From assembly GCA_018334055.1 (NCBI GenBank), contig JAGXSS010000060.1, positions 1 to 53,135 of the forward strand: DNA of 53,135 nucleotides. Direction: 5' to 3'. Below, piece by piece: positions 1 to 53,135 of this stretch. The stretch comes from Peptococcaceae bacterium. Lineage in GTDB: Bacteria; Bacillota; UBA994. The translations under genes and the position numbers were made by a program. The notes beneath the pieces are model-generated. The model had not been told where the DNA came from. It saw only the letters and a list, made by a program, of their open reading frames with translations, and did not search any database. The first letter of the stretch is position 1, and each line of letters begins with the position of its first letter.

Positions 1-2145
1 AGCCAGACTGGTATATCTTTCTTCGAGCTTGTTGTTCTTCGTAGCGATGGCCACGGCCTTCTTGGTGCCCACGAGCACCACCAGTTCTTTGGCTCGCGTA
101 ATGGCCGTGTAGAGGAGGTTGCGCTGCAACATGATAAAATGTTGCGTGGTAATGGGCATCACCACCGCGCGGTACTCGCTGCCCTGGCTCTTATGTACGG
201 AAGTCGCATAAGCGAGAGTCAGTTCGTCAAGCTCGCTGGGGCCGTAATCGATGTGCCGGATTGCCTTGCCGTCAGGATAGGCGATGGTGATTTCGCCATC
301 GGCGTCGATACTCACAATCCTACCGATGTCACCATTATACACTAGTTTGGTGTAATTGTTACGCACTTGCATAACTTTATCCCCAAGACGATAGATTACC
401 GCGCCAAGTTGCAGTTCTCCCTTTCCAGCGGACCGCGGATTGAGCCTTTCCTGCAGGAGGAGGTTAAGATTTTCGACCCCACAGGTGGAGCGCCGCATGG
501 GCGAGAGCACTTGAATATCATCGATGGGGTTCAAGCGGTGCAGGCGGGGCAACTCGCGGCTCACCATGTCCAGGACTAACATAACAACCTTCTCCGGCAC
601 TTCCTCGGCCACGAACATAAAGTCGCGGCGATTGGTCGCGAGGTAGGGAAACTCTCCCTTGTTGATGCGATGCGCATTGGTGATGATTAGACTCTCCTTG
701 GCTTGCCGAAAGATGGTGTCTAGGCGCACCGTCGGCACGAGGCCGGAAGCAATAATATCGCGCAGCAGGTTGCCCGAGCTGACCGAAGGCAGTTGGTCGG
801 CGTCGCCCACTAAAACCAGGCGACAACCGCTTCTTAGCGCCAAAAGCAGGTGCTGTGCGAGCGACAGGTCGAGCATGCTCGCCTCATCAAGGATGAGCAA
901 ATCACACGGCAGGGGGTTATTTGCCTGGCGCAAGAAAAGCGGCTTGCCCTCAGCTTGACTGTACTCGAGAAGGCGGTGCACCGTCTTGGCCTCCTGCCCG
1001 GTGGACTCACTGAGCCGCTTGGCGGCTCTGCCGGTCGGGGCCGCCAAGTAGACGCTTTCTTGACGAGCCAGACAAAGGTGGAGGAGCGCCCGCAGCAAAG
1101 TGGTCTTACCGGTTCCGGGGCCGCCGGTAATCACCGTAACGCCGTGCTCGAGGGCGGCGGTAATAGCCTCTACTTGCAAAGGGGCCAGCTTGATGTTATG
1201 CCTGGCCTCAAATTCGGCGAGTGCCGGCCCGTTATCCTGATGCAAAAGGGAAGACTGTCGTCGGCTAAGGTCCCTCAATCTATGGGCCACCGCCCTCTCG
1301 GTGGCATAGACCGGGGCACGATACACCCTGTTCTCATGGTCGATGTTCATGAGGACGAGGCTCTTCGCGACCGCTAAGGCATCGATGACCACGCCCACCC
1401 GCTCGGGTGGCAGCTTAAGCAGCTCTGCCGCGCCGCTTTGCAGCTTCTGGAGCGGCAGGTAGCAATGTCCGCTGTTCTCGGCCTCGCGCAGTACATAGCG
1501 CAGCCCGGCGGCAATACGCCTTTGGTCATCTTTATCTAGCCCCAGTTCTTGCGCCAATTTATCGGCTAGGATAAAGCCCACCAGTTGCACTTCGTCGGCC
1601 AAACGATAGGGGTTGTGGCGAACTATTTCGATCGTTTTATCGCCATAATGACGGTAGATGCGCGCGGCGTAACCGGGGGTGATACCATGCCCCTGCAAAA
1701 ACACCATGACCCGCTGTATTTCTCGCTTGCCCTGCAAAGCCTGGCCAATGAGTCCGGCCTTGGCCTCCCCCAAACCCGGCACCTCGCGCAATTTCTCTGG
1801 GGCGGTGTCTAGAACCTTGATGGTTTCCTGGCCAAAGTGTTCGACAATCTTCTGCGCGGTGCGCGGTCCGACGCCCTTGATGAGGCCTGAACCCAGATAC
1901 TTTTCTATGCCGGCAATTTCGACCGGCACTCTCTCGGTGCAGGCGCTGACCACAAATTGCCGTCCGTACTGCGGGTGGTCGCTGTACTCGCCCTCCAGCT
2001 CGAGGTCCTGCCCGGGGGCGACGGCGGGAAATGACCCGACCACCGTGAGCAGAGGCTTGTCCCCTATTTTTAGGCGCAGGACGGTGTAGTGGTTGACGGC
2101 ATTGCGAAAGACAATGCGCTCGACGACTCCCCTAATCTTGACCAA
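1..2145 (-). CDS. recD2: RecD2-type ATP-dependent DNA helicase (3' end cut by window edge)
   Basis: Superfamily 1B 5'-3' DNA helicase of the RecD2 (RecD-like, RecBC-independent) family, acting in DNA repair and recombination in the cytoplasm. The reading frame is open for 715 codons from 2145 to the window edge. Near the N-terminus come the OB-like segment and helix-hairpin-helix text (IKGVGPRTAQKIVEHFG). A Walker A motif GGPGTGKTT lies near residue 340, and the last visible codons read RNLLYTAITRAKELVVLVG, the family's motif VI, so only a short C-terminal tail is missing. I chose the TTG at 2145 because a GAGAGGTG Shine-Dalgarno sits six bases upstream; GTG at 2154 is in frame but has no such site. 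Usual family length is about 720-800 residues, so the gene looks complete apart from the edge. Confidence 0.93.
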   Translation of the reverse strand, partial: MVKIRGVVERIVFRNAVNHYTVLRLKIGDKPLLTVVGSFPAVAPGQDLELEGEYSDHPQYGRQFVVSACTERVPVEIAGIEKYLGSGLIKGVGPRTAQKIVEHFGQETIKVLDTAPEKLREVPGLGEAKAGLIGQALQGKREIQRVMVFLQGHGITPGYAARIYRHYGDKTIEIVRHNPYRLADEVQLVGFILADKLAQELGLDKDDQRRIAAGLRYVLREAENSGHCYLPLQKLQSGAAELLKLPPERVGVVIDALAVAKSLVLMNIDHENRVYRAPVYATERAVAHRLRDLSRRQSSLLHQDNGPALAEFEARHNIKLAPLQVEAITAALEHGVTVITGGPGTGKTTLLRALLHLCLARQESVYLAAPTGRAAKRLSESTGQEAKTVHRLLEYSQAEGKPLFLRQANNPLPCDLLILDEASMLDLSLAQHLLLALRSGCRLVLVGDADQLPSVSSGNLLRDIIASGLVPTVRLDTIFRQAKESLIITNAHRINKGEFPYLATNRRDFMFVAEEVPEKVVMLVLDMVSRELPRLHRLNPIDDIQVLSPMRRSTCGVENLNLLLQERLNPRSAGKGELQLGAVIYRLGDKVMQVRNNYTKLVYNGDIGRIVSIDADGEITIAYPDGKAIRHIDYGPSELDELTLAYATSVHKSQGSEYRAVVMPITTQHFIMLQRNLLYTAITRAKELVVLVGTKKAVAIATKNNKLEERYTSLA

Positions 2146-2169
2146 CCACTTCACCTCTCAACAGGATGC

Positions 2170-2544
2170 CTACATTCCCTTTTGGCGGCACCGCAATTGC
2201 AGCCGCTTGCGCATTTCTAAAGCCGTGCGCTCGGGGGGAAAATCATCTACCTTGATAAAATCCACCGTTGTTGGTGTTTGGGCGTAAAGATGGATAGGAA
2301 TGTACTGCCCCAGGCGCATGGCAATGGCGTGACCCTCGGCGTTCAGAGCGGCAAAGTATACCGAGAAGTCATAGATTCTGTCGCGCTCTACCAGGGCGGC
2401 TAAAGTGCGCAAGGTCATTTCTACTCTCTCCGGCGAGTTGGCAAAATCGATGCCCATCTCCTCTGCCGGCAACCGCGCCTTATCATCCTGTGGCCAACGG
2501 TAGAGCGCCAAGACTAAACCCACAAACAAGAAGGCCCACCACAT
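2170..2544 (-). CDS. Small membrane-anchored protein of unknown function
   Basis: I do not recognise this 124-residue protein. It opens with a hydrophobic stretch (WWAFLFVGLVLALY) that would be a signal anchor, followed by a soluble, charged domain with few cysteines and a basic C-terminus (RKRLQLRCRQKG). The ATG at 2544 is preferred over an in-frame GTG at 2553 because GGGAGGTG lies six bases before it. It sits between metK and recD2 with 24 bases to recD2 and may be co-transcribed with both. The domain could be on the outer face of the membrane, but nothing seen assigns a role. Confidence 0.7.
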   Translation of the reverse strand: MWWAFLFVGLVLALYRWPQDDKARLPAEEMGIDFANSPERVEMTLRTLAALVERDRIYDFSVYFAALNAEGHAIAMRLGQYIPIHLYAQTPTTVDFIKVDDFPPERTALEMRKRLQLRCRQKGM

Positions 2545-2590
2545 CTTCGCCACCTCCCTGCCCTACTATATGCGGGAGGCTGGCCGGAAG

Positions 2591-3784
2591 CTAATTGAGG
2601 TACTGCTTGAGTATATTTACTTTGTCTAATCTTTCCCAAGGCAGATCGAGATCGGGGCGCCCAAAATGCCCATAGGCGGCCACTTGGCGGTAGATGGGGG
2701 CCCGCAAGCCGAGGTCACGGATGATGGCGGCCGGGCGCAGGTCAAAGTGCCGCGAAATTATCTCGGCCAAGACATCCTCCCCGAGCCGTCCTGTGCCAAA
2801 GGTGTCCACAGTAATGGATACCGGTTTGGCCACGCCGATAGCATAGGCCACCTGAATTTCACAGCGCTCCGCTAACCCTGCGGCCACGATGTTCTTGGCC
2901 ACATAGCGAGCTGCGTAGGCTGCGGAACGGTCGACCTTGGTGGGGTCCTTGCCACTAAAGGCGCCGCCGCCATGCCGAGCGGAACCACCGTAGGTATCGA
3001 CGATAATTTTACGCCCCGTCAATCCTGTATCCCCTTGGGGCCCGCCGACGACAAAGCGTCCGGTGGGGTTGATGTAATACTTGGTGTTGGCGTCAAGTAA
3101 ATCACGCGGAATGGTCGCTAGGACCACCTTGTTGATAATATCCTCCCTGATGGTCGACAGGGGGATGTCTGGTTTGTGCTGGGCCGATACTACCACCGTA
3201 TCCACCCTGAGCGGACGCGAGCCCTCGTACTCTACCGTCACCTGCGTCTTACCATCGGGGCGCAAGTAGGGGATGAGGCGCTGTTTGCGCACGAGGCTGA
3301 GGCGCCGCGCCAATTGATGGGCCAGGCTGATGGGCAAAGGCAGGTACTCGTCTGTCTCCCGACACGCATAGCCGAACATCATGCCCTGGTCCCCCGCGCC
3401 AAGCATGGCGGCCTCGTCATTTTCCGTCATACCTTCGCGCTGTTCAAAAGCAGCATCTACCCCCAGCGCAATGTCAGGAGATTGTTCGTCTATAGCGGTA
3501 AGCACGGCACAGGTCTCGGCGTCAAAACCAAACTTGGCACGAGTGTAGCCAATGTCGCGCACCGTCTGGCGCACCAACTTGGGTATGTCCACGTAACAGG
3601 TAGTCGAAATCTCCCCCATGACGAGCACCAGACCGGTGGTGACCGCCGTTTCGCAGGCCACCCTGGCCAAAGGGTCCAAGGTCAAGATGGCGTCAAGCAC
3701 CGCATCCGATACTTGGTCGGCAATTTTATCCGGATGACCCTCGGTGACCGATTCGGAAGTAAAAAAATGCCTAACCCCATTCAT
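2591..3784 (-). CDS. metK: S-adenosylmethionine synthetase
   Basis: MetK makes S-adenosylmethionine from ATP and methionine, releasing phosphate and pyrophosphate, in the cytoplasm. The 397-residue length is normal. The N-terminal [17 protein letters not shown] carries the ATP/methionine-binding His and Asp, [12 protein letters not shown] is the first signature, and [19 protein letters not shown] is the second (P-loop-like) signature. The start codon overlaps the stop of the upstream membrane-protein gene as ATGA, so translation is probably coupled. No SAM riboswitch is seen; the shared promoter region (4640-4683) carries an inverted repeat instead. Confidence 0.98.
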
Positions 3785-4626
3785 ATAGCTAACCCCCCAG
3801 GTCGACCAAGAGGGGGTTCTCTTTTAACAAGAGAGGCGTCCCTGTGGTCGTAGTAATGCATTAAAGCCACGCTGACATAGACGCTCGCCACGTGGGTGCC
3901 GATGGCGGTGACGAGCCAAAGCACATCCCCAAGTAATTGGGAGAGAAGCAAGTTGCCGCTCCATTGCAACATAAATACCCCGCCAACGACCATAAAATTC
4001 GCCGCGGCGAAACGCACACCGCGCGCCATGGCCGGCCACAGGCCCAGGTCGCCGAGCGCTACGGCTCGCGCCCACATACTGAGCAAGATGGTGCTGATGA
4101 TGAGGAAGAAGCCCACACCCGCCACCCGCCAAGCATGGGCCATGAACAAGGTCTGCACCTGCCGGTTTGAGAGAACCGTGATGGTTTCCCCCATGGTGAT
4201 AAGCTGGGCGTAATCAACAAGGAGCGGCCACCCCAAGCCAATAATTATGGCGGCATACCAGAGGTAGCTGAGGATGCTGCCGGCGAGAACCCTCACGAGG
4301 AGGTGGCGCACGCCGTACAAAAAATGCCCGGTGTCCACCCTAGCGCCCCGGACGGCCTGGGCCTGCCAGTACATACTTCCGGCATTAACACCGGCCAAGA
4401 CCATCACGGTGCACGCGGTCACAAATAGCATGGCACTCCCGGCGGTCAGCATGTCCGGCAGGGCCGCTCCGGCGTCTATGGACGCAATCTGTAGTAGCAG
4501 CACTACCAAGAGCAAGACCACAGCGGACATGGCCGTGCCGAAGATAGGCGGAAACCAGACCAACACAAGATTATTCCTGATGGTCTGATGCGCTTGGCGA
4601 AAACTGGTTGCTACGCTTGCTATCAT
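3781..4626 (-). CDS. Polytopic membrane protein of unknown function, coupled to metK
   Basis: A 281-residue integral membrane protein with about six hydrophobic segments (for example around residues 20-47, 60-85, 112-135, 165-190, 205-230 and 232-260) and a basic C-terminal tail. It resembles small uncharacterised Bacillota membrane proteins of the DUF4013 or glycerophosphodiesterase-membrane-domain kind, but I cannot assign a family with confidence. Its stop overlaps the metK start (ATGA), so the pair forms one transcription unit starting near 4650. Its Shine-Dalgarno GAGGTGG (4637-4643) lies in one arm of an inverted repeat. Confidence 0.8.
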
Positions 4627-4639
4627 AGATTCAAAACCA

Positions 4640-4683
4640 CCTCTTTGGCGCTAATTGTAGCATGTTAGCGCCAAGAGGCGCAA
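4640..4683 (-). promoter_or_regulatory. Promoter, inverted repeat and SD of the membrane protein-metK operon
   Basis: On the minus strand a candidate -35 TTGCGC (4678-4683) is followed after 18 bases by -10 TACAAT (4654-4659). The same stretch forms a long inverted repeat: GGCGCTAA/TTAGCGCC extended by CCTCTT/AAGAGG with one bulged T (arms 4640-4654 and 4665-4678). The -10 box lies at the loop and the Shine-Dalgarno GAGGTGG overlaps the 3' arm as transcribed. It could be an operator, a terminator remnant of the upstream activase gene, or both. There is no U-run after the stem, which argues against a simple terminator. Confidence 0.5.
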
Positions 4684-4690
4684 TGACGCC

Positions 4691-7600
4691 CTACACGCCG
4701 TGCTTTGCCCGGGTGTTTTGCATGCGCTTTACTTGCAAGACGAAGCTCTCGAGCCGCGCTTCAATGACGGGGGGAAAGGGGCTGCCGTCGCTCTCGATGC
4801 TGATAAAGGGTAGGTGCGGGTGCTCGGCGACGATTTTTTTGACTAGCTCGGAATCACTGCCCATGGATTGTTTTTCGGCATCGATACACTGCTTGATTAA
4901 CGATTCGGCAATGCGCGCCGGCATGCACCCAAAGGGACCTATGGAGATGACCCCATCGACGCGGTCAACGATATCGTTTAACGCGCAGGCCAAGGTGAGG
5001 ATGGCCTCTCCGGTCAGCTCCGGGTTGATGATATGCGCCACGCTCTCCACCAGGCGCCTGATGTCGATGAGATGGTAGTCGTATAGATTCGAAGCCACAA
5101 ATATGCCCTTAATTGCCCGCTCGTAGTGCTCCATAACTTGCGCCTTGCCCCATGACTTTAGCGGCTGCATAGCCGTCACCGGGCCGCGCAGACCCTTGGA
5201 CGCTAGGTAGTTGGTGTAGTACACCCACTCGACCACCGGGGCCATGAGCACCACTATGCCCTTTTCTGCCAAGCGCTCCACGAGGTAACGCTGGGACAAC
5301 CCGTCCCTACGCACATATATCTCGCCCACGAGGGCCACCTTCGAAGCCTGGGACAAGGGAGTGTGGAGGGGAATGCCGCTGAGTAGCCTGGCCACGTCCT
5401 TTAGCGTTTTCACCAAGTCGCGCCAACCCATGGTGGCTATGGCTCGCAGCAAGATGTCTTCAGCCTCTCTATAGGTGGCTAGGGCCGCTTGACGATCGCG
5501 TGATAAAGTCAGTACAGCAGCGCGAATCTCTTCCATCACATCGCCGATATGTGTCGCCCACAGGGCGCGCAGGGTAAACATATTGCCCATGCCGCCATAG
5601 CTGTCCTTAGAAGAAAGGGACATGAGAGCTAGGTCGCTAATTTGCTGTTTTTGTATGAGCATCTTGGTCAACACATTGTACTGGGCAAAGCGGCAGGACC
5701 CGCTGGTGGTGGGCATGAAGTAGACGGTCTTTTCCCCGCTTGGCCTTTGGTCTAAGTAGTTATGGAGGCTCCCAATGGTTAAAATGAGGGGCAGACATTC
5801 CTTACAAGTGGTGTAGTTCTTGCCTCGCGCCAAGTCGGCTTCACTCGGAGGGGGCAAGGGAATGGCGGTGACGCCGAAGTGGCTGAACATGGACGCCAAA
5901 AGGCGGGTGCTAAAATCACCCATGGTCGGGATGAGGACCTTAACTCGGCTATCAGTCAGGCGCAGTCGCTCGCCGTCCGAAGAACGAAAGACCCATGACG
6001 TTCCTTCTTTGATCATTTCCGCAGGTACAACTAGTGGCGCGCTAGCGGAGATCGCCCCCCGGATGCTACCAAACCTCTTGATGATGTCGAGGAAGGCGTC
6101 AATGCGGGTGTCGATGCCGGCATCCGCCGTGTGTGAATCTAGTTCCAGCGTCAATGAGGGCTTGTCCTGCATTATCTCCCGGAAGTAGTTCAGGATGAAG
6201 GAATCCGGTCCGCAGCTAAAGTTAGTGATATAACAACCGAATAGGTGTGGCTGCTCCTTGACAACTTTAGCCGCCTTCAAAATGCTCATGCCGGCCGCCC
6301 AGTGCATGGTGTCAATCGGCGGTTCTTCATCACAGTCTAACATTTCGTGCGGCAACACCATGATGCCGCGTGAGGCAAATTTATGGGGCACGCCCATGTT
6401 GGCGAGGTCGAGAAAAGCATTATATGACCTGCCAAAGAGGACTACCACCAGCACCTGTGTCTCTGCGGAACGCAGCAAGGCGGCTCTGCCCATCTCCTTG
6501 AGCTTGTCTAAAAAGTCATTTTGCGCCCGGACGGCAGCGCGAAAAGCACGCCTGGCTTCCCCTTGGCTCACGCCGAGCAGGCCCCCCAGCCGGAGCATGT
6601 TTTTCTCGCCTTCCTCATAAGTGCTCGGCATATTGAGTACAGGCGTCAGCAACTTAATGCCTTGGAGTTCACTCTTAAAGATGCGCCGCAAAACATAAGG
6701 CTCCCCCTGAATCAATGGGCAGGTGGTGCTCGGTTTCGCGCCCCCCGTCACCGGAGTAGCCCGCACATGCGGCATCAAGATATAATCGGGACGCTTGCGC
6801 AGCAGGTTCATCATAAAGCCATGCGCCATGTCGAGGGGGTAGCAGAAGGGGGCATTGCGCCGTTCTATGCCCTCGCCATCGAGGCCGTCGGAGAGGACTA
6901 TACTGAAGCCGAGATCAGCCAAAAAAGCGTGATAGAAAGGATAGAGGCTATTCGTCATAAGAGATTGGCTGATGCCCACGGTCCGGCCCCGCGGTTCGGA
7001 AGGGACAAGGGGTCGGTCATACAAAAGTTTCTGCCGCAGAGCCACCAGATTGAAGGATGCCGTGTCGTGCTTTTCATGGAGATGCTCGTTATAGTATTTA
7101 TTACAGGCCCCGCCGAAGGGGTAAATCCGACCATCAACCTTGATGCGCGCTATGGAGCATTTGCGGTCGCAGCTATCCTTGCCGCCGGCACACTCGAACA
7201 CCGCGCCATACTCCACCTCGCGCGTAGCCAACTCAGCCAGGTCAAATTTGCCCGGCGGGAGTAGTCCGGCTTCAATTTTGTGCCAACATTCGAGCGCCAC
7301 ACCAAAGGCCCCCATGAGTCCGGGGTCGGGCGGAACGACGATGTCGCGATCGGTGATGAGGGCCATGGCCAGGGGCACCGCCTTGTTATAGCAGACACCG
7401 CCCTGCATGAATATTTTCTTCCCTACTTTGCGGCTGCCCTTAACGCGGGTGACATAGTTGAGGCAAATGGCATAAACCAAGCCCGCGGCGATGTTCTCGC
7501 TCGAGATACCTTCCTGGATGGCGGTCTTGATATCGCTGCCGATGAAGGCAGCGCATTGGTCGTTAAAGTTAGGCGGCCTGTCCCCTTGGAGAGCAGAGTG

Positions 7601-8947
7601 AGCAATCTCCTCGGTCGCAATGCCTAAGGTTTCTTTGGCCGCTTCTTCGAGAAACGAACCTGTGCCCGCCGAACAGGCTTCATTCATGGCATAATCCGCA
7701 GGAACGCTGTTCACGATGTAGGTGTACTTGGCGTCCTGCCCCCCAATTTCAAAGAGCGTATCGACCGCGGGGTCAAAATGGGCGGCCGCGGTAGTGTGGG
7801 CGATGATCTCATTGATGATGCCCCGCGTCAGGCCATGCAAACCGACTATCTGCCTGCCTGAGCCGGTCACCCCTAGCCCCACTATGGCTAGCCCGGGTGG
7901 CACCTGCTCCGCCAGGGATAGGTAGCATTGCCGCGAGGCTCGCACCGGGTCGCCGTCGGTTCGCAGGTACTTACCGGCCACTATCGCTCGGTCGCGGGTG
8001 CGCATCAGTACCGCCTTGGTCGTGGTCGAGCCGGCATCAAGCCCGATGATGTACTCGTCAGCGAGCGTTACTTCTCCCCACAACTGCTCCTTGAACGTCA
8101 CGCGCTGCGCGGCCTGGGCAAGGGGTGGTAGAAACTCAAACGAGGATGCGTCCTCCTTAAATAGTTGGGTGCTGAGGCACTGGCCGTGCTCTTTGGCCCA
8201 GAGCGCCGCCCCCAGAGCCTCGAAGGAGTCGGCACTCGCGGGGATGGTGACATTGAACCCATCGCGGCGCAGGAAGCTTATCACCGTGCTGTTCTTGGTC
8301 ACTCCGCCCACGAGGAGGATATCCTTAGCATTCGCCTTCTGTAATAGCTCCGTTATCTTGCCCGCCATCATCCGACCTAAGCCCGCTACTACCCTGCCCT
8401 TCTTCGTGCCCTTGTTCAAGGCATGGGTACAATCACTCTTGCTAAAGACCGAGCAGCGGTCAGCAATCTTGTACGGGGCGTCAATGTCGGCCTGCTCGCC
8501 GGCCTCGGCTGGACTGAGGCTCATGCGGCGAATCTGCTGCAAGAAAAATTCTCCGGTTCCGGAGGCACATTTGTTGCCCACATGGACCGTCGCAATACGC
8601 CCCATACTGTCGAGCGCATAGACAATAAAGTTTTCGCCGCCGGCACTGACAACCGCCTCGACCTTCGGCAATTGCGACTGCAAATGTAAGAGGGCCATTT
8701 CAGTGGCCTCCGGCTCGGAGATCACCGGCAGCAGAACCTGTTCCTTGAGCTTGTGCCCGGTAAGGGCAATGCGCGAATGGGGCAGGACATACTCACCGAG
8801 TAACTCCTGCAGCACTTTTCTGGCATTGCCGCCGTGCGGGTGACTAGCCTGACGCAGAAGAAAAAACCCGCCGTCCCGTACTTCACCTGTAACAATTTTG
8901 ATATTTGAAGAACCCAAGCATATGCCGACTACATGTTTTTCGTCCAA
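4691..8947 (-). CDS. Large acyl-CoA dehydratase activase-related protein (two BcrAD/BadFG ATPase domains + DUF2229 + HgdB-like region)
   Basis: A 1418-residue fusion typical of anaerobic Bacillota. Two ASKHA-fold ATPase domains related to the 2-hydroxyacyl-CoA dehydratase/benzoyl-CoA reductase activases lie in tandem: VGICLGSSNIKIVTG with Cys motif NKCASGTGEFF, then IIGLDAGSTTTKAVLM with NEACSAGTGSFLEE. These cysteines would hold the dimer's [4Fe-4S] cluster. A DUF2229 region follows (VGISQSLMTNSLYPFYHAFL; CYPLDMAHG), then a C-terminal dehydratase-subunit-like region with further Cys (CKECLPLILTIG; SGSCRFAQYN). Known activases drive ATP-dependent electron injection into a dehydratase; the substrate of the fused form is unknown. 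No dehydratase genes are adjacent. TTG at 8947 has AGAGGTG six bases before it; GTG at 8956 is the alternative. Confidence 0.9.
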   Translation of the reverse strand: MDEKHVVGICLGSSNIKIVTGEVRDGGFFLLRQASHPHGGNARKVLQELLGEYVLPHSRIALTGHKLKEQVLLPVISEPEATEMALLHLQSQLPKVEAVVSAGGENFIVYALDSMGRIATVHVGNKCASGTGEFFLQQIRRMSLSPAEAGEQADIDAPYKIADRCSVFSKSDCTHALNKGTKKGRVVAGLGRMMAGKITELLQKANAKDILLVGGVTKNSTVISFLRRDGFNVTIPASADSFEALGAALWAKEHGQCLSTQLFKEDASSFEFLPPLAQAAQRVTFKEQLWGEVTLADEYIIGLDAGSTTTKAVLMRTRDRAIVAGKYLRTDGDPVRASRQCYLSLAEQVPPGLAIVGLGVTGSGRQIVGLHGLTRGIINEIIAHTTAAAHFDPAVDTLFEIGGQDAKYTYIVNSVPADYAMNEACSAGTGSFLEEAAKETLGIATEEIAHSALQGDRPPNFNDQCAAFIGSDIKTAIQEGISSENIAAGLVYAICLNYVTRVKGSRKVGKKIFMQGGVCYNKAVPLAMALITDRDIVVPPDPGLMGAFGVALECWHKIEAGLLPPGKFDLAELATREVEYGAVFECAGGKDSCDRKCSIARIKVDGRIYPFGGACNKYYNEHLHEKHDTASFNLVALRQKLLYDRPLVPSEPRGRTVGISQSLMTNSLYPFYHAFLADLGFSIVLSDGLDGEGIERRNAPFCYPLDMAHGFMMNLLRKRPDYILMPHVRATPVTGGAKPSTTCPLIQGEPYVLRRIFKSELQGIKLLTPVLNMPSTYEEGEKNMLRLGGLLGVSQGEARRAFRAAVRAQNDFLDKLKEMGRAALLRSAETQVLVVVLFGRSYNAFLDLANMGVPHKFASRGIMVLPHEMLDCDEEPPIDTMHWAAGMSILKAAKVVKEQPHLFGCYITNFSCGPDSFILNYFREIMQDKPSLTLELDSHTADAGIDTRIDAFLDIIKRFGSIRGAISASAPLVVPAEMIKEGTSWVFRSSDGERLRLTDSRVKVLIPTMGDFSTRLLASMFSHFGVTAIPLPPPSEADLARGKNYTTCKECLPLILTIGSLHNYLDQRPSGEKTVYFMPTTSGSCRFAQYNVLTKMLIQKQQISDLALMSLSSKDSYGGMGNMFTLRALWATHIGDVMEEIRAAVLTLSRDRQAALATYREAEDILLRAIATMGWRDLVKTLKDVARLLSGIPLHTPLSQASKVALVGEIYVRRDGLSQRYLVERLAEKGIVVLMAPVVEWVYYTNYLASKGLRGPVTAMQPLKSWGKAQVMEHYERAIKGIFVASNLYDYHLIDIRRLVESVAHIINPELTGEAILTLACALNDIVDRVDGVISIGPFGCMPARIAESLIKQCIDAEKQSMGSDSELVKKIVAEHPHLPFISIESDGSPFPPVIEARLESFVLQVKRMQNTRAKHGV

Positions 8948-9071
8948 ACAAATCACCTCTAACCGCTATCTTGTCAGGGGCCAAGCCCTCTCTACACTTT
9001 TTGACACTAACCACCGTTTTCCTGCTGCGGAACGCCGGCTGCTGCCCGGAAGTACAGCGCCAAGCAAGAAT

Positions 9072-9105
9072 ATGAGCGTTTAATGCGCTAACATTAAACG
9101 CTCAT
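9072..9105 (-). terminator. Perfect 14-bp hairpin after degV (possible terminator)
   Basis: ATGAGCGTTTAATG (9072-9085) and its exact reverse complement (9092-9105) flank a six-base loop, 15 bases past the degV stop. Only a weak T-rich stretch (ATTCTTGCTT) follows on the minus strand, so it is a weak intrinsic terminator or an RNA-stabilising 3' structure. The rest of 8957-9119 shows no gene. Confidence 0.45.
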
Positions 9106-9119
9106 TATGCTTGCGCTAA

Positions 9120-9974
9120 CTATTGTGCCTTGAGGCCGCTGACATATTCCATGGGGATGACCGATATCGCTACCGTCCCCGGCCCACCATGCACGACGAG
9201 GGAGGCGGTGAGGTCGGTGACCAGCAAATAAGTCACTTTTAACTCTTTTTCTGCCAGAAGCTGCAGTTGCGAGGCCAGCCCCGGGTCTTCGGCATGCATA
9301 ATGGCCACCGCCAAAGGCCTTTGGCCATACTTCTCTTTTAGCAAGTTGACCATCTCCTTTAAGGCCCCGGGCATGCTGCGCGACTTTGACACCACTTCGA
9401 CTAGGCCGGCATTGATGCCCATGATGGGTTTCACTGAGAGGAGGGAGGCGATGAGGGCCTTAGCGAAGTTGACGCGGCCGCTTCGGGAAAGGTACTTGAG
9501 CGTGGGAACGGTGAGGAAGGTGGCCACCTCGGCCCTAGCCTGCTCGGCAGCCTCTACCACCTCTGCGACCGTCGCTTTTTGCTTCGCCTTGAGAGCCGCG
9601 GCGATGGCCTGCCATCCCCCGCCGAGGGCAGCTTGCTCACTGTCTACCGTTACAACCTTAGCCTTGGTGGCCATGGTAGCGGCTAGGCAGGCGGATTGAT
9701 AGGTGCCGCTGGAGCGCGCGGTAATATGAATGGAAACAATTTCTCCACCGAGGTTCTCATAGACGGTCAAAAAGTCTCCCGGGGAGGGCTGACTGGTGCC
9801 AAGCTGCTTGGACTGGCCAATTTTTGTAACCAACAGACTGCGCGAAGCATCTACCCCTTCGCGATATGTTTCGCCATCAATCACAATGTTTACGGGCACT
9901 ACCGAGATGTCCAGCAGCGTAACTATATCCTGCGGAATATTTAAGGCGCTATCAACAACAACTTTTACGGTCAA
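9120..9974 (-). CDS. degV: DegV family fatty-acid-binding protein
   Basis: DegV/FakB-type protein of 284 residues. Family members bind a fatty acid and, in the Fak system, present it to the kinase FakA for phosphorylation. The N-terminal VKVVVDSALNIPQDI is the DegV opening (usually xxTDSxxDLP). SIHITARSSGTYQSA and VDSEQAALGGGWQ match the lipid head-group/Thr-Ser region, and the C-terminal lobe (MHAEDP, HGGPGTVAISV) is also standard. Start: TTG at 9974 with GGGGTG six bases upstream gives MTVKVVVDS; an in-frame ATG lies at 9992, and a longer frame to 10088 has no convincing N-terminus. No fakA is nearby. Given the window's fab genes, a role in fatty-acid handling is plausible but inferred. Confidence 0.92.
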   Translation of the reverse strand: MTVKVVVDSALNIPQDIVTLLDISVVPVNIVIDGETYREGVDASRSLLVTKIGQSKQLGTSQPSPGDFLTVYENLGGEIVSIHITARSSGTYQSACLAATMATKAKVVTVDSEQAALGGGWQAIAAALKAKQKATVAEVVEAAEQARAEVATFLTVPTLKYLSRSGRVNFAKALIASLLSVKPIMGINAGLVEVVSKSRSMPGALKEMVNLLKEKYGQRPLAVAIMHAEDPGLASQLQLLAEKELKVTYLLVTDLTASLVVHGGPGTVAISVIPMEYVSGLKAQ

Positions 9975-10101
9975 TGGAGTCACCCCTTTCATGAGTTGTG
10001 ACGCTCCGGCAGAAGAGAAGTGTCGTAACACATTATGCCAGCCGGGCCTGCCACATGCACCATAAGTGGCGCGGCAACACCCCGGCAATGGACCTACTTC
10101 T

Positions 10102-10671
10102 TTAGTTATCCTCCTTTAGCGCCCAGCACAGCCGACAACGCGCTTCGTAAGACTCGACTCCCCCAACTTGTATTTGGGGGTCATGCATGGAAGCGGGGCG
10201 TCCGTCCACCAACCGCTGGCTGATATAGCCCTTACTACCACACCTGATGCAGATGGCGCGCAGTTTATCCACCTCATTGGCAATGGCCAAGAGATGCGGC
10301 ATGGCCCCAAAAGGCCGACCGGCAAAATCCATGTCCAGACCCGCGATGATGACCTTCTTGCCGAGGGAGAGAAGTTTTTCTACTACTTCGATGGTCGCTT
10401 CTGAGGCAAAGAACTGCACTTCGTCAATCGCCACGATGTCAACTTGGGGGGACACTAAGGGGAGGATGTCGGCGATGTTGGTGACTGCTACGGCTTCGTG
10501 CTGGCGGCTATCATGGGCCACGATATTCATCGAGTGGTAACGACCATCGAGAGATGGCTTAAAGAGCATGACGTCTTTACGGGCATACTTGGCCCGATTG
10601 ATGCGGCGAATTAACTCGCTGGATTTACCGCTAAACATGCCGCCGCAGATGACTTCTAAATATCCTAACAA
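10102..10671 (-). CDS. tdk: Thymidine kinase (type II)
   Basis: Phosphorylates thymidine with ATP in the pyrimidine salvage pathway. The 189-residue length fits the type II family. Walker A-like GGMFSGKSSELIRR is near residue 10, Walker B/lasso AIDEVQFF around residue 82-89, and the structural zinc site is CIRCG plus CRLC at the C-terminus. The start is a TTG at 10671 after GCGAGG, and it overlaps the last codons of udk by seven bases, so the two salvage kinases are translated together. Confidence 0.96.
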   Translation of the reverse strand: MLGYLEVICGGMFSGKSSELIRRINRAKYARKDVMLFKPSLDGRYHSMNIVAHDSRQHEAVAVTNIADILPLVSPQVDIVAIDEVQFFASEATIEVVEKLLSLGKKVIIAGLDMDFAGRPFGAMPHLLAIANEVDKLRAICIRCGSKGYISQRLVDGRPASMHDPQIQVGGVESYEARCRLCWALKEDN

Positions 10672-11309
10672 AAAACCTCGCCTCCTCTGGCCGACGCCCC
10701 CATGTGCAAGGCATGGCGCAAGCGCGCAGCGATGAGCGCAATGGCCGCGTTGTTTAACCCACCTTCTGGGATAATGACATCGGCGTGGCGCTTACTAGGC
10801 TCCACATACTGTTCGTGCATTGGCTTGACCGTGGCGATGTACTGCTCTACGACTGACTCCATCGTGCGCCCTCTCTCGACTAGGTCGCGGGTGAGCCGAC
10901 GTAGTATGCGAATATCGGCGTCCGTATCCACAAAGACTTTCAAGTCGTAGATCTGCCGCAAGGCGGGATGATGCAAGGCCAAGATGCCCTCGACGATAAT
11001 GAGCTCGCGCGGCTCTAGACACTGCCGAGTACTTTGCCTGGTATGGGTGGCGAAATCATAAAGCGGCCCCCACACCACCTGGCCTTGGCGCAAAATCTCT
11101 AAGTGTTCGATCAAAACTTCATCTTCAAAGGCTGCGGGGTGATCATAGTTCTGTACCACCCGCATTTCCATGGGCAGTTGAGATTGATCACGATAATAAT
11201 TATCATGCCTAATTAAGAGGGTCTGCCCAGTAAAATGCTTAATCATATTTTCCGCCAAGGTGCTTTTCCCCGAGCCGGTGCCCCCCGCTATACCCACTAT
11301 ATACGGCAA
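10665..11309 (-). CDS. udk: Uridine kinase
   Basis: Uridine/cytidine kinase of pyrimidine salvage, 214 residues. P-loop GIAGGTGSGKSTLAENM at the N-terminus, then RHDNYYRDQ, YDHPAAFE (nucleoside site), a LIVEGILALHH motif, and RRLTRDLVERGRT of the lid. Start TTG at 11309 with GGAGGGGG seven bases upstream. The 3' end overlaps tdk. The pst-phoU terminator at 11377-11403 separates it from the upstream operon, so it must have its own promoter, which I could not place. Confidence 0.95.
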   Translation of the reverse strand: MPYIVGIAGGTGSGKSTLAENMIKHFTGQTLLIRHDNYYRDQSQLPMEMRVVQNYDHPAAFEDEVLIEHLEILRQGQVVWGPLYDFATHTRQSTRQCLEPRELIIVEGILALHHPALRQIYDLKVFVDTDADIRILRRLTRDLVERGRTMESVVEQYIATVKPMHEQYVEPSKRHADVIIPEGGLNNAAIALIAARLRHALHMGASARGGEVFC

Positions 11310-11376
11310 ATCGCTTTCCCCCTCCAGTCATAGTTTCATTGCCTATAGTACTATAGCGCCGAGGATATTACCAGAC

Positions 11377-11403
11377 AAAAAGGGTGTGCCCGCGGCACAC
11401 CCT
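11377..11403 (-). terminator. Rho-independent terminator of pst-phoU
   Basis: Perfect 10-bp stem AGGGTGTGCC/GGCACACCCT (arms 11381-11390 and 11394-11403) with a three-base loop, followed on the minus strand by TTTTTGTC. It lies downstream of phoU, as expected for the end of the pstSCAB-phoU operon. The 150 bases between it and phoU (11404-11554) hold an 11-base direct repeat GAGGTGAACAT (11404 and 11539) and no convincing gene. Confidence 0.85.
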
Positions 11404-11554
11404 GAGGTGAACATTTCGCTAGTTTGGCAGGTCCGCGTCCCAAACCCTGGGGTCGTCTACAACGCCAAGGTAGCGGCGTGACACGGCACGCCGACCCCCT
11501 CGGTCCGGCAACCCACGACGAAAAGGATGTGGTTGGGCGAGGTGAACATCTTAG

Positions 11555-12214
11555 CTAATGCTTCTTGTGGTAGACTATCCTCTTGCCTTCCACTATATAG
11601 GCAACTGACTCGGCGATGTTAGTGGCATGGTCGGCAATGCGCTCAACTTGAATGGCCACAATGAGCAGCGGCAGGGCTTTCGGTACGAGCGAGGCGTCTA
11701 CCGACATCATGCCCCGGAGCTCCACCAAGATGCGCTCGCACAATTCATCTACTACATCATCGCGGTGCCAGACATCATTAGCTAGGGCCACATCGGAATT
11801 GATTAGGGCGTTTAGTGAGTCCACCAACATCGATGAGGCCACATCCACCATCTTGGGGATGTCGACGAGCGGCTTGAGGAGAGGGCGCTGCAAAAGACGG
11901 GATTGCTCGACAATATTAGTAGAGATGTCGGCCACCCGCTCCATGTCAATGGCCAGACGCATGGCACCAATAATGCGCCGCAAGTCCTGCCCCACCGGTT
12001 GTTGCTTGGCTATCAGTTCAATGCAAAACTCATCAATTTCAACGGCCATAGCATCGATGATTATCTCCATGTTGTCTACAGCCTCGCCCGGTTCCGGGTG
12101 CCCGCTGCGCAGTGCCTCTAGGGCCAGCCGCAGCATTTGCTCAATGCGCCCGCCCATAGATAGCAGCTTCGTGTGTAACTCCGCTAAGTCCTTCTGAAAA
12201 TTTTGCCTCAGCAT
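11555..12214 (-). CDS. phoU: Phosphate transport system regulator PhoU
   Basis: PhoU (219 residues) links the Pst transporter to the PhoR-type kinase and represses the Pho response when phosphate is plentiful. Two PhoU repeats are visible: the first with AVDNMEIIIDAMAVEIDEFC and the second with ANDVWHRDDVVDELCERIL, each carrying the E/DxxxD metal-binding pattern. It is the last gene of the pst operon, 21 bases after pstB, and is followed by a strong terminator. Confidence 0.96.
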   Translation of the reverse strand: MLRQNFQKDLAELHTKLLSMGGRIEQMLRLALEALRSGHPEPGEAVDNMEIIIDAMAVEIDEFCIELIAKQQPVGQDLRRIIGAMRLAIDMERVADISTNIVEQSRLLQRPLLKPLVDIPKMVDVASSMLVDSLNALINSDVALANDVWHRDDVVDELCERILVELRGMMSVDASLVPKALPLLIVAIQVERIADHATNIAESVAYIVEGKRIVYHKKH

Positions 12215-12235
12215 ATTACTCCCCCCCTCCTTTTT

Positions 12236-13009
12236 TTAACCCATTCTACCGCTGATGTAGTCGTCAGTGCGCTTATCTGTCGGTGCGGTGAAAATCTTGC
12301 GGGTAATGTCGAACTCGACTAGCTCCCCACCCAAGAGAAATGCCGTAAAGTCGGAAACGCGAGCTGCTTGCTGCATATTGTGGGTGACCACGACTACGGC
12401 TAGATGTTCTTTTAGCTTTAACATTAGGTCTTCGATCTTGGCCGTAGCTGCCGGGTCAAGCGCTGAAGCCGGCTCATCCATGAGCAAGACCTCGGGGTCC
12501 ACGGCTAGCGCCCGCGCAATGCATAGTCTCTGCTGTTGCCCACCGGAAAGGGCGAGACCGGAAGCGTGAAGCCTATCTTTGACTTCGTGCCATAGGGCCG
12601 CTTGGGTGAGCGATCTTTCGACGATGCCATCTAGTTCCACCTTTGATTTCTGGCCCTGCAGCCGCGGGCCATAGGCGACATTGTCATAGATGCTCTTGGG
12701 GAAGGGGTTGGGTTTTTGAAAGACCATGCCGACCCTCCGCCTAAGAGCAACCACATCAACCGAAGGTGCATAGACATTGCTCCCCAAAATATTAGCTTCG
12801 CCCTCAACACGCATGCCGGCGATATGGTCATTCATGCGGTTTAGCGAGCGCAACAGAGTGGATTTACCGGAACCCGAAGGACCGATAATGGCAGTAATTT
12901 CTTTATCGAGGAAGTTCATGCTCACACCTTTGATGACATGAAGAGCACTATAATATATTGATACGTCGCGCAACATTATCTTAGTATCTTTCCCTTGCAC
13001 AGCTACCAT
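12236..13009 (-). CDS. pstB: Phosphate ABC transporter ATP-binding protein
   Basis: ATPase of the Pst high-affinity phosphate importer, 257 residues. Walker [15 protein letters not shown]-loop [12 protein letters not shown], signature LSGGQQQR, Walker [13 protein letters not shown] and switch His in [10 protein letters not shown] are all present. ATG at 13009 has AGGAG nine bases upstream and overlaps the pstA stop (ATGGTAG); a longer in-frame extension to 13099 lies inside pstA and is not used. Confidence 0.98.
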
Positions 13010-13842
13010 TGCTTCTTTCTCCTCTCTTGTTCCCGCCAGATGGTGGCCCCCACCTGCATGGCGAGAACCAAGAACAGGAGGATTCCTGCCGTCGCCCACA
13101 TGCGCTCAGGCGGCATAGCCGGTATTTGGGTGACGGAGATGTATAGGTGGTACGGCAGCGCCATGAAACGACTCATGAAGGAACGCGGCAAGTTAGGCAG
13201 TGCGAAGGCCGCTCCGGTAATTAGAATCGGGGCTGTCTCCCCCGCCGCGCGCGCGAGCGCCAGCAAGGTTCCGGTCACCACACCGGTGCGGGCACAGGGC
13301 ATGATGATGGTCGAGACCGTCTGCCAGCGAGTCGCCCCGAGCGAAAGCGAGGCCTCGCGAAAGGACATTGGCACCCCGTAAAGGGCTTGCCGGGTCGCCG
13401 TAACCACCAGGGGCAAGGTCAAGGCGGCCAGCGTCAGGGAGGCCGACAAAATCGAAGGCCCAAACCCGAGCATAATAACGAAGATCGTGTAGCCGAACAA
13501 GCCAAAGACGACGGAGGGGACCCCCGCTAGGTTAACCAGCGCCATTTCGAGGAGCCGCGTCAAGCGATTGTTCGGGGCAAACTCCGCTAGGTAAATCCCC
13601 GCTCCCACCCCGATGGGCAAGACCGCCAGGGTCGTGCCAAACATGAGCCACAAGGTGCCGACAATCGCCGGCAAAATACCGCCTTCAATGCCGCGTCTTG
13701 CTGGCATGGAAAAAATATATTCGAAACTGATCCCCGGCAGCGCCTGAACAAAAATATAGAGTACGGCGGCGAGAGGCGGTAGTACGGTCAAGAAGAGCGC
13801 CAGCAGACAGGCGATTTCGCGTGCTTGGTACTTAGTGCGCAC
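13003..13842 (-). CDS. pstA: Phosphate ABC transporter permease PstA
   Basis: Second membrane subunit of the Pst importer, 279 residues with about six transmembrane segments. The EAA-type coupling loop is visible as [22 protein letters not shown] start at 13842, only four bases after the pstC stop. Its stop overlaps the pstB start. Confidence 0.96.
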
Positions 13843-13846
13843 TCTG

Positions 13847-14701
13847 CTACCTCGCTTTCTTGCCGACTATGACCGAGGCGGCAATGGCGTTTACGGCAAA
13901 AGTAATCATAAATAGAATTAACCCGGCGGTAAAGAGGGCGTGATACTGGATACTATTGCGAGCCGCATTATTAACTTCTGACGCAATAAGTGCAGTGATG
14001 GGCCGCATGGGGTCGAAAATGCTCGTGGGCATTGCTAGACGCCCACCGGCAATCATGAGCACCGTCATGGTTTCACCGATGGCTCGTCCCATGGCCAAGA
14101 ACACCGCTGCCCCAATGCCCCCACGCGCGGAGGGCACAATTACCCGCCAAATTGTCTGCCACCTGTTGGCCCCCAAGGCATAGCTGGCCTCGGCATATTC
14201 ACGGGGGACGGCGCGCAAGGCCTCCTCGGACAGACTGACCAAGGTTGGCAGGATCATAATACTAAGCACCAGGCCGGCACTAAAGCCCGTTAAGCCGGTA
14301 GGCAAGTTGAAAAGTCCCGCCACAGCGGGTGCGACGATTTTAAGGCCCAAAAAACCAAAAACCACAGAGGGAATGCCGGCGGTCACTTCGAATATGGAGC
14401 GGAAGATTACGCTTACGCCGGGCGGCAGTAGCTCTGCTAAGCTAATCGCCGCCAGTACCCCAAAAGGGACACCGATGATGATGGCCACGCCGGTAATAAT
14501 GCCCGAGCTGACCAAGAAGCCTCCGATCTGAAAAACCGGAGGAAGGGAGACCGGCAACCACCGATCTCCCGTAAAGAATACTAGGCTACCGTGCTCACGC
14601 ACGAAGGGCCACGATTGTTGCACCAAAAAAACGAAGATCAAGGCGGTGATGAGCAACACGGCGTATCCGGCCAACGTGACTAGTCTCTGTTGGTACGGCA
14701 A
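13847..14701 (-). CDS. pstC: Phosphate ABC transporter permease PstC
   Basis: First membrane subunit of the Pst importer, 284 residues with about six transmembrane helices. The EAA-like loop reads VPREYAEASYALGANRWQT. It starts at a TTG (14701) with GGAGG upstream and lies 19 bases after pstS. Confidence 0.96.
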   Translation of the reverse strand: MPYQQRLVTLAGYAVLLITALIFVFLVQQSWPFVREHGSLVFFTGDRWLPVSLPPVFQIGGFLVSSGIITGVAIIIGVPFGVLAAISLAELLPPGVSVIFRSIFEVTAGIPSVVFGFLGLKIVAPAVAGLFNLPTGLTGFSAGLVLSIMILPTLVSLSEEALRAVPREYAEASYALGANRWQTIWRVIVPSARGGIGAAVFLAMGRAIGETMTVLMIAGGRLAMPTSIFDPMRPITALIASEVNNAARNSIQYHALFTAGLILFMITFAVNAIAASVIVGKKAR

Positions 14702-14720
14702 GGGGTGAGCCTCCTCCCAG

Positions 14721-15569
14721 TTAACGAATAGGCACGAACTCTAGGCTACGAACTACCTGCTGACCCTTGTCGCTCAGGACAAAGTCAATGTAGGTCTTGA
14801 GGGCACCCTTAAGTTCACCAGTGACAAAGAAAAAGAGGGGGCGAGCCAAGGGATAAGACTTGTTGAGCACCGTATCGACCGTAGGCCACACCGGAGCACT
14901 CGCAGCATCAGCTTTAATACCGATGGCTTTGACGGCTGGACGCAAATACCCAAGACCGATATAGCCGATAGCGTTGACATTGTTTGAAATCTCTTGGAAG
15001 AGCGCCTCCGTGGAAGGCATCATCATTGTATCGGGGTGGTACTCGGCATCCCTTTTAGTGCCGCGCTCTTGCACGACAAACTCGCGGAAGAAGACGAAGG
15101 TGCCCGAGGTGGTGTCGCGCGAGAGAATGACTATCGGGGCATCGTTGCCGCCTAGGTCTTTCCAGTTTCTAATTTCGCCGCGGTAGATTTGCGCTAATTG
15201 AACGAGCGTCAGCTCATTGACGGGGTTAGCCGGGTTTACGGCAACAGCCAAACCATCCCACCCGACGACAATCTCATGCAAAGCGCCGCGCGCCGCTGCC
15301 TTTGTTCTTTCTTCTGCGCGCAGATCGCGCGAAGACTGGGCGATATTGGTTCGACCATCAATCAAGGCCGCAACCCCGGCACCGGAACCGCCACCGGAAA
15401 CTGCTATTTCGATGTTGCGATTAGTCTTCATAAACTCTTCGGCGAGGGCCGCGCCCAAGTTGACCATTGTATCCGAGCCTGTGACGTCAAGAGTTGTCTT
15501 TTGGGGCCGACAGCCAACCGCGACCGTGGCTATGAGTAGCGCCAACGCCAGAATGATTGCTTTTTTCAT
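14721..15569 (-). CDS. pstS: Phosphate-binding lipoprotein PstS
   Basis: Extracellular phosphate receptor of the Pst system, 282 residues. A lipoprotein signal peptide ends in VAVGC (lipid Cys20). The phosphate-binding loops are visible: VTGSDTMVNLG, SGGGSGAGVAALIDG, QSSRDLRAEE and SRDTTSGTFVFF. ATG at 15569 is preceded by TTAGGAGGA. First gene of the operon, directly downstream of the PhoP-type box at 15618-15656. Confidence 0.97.
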   Translation of the reverse strand: MKKAIILALALLIATVAVGCRPQKTTLDVTGSDTMVNLGAALAEEFMKTNRNIEIAVSGGGSGAGVAALIDGRTNIAQSSRDLRAEERTKAAARGALHEIVVGWDGLAVAVNPANPVNELTLVQLAQIYRGEIRNWKDLGGNDAPIVILSRDTTSGTFVFFREFVVQERGTKRDAEYHPDTMMMPSTEALFQEISNNVNAIGYIGLGYLRPAVKAIGIKADAASAPVWPTVDTVLNKSYPLARPLFFFVTGELKGALKTYIDFVLSDKGQQVVRSLEFVPIR

Positions 15570-15591
15570 GCGTATCCTCCTAAAATCATTA

Positions 15592-15639
15592 TGTCCTTCT
15601 TCATCCTACTTCAGGGAAGTTAACGCCACAAGAAGGACA
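15592..15639. repeat. 10-bp inverted repeat straddling the pstS transcription start region
   Basis: TGTCCTTCTT (15592-15601) and AAGAAGGACA (15630-15639) are exact inverted copies 28 bases apart. The right arm overlaps the third PhoP repeat. It could form a hairpin in a longer transcript or be a second operator. Confidence 0.5.
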
Positions 15640-15656
15640 AGTTAAAGTAATGTTAA
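15618..15656 (-). promoter_or_regulatory. PhoP-type binding box of the pst operon
   Basis: Reading the minus strand, hexamers TTAACA (15651-15656), TTAACT (15640-15645), TTCTTG (15629-15634) and TTAACT (15618-15623) repeat with an exact 11-bp period, the arrangement of Gram-positive PhoP boxes (TT[A/C]A[A/C]A direct repeats with five-base spacers). Three of four match well. A possible -10 (TAGGAT) lies nine bases further on, giving a short leader before the pstS ribosome site. This predicts phosphate-starvation induction of pstSCAB-phoU by a PhoB/PhoP regulator such as the one at 28245-28949. Confidence 0.82.
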
Positions 15657-15660
15657 ATCA

Positions 15661-15800
15661 CCGTTCCTCCATACCTACACAAAGCTAACTACAGGTAGCT
15701 TGCTGCTGGATTCCTGCTTCACCGAGGCCGGTTTCGTCTTGAGCTCGCGCCCAAGGCCAGAGCCTCCCTCTCCACAGGCTGCCACGGTGGAACTCACCGC
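15661..15800 (-). ncRNA. Candidate TnpB guide RNA (omega/reRNA) scaffold overlapping tnpB 3' end
   Basis: TnpB nucleases of IS200/IS605/IS607 elements use an RNA made from the tnpB 3' end and the element's right end; its last part, beyond the element end, is the guide. Here the tnpB 3' end and the following 14 bases (to about 15661) hold GC-rich stem-forming text (AGCCT...AGGCT; GTGAAGCAGGAA) and end against the pst PhoP box. Boundaries are inferred from position, not from a covariance match. Confidence 0.35.
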
Positions 15801-16886
15801 CAAATTTTTTAGGTTGGTTGCTGCATTCACATCGCGGTCATGAACTGAACCGCAGGCCGGGCAAGCCCACCCGCGCAGCGCCAGCGGCAGGGTTTCGAGC
15901 TTGTAGCCGCACGCTGAGCAGGTCTTGCTGCTGGGATACCAGCGATCCGCCACCACCACCACGCCACCGCGCTGCGCGGACTTGTACTGCAGTTGCCGCC
16001 GGAACTCGAAGAATCCCATGTCGGCCACCGCCCGCGACAGGCTCCGGTTTTTGACCATGCCGCGCACGTTCAAATCCTCGATGCCGATGGTGTGAAACCG
16101 ACGCGTCAGATCCGTCGTGAGTTGGTGTAGCGCATCCTTGCGAATGTTGCCTATGCGAGCGTGCAGCCTTGCCAGTTTTCGCTTTGCTTTCTTGCTGTTC
16201 TCGGAGCCTTTGACTTTGCGTGACAGGCTGCGTGAGAGTCGTTGCAATCTGGACAGCAAAGCCTTGTGCGCCTTCGGCCCCGTGATGCGTTCTCCCGTTG
16301 AGAATGTCGCCAGTGCCGATACGCCCAAATCCACACCCACCGCGCCTTGGTTTTCGGTCTTAGGCAGGTGCGAATCATTTAGGGTATCGACGGTGATGCT
16401 GACAAACCAACGGCCGGCCACACGGGAGACCGTGGCCGACATGATCTTGCCATTGAAGCGTAACGTCTCACGCATCCGCACCCAGCCCAGACGGGGGATG
16501 CGGATGCATGGACCATCAATGTTGAACTGATCGTTGCTCAGATTAAACCGGTCGTAGACGCCTTTCTTGCGGAACTTCGGGTACTTGGTGCGACCAGCAA
16601 AGAAATTCTTGAATGCCTCACCCAACTGGATGATCGCCATCTGTGGCGCGTTCTTGGTGACTTCCAGCATCCACGGGAATTGCTCGCCTTTGATGCCGTT
16701 GAGTTGGCGGCGCAGCGCCATTTGCGAAGGTTTTGGCAAGGAGGGGTCGGTCTTGCACGCCTCATATTGCCGCTGCCACTCGGCCAAGGCCCAGTTGTAG
16801 GCGAACCGCGCCGTCCCGGCGGCACGGGCAAAGTACGTCGCCTGCGCGTTATTTGGGTCGAGCGCGATCTTGTGGGCGGTCAACAT
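15675..16886 (-). CDS. tnpB: RNA-guided endonuclease TnpB (IS607-associated)
   Basis: TnpB, ancestor-like relative of Cas12, is an RNA-guided DNA nuclease that helps the element persist by cutting the empty donor site. 403 residues from the ATG at 16886 (MLTAHKIALDP), with GTGGAGGAG before it. The N-terminal wedge and helical region is followed by a RuvC fold with all three acidic residues: Asp186 in GVDLGVSALA, Glu270 in IGIEDLNVRG and Asp352 in HDRDVNAATN. The zinc finger is CSACG (Cys323/326) plus CPACG (Cys342/345). The start overlaps the tnpA stop by seven bases. A longer open frame upstream (to 17246) is the wrong frame of tnpA. Confidence 0.95.
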   Translation of the reverse strand: MLTAHKIALDPNNAQATYFARAAGTARFAYNWALAEWQRQYEACKTDPSLPKPSQMALRRQLNGIKGEQFPWMLEVTKNAPQMAIIQLGEAFKNFFAGRTKYPKFRKKGVYDRFNLSNDQFNIDGPCIRIPRLGWVRMRETLRFNGKIMSATVSRVAGRWFVSITVDTLNDSHLPKTENQGAVGVDLGVSALATFSTGERITGPKAHKALLSRLQRLSRSLSRKVKGSENSKKAKRKLARLHARIGNIRKDALHQLTTDLTRRFHTIGIEDLNVRGMVKNRSLSRAVADMGFFEFRRQLQYKSAQRGGVVVVADRWYPSSKTCSACGYKLETLPLALRGWACPACGSVHDRDVNAATNLKNLAVSSTVAACGEGGSGLGRELKTKPASVKQESSSKLPVVSFV

Positions 16887-17503
16887 GATGTCTCCTCCAC
16901 AGCCCGCTTCACGCCATCGAGCAGTTTCCGGTTCTTGCGAGAGCGGCTGCCATACAGCCGTGCCGAAAACACCGTGATGATCTCCAGCACGTCTTCCGCC
17001 AGGTCTTGCTCGAAGGTCGTGTCTACGCCTTGGTTGATGATGAGCACCTCCACGTCTTTCGCTTCGCAAATTGCGAACACCAGTTCCGCGCCAAAGCGCA
17101 ACAAGCGGTCTTTGTGGGCGACGACTAGGCGACCGACGCGCCCTTCGATGATTTCTTCGAGTAGCCGCTTCAAGCCTTTCTTGTTGTAGTTCATGCCGGA
17201 ACCCAGGTCGGCAATCACCTCGAACGTCCAGCCTTGCTTGGCGCAATAGAGTTCTAGCACCTGCTTTTGCCTTTCCAGATCATCTTTCTGGTCATGACTG
17301 CTAACACGGGCGTAGGCGATGGTTTTACGGTCTTCCTGCGCGGCATGGAACCATTCCGGCTTGAGCTTCGCCAGATCATACCGGCGCTGCCGCCCCGCTG
17401 TGCGCTCCGGGATCAGCTTGCCTTCAGCCTCCCAGCGACGCAATGTCGTTATTGACACATCCAACGCTTTAGAGGCTTCGCCTATTGCTACATATCTATC
17501 CAT
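16880..17503 (-). CDS. tnpA: IS607-family serine recombinase TnpA
   Basis: Transposase of the IS607 type, 207 residues. An N-terminal MerR-like helix-turn-helix (AIGEASKALDVSITTLRRWE) is followed by a serine-resolvase catalytic domain. The nucleophile is Ser68 in YARVSSHDQKDDLERQ, with RLVVAHKDRLLRFG as the distal Arg-rich motif. The short C-terminus is typical. ATG at 17503 (MDRYVAIGEA) is preferred over a longer frame to 17539. Confidence 0.94.
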   Translation of the reverse strand: MDRYVAIGEASKALDVSITTLRRWEAEGKLIPERTAGRQRRYDLAKLKPEWFHAAQEDRKTIAYARVSSHDQKDDLERQKQVLELYCAKQGWTFEVIADLGSGMNYNKKGLKRLLEEIIEGRVGRLVVAHKDRLLRFGAELVFAICEAKDVEVLIINQGVDTTFEQDLAEDVLEIITVFSARLYGSRSRKNRKLLDGVKRAVEETSC

Positions 17504-17601
17504 AATGGGAAGTGTAGAGCAGTTTTGGGTAGGTGTCAAGCAAACTGTTCAAGCCTCTCTTGCCACGAAACCCACTCACTTGTGCACATTATAGCATATG
17601 G

Positions 17602-17647
17602 CTACGCAAGATTTGACATTGAGCCAAACATTGCTGTGTGCTCAAAC
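17602..17647. repeat. 46-bp repeat copy 1 (CTACGCAAGATTTGACAT...)
   Basis: Matches the copy at 17924-17969 at 41 of 46 positions, in direct orientation. It is followed at 17649-17700 by a second motif (CTTTGACAGCCC...GCGAAAAAT) that recurs in diverged form at 17854-17905. The intervening 17700-17853 shows no convincing gene. Confidence 0.75.
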
Positions 17648-17923
17648 TCCGACTTTGACAGCCCATTGCGAAAAATACGGCAATGTCCTTGTCAATACAG
17701 AGTTTACGGCTAAAATATTTTTCACCTCGCCTAGATAAAGCCTTTTCTTGGTGAAGTCGAGGAAACTGCCGCGACCCGCACGGGAGGTTGTAGCGCCGGC
17801 ACACGGGGGCTAGTACCTTTCTCTTTTGCAAATGTCCGCAGTCGGGCATAAAACCCGGCTTTAACAGCCCCCCCGCGAAAAAAGGCCGCAATGCCCTTAT
17901 AGATGCTGGGCGAACTAAGTTGA

Positions 17924-17969
17924 CTACGCAATATTTGACATCGAGCCAAACATTGCTATATGCTTAAAC
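17924..17969. repeat. 46-bp repeat copy 2 (CTACGCAATATTTGACAT...)
   Basis: Second copy of the repeat at 17602. AAGTTGAC just upstream and the core GCAATATTTGACAT resemble the tandem units at 52631-52696, suggesting a dispersed family, perhaps transposon end remnants. It lies 60 bases before the ribosome site of the MBL gene at 18043, so it could also hold that gene's promoter. Confidence 0.7.
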
Positions 17970-18042
17970 ACACTTTCAGAAGCGCACTCTCCCCTTAGTG
18001 CCCTTCGCACATCGTAAATCTGAACACTAGGAGGTCCCTTTG

Positions 18043-19458
18043 ATGACAGACACCCCTACCTACATACGCTTTTGGTCAGGCCTTACCTCAATTGGCGGAA
18101 CGGTCATCTCCCTTGATAATGGCTGCCACCGCCTCATCTTCGATTTTGGCCTCAGCTACAACCCGGGCGAAGCCTACCTTGACGGGCAAGTAAAGCTCCG
18201 CCCCACCGCTTTAGTTCAGGACCACCTGCACCTCAATATGATTCCCCCCATTGACGGTATTTATGGCCGCCGGAACATCGGTCCGAGCCTTGATTTGGTG
18301 GCAGCAGAAGAAAGTGACCGGCAGAGTGCCGTCCTCATTTCCCATTTGCATTTAGACCATATGGGCGCCATGGGTCTGGTGCATTCCGACATACCCGTCT
18401 ACCTGACGGAGGATTCCCATCGCCTTTACCAAGCCCTAGAGCATATTGGCGAAGGCGTGGCCGGGACGAGAACGTATTCAACTTGCGAGTTCGATACGCC
18501 TTTCCCCCACGGCCCGTTCACCATTACCCCACTCGCTGTGGACCACGATATACCCGGCGCCTGTTCGTTTCACATCCGGACACCGCACGGGTCACTATTA
18601 TACACCGGAGATTTTCGTCTCCACGGCCAACATCCCGAGATTGCTTACGAGTGGTTAGAAAAGGCTAAAGCTCTGGGCATTGACATTCTCATATCCGAAG
18701 GAACGACACTCCGCCCTCACGAAGAAGGCCAAAATGAGCCCTTGCTTGGTGACCCTGCCCACCCGGAGACACTCACTACGGAAGCCGCATTGCCTGTCAA
18801 GATCCTGTCGATAGTAGGAGCCACCGCTACTTTAGCTGTCTTTAATATCTACCACCGCAACTTAGTCCGCCTCGCCACCATGTTGGAAGTTGGCCAGATG
18901 AGCGGACGTGTGGTCGCCTTAGAACCTGAAACAGCCTATTTAGCGAAAAAACTGCTCGGCAGAAATGATTTTTCGGTCTATATAGGTGAAAATACGCATG
19001 CGGAACAACTAAGCGGGCAACTTACACCATGGAAAAAGGCCCTGCTGGCCGAACTACCACAGGTAACGGCCGCTATGTTGCGGCAAAATCCATCCGGGTA
19101 CTTTGTGCAAAACAGCTACCCCAACTGCCTGGAGATGCTTGATCTACTGGGCATAGGCGGCTGCTACATTCACTCTAACGGCATGCCGCTAGGCTCGTTT
19201 GACCCAGCCTACCCACGCCTAAAAAAGCTTTTAGAGCGCCTTAAGCTTGACTACCACTATGTGGGCACTTCCGGCCACGCCATTATGCAACACCTGCAGT
19301 ATGTGAGCGATGAACTTGCTCCGCGGGTCTTGGTGCCGCTCCACAGTTTTAACCCCCATCGCCTGCAGGCCAATCACGGGCAGCAACTTCTGCCTACTGT
19401 TGGCGTGGTTTATCAGATTCAGGAGGGCCTTCTCCAAGAAATCGATCGTAGCCACTAA
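18043..19458 (+). CDS. MBL-fold / beta-CASP-like metallohydrolase (RNase J/CPSF-like)
   Basis: A 471-residue metallo-beta-lactamase-fold protein. The zinc-binding motif is HLHLDHMG (His101, His103, Asp105, His106), followed by VDHDIPGACSF, LLYTGDFRLHG (bridging Asp), EGTTL and late GTSGHA and VPLHSFNPHR, the beta-CASP His motifs. That order suggests an RNA or DNA phosphodiesterase related to RNase J/CPSF, but it differs from true RNase J in length and insertions, so the substrate is unknown. ATG at 18043 has AGGAGG eight bases upstream; a TTG at 18040 is closer and less likely. It is the only plus-strand gene in the first 46 kb and is convergent with fabF. Confidence 0.85.
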   Translation: MTDTPTYIRFWSGLTSIGGTVISLDNGCHRLIFDFGLSYNPGEAYLDGQVKLRPTALVQDHLHLNMIPPIDGIYGRRNIGPSLDLVAAEESDRQSAVLISHLHLDHMGAMGLVHSDIPVYLTEDSHRLYQALEHIGEGVAGTRTYSTCEFDTPFPHGPFTITPLAVDHDIPGACSFHIRTPHGSLLYTGDFRLHGQHPEIAYEWLEKAKALGIDILISEGTTLRPHEEGQNEPLLGDPAHPETLTTEAALPVKILSIVGATATLAVFNIYHRNLVRLATMLEVGQMSGRVVALEPETAYLAKKLLGRNDFSVYIGENTHAEQLSGQLTPWKKALLAELPQVTAAMLRQNPSGYFVQNSYPNCLEMLDLLGIGGCYIHSNGMPLGSFDPAYPRLKKLLERLKLDYHYVGTSGHAIMQHLQYVSDELAPRVLVPLHSFNPHRLQANHGQQLLPTVGVVYQIQEGLLQEIDRSH

Positions 19459-19481
19459 GACGAACATTTTTTGTGTCGTCC

Positions 19482-19520
19482 AAAGAGCAGGGTCACCCAA
19501 AAAGGGTGACCCTGCTCTTT
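19482..19520. terminator. Bidirectional terminator between the MBL gene and fabF
   Basis: Perfect 17-bp stem (arms 19482-19498 and 19504-19520) with an AAAAA loop, containing GAGCAGGGTCACCC and its complement. The stem closes on AAA/TTT at each end, giving a short T-run on either strand. It sits between convergent genes. A smaller hairpin (GACGAACA/TGTGTCGTC) precedes it near 19459-19480. Confidence 0.85.
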
Positions 19521-19521
19521 A

Positions 19522-19551
19522 ATACTTACTGATACTTACTGATATTTACTG
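19522..19551. repeat. Three 10-bp tandem repeats across the fabF stop codon
   Basis: ATACTTACTG, ATACTTACTG and ATATTTACTG lie head to tail. The fabF stop codon (19536-19538) falls inside the middle copy and the last FabF residues (SKYQ) are encoded by the third. Confidence 0.85.
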
Positions 19552-20774
19552 AGCACTATGGAGCAATTGTGTCCCCCAAACCCGAAGGAGTTTTTGATGG
19601 CGGCGCGTATTGGCAGCCGCCGCGCTCCCTCTGCCACGTAATCTAGGTCACATTCAGGGTCGGGATGTTTTAGATTGATGGTGGGGTGAACCATGCCTTT
19701 TTGGATGCTCAAGACTGTGGCAATAATCTCTACTGCTCCTGCCCCACCAAGCAGATGCCCGATCATGGATTTGGTGGAGCTTATGGCTAGGCGCGATGCT
19801 TCTGTCCCAAAGACGGCCTTAATGGCCTTTGTTTCCAACCTATCGTTGAGGTCGGTAGATGTGCCGTGGGCATTGACGTAGTCAATTTGCGAGGGCGACA
19901 ATTTGGCATCGCGCAAGGCCAATTTCATGCAGCGCGTTGCTCCCTCGGCGTCCGGTTCGGGGGAGGTGATGTGGTAGGCGTCGTTGGTGGCGGCATACCC
20001 CACAATTTCCGCGTATATCCGTGCGCCGCGAGCCAACGCATGGTCAAGGCTTTCGAGGACGAGCACCCCAGCCCCTTCGCCCATGACGAAACCATCTCTC
20101 TCCTTATCGAAGGGACGACTGGCGGCAGTTGGGTTATCGTTATTCGTGCTCAAGGCGCGGGCGGCATTAAAGCCGGCAATCGCGAGCGGTGTAATGGAGC
20201 CTTCGCTGCCACCGGCCAGCATCACTTCACAATCCCCTCGCTCAATGACGCGAAAGGCATCACCCACCGCTTGGGAGCCGGCGGCACAAGCAGTGACGAT
20301 ATTGCCGGAAGGCCCCTTGAGGCCAAAGGTGATGGCGACTTGACCGGCACCCATATTGCCTATCATCATCGGTATGAAGAAGGGGCTTATTTTTTGCGGG
20401 CCTTTTTCCCGGAGCAGCGCTGCCTGCGCCTCCATGGTCTCGAGCCCGCCTATACCGGAACTGATGTAGACGCCGATGCTGGTTTTGTCGATAATATCAA
20501 GATTGATTTCGGCGTCCTTAAGGGCCAAGGCCGACGCGGCTACGGCAAACTGGGCAAACCGGTCCATGCGCTTGGCTTCCTTTTTGTCCATGTAGACAGC
20601 TGGGTCAAAATTTTTGACCTCAGCGGCAATCTGCGTGGCAAAGCCAGTCGTGTCAAAGCGCGTGATTTTAGCTACTCCGGACTGCCCAGCGAGCAGCGCT
20701 GCCCAAAAATCGCTATGCCCAATGCCAATGGGCGTGATTGCTCCGAGGCCAGTTACAACTACCCTTCTCATCAT
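19536..20774 (-). CDS. fabF: Beta-ketoacyl-ACP synthase II
   Basis: Condensing enzyme that elongates acyl-ACP with malonyl-ACP in type II fatty acid synthesis. 412 residues. Catalytic Cys163 is in VTACAAGSQAVGDAF; the two His are in NAHGTSTDLND and SMIGHLLGGAGA; the C-terminal NSFGFGGHN loop is present. Last gene of the fab operon, ten bases after acpP. Two adjacent ATG codons (20774 and 20771) could serve as start. Confidence 0.98.
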   Translation of the reverse strand: MMRRVVVTGLGAITPIGIGHSDFWAALLAGQSGVAKITRFDTTGFATQIAAEVKNFDPAVYMDKKEAKRMDRFAQFAVAASALALKDAEINLDIIDKTSIGVYISSGIGGLETMEAQAALLREKGPQKISPFFIPMMIGNMGAGQVAITFGLKGPSGNIVTACAAGSQAVGDAFRVIERGDCEVMLAGGSEGSITPLAIAGFNAARALSTNNDNPTAASRPFDKERDGFVMGEGAGVLVLESLDHALARGARIYAEIVGYAATNDAYHITSPEPDAEGATRCMKLALRDAKLSPSQIDYVNAHGTSTDLNDRLETKAIKAVFGTEASRLAISSTKSMIGHLLGGAGAVEIIATVLSIQKGMVHPTINLKHPDPECDLDYVAEGARRLPIRAAIKNSFGFGGHNCSIVLSKYQ

Positions 20775-20783
20775 GCCCTCCCC

Positions 20784-21017
20784 TTAAGCCAATTTCGCGC
20801 TGATATAGTCTAAGGCATCTTGCACCGTGCTGATTTTATCCATGTCCCCTTCGGGGATACTAATGCTAAAAGCTTCTTCCAACCCCATGACTAACTCCAC
20901 TAAGTCTAGGGAGTCCGCGCCGAGGTCTCCCTTAAATGAAGCACCGGGAACTACCATCTCTTCCTTTACGGAGAGCTTGTCGATAATAACTTGACGTACA
21001 CGCTCAAATATGTCCAT
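20784..21017 (-). CDS. acpP: Acyl carrier protein
   Basis: 77-residue acyl carrier protein. The phosphopantetheine attachment serine is Ser36 in [11 protein letters not shown]. The start is the ATG at 21017 (MDIFERVRQ), placed after a perfect AAAGGAGGTG; the longer in-frame extension to 21035 would run through that ribosome site. It lies between fabG and fabF, as in most fab operons. Confidence 0.98.
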
Positions 21018-21051
21018 CTGTACACCTCCTTTCATTGTATTTACATAGCGT

Positions 21052-21783
21052 TTACATACTCATGCCGCCGTCAACACGCAGCACCTGCCCGGTGATGTAA
21101 TCGGCCTCGGCACTAGCCAGAAAGGCTATCGCACAGGCTACCTCTGCGGGGGTGCCGGGACGGCCTTGGGGAATTGTCGCAAGAAGTGCTTTTTTAACTT
21201 CTGCGGGAAGAACAGCCGCCATGCCGGCATCAATGAAACCTGGCGCGACAGCGTTACAAGTGATACCACGCCGAGCTAGTTCCTTAGCCAGGCTCTTAGT
21301 AAAACCAATTAGGCCGGCCTTGGCCGCGGCATAATTGGCTTGTCCGACATTACCGGTGAGACCGACAACCGAGCTGACGTTTATTATCTTGCCAAAACGT
21401 TGCCTGAGCATCACCTTGGCCACAGCTCGGCAAACCAAGAAAGCCCCGGTGAGATTTACTTCTAATACGTCTTGCCAATCAGACAATTTCATGGTCAATA
21501 CTAAGGAATCGCGAGCGATGCCGGCATTGTTCACCACGACATCAATCCTGCCGTAGGTCGCAACAATGCTCGCCACCATGGCGTTGACCTCGGCTTCATC
21601 GGCTAAGTTGGCACGACAAACCTCCGCACCAAAACCCTGACTCTTAATGTTTGCGGTGATAGCTAGGGCCTCGTCTTGGCTGGCATTGTAGTGCACTAAC
21701 ACCAGGTAGCCGCGCTCAGCGAATAGCTGACAGGTAGCTCGCCCAATGCCGCCAGCCCCCCCGGTCACTAAGACGACCTTCAT
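21052..21783 (-). CDS. fabG: 3-oxoacyl-ACP reductase
   Basis: NADPH-dependent reductase of beta-ketoacyl-ACP, short-chain dehydrogenase fold, 243 residues. Cofactor loop [20 protein letters not shown], catalytic Ser in [13 protein letters not shown] and Tyr/Lys in [14 protein letters not shown]. The start overlaps the fabD stop (ATGA-type), so the genes are translationally coupled. Confidence 0.98.
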
Positions 21784-22703
21784 CTTGGCACCTCGAGAAA
21801 TTTCTCGATGTTTTCTGCCGTATCGGCCGTATAAACAGTGGCGCTTTTTTCAATGCGCCTGACAAATGAGCCCAGTGTAGCGCCCGGACCAATTTCCACA
21901 AAATGCATGAAACCATCGGCCAGAAGGCGGCGCACACAGTCCTCAAAACGCACCGGCGAACTGACTTGACGCACTAAGAGGGAAACGAGGTCGTCGCCGG
22001 TAAAATACTCAGCGGTGACGTTATTGACCACTGGAATTTGGGGTGGTTTGAGCTCTGATTTTTCTAAATGTGGGCGGAGTGCTTCCCCGGCCCCACAAAG
22101 CAAGGGAGTGTGAAAGGGCGCGCTCACCGGTAGTTTAACGACACGTTTGGCACCAAGCGCACTACACTTTTGCATCACTATTTCGACTGACTGCACTTCC
22201 CCCGCCACAGCCACCTGACCGGGGCAGTTGTAATTCGCTACGAGCACTACCCCGGCGGTGCCGGCACAGACTTCCTCGACGAGGGGAGTAGCTAAACCCA
22301 TAATAACGGCCACCGCCCCTTGACCTAAAGGCACTGCCTCCTGCATGAGGCGGCCGCGTTGGCGGACCAAGCGTATGGCAGTGCTAAAACTCAGGCTATC
22401 CGCCGCCACCAAGGCGCTGTACTCCCCTAAAGACAGACCCATTGCGGCCCTTGGTGAAATTCCGCCGGCAGCAAGGACCCGAGTTATAGCCACGCTTACG
22501 GCTAGAATAGCCGGTTGGGTGGTGGCTGTTTGGGCGAGATGCTCTGCGGGGCCGTCCCACATCACCTCACGCAAGGAAAAATCCAGCGCCCGGTCCGCCG
22601 CTGCGAAAACATCTGCCGCCACTTTGTACTTAGTGGCCAAATCCATACCCATCCCGACATACTGGCTTCCCTGTCCCGGAAAAAGAAATGCTAGTTTGTC
22701 CAT
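21780..22703 (-). CDS. fabD: Malonyl-CoA:ACP transacylase
   Basis: Loads malonyl groups onto ACP. 307 residues. FPGQGSQYVGMG near the N-terminus, nucleophile Ser91 in GLSLGEYSAL, and His in VSAPFHTPLL. It overlaps fabK by 13 bases at its start and fabG by four bases at its end. Confidence 0.98.
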   Translation of the reverse strand: MDKLAFLFPGQGSQYVGMGMDLATKYKVAADVFAAADRALDFSLREVMWDGPAEHLAQTATTQPAILAVSVAITRVLAAGGISPRAAMGLSLGEYSALVAADSLSFSTAIRLVRQRGRLMQEAVPLGQGAVAVIMGLATPLVEEVCAGTAGVVLVANYNCPGQVAVAGEVQSVEIVMQKCSALGAKRVVKLPVSAPFHTPLLCGAGEALRPHLEKSELKPPQIPVVNNVTAEYFTGDDLVSLLVRQVSSPVRFEDCVRRLLADGFMHFVEIGPGATLGSFVRRIEKSATVYTADTAENIEKFLEVPR

Positions 22704-23626
22704 ATGCGCCTCCCGAGAATTTTTTCCGCCTCCGCGAGAAGTGAGGCAATAATTTCTGCAGCAGGTCGTATGTCTTTGATTAAGGCCGCCGACTGTCCCG
22801 CCATCACCGAGCCATTGTCCATGTCGCCTTCGGCAAATGCCAGACGCAGACGACCGCTGCCAAGCACGCTCAAGTCGCTGTAGCTGGCACCGTTTTTCTC
22901 TAAGGCCGCAAGCTCCCGCGTCAGGTTATTTTTTAGGGTTCTGACGGGGCGGCCTATCGAAAGCCCACATACCACGGTATCCCTCTCGGAGGCGTCCACG
23001 ATAGCGCGCTTGTAATTGATATGGGCTTCGCACTCGTCCGCACAGATGAAACGTGTCCCAAGTTGCGCGCCTTCTGCCCCGAGCACAAAAGCAGCCGCCA
23101 TACCCCTGCCATCCGCAATACCGCCCGCCGCAATGACCGGAATACTAACGGCATCAACAATTTGTGGCAACAAAACAATGGTGCCGACCTCGCCGATATG
23201 ACCACCGGCTTCGCTGCCCTCGGCAACGATAGCATCGGCCCCCTGCCGCTCGACACGGCGCGCCATGGCCACCGATGCTACCACGGGGATGACCTTACAG
23301 CCGGCGTCCTTAAGCGTTGCCATATAAATGCCGGGGCTGCCCGCACCTGTGGTCACTACCGGCACGCGCTCCGCGGCGACCACCCCGATGACCGCTTCTG
23401 CTTCGGGAGACATCAGCAAAACATTCACTCCGAAGGGTTGGTCGGTGAGGGCCCGCACCCTGCGGATCTCCTCTCTGACCCACTGCGGGCTTGCATTCCC
23501 AGCTCCAATAATGCCTAAACCGCCCGCCTCGGAAACGGCTGCGGCAAGGGGCGCCGTGGCCACCCAAGCCATACCACCCTGAATAATGGGGTATCTTATG
23601 TTAAGAAGGGATGTCAGTCTCTGCAC
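22691..23626 (-). CDS. fabK: FMN-dependent enoyl-ACP reductase FabK
   Basis: Flavin enoyl-ACP reductase of the nitronate-monooxygenase/TIM-barrel fold, 311 residues, catalysing the last step of each elongation cycle. N-terminal YPIIQGGMAWVA, then AEGSEAGGHIG and AAGGIADGRGMAAAF for FMN phosphate binding, and GTRFICADECEAH. It starts at GTG 23626, nine bases after fabH. FabK rather than FabI implies insensitivity to triclosan-type inhibitors, which is family knowledge. Confidence 0.96.
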   Translation of the reverse strand: MQRLTSLLNIRYPIIQGGMAWVATAPLAAAVSEAGGLGIIGAGNASPQWVREEIRRVRALTDQPFGVNVLLMSPEAEAVIGVVAAERVPVVTTGAGSPGIYMATLKDAGCKVIPVVASVAMARRVERQGADAIVAEGSEAGGHIGEVGTIVLLPQIVDAVSIPVIAAGGIADGRGMAAAFVLGAEGAQLGTRFICADECEAHINYKRAIVDASERDTVVCGLSIGRPVRTLKNNLTRELAALEKNGASYSDLSVLGSGRLRLAFAEGDMDNGSVMAGQSAALIKDIRPAAEIIASLLAEAEKILGRRIWTN

Positions 23627-23635
23627 TTTTCACAC

Positions 23636-24646
23636 CTACCATTCCAATAAACATGCTCCCCAGGTCAACCCGCCGCCAAACCCAATCAGCATGATCTTTT
23701 GCCCGGGCTGAAACATCGGGGCGAACTCATGCAGGGCGATAGGGATCGAACCAGAGGACACGTTGCCGTATTTTTCGACGTTGATGGGAATTTTAGAGAG
23801 CGGCAATTTCATGCGCTTCGCAAAACCCTCAATGATGCGTAGATTGGCTTGATGTGGAATAAAATAGTCAATATCACCATAATCTAAACCCAGCTTAGAG
23901 AGAAGCGCGTCCGCGGCCTCGCCGACGATGCGCACGGCGAATTTATATACTTCCGGCCCGTTCATATGCACAAAGTGCTGCCGGGTGAGGACCGACTCGG
24001 CCGTAGCCGGACGCCTAGAACCGCCAGCCGGCAAGGTGAGCACCTCTCCTTGCGAGCCGTCAGCCCCAAGATGTACGCCGAGGATACGTGCCATTATGTT
24101 TTTTGCGTGAGGAACTGTCACCTCATCGGTCGCCATCACCCGGCTCACCACCGCCGCCCCGGCTCCATCGCCAAAGAGCACACAGGTGTTGCGGTCCTCC
24201 CAGTCCACGATGCGCGAGAGGGTTTCTGCTCCAACCACGAGGACATGTTGCCAACTGCCGGCAAAAATAGCCGTTCGCGCCAGTTCCAAGCCATAGATGA
24301 AACCTGTGCACGCGGCACTAAGGTCAAAGGCCACTGCCTTGCTTGCGCCTAACCTGGCCTGCAAAATGCAAGCGGTGGAGGGAAAGAGCATGTCCGGGGT
24401 CACGGTAGCTACGATGATGGCATCTATATTCTCTGCCTTTAGCCCGGCTTGCTCTAAGGCGCCCACTGCCGCGTAGTATGCCAAATCTGAAGTCGCCTCT
24501 TCCGGCGCAGCAATACGACGCTCTCTAATGCCCGTGCGGGAAATTATCCACTCATCTGAGGTAGCCACGACACTTTCCAACTCTTTATTCGTCACAATGC
24601 GTGAAGGCAAGTAAGCACCGGTGCCAGTAATGACGGCGGTAAACAA
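23636..24646 (-). CDS. fabH: Beta-ketoacyl-ACP synthase III
   Basis: Starts fatty acid synthesis by condensing acyl-CoA with malonyl-ACP, 336 residues. Catalytic Cys113 in DLSAACTGFIYGL, His in FIPHQANLRII and Asn in KYGNVSSGSIP form the triad. First gene of the operon. The start is a TTG at 24646 with GAGGGGGTG just upstream. Expression should be set by the promoter-palindrome at 24685-24746. Confidence 0.97.
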   Translation of the reverse strand: MFTAVITGTGAYLPSRIVTNKELESVVATSDEWIISRTGIRERRIAAPEEATSDLAYYAAVGALEQAGLKAENIDAIIVATVTPDMLFPSTACILQARLGASKAVAFDLSAACTGFIYGLELARTAIFAGSWQHVLVVGAETLSRIVDWEDRNTCVLFGDGAGAAVVSRVMATDEVTVPHAKNIMARILGVHLGADGSQGEVLTLPAGGSRRPATAESVLTRQHFVHMNGPEVYKFAVRIVGEAADALLSKLGLDYGDIDYFIPHQANLRIIEGFAKRMKLPLSKIPINVEKYGNVSSGSIPIALHEFAPMFQPGQKIMLIGFGGGLTWGACLLEW

Positions 24647-24684
24647 AACGCACCCCCTCAGGCAAAATTTATTTACAATTTACC

Positions 24685-24746
24685 AAGTGGCAGTGTGCAC
24701 ATTTTGTGCACACTGCCACTTTACACCCTCCAAATTGTTTTGTCAA
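24685..24746 (-). promoter_or_regulatory. fab operon promoter with a perfect 37-bp palindromic operator
   Basis: On the minus strand a -35 TTGACA (24741-24746), a 17-base spacer and -10 TAAAGT (24718-24723) make a good vegetative promoter. Starting inside the -10 is an exact inverted repeat: 17-base arms 24685-24701 and 24705-24721 around three bases (inner part TGTGCACA). No U-run follows it on the minus strand, so it is not a terminator for fab. Its position over the -10 and start site is where a repressor would act. It does not look like the FapR operator I know from Bacillus, and no regulator gene is adjacent. Confidence 0.75.
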
Positions 24747-24776
24747 TAGCGCTGTAAAAACTTAAGACTAACGCAT

Positions 24777-24806
24777 AAAAGCCGCCGACTTTCGTCAGCG
24801 GCTTTT
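24777..24806 (-). terminator. Terminator of the solute-binding protein gene
   Basis: AAAAGCCGC (24777-24785) pairs with GCGGCTTTT (24798-24806), with GAC/GTC pairing inside around one mismatch and a four-base loop. On the minus strand the stem ends in CTTTTAT. It lies 24 bases past the stop of the gene at 24830. Confidence 0.8.
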
Positions 24807-24829
24807 ATTGCCCTCAGATGAAAGGCAGA

Positions 24830-26800
24830 CTATCTGCCGGGAGCAATAAAGAGTGTCTCTGGGAACGATAGGCCACGTATGCCCACCACTCCGCCTTGAA
24901 TGCGGTTATGGATGCCTACCACGCCATTTCTGGCCTGCAAGAAGATGTAGGGCAACAGTTGGTTCAAGCGTACATCAAGTTGCTGGTAGATTTTCTTGCG
25001 TTCGGTCTCGTCCATAGTGGTGCGCCCGAGCATAATAAGGCGGTCGACTTCGGCGTCATTCAATTGCATGTTGTTCATACCGATATTGCGCCTGGTAACC
25101 GGGTCTAGGCCTTGGCTGGAGTGGAAAATGGTGAATGAATCGGGCTCCTCGGCAAAACTCCAGCCCATGATATTCATATCAAAATTCACCACATTGAGCC
25201 TTTCCACGAGGACAGACCACTCCAATACCTCAGCACGCAGTTCTACGCCAATAAGACGCCATTGACTGGTAAGCATAGCTAGGGTGTCGTGGCGCTCCGG
25301 TATGCCGGTGCGGATGAGGAAACGGAAAGACAATCTCTCCCCGGCAGCGTTGGTACGAATACCGTCCCGACCGACGGTGGTAAAGCCGGCCTGCCGCAGA
25401 AGATCAATGGCACGATTACGGCTATGCGGGTACCTGTAGAGATTGGGGTTATGGGCCCAGTGTGAGGGGGGAAGATGCCCGTTAACGATGTCAGCGCGAT
25501 GGTTATAGACCGAGCGCACAATGGCTTCGCGGTCCGCTCCGTACATAAGTGCTTGGCGCACCCTAATGTCCCGAAGAATAGGGTGGGTTAAGTTAAGACC
25601 GATATAGTCGTAGCCGAAAATCGCCGGAATCTCGAAGAAGTTGGCCCTGTTAGCAAAGCGTGCCATGACGGTATCGATTTGGTCTGGAGGGATGGCGGCA
25701 CCCCAGTCAATGTCCCCATTTTCCCAAGCGGCATGAAGGACGCTGGAATCGGGATAGGTCTTAATAATGATTCTCTCGATGAAAGGACCATCTAAGTGCC
25801 AGTTGGGATTGCGCGCTAATTCAACAAATTGACCCCTGACCCATCTGACAAATCTGTAGGGGCCTGTCCCTATGGGATTAATGCTAAAGTTATGGGCAGC
25901 CATATCTCTAACCGCGGTTCCCTGAAAAACATGCTGCGGGATAATACCCATGGACATACGCCCTAAGAATGGGGCATCTTGGACTCTCAGTCTAAAGTCG
26001 ACGACATGCTCATTGACAACCGTAATTGCCTCTACAGCGGCTACATCGCCCCGACGGCGACCTGTGTATTCCGGATGAAGAATGGTGTCAAAGGTAAATT
26101 TAACGTCATTGGCAGTCAAGGGCCTGCCGTCATGCCATACCAGCCCCGGCCGCAACCAGAAACGCCAAGTCATGGTTTGGGGGAACCACTGCCACCTGTC
26201 AGCCAGGGCGTTGATGATCTCGCCGTTTTGATCGCGACGCACCAGACCGAGGTTGGTACGGGAGAGGACAAAGGCGGACTCAGTGTCGTTAGCCAAGATT
26301 GGGTTTAGCACTACCGGGTCGGCGATGCGACCATGGGTAATGACGCCGCCGACCTGCGGCAGAGTGGGGAGGGTGGCAGCAACGGTCACGGTATTTGTGG
26401 CCGCGACCCATTCAACCTGCGCTCCCATGCTCTCAGCGATAAAGCGCAGCGGCACCATGGTGCGGCCGTTGATAACTTGAGGAGCCACATCTAAAGCCAC
26501 CGCAGGGCCGTTAACCCAAGCAGTACGGCTGCCGATGGTGAGGACCACAGCCTGCCGCCCTCTGTAACCGGCAACAGTGTTTGTGGCTTCATCCCAGGTC
26601 ACCCGGGCGCCAAGAGCCTCAAAAATTGCGCGGAAGGGGACCAAGGTGCGCCCATTACGAATAACAGGAGCGACGTCGGCGACGAGGGGACGCCCGTTAA
26701 ATGTGATGTTGATGGTACTGGCGCGAGCCGGAGAGGCGCCTAGTTCGAAGACCGTGAGTAGGACAGCCACCAGGACGAGAATCGTTAAGATTTTTCGCAA
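24830..26800 (-). CDS. Family 5 (peptide-type) ABC solute-binding protein with N-terminal copper-amine-oxidase-like stalk domain
   Basis: 656 residues. A signal peptide (LTILVLVAVLLTVFELG...ARA) is followed by a stalk domain of the copper amine oxidase N1 type with paired motifs TLVPFRAIFEALGARVTWD and TMVPLRFIAESMGAQVEW (about residues 30-150). A family 5 substrate-binding domain fills the rest (RTNLGLVRRD, WLRPGLVWHDGRPLTANDVK, NPIGTGPYRFV). Family 5 proteins feed peptides or nickel to Dpp/Opp importers, but no permease or ATPase gene is nearby, so this is an orphan receptor. No lipobox Cys is seen, so the stalk may tether it to the envelope. Start TTG at 26800 after AAAGGAGG. Confidence 0.92.
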   Translation of the reverse strand: MRKILTILVLVAVLLTVFELGASPARASTINITFNGRPLVADVAPVIRNGRTLVPFRAIFEALGARVTWDEATNTVAGYRGRQAVVLTIGSRTAWVNGPAVALDVAPQVINGRTMVPLRFIAESMGAQVEWVAATNTVTVAATLPTLPQVGGVITHGRIADPVVLNPILANDTESAFVLSRTNLGLVRRDQNGEIINALADRWQWFPQTMTWRFWLRPGLVWHDGRPLTANDVKFTFDTILHPEYTGRRRGDVAAVEAITVVNEHVVDFRLRVQDAPFLGRMSMGIIPQHVFQGTAVRDMAAHNFSINPIGTGPYRFVRWVRGQFVELARNPNWHLDGPFIERIIIKTYPDSSVLHAAWENGDIDWGAAIPPDQIDTVMARFANRANFFEIPAIFGYDYIGLNLTHPILRDIRVRQALMYGADREAIVRSVYNHRADIVNGHLPPSHWAHNPNLYRYPHSRNRAIDLLRQAGFTTVGRDGIRTNAAGERLSFRFLIRTGIPERHDTLAMLTSQWRLIGVELRAEVLEWSVLVERLNVVNFDMNIMGWSFAEEPDSFTIFHSSQGLDPVTRRNIGMNNMQLNDAEVDRLIMLGRTTMDETERKKIYQQLDVRLNQLLPYIFLQARNGVVGIHNRIQGGVVGIRGLSFPETLFIAPGR

Positions 26801-26914
26801 AGCATTTCCTCCTTTTTACTTTTCCTGTCGATGCGAAGAAGAGTATGTACACCTACACAAGGACATTATAATCTATTTCCCCGTAGAGAATATAGCAAGC
26901 ATGTAAAACTTGCA
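26801..26914 (-). promoter_or_regulatory. Promoter region of the orphan solute-binding protein
   Basis: A TATAAT box (24-base context ATTATAATG) lies on the minus strand at about 26866-26871, with only a weak -35 upstream. No small gene is seen. Confidence 0.4.
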
Positions 26915-28252
26915 TTAAATTGACCCCATTTCACTTTTTTTAGGCAATGTGAATCCAAAGGTCGACCCCTCGCCAAGTTTACTGCGCACATACACGGAGC
27001 CGCCATGCGCTTCGATAATGTGTTTGACTATGGCCAGCCCAAGGCCGGTGCCCCCACCGCGACTAGGGGAACTCTTGAAAAAGCGCTCATAGACCCGAGG
27101 CAAATGCTCGGGCAACACTCCCGCTCCGCGGTCTTTCACGGAGCAATCTACCTCGTGGCTGTGTTCGCGCAGGCCGACGGTAATCGTGGAACCCTCCGGC
27201 GAAAACTTGCTCGCGTTGTCGAGAAGATTGATCAGTACCTGTTTGAGTTTTTCTCGATCACCCGATAAAGACAGCTCCGGTTCTCCCTCTAGGACGACAT
27301 TTTGCCGCCTGCTTACAAGCAACCCCTGTATGGTGCCGACTGCTTCTTGCACCAGCTCCCCGGCAAGAAAACCACCCATACGCAACTCTTCCTGGCCACT
27401 TTCCAGTCGTGCCAGCTGTAGCAATTCCATGACCATCTCCGTGAGCCTCTCAATCTCGCCCGCCATGCGCCGCAAGAAATCCTCGGCCACGTCGCGCTCG
27501 TCTAAAGCACCGCGCAAGAGGTTTTCGACCATCAGCCCGAGCGAAGTGAGCGGGGTGCGCAGCTCGTGCGAGACGTTGGCCACAAAATCGCGGCGAATAT
27601 CTATGGCGGTATACACCTCGGTAAGGTCTTGGAGGACAATTAGCATTCTCTTTGACTCCAGCGGCAGGACCGCCGCCCGAATGTGGCGTACTGCCTGTCC
27701 GCCTAAGAGAATGCGCCTATAACAGGCGCTAACTTCTCGCCGCGCTTGCCGCAAGAGCTCACTGAGCTCAGGGTGGCGCAGTAGCAATGTATCCCGCTTG
27801 CCCAATACTACTTCCACGTTAAATCCGAGCATTTCCGCCGCTCTTGGGTTGATCAGTTCGATATTCTCTCTGTTGTCTATGAGGAGCACCCCATCGCGCA
27901 GCGACCCTAGGACGGCCTGTAATTTTTCGGCGGTCACTTGTACCCTATGTAGCTCTCTCTCCAAATTGTCCGCCATATTATTTAGAGCCCTTGCCAATTG
28001 CCTGATTTCGGTCGGGCCACTCACATCTGCCCGGCGATGAAAGTCGCCATTGGCAATGCCTAAGGCCACCTCTGCCATCAGCCGCAATGGTTTGCGCACG
28101 GCTTGGGTGTAAATAATAGCTAAAAGCGAGCCGACAATGAGTGCCAAAAGGGCGCGGAGTTCCGTTGTCAGCCACACTCCCAAGACTCCGAGAGACAGGG
28201 CCATTAAAAGCATCACCATGACGGAAAGCCTGGCCCTGAGACTCTTAAGCAT
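26915..28252 (-). CDS. phoR: PhoR-like sensor histidine kinase
   Basis: 445-residue membrane sensor kinase. Two transmembrane segments (about residues 8-28 and 33-49) are separated by only a few residues, so there is no real extracellular sensor. HAMP (about 50-100), PAS (about 108-215), HisKA with His229 in [13 protein letters not shown], then HATPase_c with N-box [17 protein letters not shown] and [12 protein letters not shown]. This matches the PhoR architecture of many Bacillota, where phosphate status is probably read through Pst/PhoU. It overlaps the response-regulator gene by eight bases. The phosphate assignment is inferred from architecture and from the Pho boxes in the window. Confidence 0.85.
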
Positions 28253-28949
28253 GAAGATGCTCAGCCAGTTTGTACCCGACGCCGCGCACTGTGAGCAAGA
28301 CCTTGGGGTCGCTCGGGTCCTTTTCTATACGTTTACGCAACCAAGTGATGTGCACATCTACTGTCCTCGTCTCCCCGGCATAATCTATCCCCCACACCTT
28401 TTCGAGGAGCTCGTCGCGGGAAAAAACCCGGCCGGGGTTGCGGATTAGCAGATGCAGTATGTCAAACAACTTCGGGGTCAGCAATAGATCTTTTTCGCCC
28501 CAGTAGGCGACGTACTTTTGGGGGTACAGGGTAAACGGGCCGTAACTAAGACCCTCATCGGTCGAGCCCTCCGGCACAGCCAGAACCTCTTTCCGACGCA
28601 ATACTGCCTTGATCCGGGCCAGGAGAACGTTCAAGGAAAACGGCTTGGTAATATAGTCGTCTGCACCCACTTCCAGACCAACGACAGTGTCCATCTCGGT
28701 GTCCTTGGCCGTGACCATGATGATCGGCACATCCGACTGCGCCCGCAGCTGGCGACAAACCTCAAGGCCATCCAGCCCCGGCAACATGCGGTCGAGCAGG
28801 ATGACATCTGGGTTGACTTCGCGGGCCTGCTTTAAGGCATCTAGCCCATTGTCCGCGGTATAGACCTCGTAGGACTCGCGTTTCAAAGCGTAGCTAAGCC
28901 CTGACCGAATATTCTCCTCGTCATCCACAATGAGTATTTTGCGCGGCAT
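28245..28949 (-). CDS. phoP: OmpR/PhoB-family response regulator
   Basis: 234 residues. Receiver domain ILIVDDEEN with phospho-acceptor Asp53 in VILLDRMLPGLDG and Lys in KPFSLNVLLARI, then a winged-helix DNA-binding domain (LTPKLFDILHLLIRNPGRVFS...VDVHITWLRKRIE...VRGVGYKL). The ATG at 28949 (MPRKILIVDD) has AGGGGGTG just upstream; a longer frame to 28964 is unlikely. Likely partner of the adjacent PhoR-like kinase and a candidate binder of the TTAACA box at 15618-15656. Orthologues may be called PhoP, PhoB or WalR-like. Confidence 0.88.
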   Translation of the reverse strand: MPRKILIVDDEENIRSGLSYALKRESYEVYTADNGLDALKQAREVNPDVILLDRMLPGLDGLEVCRQLRAQSDVPIIMVTAKDTEMDTVVGLEVGADDYITKPFSLNVLLARIKAVLRRKEVLAVPEGSTDEGLSYGPFTLYPQKYVAYWGEKDLLLTPKLFDILHLLIRNPGRVFSRDELLEKVWGIDYAGETRTVDVHITWLRKRIEKDPSDPKVLLTVRGVGYKLAEHLHA

Positions 28950-29006
28950 AGCACACCCCCTCAAAAATTGTTCCCAGCGACGTGGCTAGGCACCTCCGTA
29001 CAGCAC

Positions 29007-29429
29007 TTATTTCAGCGCAAAAAGGAGTTGCCCCGAGGCGACTAATTGATCGCCGACAAAAGCCTTAGCCATGCCTTTGCCAATACCAAACTTGAGCCCT
29101 TGTAACTCTACCTCTAAGCGCAGACCATCCCCCGGACGCACCTCGGCCCTAAAGCGCACCGCATCTATGCCCGCGAACAGGGCCAATTTACCCTGGTGTT
29201 CCGGCACGGAGAGCAAAGCCACTGCACCTACTTGCGCTAAAGCCTCGACAATCAGGACGCCCGGCATGATGGGATAGTCAGGGAAGTGACCGCCAAAGAA
29301 TGGTTCGTTGATGGTCACTTGTTTGTGACCCACCGCCCTTACCCCAGGGGTAAGTTCCGATACACGATCGATGAGCAAGAAGGGATACCGATGGGGGATA
29401 ATCTTTTTGATGTCATCTATGTTGAGCAT
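29007..29429 (-). CDS. fabZ: 3-hydroxyacyl-ACP dehydratase
   Basis: Dehydrates beta-hydroxyacyl-ACP in fatty acid elongation, 140 residues, hot-dog fold. Catalytic His in [15 protein letters not shown] with the following Glu in [19 protein letters not shown] at the N-terminus. It is separate from the main fab operon and lies one base after mbl, an arrangement also known from Bacillus. Confidence 0.97.
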
Positions 29430-29430
29430 G

Positions 29431-30456
29431 CTATTTTCGCTCCCGCCGAGAGTATTCCATGGTGCTACGCAGGGCCTCGAGGTTCTCGAGGGCCACTCCG
29501 GTACCGCGGGCTACGCAGCTTACGGGGTCATCCGCCACCGCACAGGGCACCTGGGTCACCTCGGCAATCAGCTTGTCCAGCCCGTCGAGCAATGAACCCC
29601 CGCCCGTCATGATAATGCCCTTCTCGACAATGTCCGAAGACAGCTCTGGCGGCGTGCGCTCAAGGACGGAGCGCACCAGGGCTACGATGCTGTTGGTCGG
29701 TTCGGCAAAGGCGTCTAGGCACTCAGTCGAGCAAATACTAATCGCCGCCGGCAACCCCGATACTAGGTCACGACCCCTGACCTCCATGGTGGCATTGCGC
29801 CCACTCGGAAAAACCGTTCCTACTTTAATTTTGATTTCTTCCGCGGTGCGCTCGCCGATAAGCAGGTTGTAGCGCTTTTTGACGTAGCGCACCATGGCTT
29901 CGTCAAATTTGTCGCCACCAATGCGCACAGCGTCGCTGAGCACGATGCCGCCAAGCGACATCAGGGCCACATCGGTGGTGCCGCCGCCAATGTCCAGGAC
30001 CATGTTCCCATTGGGCTTAGTGATATCTATCCCTGCGCCAAGGGCCGCCGCCACCGGTTCCTCAATCAAGAACCATTCTTTAGCACCGGCATTACGCACG
30101 GCGTCTTCGACCGCCCGCTTCTCAACCGAGGTAGTATTCGAAGGCACACAGACGATGACCCGCGGCTTGAATAAGGGATTGCTGCCACAAACTTTATGGA
30201 TGAAATGCTTAAGCATGCGCTCGGTGATATCGAAGTCCGCAATAACACCCTCCCGCAACGGTCGTACGGCAATTATATGCCCCGGCGTGCGACCAATCAT
30301 GCGCCGCGCTTCCTCACCAATGGCCAAGATGCGATTAGTATTGCGCTCAATGGCCACCACGGCGGGCTCATTGAGCACTACCCCCTTGCCCCGCACATAG
30401 ACCAGTACGGTAGCAGTTCCCAAGTCTATCCCGATGTCCTTTCCTCCGAACCACAC
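29431..30456 (-). CDS. mbl: Rod-shape-determining actin homologue Mbl/MreB
   Basis: Bacterial actin that organises lateral cell wall synthesis at the inner membrane. 341 residues from GTG 30456 ([20 protein letters not shown]), chosen because GGGGGTC precedes it; an in-frame extension to 30501 lacks a ribosome site. Actin motifs: phosphate 1 [27 protein letters not shown] (phosphate 2), adenosine loop [13 protein letters not shown]. The spoIIID-mbl order identifies it as the Mbl paralogue rather than MreB of an mreBCD operon. Confidence 0.93.
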
Positions 30457-30578
30457 ATCATTGACCCCCTTAAAATGCTTGTCTGCAAACAAAAACCGCA
30501 ATGCCGACTGTCAGCTTGCCACATGATATGTTCTACACAGCCGGCGCTTTCCCTGCAAGGGTGTGCGGCGATAATGGA

Positions 30579-30607
30579 ACGGCGCTGGGCAATAAGCCCC
30601 GCGCCGT
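30579..30607 (-). terminator. GC-rich hairpin between spoIIID and mbl
   Basis: ACGGCGC pairs with GCGCCGT and, after one mismatch, GGGC with GCCC around a five-base loop. The stem touches the spoIIID stop codon. There is no U-run, so it may reduce rather than end transcription into mbl. Confidence 0.45.
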
Positions 30608-30855
30608 CATTCTCCCTTATACTTGCGCCTAGTGGCGTCGCCGCCACGCAGATGCCGCGTCGCTTTGTTATAGCTTAAGACTTCGCTTACCTCTTCATAC
30701 ATTCCGGCATTAATGGCGCGCAGTCTTTCGGTGATGTCCTTGTGCACCGTGCTCTTACTGACATTGAAGTGGTCAGCGGCGGAGCGTACGGTCGCCTTGG
30801 TGTCGGCGACATACTTGGCAATCTCCAGCACCCGCTCATAGATGTGGTCGTTCAC
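30607..30855 (-). CDS. spoIIID: Sporulation transcriptional regulator SpoIIID
   Basis: 82-residue DNA-binding protein that acts in the mother cell and switches gene expression between SigE and SigK. The helix-turn-helix reads TVRSAADHFNVSKSTVHKD and is followed by a basic C-terminal tail (KATRHLRGG, RRKYKGE). GTG start at 30855 after GGGGGAG. It is strong evidence for an endospore former. Confidence 0.96.
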   Translation of the reverse strand: MNDHIYERVLEIAKYVADTKATVRSAADHFNVSKSTVHKDITERLRAINAGMYEEVSEVLSYNKATRHLRGGDATRRKYKGE

Positions 30856-30890
30856 CGCAAATCTCCCCCATCGCTCACAATCTTCAGTAC

Positions 30891-30919
30891 ATGTATATGA
30901 GCGCGGAAATGGGATATGC
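30891..30919 (-). promoter_or_regulatory. Possible SigE-type promoter of spoIIID
   Basis: On the minus strand GCATAT (30914-30919) and CATATACAT (30891-30899) lie 14 bases apart, close to the SigE pattern (ATA at -35, CATA-type -10). SpoIIID genes are SigE-dependent in known spore formers. The match is imperfect. The remaining bases up to 31013 show no gene. Confidence 0.4.
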
Positions 30920-31013
30920 CTGAAATCAATTGCACCTGGCGGATTGGGAGCACCCGGCTGTTGACTTTCAATGGCAAGTTACAACCTGGGGCTATGCGAT
31001 GAAAGTGACGAAC

Positions 31014-31895
31014 TTAGGTTAAAAGGCCTGCTATCCCCTGCACCACGAAGTACAATGCCAATAATATCGCTACCACTTTGCTGGCATGGCTAAAGATGGG
31101 AACCTTCATTGCCCTCTGGATGGACACCGCATCAAGTCCGGCATGCATCGCACCCACTAAGATTAGCATCGGCAAAGCGAAGGCCAGATTGTAAATGAAT
31201 ATGTTCTGCGCAAACACGAGCGGCTCTGCCTTGGCCAGGTACATCACTATGGGCAGATAGACTTGCCCTGTGCAGACGAACTCAAAACCAGAGGAAAGCA
31301 CCCCCAAAAAAAATACCGCCAAGTAACCCATCTTGGGGTGGCGGAGAGCATTTATACGCCTAGCCAACGCTAACTTGAACCTGCCCAACAGGCTGGGCGG
31401 CGAGATTGCTAAGTATAATAAGCCCGCGCCGCCAAGGAGGTACATACCCGCCCTTAAGGCGGGCAGCCCACGCAAGGGGGACAATACTTGACCGAGCCCC
31501 AACCCAATCAAGAAATAGGTGCCAACGACACCCAGTATAAACAGCAGCCCCGTCTTTAAGATGTTTTTCCGTCCAACCACTAAACTCATGGACAGCAACA
31601 CTAACAGTACATTCAAGGTGCAGGGGTTTAGACCATCGGCCAGACCCGCTGCCAGCACCCCAGCCAGGCCAAGCTCTGGGGATGGTGCGGGCGAGGTTGG
31701 CAGGTCGGCGGCACCAAAAACCCCTAGCATCTGCGCTTCACGAGTAAAAAAGGCGGGAACGGTGCCCGCCGTCTCTGGGGGAAGATTTCGCGCCTTTATT
31801 AGACTCACCATGAGACGCAGGTTTTCTGCTCTATTGATATCGAGGACGATTAGCTCTAGACCCTTCTCTTGACTTAATCGCTCGACAAGGGGCAA
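31014..31895 (-). CDS. CcdA/DsbD-like membrane protein with thioredoxin-like N-terminus (start unclear)
   Basis: The membrane part (about residues 75-290) is a CcdA-type disulfide-carrier domain with the two family cysteines, LNPCTLNVLL and FEFVCTGQVYLP, and about six helices. It would pass electrons from cytoplasmic thioredoxin across the membrane. The only standard start in frame is TTG 31895, but the frame stays open upstream to 32004 and encodes VYFTSPGCRDCEDLLPLVE, a thioredoxin-like CxxC motif that belongs to the protein. No ATG, GTG, TTG or CTG exists in those 36 codons and no signal peptide is visible. The frame is the same as the upstream PHP gene, separated by one TGA. Either the 5' end was lost, or an unusual start or readthrough is used. 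Confidence 0.7.
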   Translation of the reverse strand: MPLVERLSQEKGLELIVLDINRAENLRLMVSLIKARNLPPETAGTVPAFFTREAQMLGVFGAADLPTSPAPSPELGLAGVLAAGLADGLNPCTLNVLLVLLSMSLVVGRKNILKTGLLFILGVVGTYFLIGLGLGQVLSPLRGLPALRAGMYLLGGAGLLYLAISPPSLLGRFKLALARRINALRHPKMGYLAVFFLGVLSSGFEFVCTGQVYLPIVMYLAKAEPLVFAQNIFIYNLAFALPMLILVGAMHAGLDAVSIQRAMKVPIFSHASKVVAILLALYFVVQGIAGLLT

Positions 31896-32006
31896 AAGGT
31901 CTTCACAATCTCGGCATCCCGGGGACGTAAAATAGACTGCGCGGTCGCCAAATGGCCAGGTAGGATGAGGAGCGGCGGCGATGGTCGTGCCTAAGTGGTT
32001 GCCACA

Positions 32007-32927
32007 TCAGCCTTGGCTGGTCGCGGGCAGGCGCTCCACAGGAAAGGGCGGGCACAAGGCGGTGGACGCCTGGCCCACTGTCCTCGCCACCTGGGTCCTC
32101 CCAAAATCCAGCACCCGGCCAATGTTGGTGTGCGGAGGCATCGCCGGCAAGTCGCCTAAATCGACCTTACTGCCGTAGTTGCCATGAAAATCACTGCCTG
32201 CGGTCAATATCAGGTGGCGCTGTTTGGCGAGGGCGAGTATTGTTGCCTTGTCGACGGGACTGTTGTCGCAGTGGTGGAGCTCGATGCCGTCTAGACCGGT
32301 GTCCCATAGCTCCTCAATTAGGTCAAAGCTACTTTCCTCTTGCCCGGGATGAGCGAAGATAGCCTGCCCTCCGTCTTCTTTAACCGCCTGAATAGCCTCG
32401 TGCACGTCTACATAAAGGATGTCGCGGGCGCAGAGGCCATCTTTGCCAAATAACTGCCGGTACAATGTCACGTAATCGCTTTGCCCATATCCTTTATTGA
32501 TGAGCACTTCCATCATGTGGGCCTTATAGATTGAAGTGCTATGGCGAGCCTTCTCCAAGACTTCCGCAGGCGAAATATCGTAGCCTAGGCTGCTGAGGGT
32601 CGCTAACTGCCAGAGGGAGTTCTCGCGCCGTCTCATTAAGAGCGGAGCACAAAGCCTGGTGATGGCCGGGGCCGGCAGGACGAAGTTGTAACCTAGAATA
32701 TGAGCCTTTTTCTTCCGTTTAAAGTCAAAGGCCGAGATTTCAACGCCGGGAATGACACTGATGCCCAGCGCCTTGCCTAACTCGAGAGCACGCCCTACGC
32801 CAGATACCGTATCGTGATCGGTGATTGCTATGTGACTGACTCCGCGTGACTCTGCCAACCCAAGTGTCTGGGCAATGGAGTAGTCGCTGTCCGAAATGTG
32901 GGTGTGGACATGCATGTCGATACTCAT
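32007..32927 (-). CDS. phnPP: PHP-domain phosphoesterase of the C-P lyase operon (PhnPP-like cyclic phosphate dihydrolase)
   Basis: 306 residues with the PHP metal motifs MHVHTHISDSD, ITDHDTVSG, FAHPGQ, IELHHCDN and SDFHGNYG. In Eggerthella lenta a PHP protein in a phn operon (PhnPP) hydrolyses 5-phosphoribosyl 1,2-cyclic phosphate at both ester bonds to ribose 5-phosphate and phosphate, replacing PhnP and PhnN. The location at the end of this phn operon and the absence of phnP and phnN support the same role. The last 30 or so residues are Pro/Ala-rich and look like a tail. Overlap with the following ccdA-like frame is discussed there. Confidence 0.85.
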   Translation of the reverse strand: MSIDMHVHTHISDSDYSIAQTLGLAESRGVSHIAITDHDTVSGVGRALELGKALGISVIPGVEISAFDFKRKKKAHILGYNFVLPAPAITRLCAPLLMRRRENSLWQLATLSSLGYDISPAEVLEKARHSTSIYKAHMMEVLINKGYGQSDYVTLYRQLFGKDGLCARDILYVDVHEAIQAVKEDGGQAIFAHPGQEESSFDLIEELWDTGLDGIELHHCDNSPVDKATILALAKQRHLILTAGSDFHGNYGSKVDLGDLPAMPPHTNIGRVLDFGRTQVARTVGQASTALCPPFPVERLPATSQG

Positions 32928-32937
32928 CTGCCACCTC

Positions 32938-33648
32938 TTATCTCAAATTTTGGGCCGTTAGCCGGCCTGCACTCATCGCGAGGACTCTGTCGCAAACGCC
33001 ATCCATAAACTCAAGGTCGTGAAAAATGCCGAGCAGAGAGGTGCCTTCAGTTTTGAGCTTCACTAGCAGTTCTTTAACGCGGGCTTTTGATTCATGGTCG
33101 AGCGAGGCGGTGGGCTCATCAAGCAGCAATAGGCGCGGTTTCTTGGCCATGGCCCGGGCGATGTTCAAACGGAGTTTTTCGCCGCCCGAGAAGGTCTGCG
33201 GGAAAACATCCCACAAACTTTGGTCCAACTCAAAATGGGCGAGCAACTTCTCTGTCGCCTGGCGCACCTGTGGAAGGTCGAGGCCGTCGTCGAGCATCGC
33301 GCTTTCGACAATTCCGCGGGCGGTGATGCGCGGCAAGACGCTAAGGAACTGTGACACATACCCAATTTCCTGCCGCCTCAAGTGTGCGATCCTACGCTCA
33401 CTGGCTTTTGCTAAATCCAGTGAGCCGAAGCGGGCCGAGTCGTACCAGATGTGCCCGCTTTGGGGTAAGTAGGTGCGGTAGATACACTTGAGGATGGTCG
33501 ATTTGCCGGAGCCGCTACGCCCGGTAATACCGACGAATTCGCCTCGCCCGAGCACTAGGTGGACGTCTTGGCAACCAACCAGCACCTTCGGCCCTGGAAA
33601 AAGGGCAAAGTGTTTGTTAAGCCCGCTCACTTTTAAGACCTCGCCCAT
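32938..33648 (-). CDS. phnL: Phosphonate C-P lyase system ATPase-like protein PhnL
   Basis: ABC-type ATPase, 236 residues: Walker A GRSGSGKSTILKC, signature FSGGEKLRLNIARA, Walker B LLLLDEPTASLD. PhnL is needed with PhnG, PhnH and PhnI to attach the phosphonate to ribose at the 1' position using ATP. It is separated from phnK by phnM and the transferase gene. Confidence 0.94.
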   Translation of the reverse strand: MGEVLKVSGLNKHFALFPGPKVLVGCQDVHLVLGRGEFVGITGRSGSGKSTILKCIYRTYLPQSGHIWYDSARFGSLDLAKASERRIAHLRRQEIGYVSQFLSVLPRITARGIVESAMLDDGLDLPQVRQATEKLLAHFELDQSLWDVFPQTFSGGEKLRLNIARAMAKKPRLLLLDEPTASLDHESKARVKELLVKLKTEGTSLLGIFHDLEFMDGVCDRVLAMSAGRLTAQNLR

Positions 33649-33652
33649 GATT

Positions 33653-34279
33653 TTACCTCACCGTCCCATGCTTGGTGACAAACTCTTCTGGGGTGAGCAA
33701 GAAGTCTTGGAAACGCTCTTTAATTAGCTCATACTCCCAGTCCCACCACTTAATTTCCTGCATTTTTTGGGCTATCGCCGTGGAGAGTCTCTCCCGGATG
33801 AAGAGGGCTGGCACCCCCCCGACAATTGCGTACGGTGCTACGTCGCGCGTGACCACCGCACCGCTACCCACCACTGCGCCATGCCCAACGGTAACCCCGG
33901 GAAGGATGATAGCATTGTGACCCAGCCAGACATCATGCCCTATCTCTACCTTTTGAGCCTGCCGCCAGGCGAAAAACTCTGCATCGTCCTCGTCGGCCAG
34001 GCCATAGAGTTGGCGTCGATAAGTAAAATGGTGCAGGGTAGGTCTATCGAGAGGGTGTTGCACCGCGCCAATCCTCACCATCGCGGCGATGTTGACAAAC
34101 TTGCCAACCACTGCGTTTTGCAGCTGATTGAACCCGGAAGTATACGAAAAATCGCCGAAAACCACATTGTCCCAAACATTATAAGGACCTACTTCCGTCC
34201 AAGTGCCAAGAGTGACGTTGTGGAGCGTGCAATCGTTGTGTATGGTTGGCTGAGCCGACAATTGCTTCTGCCCGATCAT
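33653..34279 (-). CDS. Hexapeptide-repeat transferase of the phosphonate operon
   Basis: 208-residue left-handed beta-helix protein related to xenobiotic (CatB-type) acetyltransferases. Repeats include TIHNDCTLHNVTLG, VGPYNVWDNVVFG, VWLGHNAIILPGVTVGHG and AVVGSGAVVTRDVAP; the active-site His is probably in VQHPLDRPTLHHFTYR. A family of such proteins is known from C-P lyase operons; its acceptor is not established, possibly an aminophosphonate. ATG at 34279 (MIGQKQLSA) overlaps the phnM stop as ATGA; a longer frame into phnM is not used. Confidence 0.88.
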   Translation of the reverse strand: MIGQKQLSAQPTIHNDCTLHNVTLGTWTEVGPYNVWDNVVFGDFSYTSGFNQLQNAVVGKFVNIAAMVRIGAVQHPLDRPTLHHFTYRRQLYGLADEDDAEFFAWRQAQKVEIGHDVWLGHNAIILPGVTVGHGAVVGSGAVVTRDVAPYAIVGGVPALFIRERLSTAIAQKMQEIKWWDWEYELIKERFQDFLLTPEEFVTKHGTVR

Positions 34280-35466
34280 ACCGCCACCCGCCGGCGGGAA
34301 TAGTGGAGCTGCGAAACTAGCTGCCCATCGACCCAGACCGAGGTAATCATCGGCAGGCAATCCTCTCCTTGAGCAATGATTACTAGATCGGCCTTCTTCC
34401 CCTCGGCTAGGGAGCCGTAGTCTTTGCTAAGGCCAAGCGCCTTGGCTGGATTGATGGTAATGAATTTAATAAATTCGGCTAAACCGTAGCCCAGTTCCTG
34501 CTCCAGCAAAAAGACGGCGTGCAACAGGGACGCCGGGTAGTAGTCGCTACAGAGGATATCGATGCATCCTTCCTTGATGGCCTCTTTGGCCGAGAGATTG
34601 CCGGAGTGCGACCCGCCCAGCAGCACATTAGGAGCGCCGGCCACGGTGAACATGCCCCGCTCTTTCGCGCCTCGAGCAATGTTCATAGTGACGGGGAACT
34701 CGGAGATGGTGGTGCCCAAACTTTTTACTAAATTTAGTTTAGCCAGCGAGTCATCATCATGGGAGGCTAGGGTGACGCCGTTTTCTTGGGCGATTTTACT
34801 GATGTGCATGATTGTGGCTAAGTCAAGCTTTTCCTTATTCTTGGCCTCCGCAATGTGCGTCGCTAATTCACACTCCGTAAGCTGGCAGTAGCCATTCACC
34901 GTAGCCTTATAGGTCTCTAAATCCCGATACTGCCCTTGACCGGGGGTGTGGTCCATGAAAGAGAGCAGGTGAATCCTCTTGTCCCTGAGGTGAGCGATTA
35001 AGTAGGGGACTTCGTCGACATTATCGATTTCGTAACGCGCGTGAAAGCGATGGTTGATGAGGTTAACACTATGATTTAGTTCCTCTATTAGCTCGACTAG
35101 TTTTTTAACGCTTTCTGACGTTCTGATTTTTTTGGGGGTAAAGATGGATTCCTTATAAAGGGAAAGTGAGTGGTACATGGTGGTAATGCCTTGGTTGATG
35201 AGCTGCTTTTCTGCCTCGCGCAGGGCCATCTTGAGGTCGAGCACGCTACTGGGACGGGGAGAGGCCATATGCTCGATATAGTCGGAATGCATGTCTATAA
35301 AGCCGGGGGCAATGAAACTGCCTGAAGCGTCGATCACTCTGTAGCCGTCTGGGTTGATTTCGCCCTCTTTGGCAATTCGTGCAATGCGGTCGCCCGAGAT
35401 GAGGAGGTCACAGGCATTTTGCAGGCGGTCTTCAAGGACTAGAATGCCATTTTTAATCAGGTACAC
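34276..35466 (-). CDS. phnM: Alpha-D-ribose 1-methylphosphonate 5-triphosphate diphosphatase
   Basis: Amidohydrolase-fold enzyme, 396 residues, removing pyrophosphate from ribose 1-alkylphosphonate 5-triphosphate before C-P cleavage. Metal motifs IDMHSDYIEH, LINHRFHARYE, SFMDHTPGQGQY and TLASHDDDS, and GLSKDYGSLAEGKKADLVI at the C-terminus. GTG start at 35466 after GAGGAAA. Coupled to the transferase gene by ATGA. Confidence 0.96.
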   Translation of the reverse strand: MYLIKNGILVLEDRLQNACDLLISGDRIARIAKEGEINPDGYRVIDASGSFIAPGFIDMHSDYIEHMASPRPSSVLDLKMALREAEKQLINQGITTMYHSLSLYKESIFTPKKIRTSESVKKLVELIEELNHSVNLINHRFHARYEIDNVDEVPYLIAHLRDKRIHLLSFMDHTPGQGQYRDLETYKATVNGYCQLTECELATHIAEAKNKEKLDLATIMHISKIAQENGVTLASHDDDSLAKLNLVKSLGTTISEFPVTMNIARGAKERGMFTVAGAPNVLLGGSHSGNLSAKEAIKEGCIDILCSDYYPASLLHAVFLLEQELGYGLAEFIKFITINPAKALGLSKDYGSLAEGKKADLVIIAQGEDCLPMITSVWVDGQLVSQLHYSRRRVAV

Positions 35467-35483
35467 AATATTTCCTCCCTCTG

Positions 35484-36329
35484 CTATAGCAGCGATTGCA
35501 CCAATTTCTGGGTGTAAGGGTGTTGCGGATCCTCTAGCACTTGGTCCGTCAACCCCTGCTCGACAATTTTTCCATCGAGCATCACTATGGTCCGCTCGGC
35601 CAGCATGCGGATCACTGCCAGATCATGCGAGACCACAATCATACTAATACTGAGCTCCCGCTGTATCCCTTTGATGAGATCGAGGACTTTCGCTTGAACG
35701 GAAAGGTCTAGCCCGGTAGTAATTTCATCTAGCAAGAGAATGGGCGGGTTATTCGAAAGTGCCTTGGCTATTTGGACCCGTTGCTGCATGCCCCCTGAGA
35801 AAGTGGCGGGCGTCTCCAGGAAGCGATACGGGGGGATATCTACTTTGTGTAGCAGTGAGGTGGCCCTACCTGTCATCTCGTCAACAGAGCGCCCGCCTGC
35901 GGCAATGAGTTTTTCGGCGATATTGCCGATGGAAGAAAAGCTCATGCGTAGGCCCATGTAGGGGTTTTGGTAGACCATGCCGAGATGGTAGTTGCGAATA
36001 TATCGCTTCTGTTGGCCGGTTTCGGTAAAGATATTAACTTGCCCACTTTTGTAACCCTGAAGAAAGGCCTCTCCGCTGCTGGCCTCCTCATCGAAGTACA
36101 GGCAACGGAGCAGGGTTGATTTGCCCGAGCCGGATTCTCCGACCACACCAAGAATTTCGCCGCCGTAAAGCTCCAAAGAGACATCCGCACAGGCGTAGGT
36201 CGTGCGACAGTTGGGGCAGTAATTCCGCTGCAAGTGCCTCTCGTCAAGGTCAGCACATTTTTCGCAACCGCTGCCAAACTGTTTGCGAAAATTCTGGAGA
36301 GAAAGTACAGCTCCTTCGTTAGTCTCCAC
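35484..36329 (-). CDS. phnK: Phosphonate C-P lyase system ATPase PhnK
   Basis: ABC-type ATPase that docks on the PhnGHIJ core complex. 281 residues, with Walker [14 protein letters not shown], signature FSGGMQQRVQIAKA and Walker B LLLDEITTGLD. The N-terminus carries an extra zinc-ribbon-like insert with Cys22/25 (CEKC), Cys38/41 (CPNC) and Cys47. GTG start at 36329 overlaps the 3' end of phnJ by 11 bases. Confidence 0.95.
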   Translation of the reverse strand: METNEGAVLSLQNFRKQFGSGCEKCADLDERHLQRNYCPNCRTTYACADVSLELYGGEILGVVGESGSGKSTLLRCLYFDEEASSGEAFLQGYKSGQVNIFTETGQQKRYIRNYHLGMVYQNPYMGLRMSFSSIGNIAEKLIAAGGRSVDEMTGRATSLLHKVDIPPYRFLETPATFSGGMQQRVQIAKALSNNPPILLLDEITTGLDLSVQAKVLDLIKGIQRELSISMIVVSHDLAVIRMLAERTIVMLDGKIVEQGLTDQVLEDPQHPYTQKLVQSLL

Positions 36330-37185
36330 TTTGCTCCCCCCTGTCTAGGCGCGACTTACTGCTTTGCCTCTGCCGGCAGTAGCCGGTATCATTGCACTCA
36401 TAAAATGGTCCCGCTCCTGCCGCTTGAACGGACTCGTCGAGAAAAACGCCCTCGGCGCCACAGAGACGACAAATCTTACCGTGCATGCTCTCGCTGACGA
36501 ATGGGCGATCGACAAAGGCTAGTGACTCTACCTTGGTGTAGGGCGGCAGAGCATAAATCTTTTTTTCGCGGCCCGCGCCAAACAAGATTAGAGCCGCACA
36601 ATCATTTAGCCTCCTGTTATCATAGCGCGGGATGGGGCTTGGGGACATCACATAGCGCTCATGCACCATCGTCGGGTGGTCAGCTCCGGTCGCAGTACAC
36701 CCATACTTCATAATCTGCTCAAACAGCGATAGCCAGACTCCGCTGTATTCCTTTTCGGCATGCAATCTTTTGGCCCTTAGTTCGCTTTGCTCCGTTTCCC
36801 GCAAGGGCTCAGGTATCGGCACTTGGAGAATGAGAATCTGCTCGCCCGTAAGGGGCACCTCCGGCACACGGTGCCTGCTCTGCACGATGCTGGCCTCGCT
36901 TGTTTCGGCAGTCTCGAGCACGCCCGTCATCTGTTGAATAAATTTTCTGATGCTTACTGCATTGACGGAGTCGTCTGACCCTTGATCAATAACCTTGATG
37001 ACGTCCTTTTTGCCCACTATGGCCAACATCACCTGCAAACCACCTGTACCCCAGCCGCGCGCAATAGGCATCTCGCGCGAGGCAAACGGGACCTGGTACC
37101 CAGGAATGGCGACGGCCTTGAGCAGAGCCCTTCTGATTTCACGTTTGGACTGTTCATCAAAGAAGGCGAAATTATACTTATTCAT
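36319..37185 (-). CDS. phnJ: C-P lyase PhnJ (radical SAM)
   Basis: Cleaves the carbon-phosphorus bond of alpha-D-ribose 1-alkylphosphonate 5-phosphate with SAM and a [4Fe-4S] cluster. 288 residues. The cluster and catalytic cysteines line up as Cys239 and Cys242 (CRLC), Cys264 and Cys270 (CNDTGYC); the radical glycine is expected in AIPGYQVPF near residue 29. It overlaps phnI by four bases and phnK by 11. Confidence 0.97.
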   Translation of the reverse strand: MNKYNFAFFDEQSKREIRRALLKAVAIPGYQVPFASREMPIARGWGTGGLQVMLAIVGKKDVIKVIDQGSDDSVNAVSIRKFIQQMTGVLETAETSEASIVQSRHRVPEVPLTGEQILILQVPIPEPLRETEQSELRAKRLHAEKEYSGVWLSLFEQIMKYGCTATGADHPTMVHERYVMSPSPIPRYDNRRLNDCAALILFGAGREKKIYALPPYTKVESLAFVDRPFVSESMHGKICRLCGAEGVFLDESVQAAGAGPFYECNDTGYCRQRQSSKSRLDRGEQSGD

Positions 37186-38300
37186 CGTTCACCCCGATTG
37201 ATCCGACGCGCCGCGTCCAGTTCAGATTGGAAGGTTACATAATGTGGCAATTTCAAGTGCGAAATAAAACCGCTGGCTTCAACGGAATCAATGTGGGTTA
37301 GGACAAATTCCTCGTCGTGAACGGGAGAGTCAGGGATAGGGTGTTCGAGACAATAGTCTAGGACACTCATGGCAATGGCCTTACTCTCGTTCTGGCCGAA
37401 GCACAGGCCGTACCCGAGGCGAATTTCTATTTCTTGCTTACCGCCCTGCCCTTTCTTGGCGGCGGGGATGATGGCATCTACTTCGGTCACGCGCACTTGC
37501 CCGAGGTACAGGGCCTCGTCGTCGCTGTCACACGCCCCTAGTGGGTAATCTATCGTTATGGCTACTCTACCAACCATCAACGCGGCGACAGTCGGATGAG
37601 CCGCTAGGCCGTAGCCACGTATTGCAGCGTAGCCAAGGGCCACCACCGCACCGCTTTCGCCGCGGGTCAAGGTCTGCAACCGTTCGCTGCGCTCCGCCGG
37701 AAAGGTCATGCTCTGGCGGGTGATGTCGCGCGGAGCGGTATCGTCTTGCTGCATACGCCGTAGTAGCCCTTCACTCCGCAGTATGTCCGTGACGCGGGGC
37801 AGTTCTACCCGAGGCATGACACTAGGCTTTTCGGCTTCCTGCTCCCTTTGAAAAGCGGCCAGCCACGCGCGCACATTGGCTGACGTTTCCTTTTCTAGGT
37901 TAAAGTCGAGCAGGCGATGCGTATAGTCGGCCGATGCCCCTAGTAGCTGCCCGCCGGCAATGTCTTTAAAGGCAGCTGATATTCTGCGCTCCACGAACAT
38001 GGAGCCCATCGAAGTAAGGCGTGAATAGTACTTGCGCGGCAAGGTGGAGCGGTAGGCCCGGAGGAGGAAGGTGGCTTCCTCTGGGTTGCCCTCAGCCTGC
38101 TTGATGGCCAAGGCCGCCAATTCCTTCGCGTACAGACTGGCCTCGGACATAACTCTATCCACCAAGGCGCGCAGACCGCTCCTAATAGCCTTGACGGCAA
38201 TCGTCCGGCGCTCTCGCAATCGCTCGTAACGCAATCGTTTTATTGATTCGGCAATGGCTGCTTCCCCGCCCTTGACTGCAACGTAGGCCAAGAGCCTCAC
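37182..38300 (-). CDS. phnI: C-P lyase core subunit PhnI
   Basis: Core subunit and nucleosidase that, with PhnGHL, swaps the adenine of ATP (or guanine of GTP) for the phosphonate. 372 residues. N-terminal AYVAVKGGEAAIAES is the family signature; later GYAAIRGYG and RLGYGLCFGQNESKAIAM are typical. GTG start at 38300, overlapping the phnH stop by four bases. Confidence 0.97.
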   Translation of the reverse strand: MRLLAYVAVKGGEAAIAESIKRLRYERLRERRTIAVKAIRSGLRALVDRVMSEASLYAKELAALAIKQAEGNPEEATFLLRAYRSTLPRKYYSRLTSMGSMFVERRISAAFKDIAGGQLLGASADYTHRLLDFNLEKETSANVRAWLAAFQREQEAEKPSVMPRVELPRVTDILRSEGLLRRMQQDDTAPRDITRQSMTFPAERSERLQTLTRGESGAVVALGYAAIRGYGLAAHPTVAALMVGRVAITIDYPLGACDSDDEALYLGQVRVTEVDAIIPAAKKGQGGKQEIEIRLGYGLCFGQNESKAIAMSVLDYCLEHPIPDSPVHDEEFVLTHIDSVEASGFISHLKLPHYVTFQSELDAARRINRGER

Positions 38301-38887
38301 CTCACCTTCGATATTGTCGTCGTGCGCGGGATGGCGAACAGTCTATGGTCCTCGTCCACAAAAAGCATTTCGATGCCGAGGGGGTACTCCACATTTTTTG
38401 CCGCCCGCGAATCAACAAACTCGGCATCAGTGATTATACTGGTGGGAGAAACCCATTGTATGCCAGGACCGCTCAACAAGAGCTCGTCATGGGCAGTATT
38501 TTTCTCCACCTCGACGATAACAGTGGCCGAAAGATGTGGAGCGACAAGATCTCCCAGCTTGCTGGCCTGGATGGCCTCTATTAAGGCGCCTTGGTCTCTG
38601 TCTTTCAGGACGAAGACAAAGTCGGCCTCCCCGAGCGGGGACACCCGCGCACCGCAGAGCTGGGTGACGTACCGCTCGGCATCCTCCTTGCGGCGACCGA
38701 TGATGTGAAATGAAACCTCCGGATCTAAAAACATCATCATGAGCATCATCGTCGATTTGTAGCACGCTACGGGCAAGTCAAGCGCTGCGCTCTCGGGCCT
38801 GAGCGAGTGCATCGTGCCGGGTTTGGCGAGACAGTCTAGCAACTTGCGGTAGGCGGTCTGAACGCTGTGCACATAATCAACTTTCAT
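38297..38887 (-). CDS. phnH: C-P lyase core subunit PhnH
   Basis: 196-residue core subunit of the PhnGHIJ complex with the family opening YRKLLDCLAKPGTMH and SGPGIQ in the middle. No catalytic role of its own is established. It starts one base after phnG and overlaps phnI. Confidence 0.96.
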   Translation of the reverse strand: MKVDYVHSVQTAYRKLLDCLAKPGTMHSLRPESAALDLPVACYKSTMMLMMMFLDPEVSFHIIGRRKEDAERYVTQLCGARVSPLGEADFVFVLKDRDQGALIEAIQASKLGDLVAPHLSATVIVEVEKNTAHDELLLSGPGIQWVSPTSIITDAEFVDSRAAKNVEYPLGIEMLFVDEDHRLFAIPRTTTISKVR

Positions 38888-38888
38888 C

Positions 38889-39323
38889 TCAGTGTGCTCC
38901 TTCGATATTCATCATTGAGAAATGCACCTTGGTGCGCTCGAGAGTGAGAGCCTCGCCAGCCTGTATTCTTGCCAGGTCATCTTCTGCCGCAGCCAGTTGC
39001 CCCTCCCACTCCTCTACCTCAGGTAGCTCCGCTTGGTAGGCCGCATCAATCACCGCTAGATGATAAGCAACTTTTGGCTGATGGTCCTGCACCAGTCCAA
39101 TGCCAAGCGTGGTCCCTATTTGCACGCGACACTCGGTTACGAGCACTTCGCCCAGATAAAATAACTTGCCTTCGGCCTGGTCGCGCACCTTGACCATCAC
39201 CAGTCCATTGTGGGGAGGCACAATGACCGTGACCTCATATTTTTGCAGGATCTGCTGTGATAACTTTTGGCAAACGGCCAGGCCGCTTTCGATTAGAATC
39301 TTGGTTCGTCTGAGGCGCTGCAC
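38889..39323 (-). CDS. phnG: C-P lyase core subunit PhnG
   Basis: 144 residues from GTG 39323, which has GAGGGG six bases upstream. A longer frame to 39398 overlaps the phnF coding region and lacks a ribosome site. Family text includes VTVIVPPHNGLVMVKVRD, FYLGEVLVTECRVQI and GLVQDHQPKVAYHLAVIDAA. Part of the PhnGHI nucleosidase core. Confidence 0.95.
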   Translation of the reverse strand: MQRLRRTKILIESGLAVCQKLSQQILQKYEVTVIVPPHNGLVMVKVRDQAEGKLFYLGEVLVTECRVQIGTTLGIGLVQDHQPKVAYHLAVIDAAYQAELPEVEEWEGQLAAAEDDLARIQAGEALTLERTKVHFSMMNIEGAH

Positions 39324-39342
39324 AGCATTCCCCTCGCTTTCC

Positions 39343-40056
39343 TTAGCCAAATCTGAACTTGAACATATCGCCCCGATATTTCGCTTCGTAATATTCAATC
39401 GGGCTCAAAGAGGCGATGTCGTAATTGACCCCCTTTAAATTTACCAGCGGGACTTGACGTGGGCAGTTAAAGACCTTGGCGTCTTCTTCCGTAGCAAGGG
39501 TAATGTCCAGCAAGAAATCTCCGCAGCGTAGGCCCTCAATGTGATAATTTTTAAGGGCCGCAAACAACGATTCTGTCGCCACAAAGTTTTCGAGGTGGGC
39601 GAATTTTGCTTGGGACAAGTAGGAGGTGTGGGTGGCCACCACCAACCCCTCTACTCTCCGGGAACGCCTAAGCTCATACACTAGGTCTGTTTCAACCAGG
39701 CCCAGTCTTTGTGCCCAGGCCCGGTCAGCCACCCGGGTGTGGAGTGAAAGCAGCTCACTATGCACCTGCCATCCCTGCGCTTTGATCTCGGCGCTGAACC
39801 CTTTGCCGGAGTTAAGAGATACTTCGAGGCCGATCTTCTTCTGAGCAGTAAAGTGTCCGATACCTTGCTTGCCGTAAAGATAACCCAAATCTTCCAGGCG
39901 AGCGTAGGCTTTCTGCACCAAGGAGCGCGACATACCGAGCTCCTTCGCCAGGCCATGCTCGGAGGGCAGCCGTAGCTCGGGCTGGTGGCGCGTTGCCTCT
40001 ATGGTAGCGAGAATTCTTTCCATAATATGGGCGACGCGCTCCTCGTTCCCGCGCAT
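39343..40056 (-). CDS. phnF: GntR-family regulator PhnF
   Basis: 237 residues. Winged helix-turn-helix LPSEHGLAKELGMSRSLVQKAYARLE at the N-terminus and a UTRA ligand-binding domain. PhnF proteins repress or tune phosphonate operons. It begins immediately after the phnE stop (TAGATG) in the middle of the operon, so it probably autoregulates. An operator was not identified. Confidence 0.92.
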   Translation of the reverse strand: MRGNEERVAHIMERILATIEATRHQPELRLPSEHGLAKELGMSRSLVQKAYARLEDLGYLYGKQGIGHFTAQKKIGLEVSLNSGKGFSAEIKAQGWQVHSELLSLHTRVADRAWAQRLGLVETDLVYELRRSRRVEGLVVATHTSYLSQAKFAHLENFVATESLFAALKNYHIEGLRCGDFLLDITLATEEDAKVFNCPRQVPLVNLKGVNYDIASLSPIEYYEAKYRGDMFKFRFG

Positions 40057-40923
40057 CTACGTCTGGACCCGCAGGCGCACTTTGATTTGGGTAGTGATGG
40101 TTTCGAGCACTAGAGCCACCGCCAAAACCAAGTAGGTGATGAAACCTACCTCGCGCAAATCGAAGTAATGCGCGCTCGCCAAAAACAAATCAAAGCCCAG
40201 GCCACCCGCTCCGGCGGCAGCACCCATGGCCAACGCCCCCACAAAGTTGATCTCAAAACGGACAAAGGTCCAAGACAAGAGGTAACTCTGCGCCGTCGGC
40301 AACACCGCTTGGCAGACTATTTGCCACCAACTCGCACCCGTGGCCCGCAATGCTTCGATAACGCCGCTGTCGACTTCTTCGAAGGCCTCCGAATAGGCTT
40401 TGACCAAGTACCCCACCGAGTGAAATGCCATGCCGGTAACCGCCGCCACGCTGCCTAGGCCGGCGGCGATGGCGAAGATGAGCACCCAAAGAATGGTCGG
40501 CACCGCCCTTATAAAGGCCACGCCCCCCTTGATTAGACTGGAAACTAGCGGCGAGGAAAGGTTCTGCGCCGCCAGTAAGCCAAAGAATAGCGCCAGGATA
40601 GCGCCAATGACCGTGGTCAGTAGCGCCAGGCTCAAGGTAATGAGCATGCCTTCAGCGGCTTCTACCAGGCTAAAATGGGTTAGTTGGGGGCTCAACATCA
40701 GCACCCGGAAATTGTCTATTGTCCCGAGGAAAGCATTATAGATATTGATGCCTTGGTAGTCGAAACTGGCAAAGGCGAGAACAGTAAGGGCCAGAAATGT
40801 GGCCATGGTCAGCCGCATGAAGAGTGTGCCCTTGTCGAGGGGTTTGTTCAATGCTCGGTGTTGGCCAAGACGAGGGCGGACTTTGGGTTGCCAGAGTGGG
40901 GCGAGAGACTGCTCGCGTTGCAT
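40057..40923 (-). CDS. phnE: Phosphonate ABC transporter permease PhnE (second subunit)
   Basis: 288-residue inner-membrane permease with a cytoplasmic N-terminal tail and about five to six helices; EAA loop EVDSGVIEALRATGASWWQI. Its ATG overlaps the stop of the preceding permease (TAATG). With the adjacent homologue it would form a heterodimeric channel. Confidence 0.93.
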   Translation of the reverse strand: MQREQSLAPLWQPKVRPRLGQHRALNKPLDKGTLFMRLTMATFLALTVLAFASFDYQGINIYNAFLGTIDNFRVLMLSPQLTHFSLVEAAEGMLITLSLALLTTVIGAILALFFGLLAAQNLSSPLVSSLIKGGVAFIRAVPTILWVLIFAIAAGLGSVAAVTGMAFHSVGYLVKAYSEAFEEVDSGVIEALRATGASWWQIVCQAVLPTAQSYLLSWTFVRFEINFVGALAMGAAAGAGGLGFDLFLASAHYFDLREVGFITYLVLAVALVLETITTQIKVRLRVQT

Positions 40924-41708
40924 TACAAAATCACCCTCCTAATGTGATTCGAGATATATTCGATTACCAAGATAGTCACTACGATGACGATGACCACCAG
41001 ACTGGCGGCGTGGTAATTCATGCTTTTGTAAAAAAGCGCGAAGGAGAAGCCGATACCGGTGCCGGTGAGTATGCCCAGCAGGGTAGCGTCCCGGATATTG
41101 GTTTCGACCATGTAGAGCATCCAGCTAATCATCTGCGGAAGGCTGGCCGGAAGCACCGCCTGAAAAATTATCTGCATGTAGCTGGCACCGGTCGCGGTCA
41201 AGGCCTCGATGGAACTCGCCGTGGTTTCGTCAAATGTTTCCATGAAAACCCTAGTTAAAAACCCAAAGGTAGAAAAAAACAAGGCGAGGAAACCCGTTAA
41301 AGAGCTCTGGCCAAAGGTGAAGAGGAGGATCATCGCCCAAGCAACAGCAGGTATATTGCGCAAAAATGAGGCTACACTGCGGCTCATGAGGCGCAAGGCA
41401 TCGTTTACCTTGGTGGTCTGTGCGCCTAACAAGGCGAAGAAAGTGGCAGAAAAAGCCGCGACCGTGGTTGCGGCTATAGACATGAGCACCGTTTCTCGCA
41501 GTCTATTTATGATGGATGGCAGACGAGTGAGAGACTGCTCATTAGGGTAAAAATTGGTCGCTACCCAGCGCAGAGCGTCTAGACCGCTAATCAACCCGGT
41601 CACTGGGTCATACTCGGTGATAAACGCCGCCGCAAGGGAGAGAAAGCCTAGGCCCAAGAGAACTTTCAGGGTGTTGCTTCTTTTTTTGATGAGGTAATCA
41701 GCCGACAT
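40923..41708 (-). CDS. phnE: Phosphonate ABC transporter permease PhnE (first subunit)
   Basis: 261-residue permease from ATG 41708 (MSADYLIKKRSN), with GGAGGG upstream; a longer frame to 41762 overlaps phnC and is not favoured. EAA loop TTASSIEALTATGASYMQI. Partner of the second PhnE. Confidence 0.93.
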   Translation of the reverse strand: MSADYLIKKRSNTLKVLLGLGFLSLAAAFITEYDPVTGLISGLDALRWVATNFYPNEQSLTRLPSIINRLRETVLMSIAATTVAAFSATFFALLGAQTTKVNDALRLMSRSVASFLRNIPAVAWAMILLFTFGQSSLTGFLALFFSTFGFLTRVFMETFDETTASSIEALTATGASYMQIIFQAVLPASLPQMISWMLYMVETNIRDATLLGILTGTGIGFSFALFYKSMNYHAASLVVIVIVVTILVIEYISNHIRRVIL

Positions 41709-42483
41709 GGTTCCCTCCGCTGCCCAATAAGAGGTCTCCCGCCTCAGACCCGTAGATGTCATGGATGGTTTCGGCAGTTAGGTGCTCCGTCAACCCATCA
41801 TAGACGACGCGGCCACGCTTAACGCCAATGATGCGCTCCGCATAGGCGAGGGCAACATGGACTTGGTGCAGGTTGACGAGACAGGTTATGCCAAGCTCGG
41901 TGTTTATTTTTTTTAAGTAGTCCATAATCACCTTGGAGGCATTGGGGTCAAGTGAGGAGATGGGCTCATCGCAGAGCAAAAGCTTCGGGTCTTGAAGCAA
42001 AGCGCGGGCAATGCCCACCCTTTGCTTCTGCCCGCCGCTCAGCTGGTCACATCTTTGGTAAACCTGCTCCTCCAACCCTACCAAACGCAGGACTCGCAGC
42101 GCTTGGGCCTTTTCTTCCTCACTGTAGATACCCAAGGCTCCTGCCCAGGTCGATTTATATCCAAGCCGGCCATGCAAGACATTCTCGAGCACACACAGGC
42201 GGTTGACTAGATTGTAGTGCTGAAAGATCATACCTACTTTGGTGCGCATTTTGCGCAACTCCCTTTTGTCGAGAGAGCCCACATCGAGCCCGTCAAAAGT
42301 GACGACACCGCTGGTGACCTCGACAATGCGATTGATGCAGCGCAGCAAAGTCGATTTGCCGGCACCGGAGGAGCCGATGATGACGACAAACTCCCCCGGC
42401 TCAATCGCAAAAGAAACATCAGAGAGAGCTACAATGCGCTCGTTATAGTGCTTGCTCACGCCTTTCACCGTTAACAGTGACAT
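41698..42483 (-). CDS. phnC: Phosphonate ABC transporter ATP-binding protein
   Basis: 261-residue ATPase of the phosphonate importer. Walker A GSSGAGKSTLLRC, Q-loop FQHYNLVNRLCVLEN, signature LSGGQKQRVGIARA, Walker B LLLCDEPISSLD, switch His in NLHQVHVAL. Overlaps the first phnE by 11 bases. Confidence 0.97.
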   Translation of the reverse strand: MSLLTVKGVSKHYNERIVALSDVSFAIEPGEFVVIIGSSGAGKSTLLRCINRIVEVTSGVVTFDGLDVGSLDKRELRKMRTKVGMIFQHYNLVNRLCVLENVLHGRLGYKSTWAGALGIYSEEEKAQALRVLRLVGLEEQVYQRCDQLSGGQKQRVGIARALLQDPKLLLCDEPISSLDPNASKVIMDYLKKINTELGITCLVNLHQVHVALAYAERIIGVKRGRVVYDGLTEHLTAETIHDIYGSEAGDLLLGSGGNHVG

Positions 42484-42507
42484 TTTGAGCTCCCCCGATC
42501 TACTCGT

Positions 42508-43527
42508 TTATTTTCCGCCCAGCGCTCTGATAGGGTTGAACCACGCGTCGTCAACTACGAGGAAGCGCTGTCCTTGACGATAGAAACCCTTGAAGGCTGA
42601 GCCGCTCGGGATAAAGATGCGCTCGTTCTTGGTTACTTCTTCGCTGGTAAATAAAGTGCGCAGGGCGGCGAGGTCTTTGGCGTTAACGGTACCTGTGTTG
42701 ACGACAAACGGGGCGTTTAGCACCGGGATAGAAGAGATTAAGACGAACCTTGCACCCGGCATCGTATTAAATGGTGCGGGAGCGGTGTCTCTGACACGGT
42801 AAACGGCGCCCGCCTGGTTATGAGTTCCAGAGACAAGCTCGATGTCGTTGGCAATGCAAACGTCGCAAGTGGCGGCAATGTCCGCGCGGTCGGAGAGGAC
42901 ATTAAATGTCGAACCTTGATGTGAGCCCCCGTAAAGCACCGCACTGAATAATTTGCCTTGGCCACCTTCGGTAACATCCTCTTGTTTTATGTTTTGCCAA
43001 GGAGACTTTGCCGAGAAGTGATTGACGATGGCCGCGGCAGGCACCACAAAGCCAGAGGTTGAAGCGGTGGAAACAAATGAAAAACGCTTGCCGGCAATAT
43101 TGTCCAGCGAAAAGGTATCGCCGGTTTTATACTGACCCTCATTGCCTTCTTTGACAATCATCCAGCTATAGTACACGGCATCAGAGAGTGTGCCGGAGCG
43201 TCCGCTGTTCACCACAAGCGGGAGCACCTTAGCATTGCGGGTGTTGGCCATAATGTAACCGACAGCACCCATGAAGGCGAGGTCAGCCTGGCCGGAGACG
43301 ATAGCCTCGATGGCGATGACGTAGTCGGTGGTGAGCTTGTGCTCTACCGTCTTGCCGGTGGCCTGTGCTACTATTTTGCCGATTTCGTCGCGAGCGTCCT
43401 TGACGTCCATCCCAGATTCATTCGGGTACCACACCATGGTGATTGTTTTGTCCTCGACTAGACCGCAGCCGGTAAGGAGAGAGGCAAGGAGAGTCACTGC
43501 CACGAGAATGAGAGCCAATTTTTTCAT
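42508..43527 (-). CDS. phnD: Phosphonate-binding lipoprotein PhnD
   Basis: Extracellular receptor of the phosphonate importer, 339 residues. Lipobox LLTGC gives lipid Cys21. Family features: TMVWYPNESG, GQADLAFMGAVGY, FVSTASTSGFVVP and VLYGGSHQGS. First gene of the 14-gene phn operon, preceded by a weak PhoP-type box. Confidence 0.96.
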   Translation of the reverse strand: MKKLALILVAVTLLASLLTGCGLVEDKTITMVWYPNESGMDVKDARDEIGKIVAQATGKTVEHKLTTDYVIAIEAIVSGQADLAFMGAVGYIMANTRNAKVLPLVVNSGRSGTLSDAVYYSWMIVKEGNEGQYKTGDTFSLDNIAGKRFSFVSTASTSGFVVPAAAIVNHFSAKSPWQNIKQEDVTEGGQGKLFSAVLYGGSHQGSTFNVLSDRADIAATCDVCIANDIELVSGTHNQAGAVYRVRDTAPAPFNTMPGARFVLISSIPVLNAPFVVNTGTVNAKDLAALRTLFTSEEVTKNERIFIPSGSAFKGFYRQGQRFLVVDDAWFNPIRALGGK

Positions 43528-43584
43528 CGGTCGACCCCTTTCTATCTACTCTGCCTACACCTTACCACCCAACAATTTTGCACA

Positions 43585-43612
43585 AGTTAACCTACTTTTA
43601 ATTTTTTGTAAT
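43585..43612 (-). promoter_or_regulatory. Degenerate PhoP-type box upstream of phnD
   Basis: On the minus strand TTAACT (43585-43590) and TTAAAA (43596-43601) are 11 bp apart, and ATTACA/TTACAA (43606-43612) lies at the next position. It is weaker than the pstS box but is similarly placed, about 60 bases before the gene. Confidence 0.45.
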
Positions 43613-43625
43613 ATATTCGGCCTCA

Positions 43626-43669
43626 CTAACTTCCCCCACCTTGCCTTACAGCATGATGGGGGAAATTAG
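43626..43669. other. Stem-loop between ptsI and phnD
   Basis: CTAA-C-TTCCCCCA (43626-43638) pairs with TGGGGGAA-A-TTAG (43657-43669) with one mismatch and an 18-base loop. It follows ptsI on the minus strand; there is no U-run. Either a weak terminator of ptsHI or an upstream control element of phn. Confidence 0.5.
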
Positions 43670-43709
43670 GCTAGACATGTTCGTTATGCTCAATTTTACT
43701 CCTTGGCCA

Positions 43710-45404
43710 TCACTTGGCTAAAATTGCCCTTACTTCTTCGGCCGTAGCCATCCGCAATATCCGGCGCGCTAACCCCTCATCTCCATCACTGTTGCGGATG
43801 GCCTCCTTGACCATGGGGATGGCTGTCGCGCTCATGCTCAACTCATCGAGGCCCATGGAGGCGAGTAACTTTGTAGCCTGTAAGTCGCCAGCCATCTCAC
43901 CACAGAGACCCACCCAAATGCCCCGAGCATGGGCCGCCTTTATGGTCATCTCGATGAACCGCAAGACGGCAGGGTTAAAATGGTCGTATAAGTAGCTGAC
44001 GGCTTGGTTCCCTCTATCTACCGCCAGGGTGTACTGGGTCAAGTCGTTCGTGCCAATGCTAAAAAAATCGCATTCCTCGGCGAGCGTCGGTGCCATGACG
44101 GCGGCCGCCGGCGTTTCTACCATGATACCCACGGGAACATAAGTTGACACGGCGACCCCCTCGTCTAAGAGTTCGCTCTTGGCTCGATTGATAAGCCCTT
44201 TGGCCGCCAAGATTTCGCTTTGGTTGATGATCATAGGGAGCATCAACGCCACATTGCCATGAGCGCTCGCTCGGAGAATGGCTCTGACTTGGGTCAGGAA
44301 AAGATCGGGGCGCTGAAGAGAAATTCTGATGGCCCTTAAGCCGAGGTACGGGTTCTCCTCTTTTGGTATGTCTAGGTAGGGCAAGGGCTTATCGCCGCCT
44401 ATGTCTAGTGTCCTGATAACACAGAGATGCTCTTGGCACCTTTTGACAACATAGGCATAGGCCTCATACTGCTCCTGCTCGCTGGGCAGACTGTCCCTTC
44501 CCATGAAGATGAATTCGGTGCGCAAGAGGCCCACGCCCTCACAACCATGCCGCACCGCGGCCTCAATTTCTAAGGGATTGCCTATGTTCGCCGCCACAAT
44601 AATCCGCTTGCCATTTGTTGTCTTCGCGGGCCAGGAAGCGGTTTTCGCATTCTCTGCCGCCAACACCTGCCGCTCATGCACGAGGGCCTGATAATGGGCT
44701 ACCTCTGCCGGGGTTGGCTCGACGATGATCTCACCCTTTATGCCGTCGAGGATGACTGCTGTGCCCTCGGTCAACTTGTCTAGCTGTCCTTCTACAAGGC
44801 CAACAATCGTCACCAGTCCCCGCGCCTTGGCCATGATGATGGCATGGGTAGTCTCGCTCCCCTGCCCTAGGATTAACCCGACAACTTTGTCCTCCGGCAG
44901 GTTGGCAACTACGGAGGGGGCAATTTCTGCAGCGCATAGTATAGTCGCTTCGTCAGGGAATTCTAGGGCCGGTACAGCCAACAGCAGGCTCGCCATCTTA
45001 CTGCCAATATCTCTAATATCTGCGGCTCGTTCGCGCAGGTAAGGGTCTTTTAACCCTAGGAACATCACGGCAATTTCTTCGCAGGCCGCCCTCACCGCTA
45101 GTGGGGCGGACGCGCGACTATTAATCCGGCCCAGAATGCTTTCCTCTAAGACCGGATCGGTGATAATGCTCTGGTGAGCCTCCAGAATAGTGGCTGTCTC
45201 AGTGCTACCGGTGGCTTTCGCCTTAACAACGGCATCGGCAATGCCTTGTACCGCCTGCCGATGAGCAGCGTGGTACTTTTGGGTCTCTTCGGCCACCGTC
45301 CCCTGTTGGTACTGGGCCAGGTACGCGTCCCACGCCTTGACGGGAAACATAATCTTGCCGATAGCTACGCCAGCCACTATCCCCCTACCTTGCAAAGTAT
45401 CCAT
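43710..45404 (-). CDS. ptsI: Phosphoenolpyruvate-protein phosphotransferase (Enzyme I)
   Basis: Takes phosphate from PEP and passes it to HPr. 564 residues. Active-site His187 in GSETTHAIIMAKARG, PEP-binding core with LLRTEFIFMGRDSLPSEQEQ and SIGTNDLTQYTLAVDRG, and Cys in WVGLCGEMAGD. It follows ptsH by 38 bases. No Enzyme II gene is visible in the window, so the phosphorylated partner is elsewhere. Confidence 0.97.
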   Translation of the reverse strand: MDTLQGRGIVAGVAIGKIMFPVKAWDAYLAQYQQGTVAEETQKYHAAHRQAVQGIADAVVKAKATGSTETATILEAHQSIITDPVLEESILGRINSRASAPLAVRAACEEIAVMFLGLKDPYLRERAADIRDIGSKMASLLLAVPALEFPDEATILCAAEIAPSVVANLPEDKVVGLILGQGSETTHAIIMAKARGLVTIVGLVEGQLDKLTEGTAVILDGIKGEIIVEPTPAEVAHYQALVHERQVLAAENAKTASWPAKTTNGKRIIVAANIGNPLEIEAAVRHGCEGVGLLRTEFIFMGRDSLPSEQEQYEAYAYVVKRCQEHLCVIRTLDIGGDKPLPYLDIPKEENPYLGLRAIRISLQRPDLFLTQVRAILRASAHGNVALMLPMIINQSEILAAKGLINRAKSELLDEGVAVSTYVPVGIMVETPAAAVMAPTLAEECDFFSIGTNDLTQYTLAVDRGNQAVSYLYDHFNPAVLRFIEMTIKAAHARGIWVGLCGEMAGDLQATKLLASMGLDELSMSATAIPMVKEAIRNSDGDEGLARRILRMATAEEVRAILAK

Positions 45405-45442
45405 CAGTATCCTCCCGCCTGTGAGTCGCTCTACCGTCTTTA

Positions 45443-45709
45443 CTATTCCTCATAAAATTTATGGGCAATGAGGTCGGTGATGGCTTGCAGGCACTCGTCT
45501 TCATCCGGTCCATCCACCGCAATGCGCAGCTCTGACTGAGCAGTAAGACCCAGCGCCATCACCATGAGGATACTTTTGGCGTTGGCGGTCCTATTGTTAC
45601 CCTGTATATGCACTGTGCTAACAAACTTTGCTGCGGTGGTGGTCAAGAGCGCCGCAGCGCGCGCATGGAGTCCTAGCTTATTGGTTAGCACTACCCTGGC
45701 CTCAATCAT
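45443..45709 (-). CDS. ptsH: Phosphocarrier protein HPr
   Basis: 88-residue HPr. Phosphorylated His15 lies in KLGLHARAAALL and the regulatory Ser46 in NAKSILMVMALG, so control by HPr kinase is possible. The residue after HAR is Ala instead of the usual Pro. ATG at 45709 after GGGGGAGAGG. Confidence 0.95.
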   Translation of the reverse strand: MIEARVVLTNKLGLHARAAALLTTTAAKFVSTVHIQGNNRTANAKSILMVMALGLTAQSELRIAVDGPDEDECLQAITDLIAHKFYEE

Positions 45710-45798
45710 AGCCTCTCCCCCGCCCGCTTAATCTTACTTAGGACAGCCCGCTTAGAGGCAGTCAAACTCCTACTGCGAGGCGCCGCTATTCGCGTGAC

Positions 45799-45867
45799 TG
45801 CTGTTTGGCGCGTTTTGCCCAAACAGCACTGTGTTTCCGGTGGTTGCTTCAACTACTTGCAGCAACC
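45799..45867. other. Two adjacent stem-loops upstream of ptsH
   Basis: TGCTGTTTGG/CCAAACAGCA (45799-45808, 45819-45828) and GGTTGCT/AGCAACC (45842-45848, 45861-45867). They could be operators or part of a long ptsH leader. No gene was seen in 45710-45985. Confidence 0.45.
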
Positions 45868-45985
45868 TTAAGCCGGGCATTTTCCTCCGCCCTGCCAGAA
45901 AGGCAAGTCTCCACCCGTCATCACTGCCACGAACTGCAGCAGTTTGCTTGCTCGCCTGTACTCCGATTGTATCGATATCAAAGAA

Positions 45986-46352
45986 TTAGGTCAAGTCCAC
46001 TGCCAGCATGTGTGTCGTCGGACAGTGGTTGTCACCCTGAACATTTCTTGAGATATTGCCGTTGTCGTCGTAGATGTGGCTAGTGACAGTGCCGGTGTTG
46101 GTTATAGACGGCAGCACGTTGGTAGTAAGACCTGCGCCAGTACCCTTTTGGCACGCATAAGTCGTAACATGCGTAGCTGTCGTGCTGATAATAGACGCCT
46201 GCAGACGGCCCAGGAGGTCGCAAGCATAGCCGATAGCCCCTCCACTTTTTAGTGTTACCTTGGTTGACGGTTGTCCTTATCGAAGGTGTGGTTGGTTACG
46301 ACTGGGCCGTAGAATTCGAGCTCAAACAGCGAGTAGCCAAACACATCCCCTT
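45986..46352 (-). pseudogene. Remnant of an Rhs/YD-repeat protein
   Basis: Minus-strand text in two frames matches YD-repeat style: GDVFGYSLFELEFYGP and NHTFDKDNRQP, then after a one-base shift VTLKSGGAIGYACDLLGRLQ and later TVTSHIYDDNGNISRN, ending at TAA (45986-45988). A stop and a frameshift lie between the parts and there is no start, so it is decayed. Rhs proteins are large polymorphic toxins or wall-associated proteins. Downstream there is no recognisable toxin tip. The following 46353-46526 shows no gene. Confidence 0.75.
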
Positions 46353-46526
46353 TCTTTAGAACTTATTTCTTGATTCCACTGCAATAACTCCGGCTCTGCC
46401 GCAACAAATCATAAGATAGCCAAACAATGGTGCCTATAAAGCGTTCCCAATAGTAATAGATTCTAAATATGCGAAAATAACACTCTAATGGCATGTCGCC
46501 ACGACCGATAATCATGTTTTTCGTAG

Positions 46527-46547
46527 CGACGGTGTATTACACCGTCG
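46527..46547. promoter_or_regulatory. 21-bp palindrome upstream of the MFS gene
   Basis: CGACGGTGTA-T-TACACCGTCG is an exact palindrome with a single central base, 139 bases before the ATG at 46687. The form suggests a dimeric repressor site, but no regulator gene is adjacent. Confidence 0.45.
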
Positions 46548-46686
46548 TCCTTGGAGCAGGACTGAGAGTAATTAAGAATGAAAAAAAGTAGAACTTACTT
46601 AGTGCAGTAGAATCATTTCTTTCCTTTACGAAAACGGTTATGCTGATAGGGCGCGCTGATAGAATATAAAAAAGGCGGAGGAAAAT

Positions 46687-47916
46687 ATGTTTACAAATGG
46701 CATAAATTCCTACAAAGTATTTGCAAGCAAAAGATATACGTACTTCTTTTTGTTGTACGCGTTATTCTTCCTCGCAAGCGGTCCTCTCGAAAAAGCAGTT
46801 CCTCTAGTTATCGCCTATCACGGATTTTCTGAAGCGACCTACGGCATCTTTTTATCGATGGTTTCATTTACTTTTATCTTTGCTCCTACGGTAATTGCTT
46901 ACCTATCAATAAAAAAGTTCGGTCCATATGTGCTTGGGGTATTAGGTTCATTCATAGGTTTCTTAGGTGCGATAATGCTAAGTTTGGATTTATTACCTGC
47001 TTGGCTTGTCTTTTTGTTTTGTTATATGATTTTACTGGCAAGAGTAATTTTTAATTACTCAATCGGAAACAAAATCAATACAGTAATCGAAAGTCACAAT
47101 CGGAGCAAGTATTTTGCACTGCGTGATCTTTTCCTTTTTGGTGCTATTTCAGTTGGTCTATTAGCTGGTGGATTCTTGACAGCGAGATTGAGCGTGCTGC
47201 ACTTATATTTCATTTTTTCGTCTCTTTTCGTGCTAACTTGCTTATTCATTTTTGTCATGAGAGCACAGAGCATATTGGCTGATAATAATGGCACCCTTCA
47301 TTCAGTTGAAAATTCAGACGACATTAAAAAGGTAAGCGAAGAACTTACGCTTACTTCGGTTTTGAAGACGAAAGTATTCTGGGCGTTTGTTCTCATAAAT
47401 GTTTTTACCTCTATTTATAGCATCTCGGCGCGTTTCTTACCATTACTTGGTCTTCAGCTTGGATTTGACGTCTCAAGCCTGTTGACTTTGGTAGGAGTTG
47501 CAACGATTGCGAACGCTATTTTTGGTCTGGTACTGGGATATTTCTTTGACATGCGGAGTAGGAAACTGATTTATCTTATTGATATTTTTGTAGACTTAAT
47601 ACCTGCCTTGACCTTTGCGTTCACGGGCAGTACGGTGTTCTTTGTTATAGCTTATATTATTACTATATTAAAGGACGTATTTGCGCCTATATCATTCTCA
47701 TATTTTTTTGACTGCTTCCCTGAAAGCAACGCTCAGTTTGTTTTGGGTTTGCTTTCATCTATCGATGGGGTAACTTCGACTATTGTACCAATTTTAGTCG
47801 GATTCTTGTGGCTAAAATCGCATAGACTTGTTTTTATTGCGGGAGCAGCTGGTATAGTGGGTGCTTTTCTAATTGCTTTTCTCGTCTTGCCAAACGTAAA
47901 AAAGGAGGCTTCTTGA
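46687..47916 (+). CDS. MFS transporter
   Basis: 409-residue major facilitator protein with about twelve hydrophobic segments and a central cytoplasmic loop (about residues 195-225, rich in charged and polar residues). Substrate unknown. Its codons are much richer in A and T than the genes before 45.7 kb, a sign of transfer. GGAGG precedes the ATG. Its stop overlaps the start of a decayed small gene (TGATG), so it was once part of a two-gene unit. Confidence 0.85.
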   Translation: MFTNGINSYKVFASKRYTYFFLLYALFFLASGPLEKAVPLVIAYHGFSEATYGIFLSMVSFTFIFAPTVIAYLSIKKFGPYVLGVLGSFIGFLGAIMLSLDLLPAWLVFLFCYMILLARVIFNYSIGNKINTVIESHNRSKYFALRDLFLFGAISVGLLAGGFLTARLSVLHLYFIFSSLFVLTCLFIFVMRAQSILADNNGTLHSVENSDDIKKVSEELTLTSVLKTKVFWAFVLINVFTSIYSISARFLPLLGLQLGFDVSSLLTLVGVATIANAIFGLVLGYFFDMRSRKLIYLIDIFVDLIPALTFAFTGSTVFFVIAYIITILKDVFAPISFSYFFDCFPESNAQFVLGLLSSIDGVTSTIVPILVGFLWLKSHRLVFIAGAAGIVGAFLIAFLVLPNVKKEAS

Positions 47917-48223
47917 TGAAAGCATTGTGGGACAATTCTATTAGCATCTTAATCTAATGGCGAGATTAGTGACGAGGAATTCTTCGAGAATATACTTAAA
48001 TTTAAAAGACTGGCTTTCAGCGACAAGTTTTAGCGAGAAAGCCAAAATGAACATTCTAGCTGCTTTGAGTTTGAGGGATATCAGACAAAAGGGACAGTCC
48101 CCTTTGCCCCCGGAAGACGGCGCCCCCGGGCGCATCATGACCGCCAAACTCGTCAGCGGTGAAATCGTAACCATCCCCAAATTAAAACACCACCTTTGCT
48201 TAAGCAGGGTGGTGTTTCTTTGA
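47916..48223 (+). pseudogene. Decayed gene coupled to the MFS transporter
   Basis: An ATG at 47916 has a strong AGGAGG (47903-47908) and overlaps the MFS stop, but the frame ends after 13 codons (MKALWDNSISILI). Shifting one base gives NGEISDEEFFENILKFKR up to a TAG, and shifting again gives SEKAKMNILAALSLRDIRQKG. The three pieces read as one protein broken by two single-base shifts. I do not recognise the family. The last part (48087-48180) holds a near-palindrome AAAGGGAC/GTCCCCTTT and may not belong to the gene. Confidence 0.55.
48185..48220 (+). terminator. Rho-independent terminator after the decayed gene
   Basis: AAACACCACC (48185-48194) pairs with GGTGGTGTTT (48208-48217); the loop contains GCTTAAGC. 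TTTCTTTG at the end gives the U-rich tail. It ends the MFS unit. 48224-48380 shows no gene. Confidence 0.75.
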
Positions 48224-48380
48224 TCTGCAATTTCCGAATGTAGATGTGCTTATCAATTTGGAATTGAGCCAAAATAGCCATTCGGGCTAATTGAAAAGTG
48301 AGCCACTTCTAGTGATAGCCCTAGATGCTTAAGGTGATGCTTGCTCATCACAATCATCGCCCCTGCCTTAACTCTGCAAC

Positions 48381-49649
48381 TTAAAGGAGCAACATGGCGA
48401 GAGAAATTACCGCTCCGGTATACAGTAAAACCATCGTGCAATAGCCCATGATGTCTTTAATGCCTAGCTTGGCGATTGCCAACAAGGGTAGTGCCCAAAA
48501 AGGTTGAATCATGTTCGTCCAAGCATCGCCCCATGCAATGCTCATAGCCACTTGCGATGCCGGGACGCCCAGCGCCACTCCTGCTGGGATATTGATGGGC
48601 CCCTGCACAATCCATTGTCCACCACCGGAAGGAACGAATATGTTGATCAGACCACCTGCCCAAAAAGTAAAGAGTGGGAATGTCTCTGCGGTAGAGAAGG
48701 AAATAAACCAGTTGGCAATGATAGCTGCTAGCCCCGAGGCCACCATAATGCCCTGAATTCCTCCGTACAATGGGAACTGAAGCGCAATGCCACCTGCTCC
48801 TTTAATCGCGGCATTAATCGCTTTAACGTAGCTGATAGGTCTTTGATGCAAGATAACCCCGGCGATTAAGAAGATAAAGATCACGATGTTTAGCGTGAGC
48901 GAGCCGCCTTTCATAAAGAAATTGACGAGATACACAACACCCATCAAGCCAAACAACATATTCAACACGACGTTGTTCTCTAGTTTCGTGGCAAATGTGA
49001 CTTCCTCAACCACCGTTAACTCCTCTATTTTCTCGTCTAAGAGGCGCGGATCTACTGTTTTAACATCCTTCTTATCCTTAGCCATAAAATAGAAGAGAAT
49101 AGGCATCGTAAAGATGATAAACCAAGCTAGAAGAAGGTTCCACGGCGCAAAAATTGTCTCTGCCACCGGAACAATGCCTACTAAGCGCTCTACTATGCTT
49201 GGACTAGTGGCTATAGCCAAGGGAATGGAGCCAGAGAGACCCGCATGCCACACTACAAATCCAGAATAGGCTGCGGCCACCAACATACCATAGTCTACTC
49301 CCTTAACCGTCTTAGCTACTTCGCGGGCCAGCAGCGCGCCCACTACCAATCCGAATCCCCACTGCACCCAGCTGGCAATTGCGGCAACAAACACGACCAA
49401 CATGATCCCCTGGACTGGACTTTTCGGCAGGCTAGCGAGAGCTTTGAGTACTCGGGTCACTGGCTTACTGCTAGCTAAAGCATGGCCGGTAATCAAAATG
49501 AGGGTCATCTGCATAGCAAAGGCTAGAATGCACCACATGCCCGCACCCCACATCTCGATCAACTCGAGCGGGCCTTTACCGGTAAGTAGCAAGGCTAAAC
49601 CATACGCAAGAAAAGTCAAAATCAACGCGAACAGGTATGCATCGGGCAA
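48381..49649 (-). CDS. atoE: Short-chain fatty acid transporter (AtoE family), N-terminus incomplete
   Basis: 422 residues with about ten to twelve helices: WVQWGFGLVVGALLAREVAK, AYSGFVVWHAGLSGSIPL, NIFVPSGGGQWIVQGPI and AMSIAWGDAWTNMIQPFW are AtoE family text. It would take up butyrate, acetoacetate or similar acids. The only standard start is TTG 49649 with no ribosome site. The frame stays open upstream to a TAG at 49686-49688 and encodes FFVRLSRNYLPDAY, which fits the family's N-terminus, but no start codon lies there. The gene therefore seems to have lost its true start. Confidence 0.85.
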   Translation of the reverse strand: MPDAYLFALILTFLAYGLALLLTGKGPLELIEMWGAGMWCILAFAMQMTLILITGHALASSKPVTRVLKALASLPKSPVQGIMLVVFVAAIASWVQWGFGLVVGALLAREVAKTVKGVDYGMLVAAAYSGFVVWHAGLSGSIPLAIATSPSIVERLVGIVPVAETIFAPWNLLLAWFIIFTMPILFYFMAKDKKDVKTVDPRLLDEKIEELTVVEEVTFATKLENNVVLNMLFGLMGVVYLVNFFMKGGSLTLNIVIFIFLIAGVILHQRPISYVKAINAAIKGAGGIALQFPLYGGIQGIMVASGLAAIIANWFISFSTAETFPLFTFWAGGLINIFVPSGGGQWIVQGPINIPAGVALGVPASQVAMSIAWGDAWTNMIQPFWALPLLAIAKLGIKDIMGYCTMVLLYTGAVISLAMLLL

Positions 49650-49688
49650 GTAGTTGCGGCTGAGCCGAACAAAAAAATAGCGTGGCTA

Positions 49689-50146
49689 GTGCCGGCCTTC
49701 TATGCGCAGCCCCCCAAGAACAGCACTCGCATTGGCCAGTCAAGTCCATCCTAGTGTGTAAATTCCCTCGGCACAGTTCGCTAACAGCAACTCGCTTTCT
49801 TGTGCAACCTAAAGCATTTCTGGCGTGAAAGGTCCTTGGCAAAGAGGCCTGACACGGCAGTAGACAGTGGATTTCTCCACCATAGCGGCCCGTTCCTGCT
49901 GGGAAATTAATAAATTTTCAGTGAAGTTCACGTTATTTGTTCGAATGGACGTAAAAGAGGGGATTTGAGCCTTTGTAGGGCAAAAATTGAGCATGCAAAG
50001 GAGAAAGGGTGAACCTGTCGAATGGAGATGTTGTCAAGTCTTGCGCAACATCTGCTAGGTCGGGGTTTTCGCCCATCACGGTAAAGATATAGTTTGCTCA
50101 CCTACACTGGTTAGCGACCTGGAGGAAAAAATAGGGGAATATCAAC
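49689..50146. other. Region without a recognisable gene upstream of atoE and the MFS gene
   Basis: An 8-bp inverted repeat AGATGTTG/CAACATCT (50026-50033, 50046-50053) is visible. A minus-strand open frame (49809-49994) has no family resemblance or ribosome site. Promoters for the divergent atoE and MFS genes must lie here but were not placed. Confidence 0.4.
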
Positions 50147-50233
50147 GTGGCAGCTCGTTCTATAAAACCAGCTCGTGCCAACCTGGAAGCAGTGATAGAT
50201 ATAGCGCTTGGGTATAAAGCTATCGATTGTTAG
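50147..50233 (+). CDS. Possible 28-codon leader ORF upstream of the MFS gene
   Basis: GTG start with AGGGGA eight bases upstream; it encodes MAARSIKPARANLEAVIDIA followed by LGYKAIDC and ends in TAG 58 bases before the MFS start. It may be a translated leader that controls the transporter, or the remnant of a larger gene. No terminator/antiterminator pair was clear. Confidence 0.25.
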   Translation: MAARSIKPARANLEAVIDIALGYKAIDC

Positions 50234-50291
50234 CAGTGCGGGATATCAACCGCGGTGGCTCAAGCATAAAACGGTATGAAGGAGCACTGAA

Positions 50292-51539
50292 ATGAGGAAG
50301 AATAGCACGCACTACAGAAGCCTAGCGCTAATATTCTCCGAAAGAGGCTTCCTGCCAGTTTGGTTGGCGGGGCTATTTATAAACATTGCTGAAACTGCAT
50401 TAGCGATTACAGTCACGTGGACCACTTGGGAATCTAGCGGATCTGCGACTGGTGTGGGGCTAGTGATAACGGCGCTTTCACTGCCTAGGCTCATTCTGGA
50501 GACTTTTATAGGTGAAGTTGTAGATATCTCAAGCCGAAGGAGTCTAATGATAATAGGGTGCTTCGGTACTCTGTTAGTCTCTATACTATTGTCCGTGTTC
50601 AGTGTAGCGGGCTTTATGCACAGGGGTTTGCTTACCGTTTTAGTCGTTTTGTTCTTGCCAGTGTGTAGTATGCTATTTCACCGTGCGCGTTCATCGCTGC
50701 TACCAAAACTTTTCCCTGATGCGACCACACTATTGCAGGTTTACTCCATACTCAGCACCACAAGCGAAGGGATGGCATTTGTTGGGGGAGGTGTTGCTCT
50801 ACTGATTTCGTTCCTGGGTGCATCTAGGGTTATTTTCGGTGTCATAGTATTCGCTCTGCTCGCTACACTATTTGCTGGCTTAGTGCCCGATTGTGATGCA
50901 GATAGGAAACAGGTTAGGGTAAGGTTACCTTCACGAAAGACGCAATCTGAATCACTTGGTAAAATACTTCAGAACAGATTCCTTGTTTGGTTTGTCGCAG
51001 TCATTGCGCTTTCTAATGTTCCTCACAAAGCCATCAACGCTATGCTCATCCCGTTGGCTTCCTCCCGTTTTGAGGCGGGAGCTCAAGGGTACGGGCTAAT
51101 GGAACTGGCACTTAGCCTGGGTGCAATCAGTAGTTATCTTCTCTCAGGAGCACTTTTCGCTAAGAAATGTCCATACCGCATGACCATATTAGGTCTCGCA
51201 TGGAGTGGAGTCGCTGTTACCCTTGTACCCTTATCGACGAATTATGCCATGATCATTCTTCTCGTAACGTATGGGCTCTCTGAAGGCTTCTTCTTGCCTG
51301 CTTACACGAGGTTCTCACTGGCCATTAACGACAGTTCCCGCGGAAGGGCCTATGCCCTATTCAACAGTATAGCTCTAGTACTATCGCCAATAGCGCAAGT
51401 AGGGGCAGGGTTTGTGGTGGACAGGTTTGGTGTGTCAGCGTTGTACACTTTCTCTGGCTTTCTCTTAATTGTCATTGCAATTGCTGCTTGGGCGTTCAAT
51501 CCTCGTCTGAAGAAGTTGCCAGAAGGGATAGTCAGCTAG
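50292..51539 (+). CDS. MFS efflux-type transporter
   Basis: 415 residues with about twelve hydrophobic segments. Loop 2-3 reads GEVVDISSRRSLM, close to the MFS motif GxxxDRxGRR with changes, and the N-terminal half resembles macrolide/multidrug efflux proteins. Substrate unknown. AAGGAG is placed seven bases before the ATG. Codon use is intermediate between core and accessory genes. Confidence 0.85.
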   Translation: MRKNSTHYRSLALIFSERGFLPVWLAGLFINIAETALAITVTWTTWESSGSATGVGLVITALSLPRLILETFIGEVVDISSRRSLMIIGCFGTLLVSILLSVFSVAGFMHRGLLTVLVVLFLPVCSMLFHRARSSLLPKLFPDATTLLQVYSILSTTSEGMAFVGGGVALLISFLGASRVIFGVIVFALLATLFAGLVPDCDADRKQVRVRLPSRKTQSESLGKILQNRFLVWFVAVIALSNVPHKAINAMLIPLASSRFEAGAQGYGLMELALSLGAISSYLLSGALFAKKCPYRMTILGLAWSGVAVTLVPLSTNYAMIILLVTYGLSEGFFLPAYTRFSLAINDSSRGRAYALFNSIALVLSPIAQVGAGFVVDRFGVSALYTFSGFLLIVIAIAAWAFNPRLKKLPEGIVS

Positions 51540-51590
51540 AAGCTTTAATGCAACCCTGTTGCAACCCCCTCTAGATGCCCTGTTACTTAC

Positions 51591-51906
51591 GTGCTTGCCT
51601 GTCCGAATTGCGCCATGTCCAGTAAAAAAGTGGTGGAAACCATCACAGAAAAGAAGGCTGATATTAAGAGATTCTACTACCTTGATATAAACAAATGCTT
51701 AGACCCCCAGGTTGATCGGATTGATGTAGTTCTATCTATACCTGAAGAAAGACAGTTAAAATCGGATTTTGGCAGAGTAATCGACCTCGATTTTTCAACT
51801 CGTAAAAAAGAATTTGAACAGCATAATGCAGGAAATTCGCTTTTTGGATAAGCTGATCGATGAGTTAGCAAAGGGAAAAGCAATGGAGAAAATATTACGA
51901 AAATAA
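51591..51906 (+). pseudogene. Frameshifted small gene of unknown function
   Basis: The first frame (51591-51851, GTG start) opens with CPNCAMSSKKVVETITEKK and continues to FSTRKKEF. A shift near 51815 would lead into [20 protein letters not shown] ending at TAA 51904-51906, which reads as a natural continuation. CPNC suggests a zinc-binding end, but no family is recognised. No ribosome site precedes the GTG. Confidence 0.4.
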
Positions 51907-51950
51907 TAATAAAAAATTCGGATTAATCGAAAAATAGGGGGTAAAGCATT

Positions 51951-52421
51951 ATGAGTAACTATGGGAGTCTCCATGAAATAGAAGGAAGATCCGTTTTGGT
52001 TTTTGAACGTAAATATCCATTAAGTCCTAAAAAAGTTTTTCGTTATATAACGGATCCTCATTATTTCACTCAGTGGTATCCATTTGCTACTGGGGATATG
52101 GATCTTAGCGTGGGTGGAAAGATTAAATTTGATGATGGTGAAGGGTCAAGCTATGAGGCGGTTATTACCGAATTCATTCCACCACATTCCTTTTGTTTTC
52201 GGGAGGTTGATGATTTGTTAGAGATCAGCTTAGACGAAGTTGATCAAGGGTGCATCTTGACGTTTAGTCATACGTTCGATGATCGGGCAATGGCGATTTA
52301 TACTGCTGCAGGATGGCATAGATGTTTGGAAGTTCTTGGTCAATTAATTCATGGTCGCACAATCGAGTGGGAAGATAATGCTCTTGAGTTACGTGAATAT
52401 TATAAAATAAAGTTTGTTTAG
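51951..52421 (+). CDS. SRPBCC-fold protein (AHSA1/START-like)
   Basis: 156 residues. VFERKYPLSPKKVFRYITDP and YFTQWYPFATGDMDLSVGG, then GSSYEAVITEFIPPHSFCF and FSHTFDD followed by GWHRCLEVLGQLI, give the order of an AHSA1-type START domain. Such proteins bind small hydrophobic ligands; the ligand is unknown. ATG at 51951 after AGGGGG. AT-rich like its surroundings. Confidence 0.85.
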   Translation: MSNYGSLHEIEGRSVLVFERKYPLSPKKVFRYITDPHYFTQWYPFATGDMDLSVGGKIKFDDGEGSSYEAVITEFIPPHSFCFREVDDLLEISLDEVDQGCILTFSHTFDDRAMAIYTAAGWHRCLEVLGQLIHGRTIEWEDNALELREYYKIKFV

Positions 52422-52442
52422 TCGGGTACTAACATTTAAAGA

Positions 52443-52517
52443 GGACATACGTTCCTTTATTCATTGAAAAACTAGCCATTTCTTTGTTTATTAAGGCAAA
52501 TAAAGGAACTGATGTCC
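52443..52517. repeat. Inverted repeat, possible miniature element
   Basis: GGACATACGTTCCTTTATT (52443-52461) and its near-exact reverse complement (52499-52517, 17 of 19 bases) flank 37 bases. A partial copy TGTATGTCC occurs near 52559. It starts 21 bases after the SRPBCC stop and may be a small non-autonomous element or a terminator-like structure. Confidence 0.55.
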
Positions 52518-52630
52518 ACTCACTCTCGAAAAAAGAGGCTTTTTTGAAAAATAAAGTACTGTATGTCCGCAATAATCATTTCAACCACTTTAGCAGGACT
52601 GCATATGTCGGTGACGTTTTACACCCTGAT

Positions 52631-52696
52631 TCGGCGAAAGTTGACAGTTGCATCGCGAAGATTTGACATCTGCGTCGCAGAGGTTTGACATTGACG
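52631..52696. repeat. Three 22-bp imperfect tandem repeats carrying TTGACA
   Basis: Units begin at 52631, 52653 and 52675 (TCG...) and TTGACA recurs at 52641, 52663 and 52685, an exact 22-bp period. The middle unit TCGCGAAGATTTGACATC resembles the 46-bp repeats at 17602 and 17924. Confidence 0.75.
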
Positions 52697-52794
52697 AGCA
52701 GGCCTGGAGTTGATACGCTCAAACTGCTTTTGTTCACACGCAGGATAGGGCAACGCTGAGGAGCGACCTGAGAGGCGTGTGAGATTTGGCAGGG

Positions 52795-52825
52795 AGAGCG
52801 ACACCTTCTGGTATCGCTCTTTTTC
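52795..52825 (+). terminator. Rho-independent terminator
   Basis: AGAGCGA (52795-52801) pairs with TCGCTCT (52814-52820), with ACC/GGT inside; TTTTTC follows. It has no intact gene directly upstream, so it is probably a remnant of a lost gene or element. Confidence 0.7.
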
Positions 52826-52884
52826 GTTTGTACATATGGTTAGCATATTGCTCTCCCTGGAAAACAAATCGATATTATGTAATG

Positions 52885-52927
52885 CTTTAGATAATAACGC
52901 TTATCGAAAGCTGTACATTATCTAAAG
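52885..52927. repeat. 11-bp inverted repeat upstream of the recombinase gene
   Basis: CTTTAGATAAT (52885-52895) and ATTATCTAAAG (52917-52927) are exact inverted copies 21 bases apart. It may be a core-type recombination site or an operator of the recombinase gene. Confidence 0.5.
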
Positions 52928-52984
52928 TGCCCTCATGAAACCTCGGTGTGAACTGTAAAGATGTCGCATCAGCTTTTCATAATG

Positions 52985-52990
52985 TATAAT
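52985..52990 (+). promoter_or_regulatory. -10 box of the recombinase gene
   Basis: TATAAT, 31 bases before the GTG start; the -35 region (TGTCGC with a 17-base spacer) is weak. Confidence 0.45.
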
Positions 52991-53021
52991 CTCCTAACCG
53001 AAATCTAAGGAGGTTAACATT

Positions 53022-53135
53022 GTGGATGAATTATTGCAGAAACTACGCGAACAGGTGGAAACGGCAACGGCGGCGTTAAGAGAAAAAGGGTATGCGGCTA
53101 AAACCATTGAGGATTATAGTGGAGTATGGCGTCAG
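53022..53135 (+). CDS. Probable tyrosine recombinase/integrase, N-terminal fragment (cut by window edge)
   Basis: 38 codons from GTG 53022, with AAGGAGG (53007-53013) nine bases upstream, run open to the window end. The text EKGYAAKTIEDYSGVWRQ, following a helix LLQKLREQVETATAAL, looks like the core-binding (SAM-like) domain at the start of a phage-type integrase. Catalytic residues lie outside the window. Confidence 0.6.
   Translation, partial: MDELLQKLREQVETATAALREKGYAAKTIEDYSGVWRQ

Follow-up and report, generated by a model that had tools for sequence, protein, structure and literature searches.

A perfect palindrome at a fab operon promoter points to a candidate regulator of fatty-acid synthesis in Peptococcaceae and their relatives

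Why should the promoter of a fatty-acid synthesis operon carry a perfect palindrome of 37 bp? The question is raised by the window analysed here, a whole stretch of 53,135 nucleotides from a Peptococcaceae bacterium, in which six genes confirmed with NCBIfam profiles lie on the minus strand downstream of the palindrome in the order fabH-fabK-fabD-fabG-acpP-fabF. The first gene, fabH (23636-24646, TIGR00747), has a TTG start at 24646 and is followed by fabK (22691-23626, TIGR03151, above the cut-off), fabD (21780-22703, TIGR00128), fabG (21052-21783, TIGR01830), the acyl carrier protein gene acpP (20784-21035), and fabF (19536-20774, TIGR03150), the last gene of the operon. The upstream gene on the same strand (24830-26800) probably has its own intrinsic terminator at 24775-24808, a minus-strand inverted repeat whose second arm ends in GGCTTTTAT on that strand, so the fab operon should make its own transcript.

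An inverted-repeat search of the window placed the palindrome at 24685-24721, with two 17-nt arms (24685-24701 and 24705-24721) that are 100% complementary and separated by a 3-nt gap; on the plus strand the element reads AAGTGGCAGTGTGCACA-TTT-TGTGCACACTGCCACTT. The fabH promoter, read on the minus strand, consists of a -35 hexamer TTGACA (24741-24746) and a -10 hexamer TAAAGT (24718-24723) with a spacer of 17 nt, and the palindrome begins within the -10 and covers the predicted transcription start. Our inverted-repeat and promoter scans thus confirmed the arrangement described in an earlier note on this DNA, a TTGACA-17-TAAAGT promoter with an exact 17+3+17 repeat starting in the -10. When the 183-nt intergenic region was shuffled 1000 times by mononucleotide, the longest perfect arm was 11 nt and the usual length 4-6; shuffling the whole window three times yielded longest perfect arms of 9-10. 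That the palindrome lacks a U-run, and hence is no terminator, had also been claimed and held up: the terminator scan found nothing at 24685-24721, the second arm is followed by GGTAAATTG, and we rejected an intrinsic terminator as the identity of the element. A mobile or dispersed repeat was rejected as well, since the palindrome is single-copy in its genome.

To see how the element fares in relatives, we compared the window genome (G000) with the seven other genomes of its family, f1; most of the compared genomes are metagenome assemblies. A close fabH was found in seven of the eight (69-100% identity; in G005 the gene is split over two frames), while G003 has only a distant paralogue. All seven of these fabH promoters have TTGACA, a TATAAT-like hexamer (TATAAT itself in G005, G006, and G007), and a palindrome that stops 31-38 nt ahead of the matched start, so the check for the palindrome in relatives returned the same promoter position wherever a close fabH exists. 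Within the element, the core GTGCAC-N5/6-GTGCAC is invariant across the f1 fabH promoters. Each of the seven genomes has a single place with the pattern GTGCAC-N3-7-GTGCAC and G003 has none, which settled the question of a mobile element in the negative.

The two parts of the palindrome are conserved differently. In the alignment of the elements, seven core pairs are constant and the outer pairs vary, mostly while still pairing. Changes on both sides were counted in 14 cells of the outer arms, compared to 5.8 in shuffles, a value reached by none of 500 shuffles; the covariation score was 0.294 against 0.118 in shuffles, and sliding the arms gave nothing comparable. One example is the paired change between G000 and G001, in which GTGGCAG becomes GTAGCAG on both arms. 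The outer symmetry extends over 9-10 bp at fabH in five of the seven genomes. The core is therefore conserved in sequence, and in the outer arms symmetry alone is conserved. This narrows the conserved part of the probable operator to the inner form TGTGCACA-N3/4-TGTGCACA, present in the window as TGTGCACA-N3-TGTGCACA at 24694-24712, with outer arms that keep only their symmetry.

A scan for TGTGCACN{4,6}GTGCACA over 398 genomes of the phylum gave matches in 27. Outside f1, the sites lie just before a class III aminotransferase, an acyl-ACP-reductase-like gene, fabK, and the gene of an uncharacterised helix-turn-helix protein of ~180 aa that we label REG; several other matches look like chance. 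In the window genome, REG lies on a contig outside the window (C86:3228-3773, minus strand), where the search for REG in the class matched 3234-3743. Its product gave only weak helix-turn-helix matches, the one to Pfam HTH_3 at 25.6 bits (cut-off 23), and 18 of 21 REG members match HTH_3 at E <= 0.01. Pfam and NCBIfam profile searches recognised no domain in the C-terminal part of REG and gave no match for the next gene, its partner; neither protein is covered by a full-length family in these collections. The third gene of the f1 REG operon resembles a long-chain acyl-ACP reductase, with E 1e-34 to TIGR04058 (a score under the cut-off of that profile) and E 9e-26 to PDB 6jzq.

All eight f1 genomes carry REG and its partner, as do the f3 genomes, and all eight f1 REG promoters have TGTNNACA-N4-(t/c/a)GTGCACA immediately following a TAGAAT-like -10, in the same geometry as at fabH. 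The window fabH promoter itself has a site of the TGTNNACA-N3/4-TGTGCACA type just downstream of its -10. The 12-base form GTGCACN{4,5}TGTNNACA occurs at exactly two places in the window genome, the fabH and REG promoters, and likewise just at these promoters in G005 and G006; the other f1 members have it at fabH and REG (G003 only at REG) and at no more than two further places each. In G004 the two operons are physically linked, with the order dusB, fabH, fabK, fabD, fabG, acpP, fabF, REG, partner, and acyl-ACP-reductase-like gene; fabH and REG are each preceded by a site there. The neighbourhoods of genes named fabH contained no REG within the flanks examined, which indicates that in most lineages the two genes are not neighbours, and no REG was found on plasmids. 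As a separate observation, G003 (L173) keeps REG, the REG operon, and the REG promoter site, yet has no detectable close fabH in an assembly rated 95% complete.

Two sister families and one distant genome were informative about where such sites go. In f3 (G011, G013, and G014), TGTACACA-N4-TGTGCACA follows just after the fabH -10, and a second site, TGTGCACA-N4-GTTGCACA, lies ~50 bp upstream, inside another long palindrome that overlaps the fabH -35 (L278-L280). REG and its partner were not found in the three f2 genomes, and the f2 fabH genes (G008 and G010) have no REG-type site; there, a MarR gene directly upstream of fabH matches the FabT profile at E 1e-43. A FabT-like gene beside fabH was thus seen only in f2, the family without REG. 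In the distant, REG-positive genome G240, a site stands before fabK and none at its fabH. Apart from this pattern, we observed that fabZ adjoins fabH in f3, that in G013 fabZ is preceded by a near-site, and that the upstream palindrome in G011 and G013 also resembles an intrinsic terminator of fabZ.

FapR of Bacillus and FabT of streptococci and some clostridia repress fab genes from such positions, at other sequences. The operator form TGTGCACA-N3/4-TGTGCACA looks unlike the 17-bp FapR consensus, and the palindrome looks unlike the FabT site too. FapR combines a helix-turn-helix with a hot-dog malonyl-CoA domain, unlike REG, in which an HTH_3-like domain was the only one recognised. The FapR profile NF003359 detected nothing in any of 15 genomes of the class (one of 14 control genomes was over the cut-off), leaving FapR unsupported as the regulator. 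FabT is the repressor of a fab operon with a similar set of genes and is itself encoded next to fabH, and the FabT-like gene of f2 is placed alike; the window has no MarR gene beside fabH. FabT was also left unsupported, given that the window genome has only generic MarR matches to its profile, of about 29 bits or less, compared with E 1e-43 for the gene beside f2 fabH. The earlier suggestion that a different and perhaps undescribed regulator acts at this promoter gained support from these results, namely the undetected FapR, the restriction of the FabT-like gene to f2, and the finding of REG as a candidate.

In other respects the FapR system of Bacillus, Staphylococcus, and C. difficile resembles that of REG, with a promoter-proximal repeat and a site at the regulator's own promoter. 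FapR binds 17-bp inverted repeats that lie in fab promoters or a short way downstream of them, has a site at its own promoter, and controls a small lipid regulon; in S. aureus, two FapR dimers occupy one DNA site (PMC5052256). A paper on C. bescii concerns a genuine FapR (PMC7071700). Archaeal and C-protein/Xre helix-turn-helix regulators (PDB 8hnp, 3vk0, and 3clc) show weak similarity to REG, mainly in the helix-turn-helix (E 0.0006-0.24); the 110 C-terminal residues of REG gave nothing convincing, and there is no functional link. We found no description of this regulator in the open-access literature.

The 37-bp palindrome is very probably the docking site, or operator, of a FASII repressor. 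REG is the best candidate for this regulator, and belongs to a widespread helix-turn-helix family for which we found no description. We give a probability of roughly 0.78 to the reading in which REG represses FASII and its own operon through this operator and is released by a fatty-acid-derived ligand. In such a mechanism, REG, as one dimer or a dimer pair, would bind TGTGCACA-N3/4-TGTGCACA just downstream of the -10, where it would block RNA polymerase and so repress fabH-K-D-G-acpP-fabF. It would repress its own operon (REG, partner, and the acyl-ACP-reductase-like gene) through TGTATACA-N4-CGTGCACA, likewise after the -10, and a fatty-acid-derived ligand of its C-terminal domain would release it. 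We infer the binding, the sign of the regulation, and the ligand; repression fits because the sites follow the -10 at both promoters and because of the proposed autoregulation and the tight two-operon pattern, as in FapR. The operator contains two self-complementary 8-mers whose centres lie 11-12 bp from each other, roughly a full turn of the helix, a spacing with which both two REG dimers on one face and one dimer with extended contacts would be possible. The spacing between half-sites counts against REG, as it is N3 at fabH in six of the seven f1 genomes, whereas the REG promoters of those genomes and the f3 sites have N4; this objection is offset by an N3 site at the REG promoter of G047 and an N4 site at fabH of G004.

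We weighed three other explanations against this reading. The site could be the operator of another factor, such as a MarR or TetR protein, and merely resemble a REG site, which we consider unlikely. Control of fab genes by MarR proteins is usual in some Bacillota, the window genome has two weak MarR matches elsewhere, and an exact TGTGCACA-N3-TGTGCACA site lies upstream of a MarR-ABC transporter operon in G342 and G049 (L116 and L117, 1501-1519), where it may be either a REG target or a MarR operator. However, the motif places in the window genome are just those at fabH and REG, REG follows fabF in G004, the fab sites of f3 have the N4 form of REG sites, and f1 has no MarR of FabT grade and no detected FapR. 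The palindrome could instead act as RNA, with a hairpin in the 5' leader that stabilises or attenuates the fab mRNA and complementarity selected in the transcript. The strong covariation of the outer arms (14 two-sided cells, 0/500 shuffles) would be expected of such an element, and folding of the full element is much stronger than that of shuffled sequences (z -7.3). Yet the predicted start falls inside the first arm, so that the transcript would lack the outer 5' arm and with it part of the -10; the long palindrome of f3 sits upstream of the -10, where it overlaps the -35, outside any fabH mRNA from that promoter; and the core is invariant in sequence, which is more than structure alone needs. 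We regard a role in RNA as very improbable.

The remaining explanation concerns the outer arms only and complements the operator reading. The symmetry could be a mutational by-product of hairpin template switching, which copies one arm onto the other, so that a protein-selected core grew into a long palindrome whose arms are functionless. The paired changes between G000 and G001 are of the kind that such copying would leave. The sites at REG promoters have an outer symmetry of merely 1-3 bp; REG binding thus seemingly has no need of the arms, and REG alone leaves the extra 9-10 bp at fabH unexplained. The recurrence of this symmetry in five of the seven genomes, and again at the differently placed element of f3, could equally reflect selection, and the arms may have a role in DNA extrusion or make extra protein contacts. 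Template switching is the simplest account of the outer arms, and we hold it tentatively, at somewhat less than even odds.

To explore how far the proposed regulon extends, we scanned the phylum with fixed patterns. A REG gene turned up in 154 of the 249 genomes sampled, and TGTGCACA-N4-TGTGCACA with at most one mismatch in 134 of 398, compared to about 10 with a reversed control. The motif was present in 86 of the 154 REG-positive genomes, an association whose test ignores phylogenetic relatedness and uses an approximate REG-negative set. The remaining motif genomes include G013 and G014, which were REG-positive in the class search, the unscored G169, and G048, the sole clear REG-negative; its site is at an aminotransferase, which counts against the REG reading. 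Among the fetched sites, 28 precede REG, 14 precede the class III aminotransferase, and 12 precede a BioF/serine-palmitoyltransferase-like gene; a few others stand ahead of the acyl-ACP-reductase-like gene, fabH, or fabZ. These counts are not unbiased because second sites were sought out deliberately. The sites before BioF/serine-palmitoyltransferase-like genes, seen in several genomes of the phylum ~20 nt ahead of the gene (L238, L239, L242, L244, and others), suggest a shared amino-lipid or oxoamine pathway, and the acyl-ACP-reductase-like, class III aminotransferase, and BioF/SPT-like genes together suggest one lipid pathway in these bacteria.

On balance, we lean towards REG being a third class of FASII regulator in these Gram-positive lineages, beside FapR and FabT. 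It would be an undescribed helix-turn-helix family in roughly 60% of the sampled phylum genomes, autoregulated via TGTNNACA-N4-TGTGCACA, with a regulon that joins FASII (in at least three lineages) to enzymes that make aldehydes, amines, or oxoamines from acyl chains; across most of the class to which the window belongs, it would take the place of FabT or FapR. For anaerobic Gram-positive bacteria without FapR or FabT, this offers a candidate FASII control for which a protein family can be named along with a precise operator and a short target list, and it provides a functional hook for the unannotated conserved genes of REG and its partner.

A few other features of the window were observed. 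A fabZ gene (29007-29429, minus strand) lies apart from the fab operon, near MreB-like and SpoIIID-like genes, and no REG-type site was found near it. The gene at 24830-26800 (minus strand) encodes an SBP_bac_5 solute-binding protein with an N-terminal Cu_amine_oxidN1 domain, a fusion that looks unusual. At the far end of the operon, a second perfect 17-bp inverted repeat with a 5-nt loop (19482-19520) stands in the gap between fabF and a convergent gene with a metallo-beta-lactamase fold (18040-19458), and is probably a bidirectional terminator.
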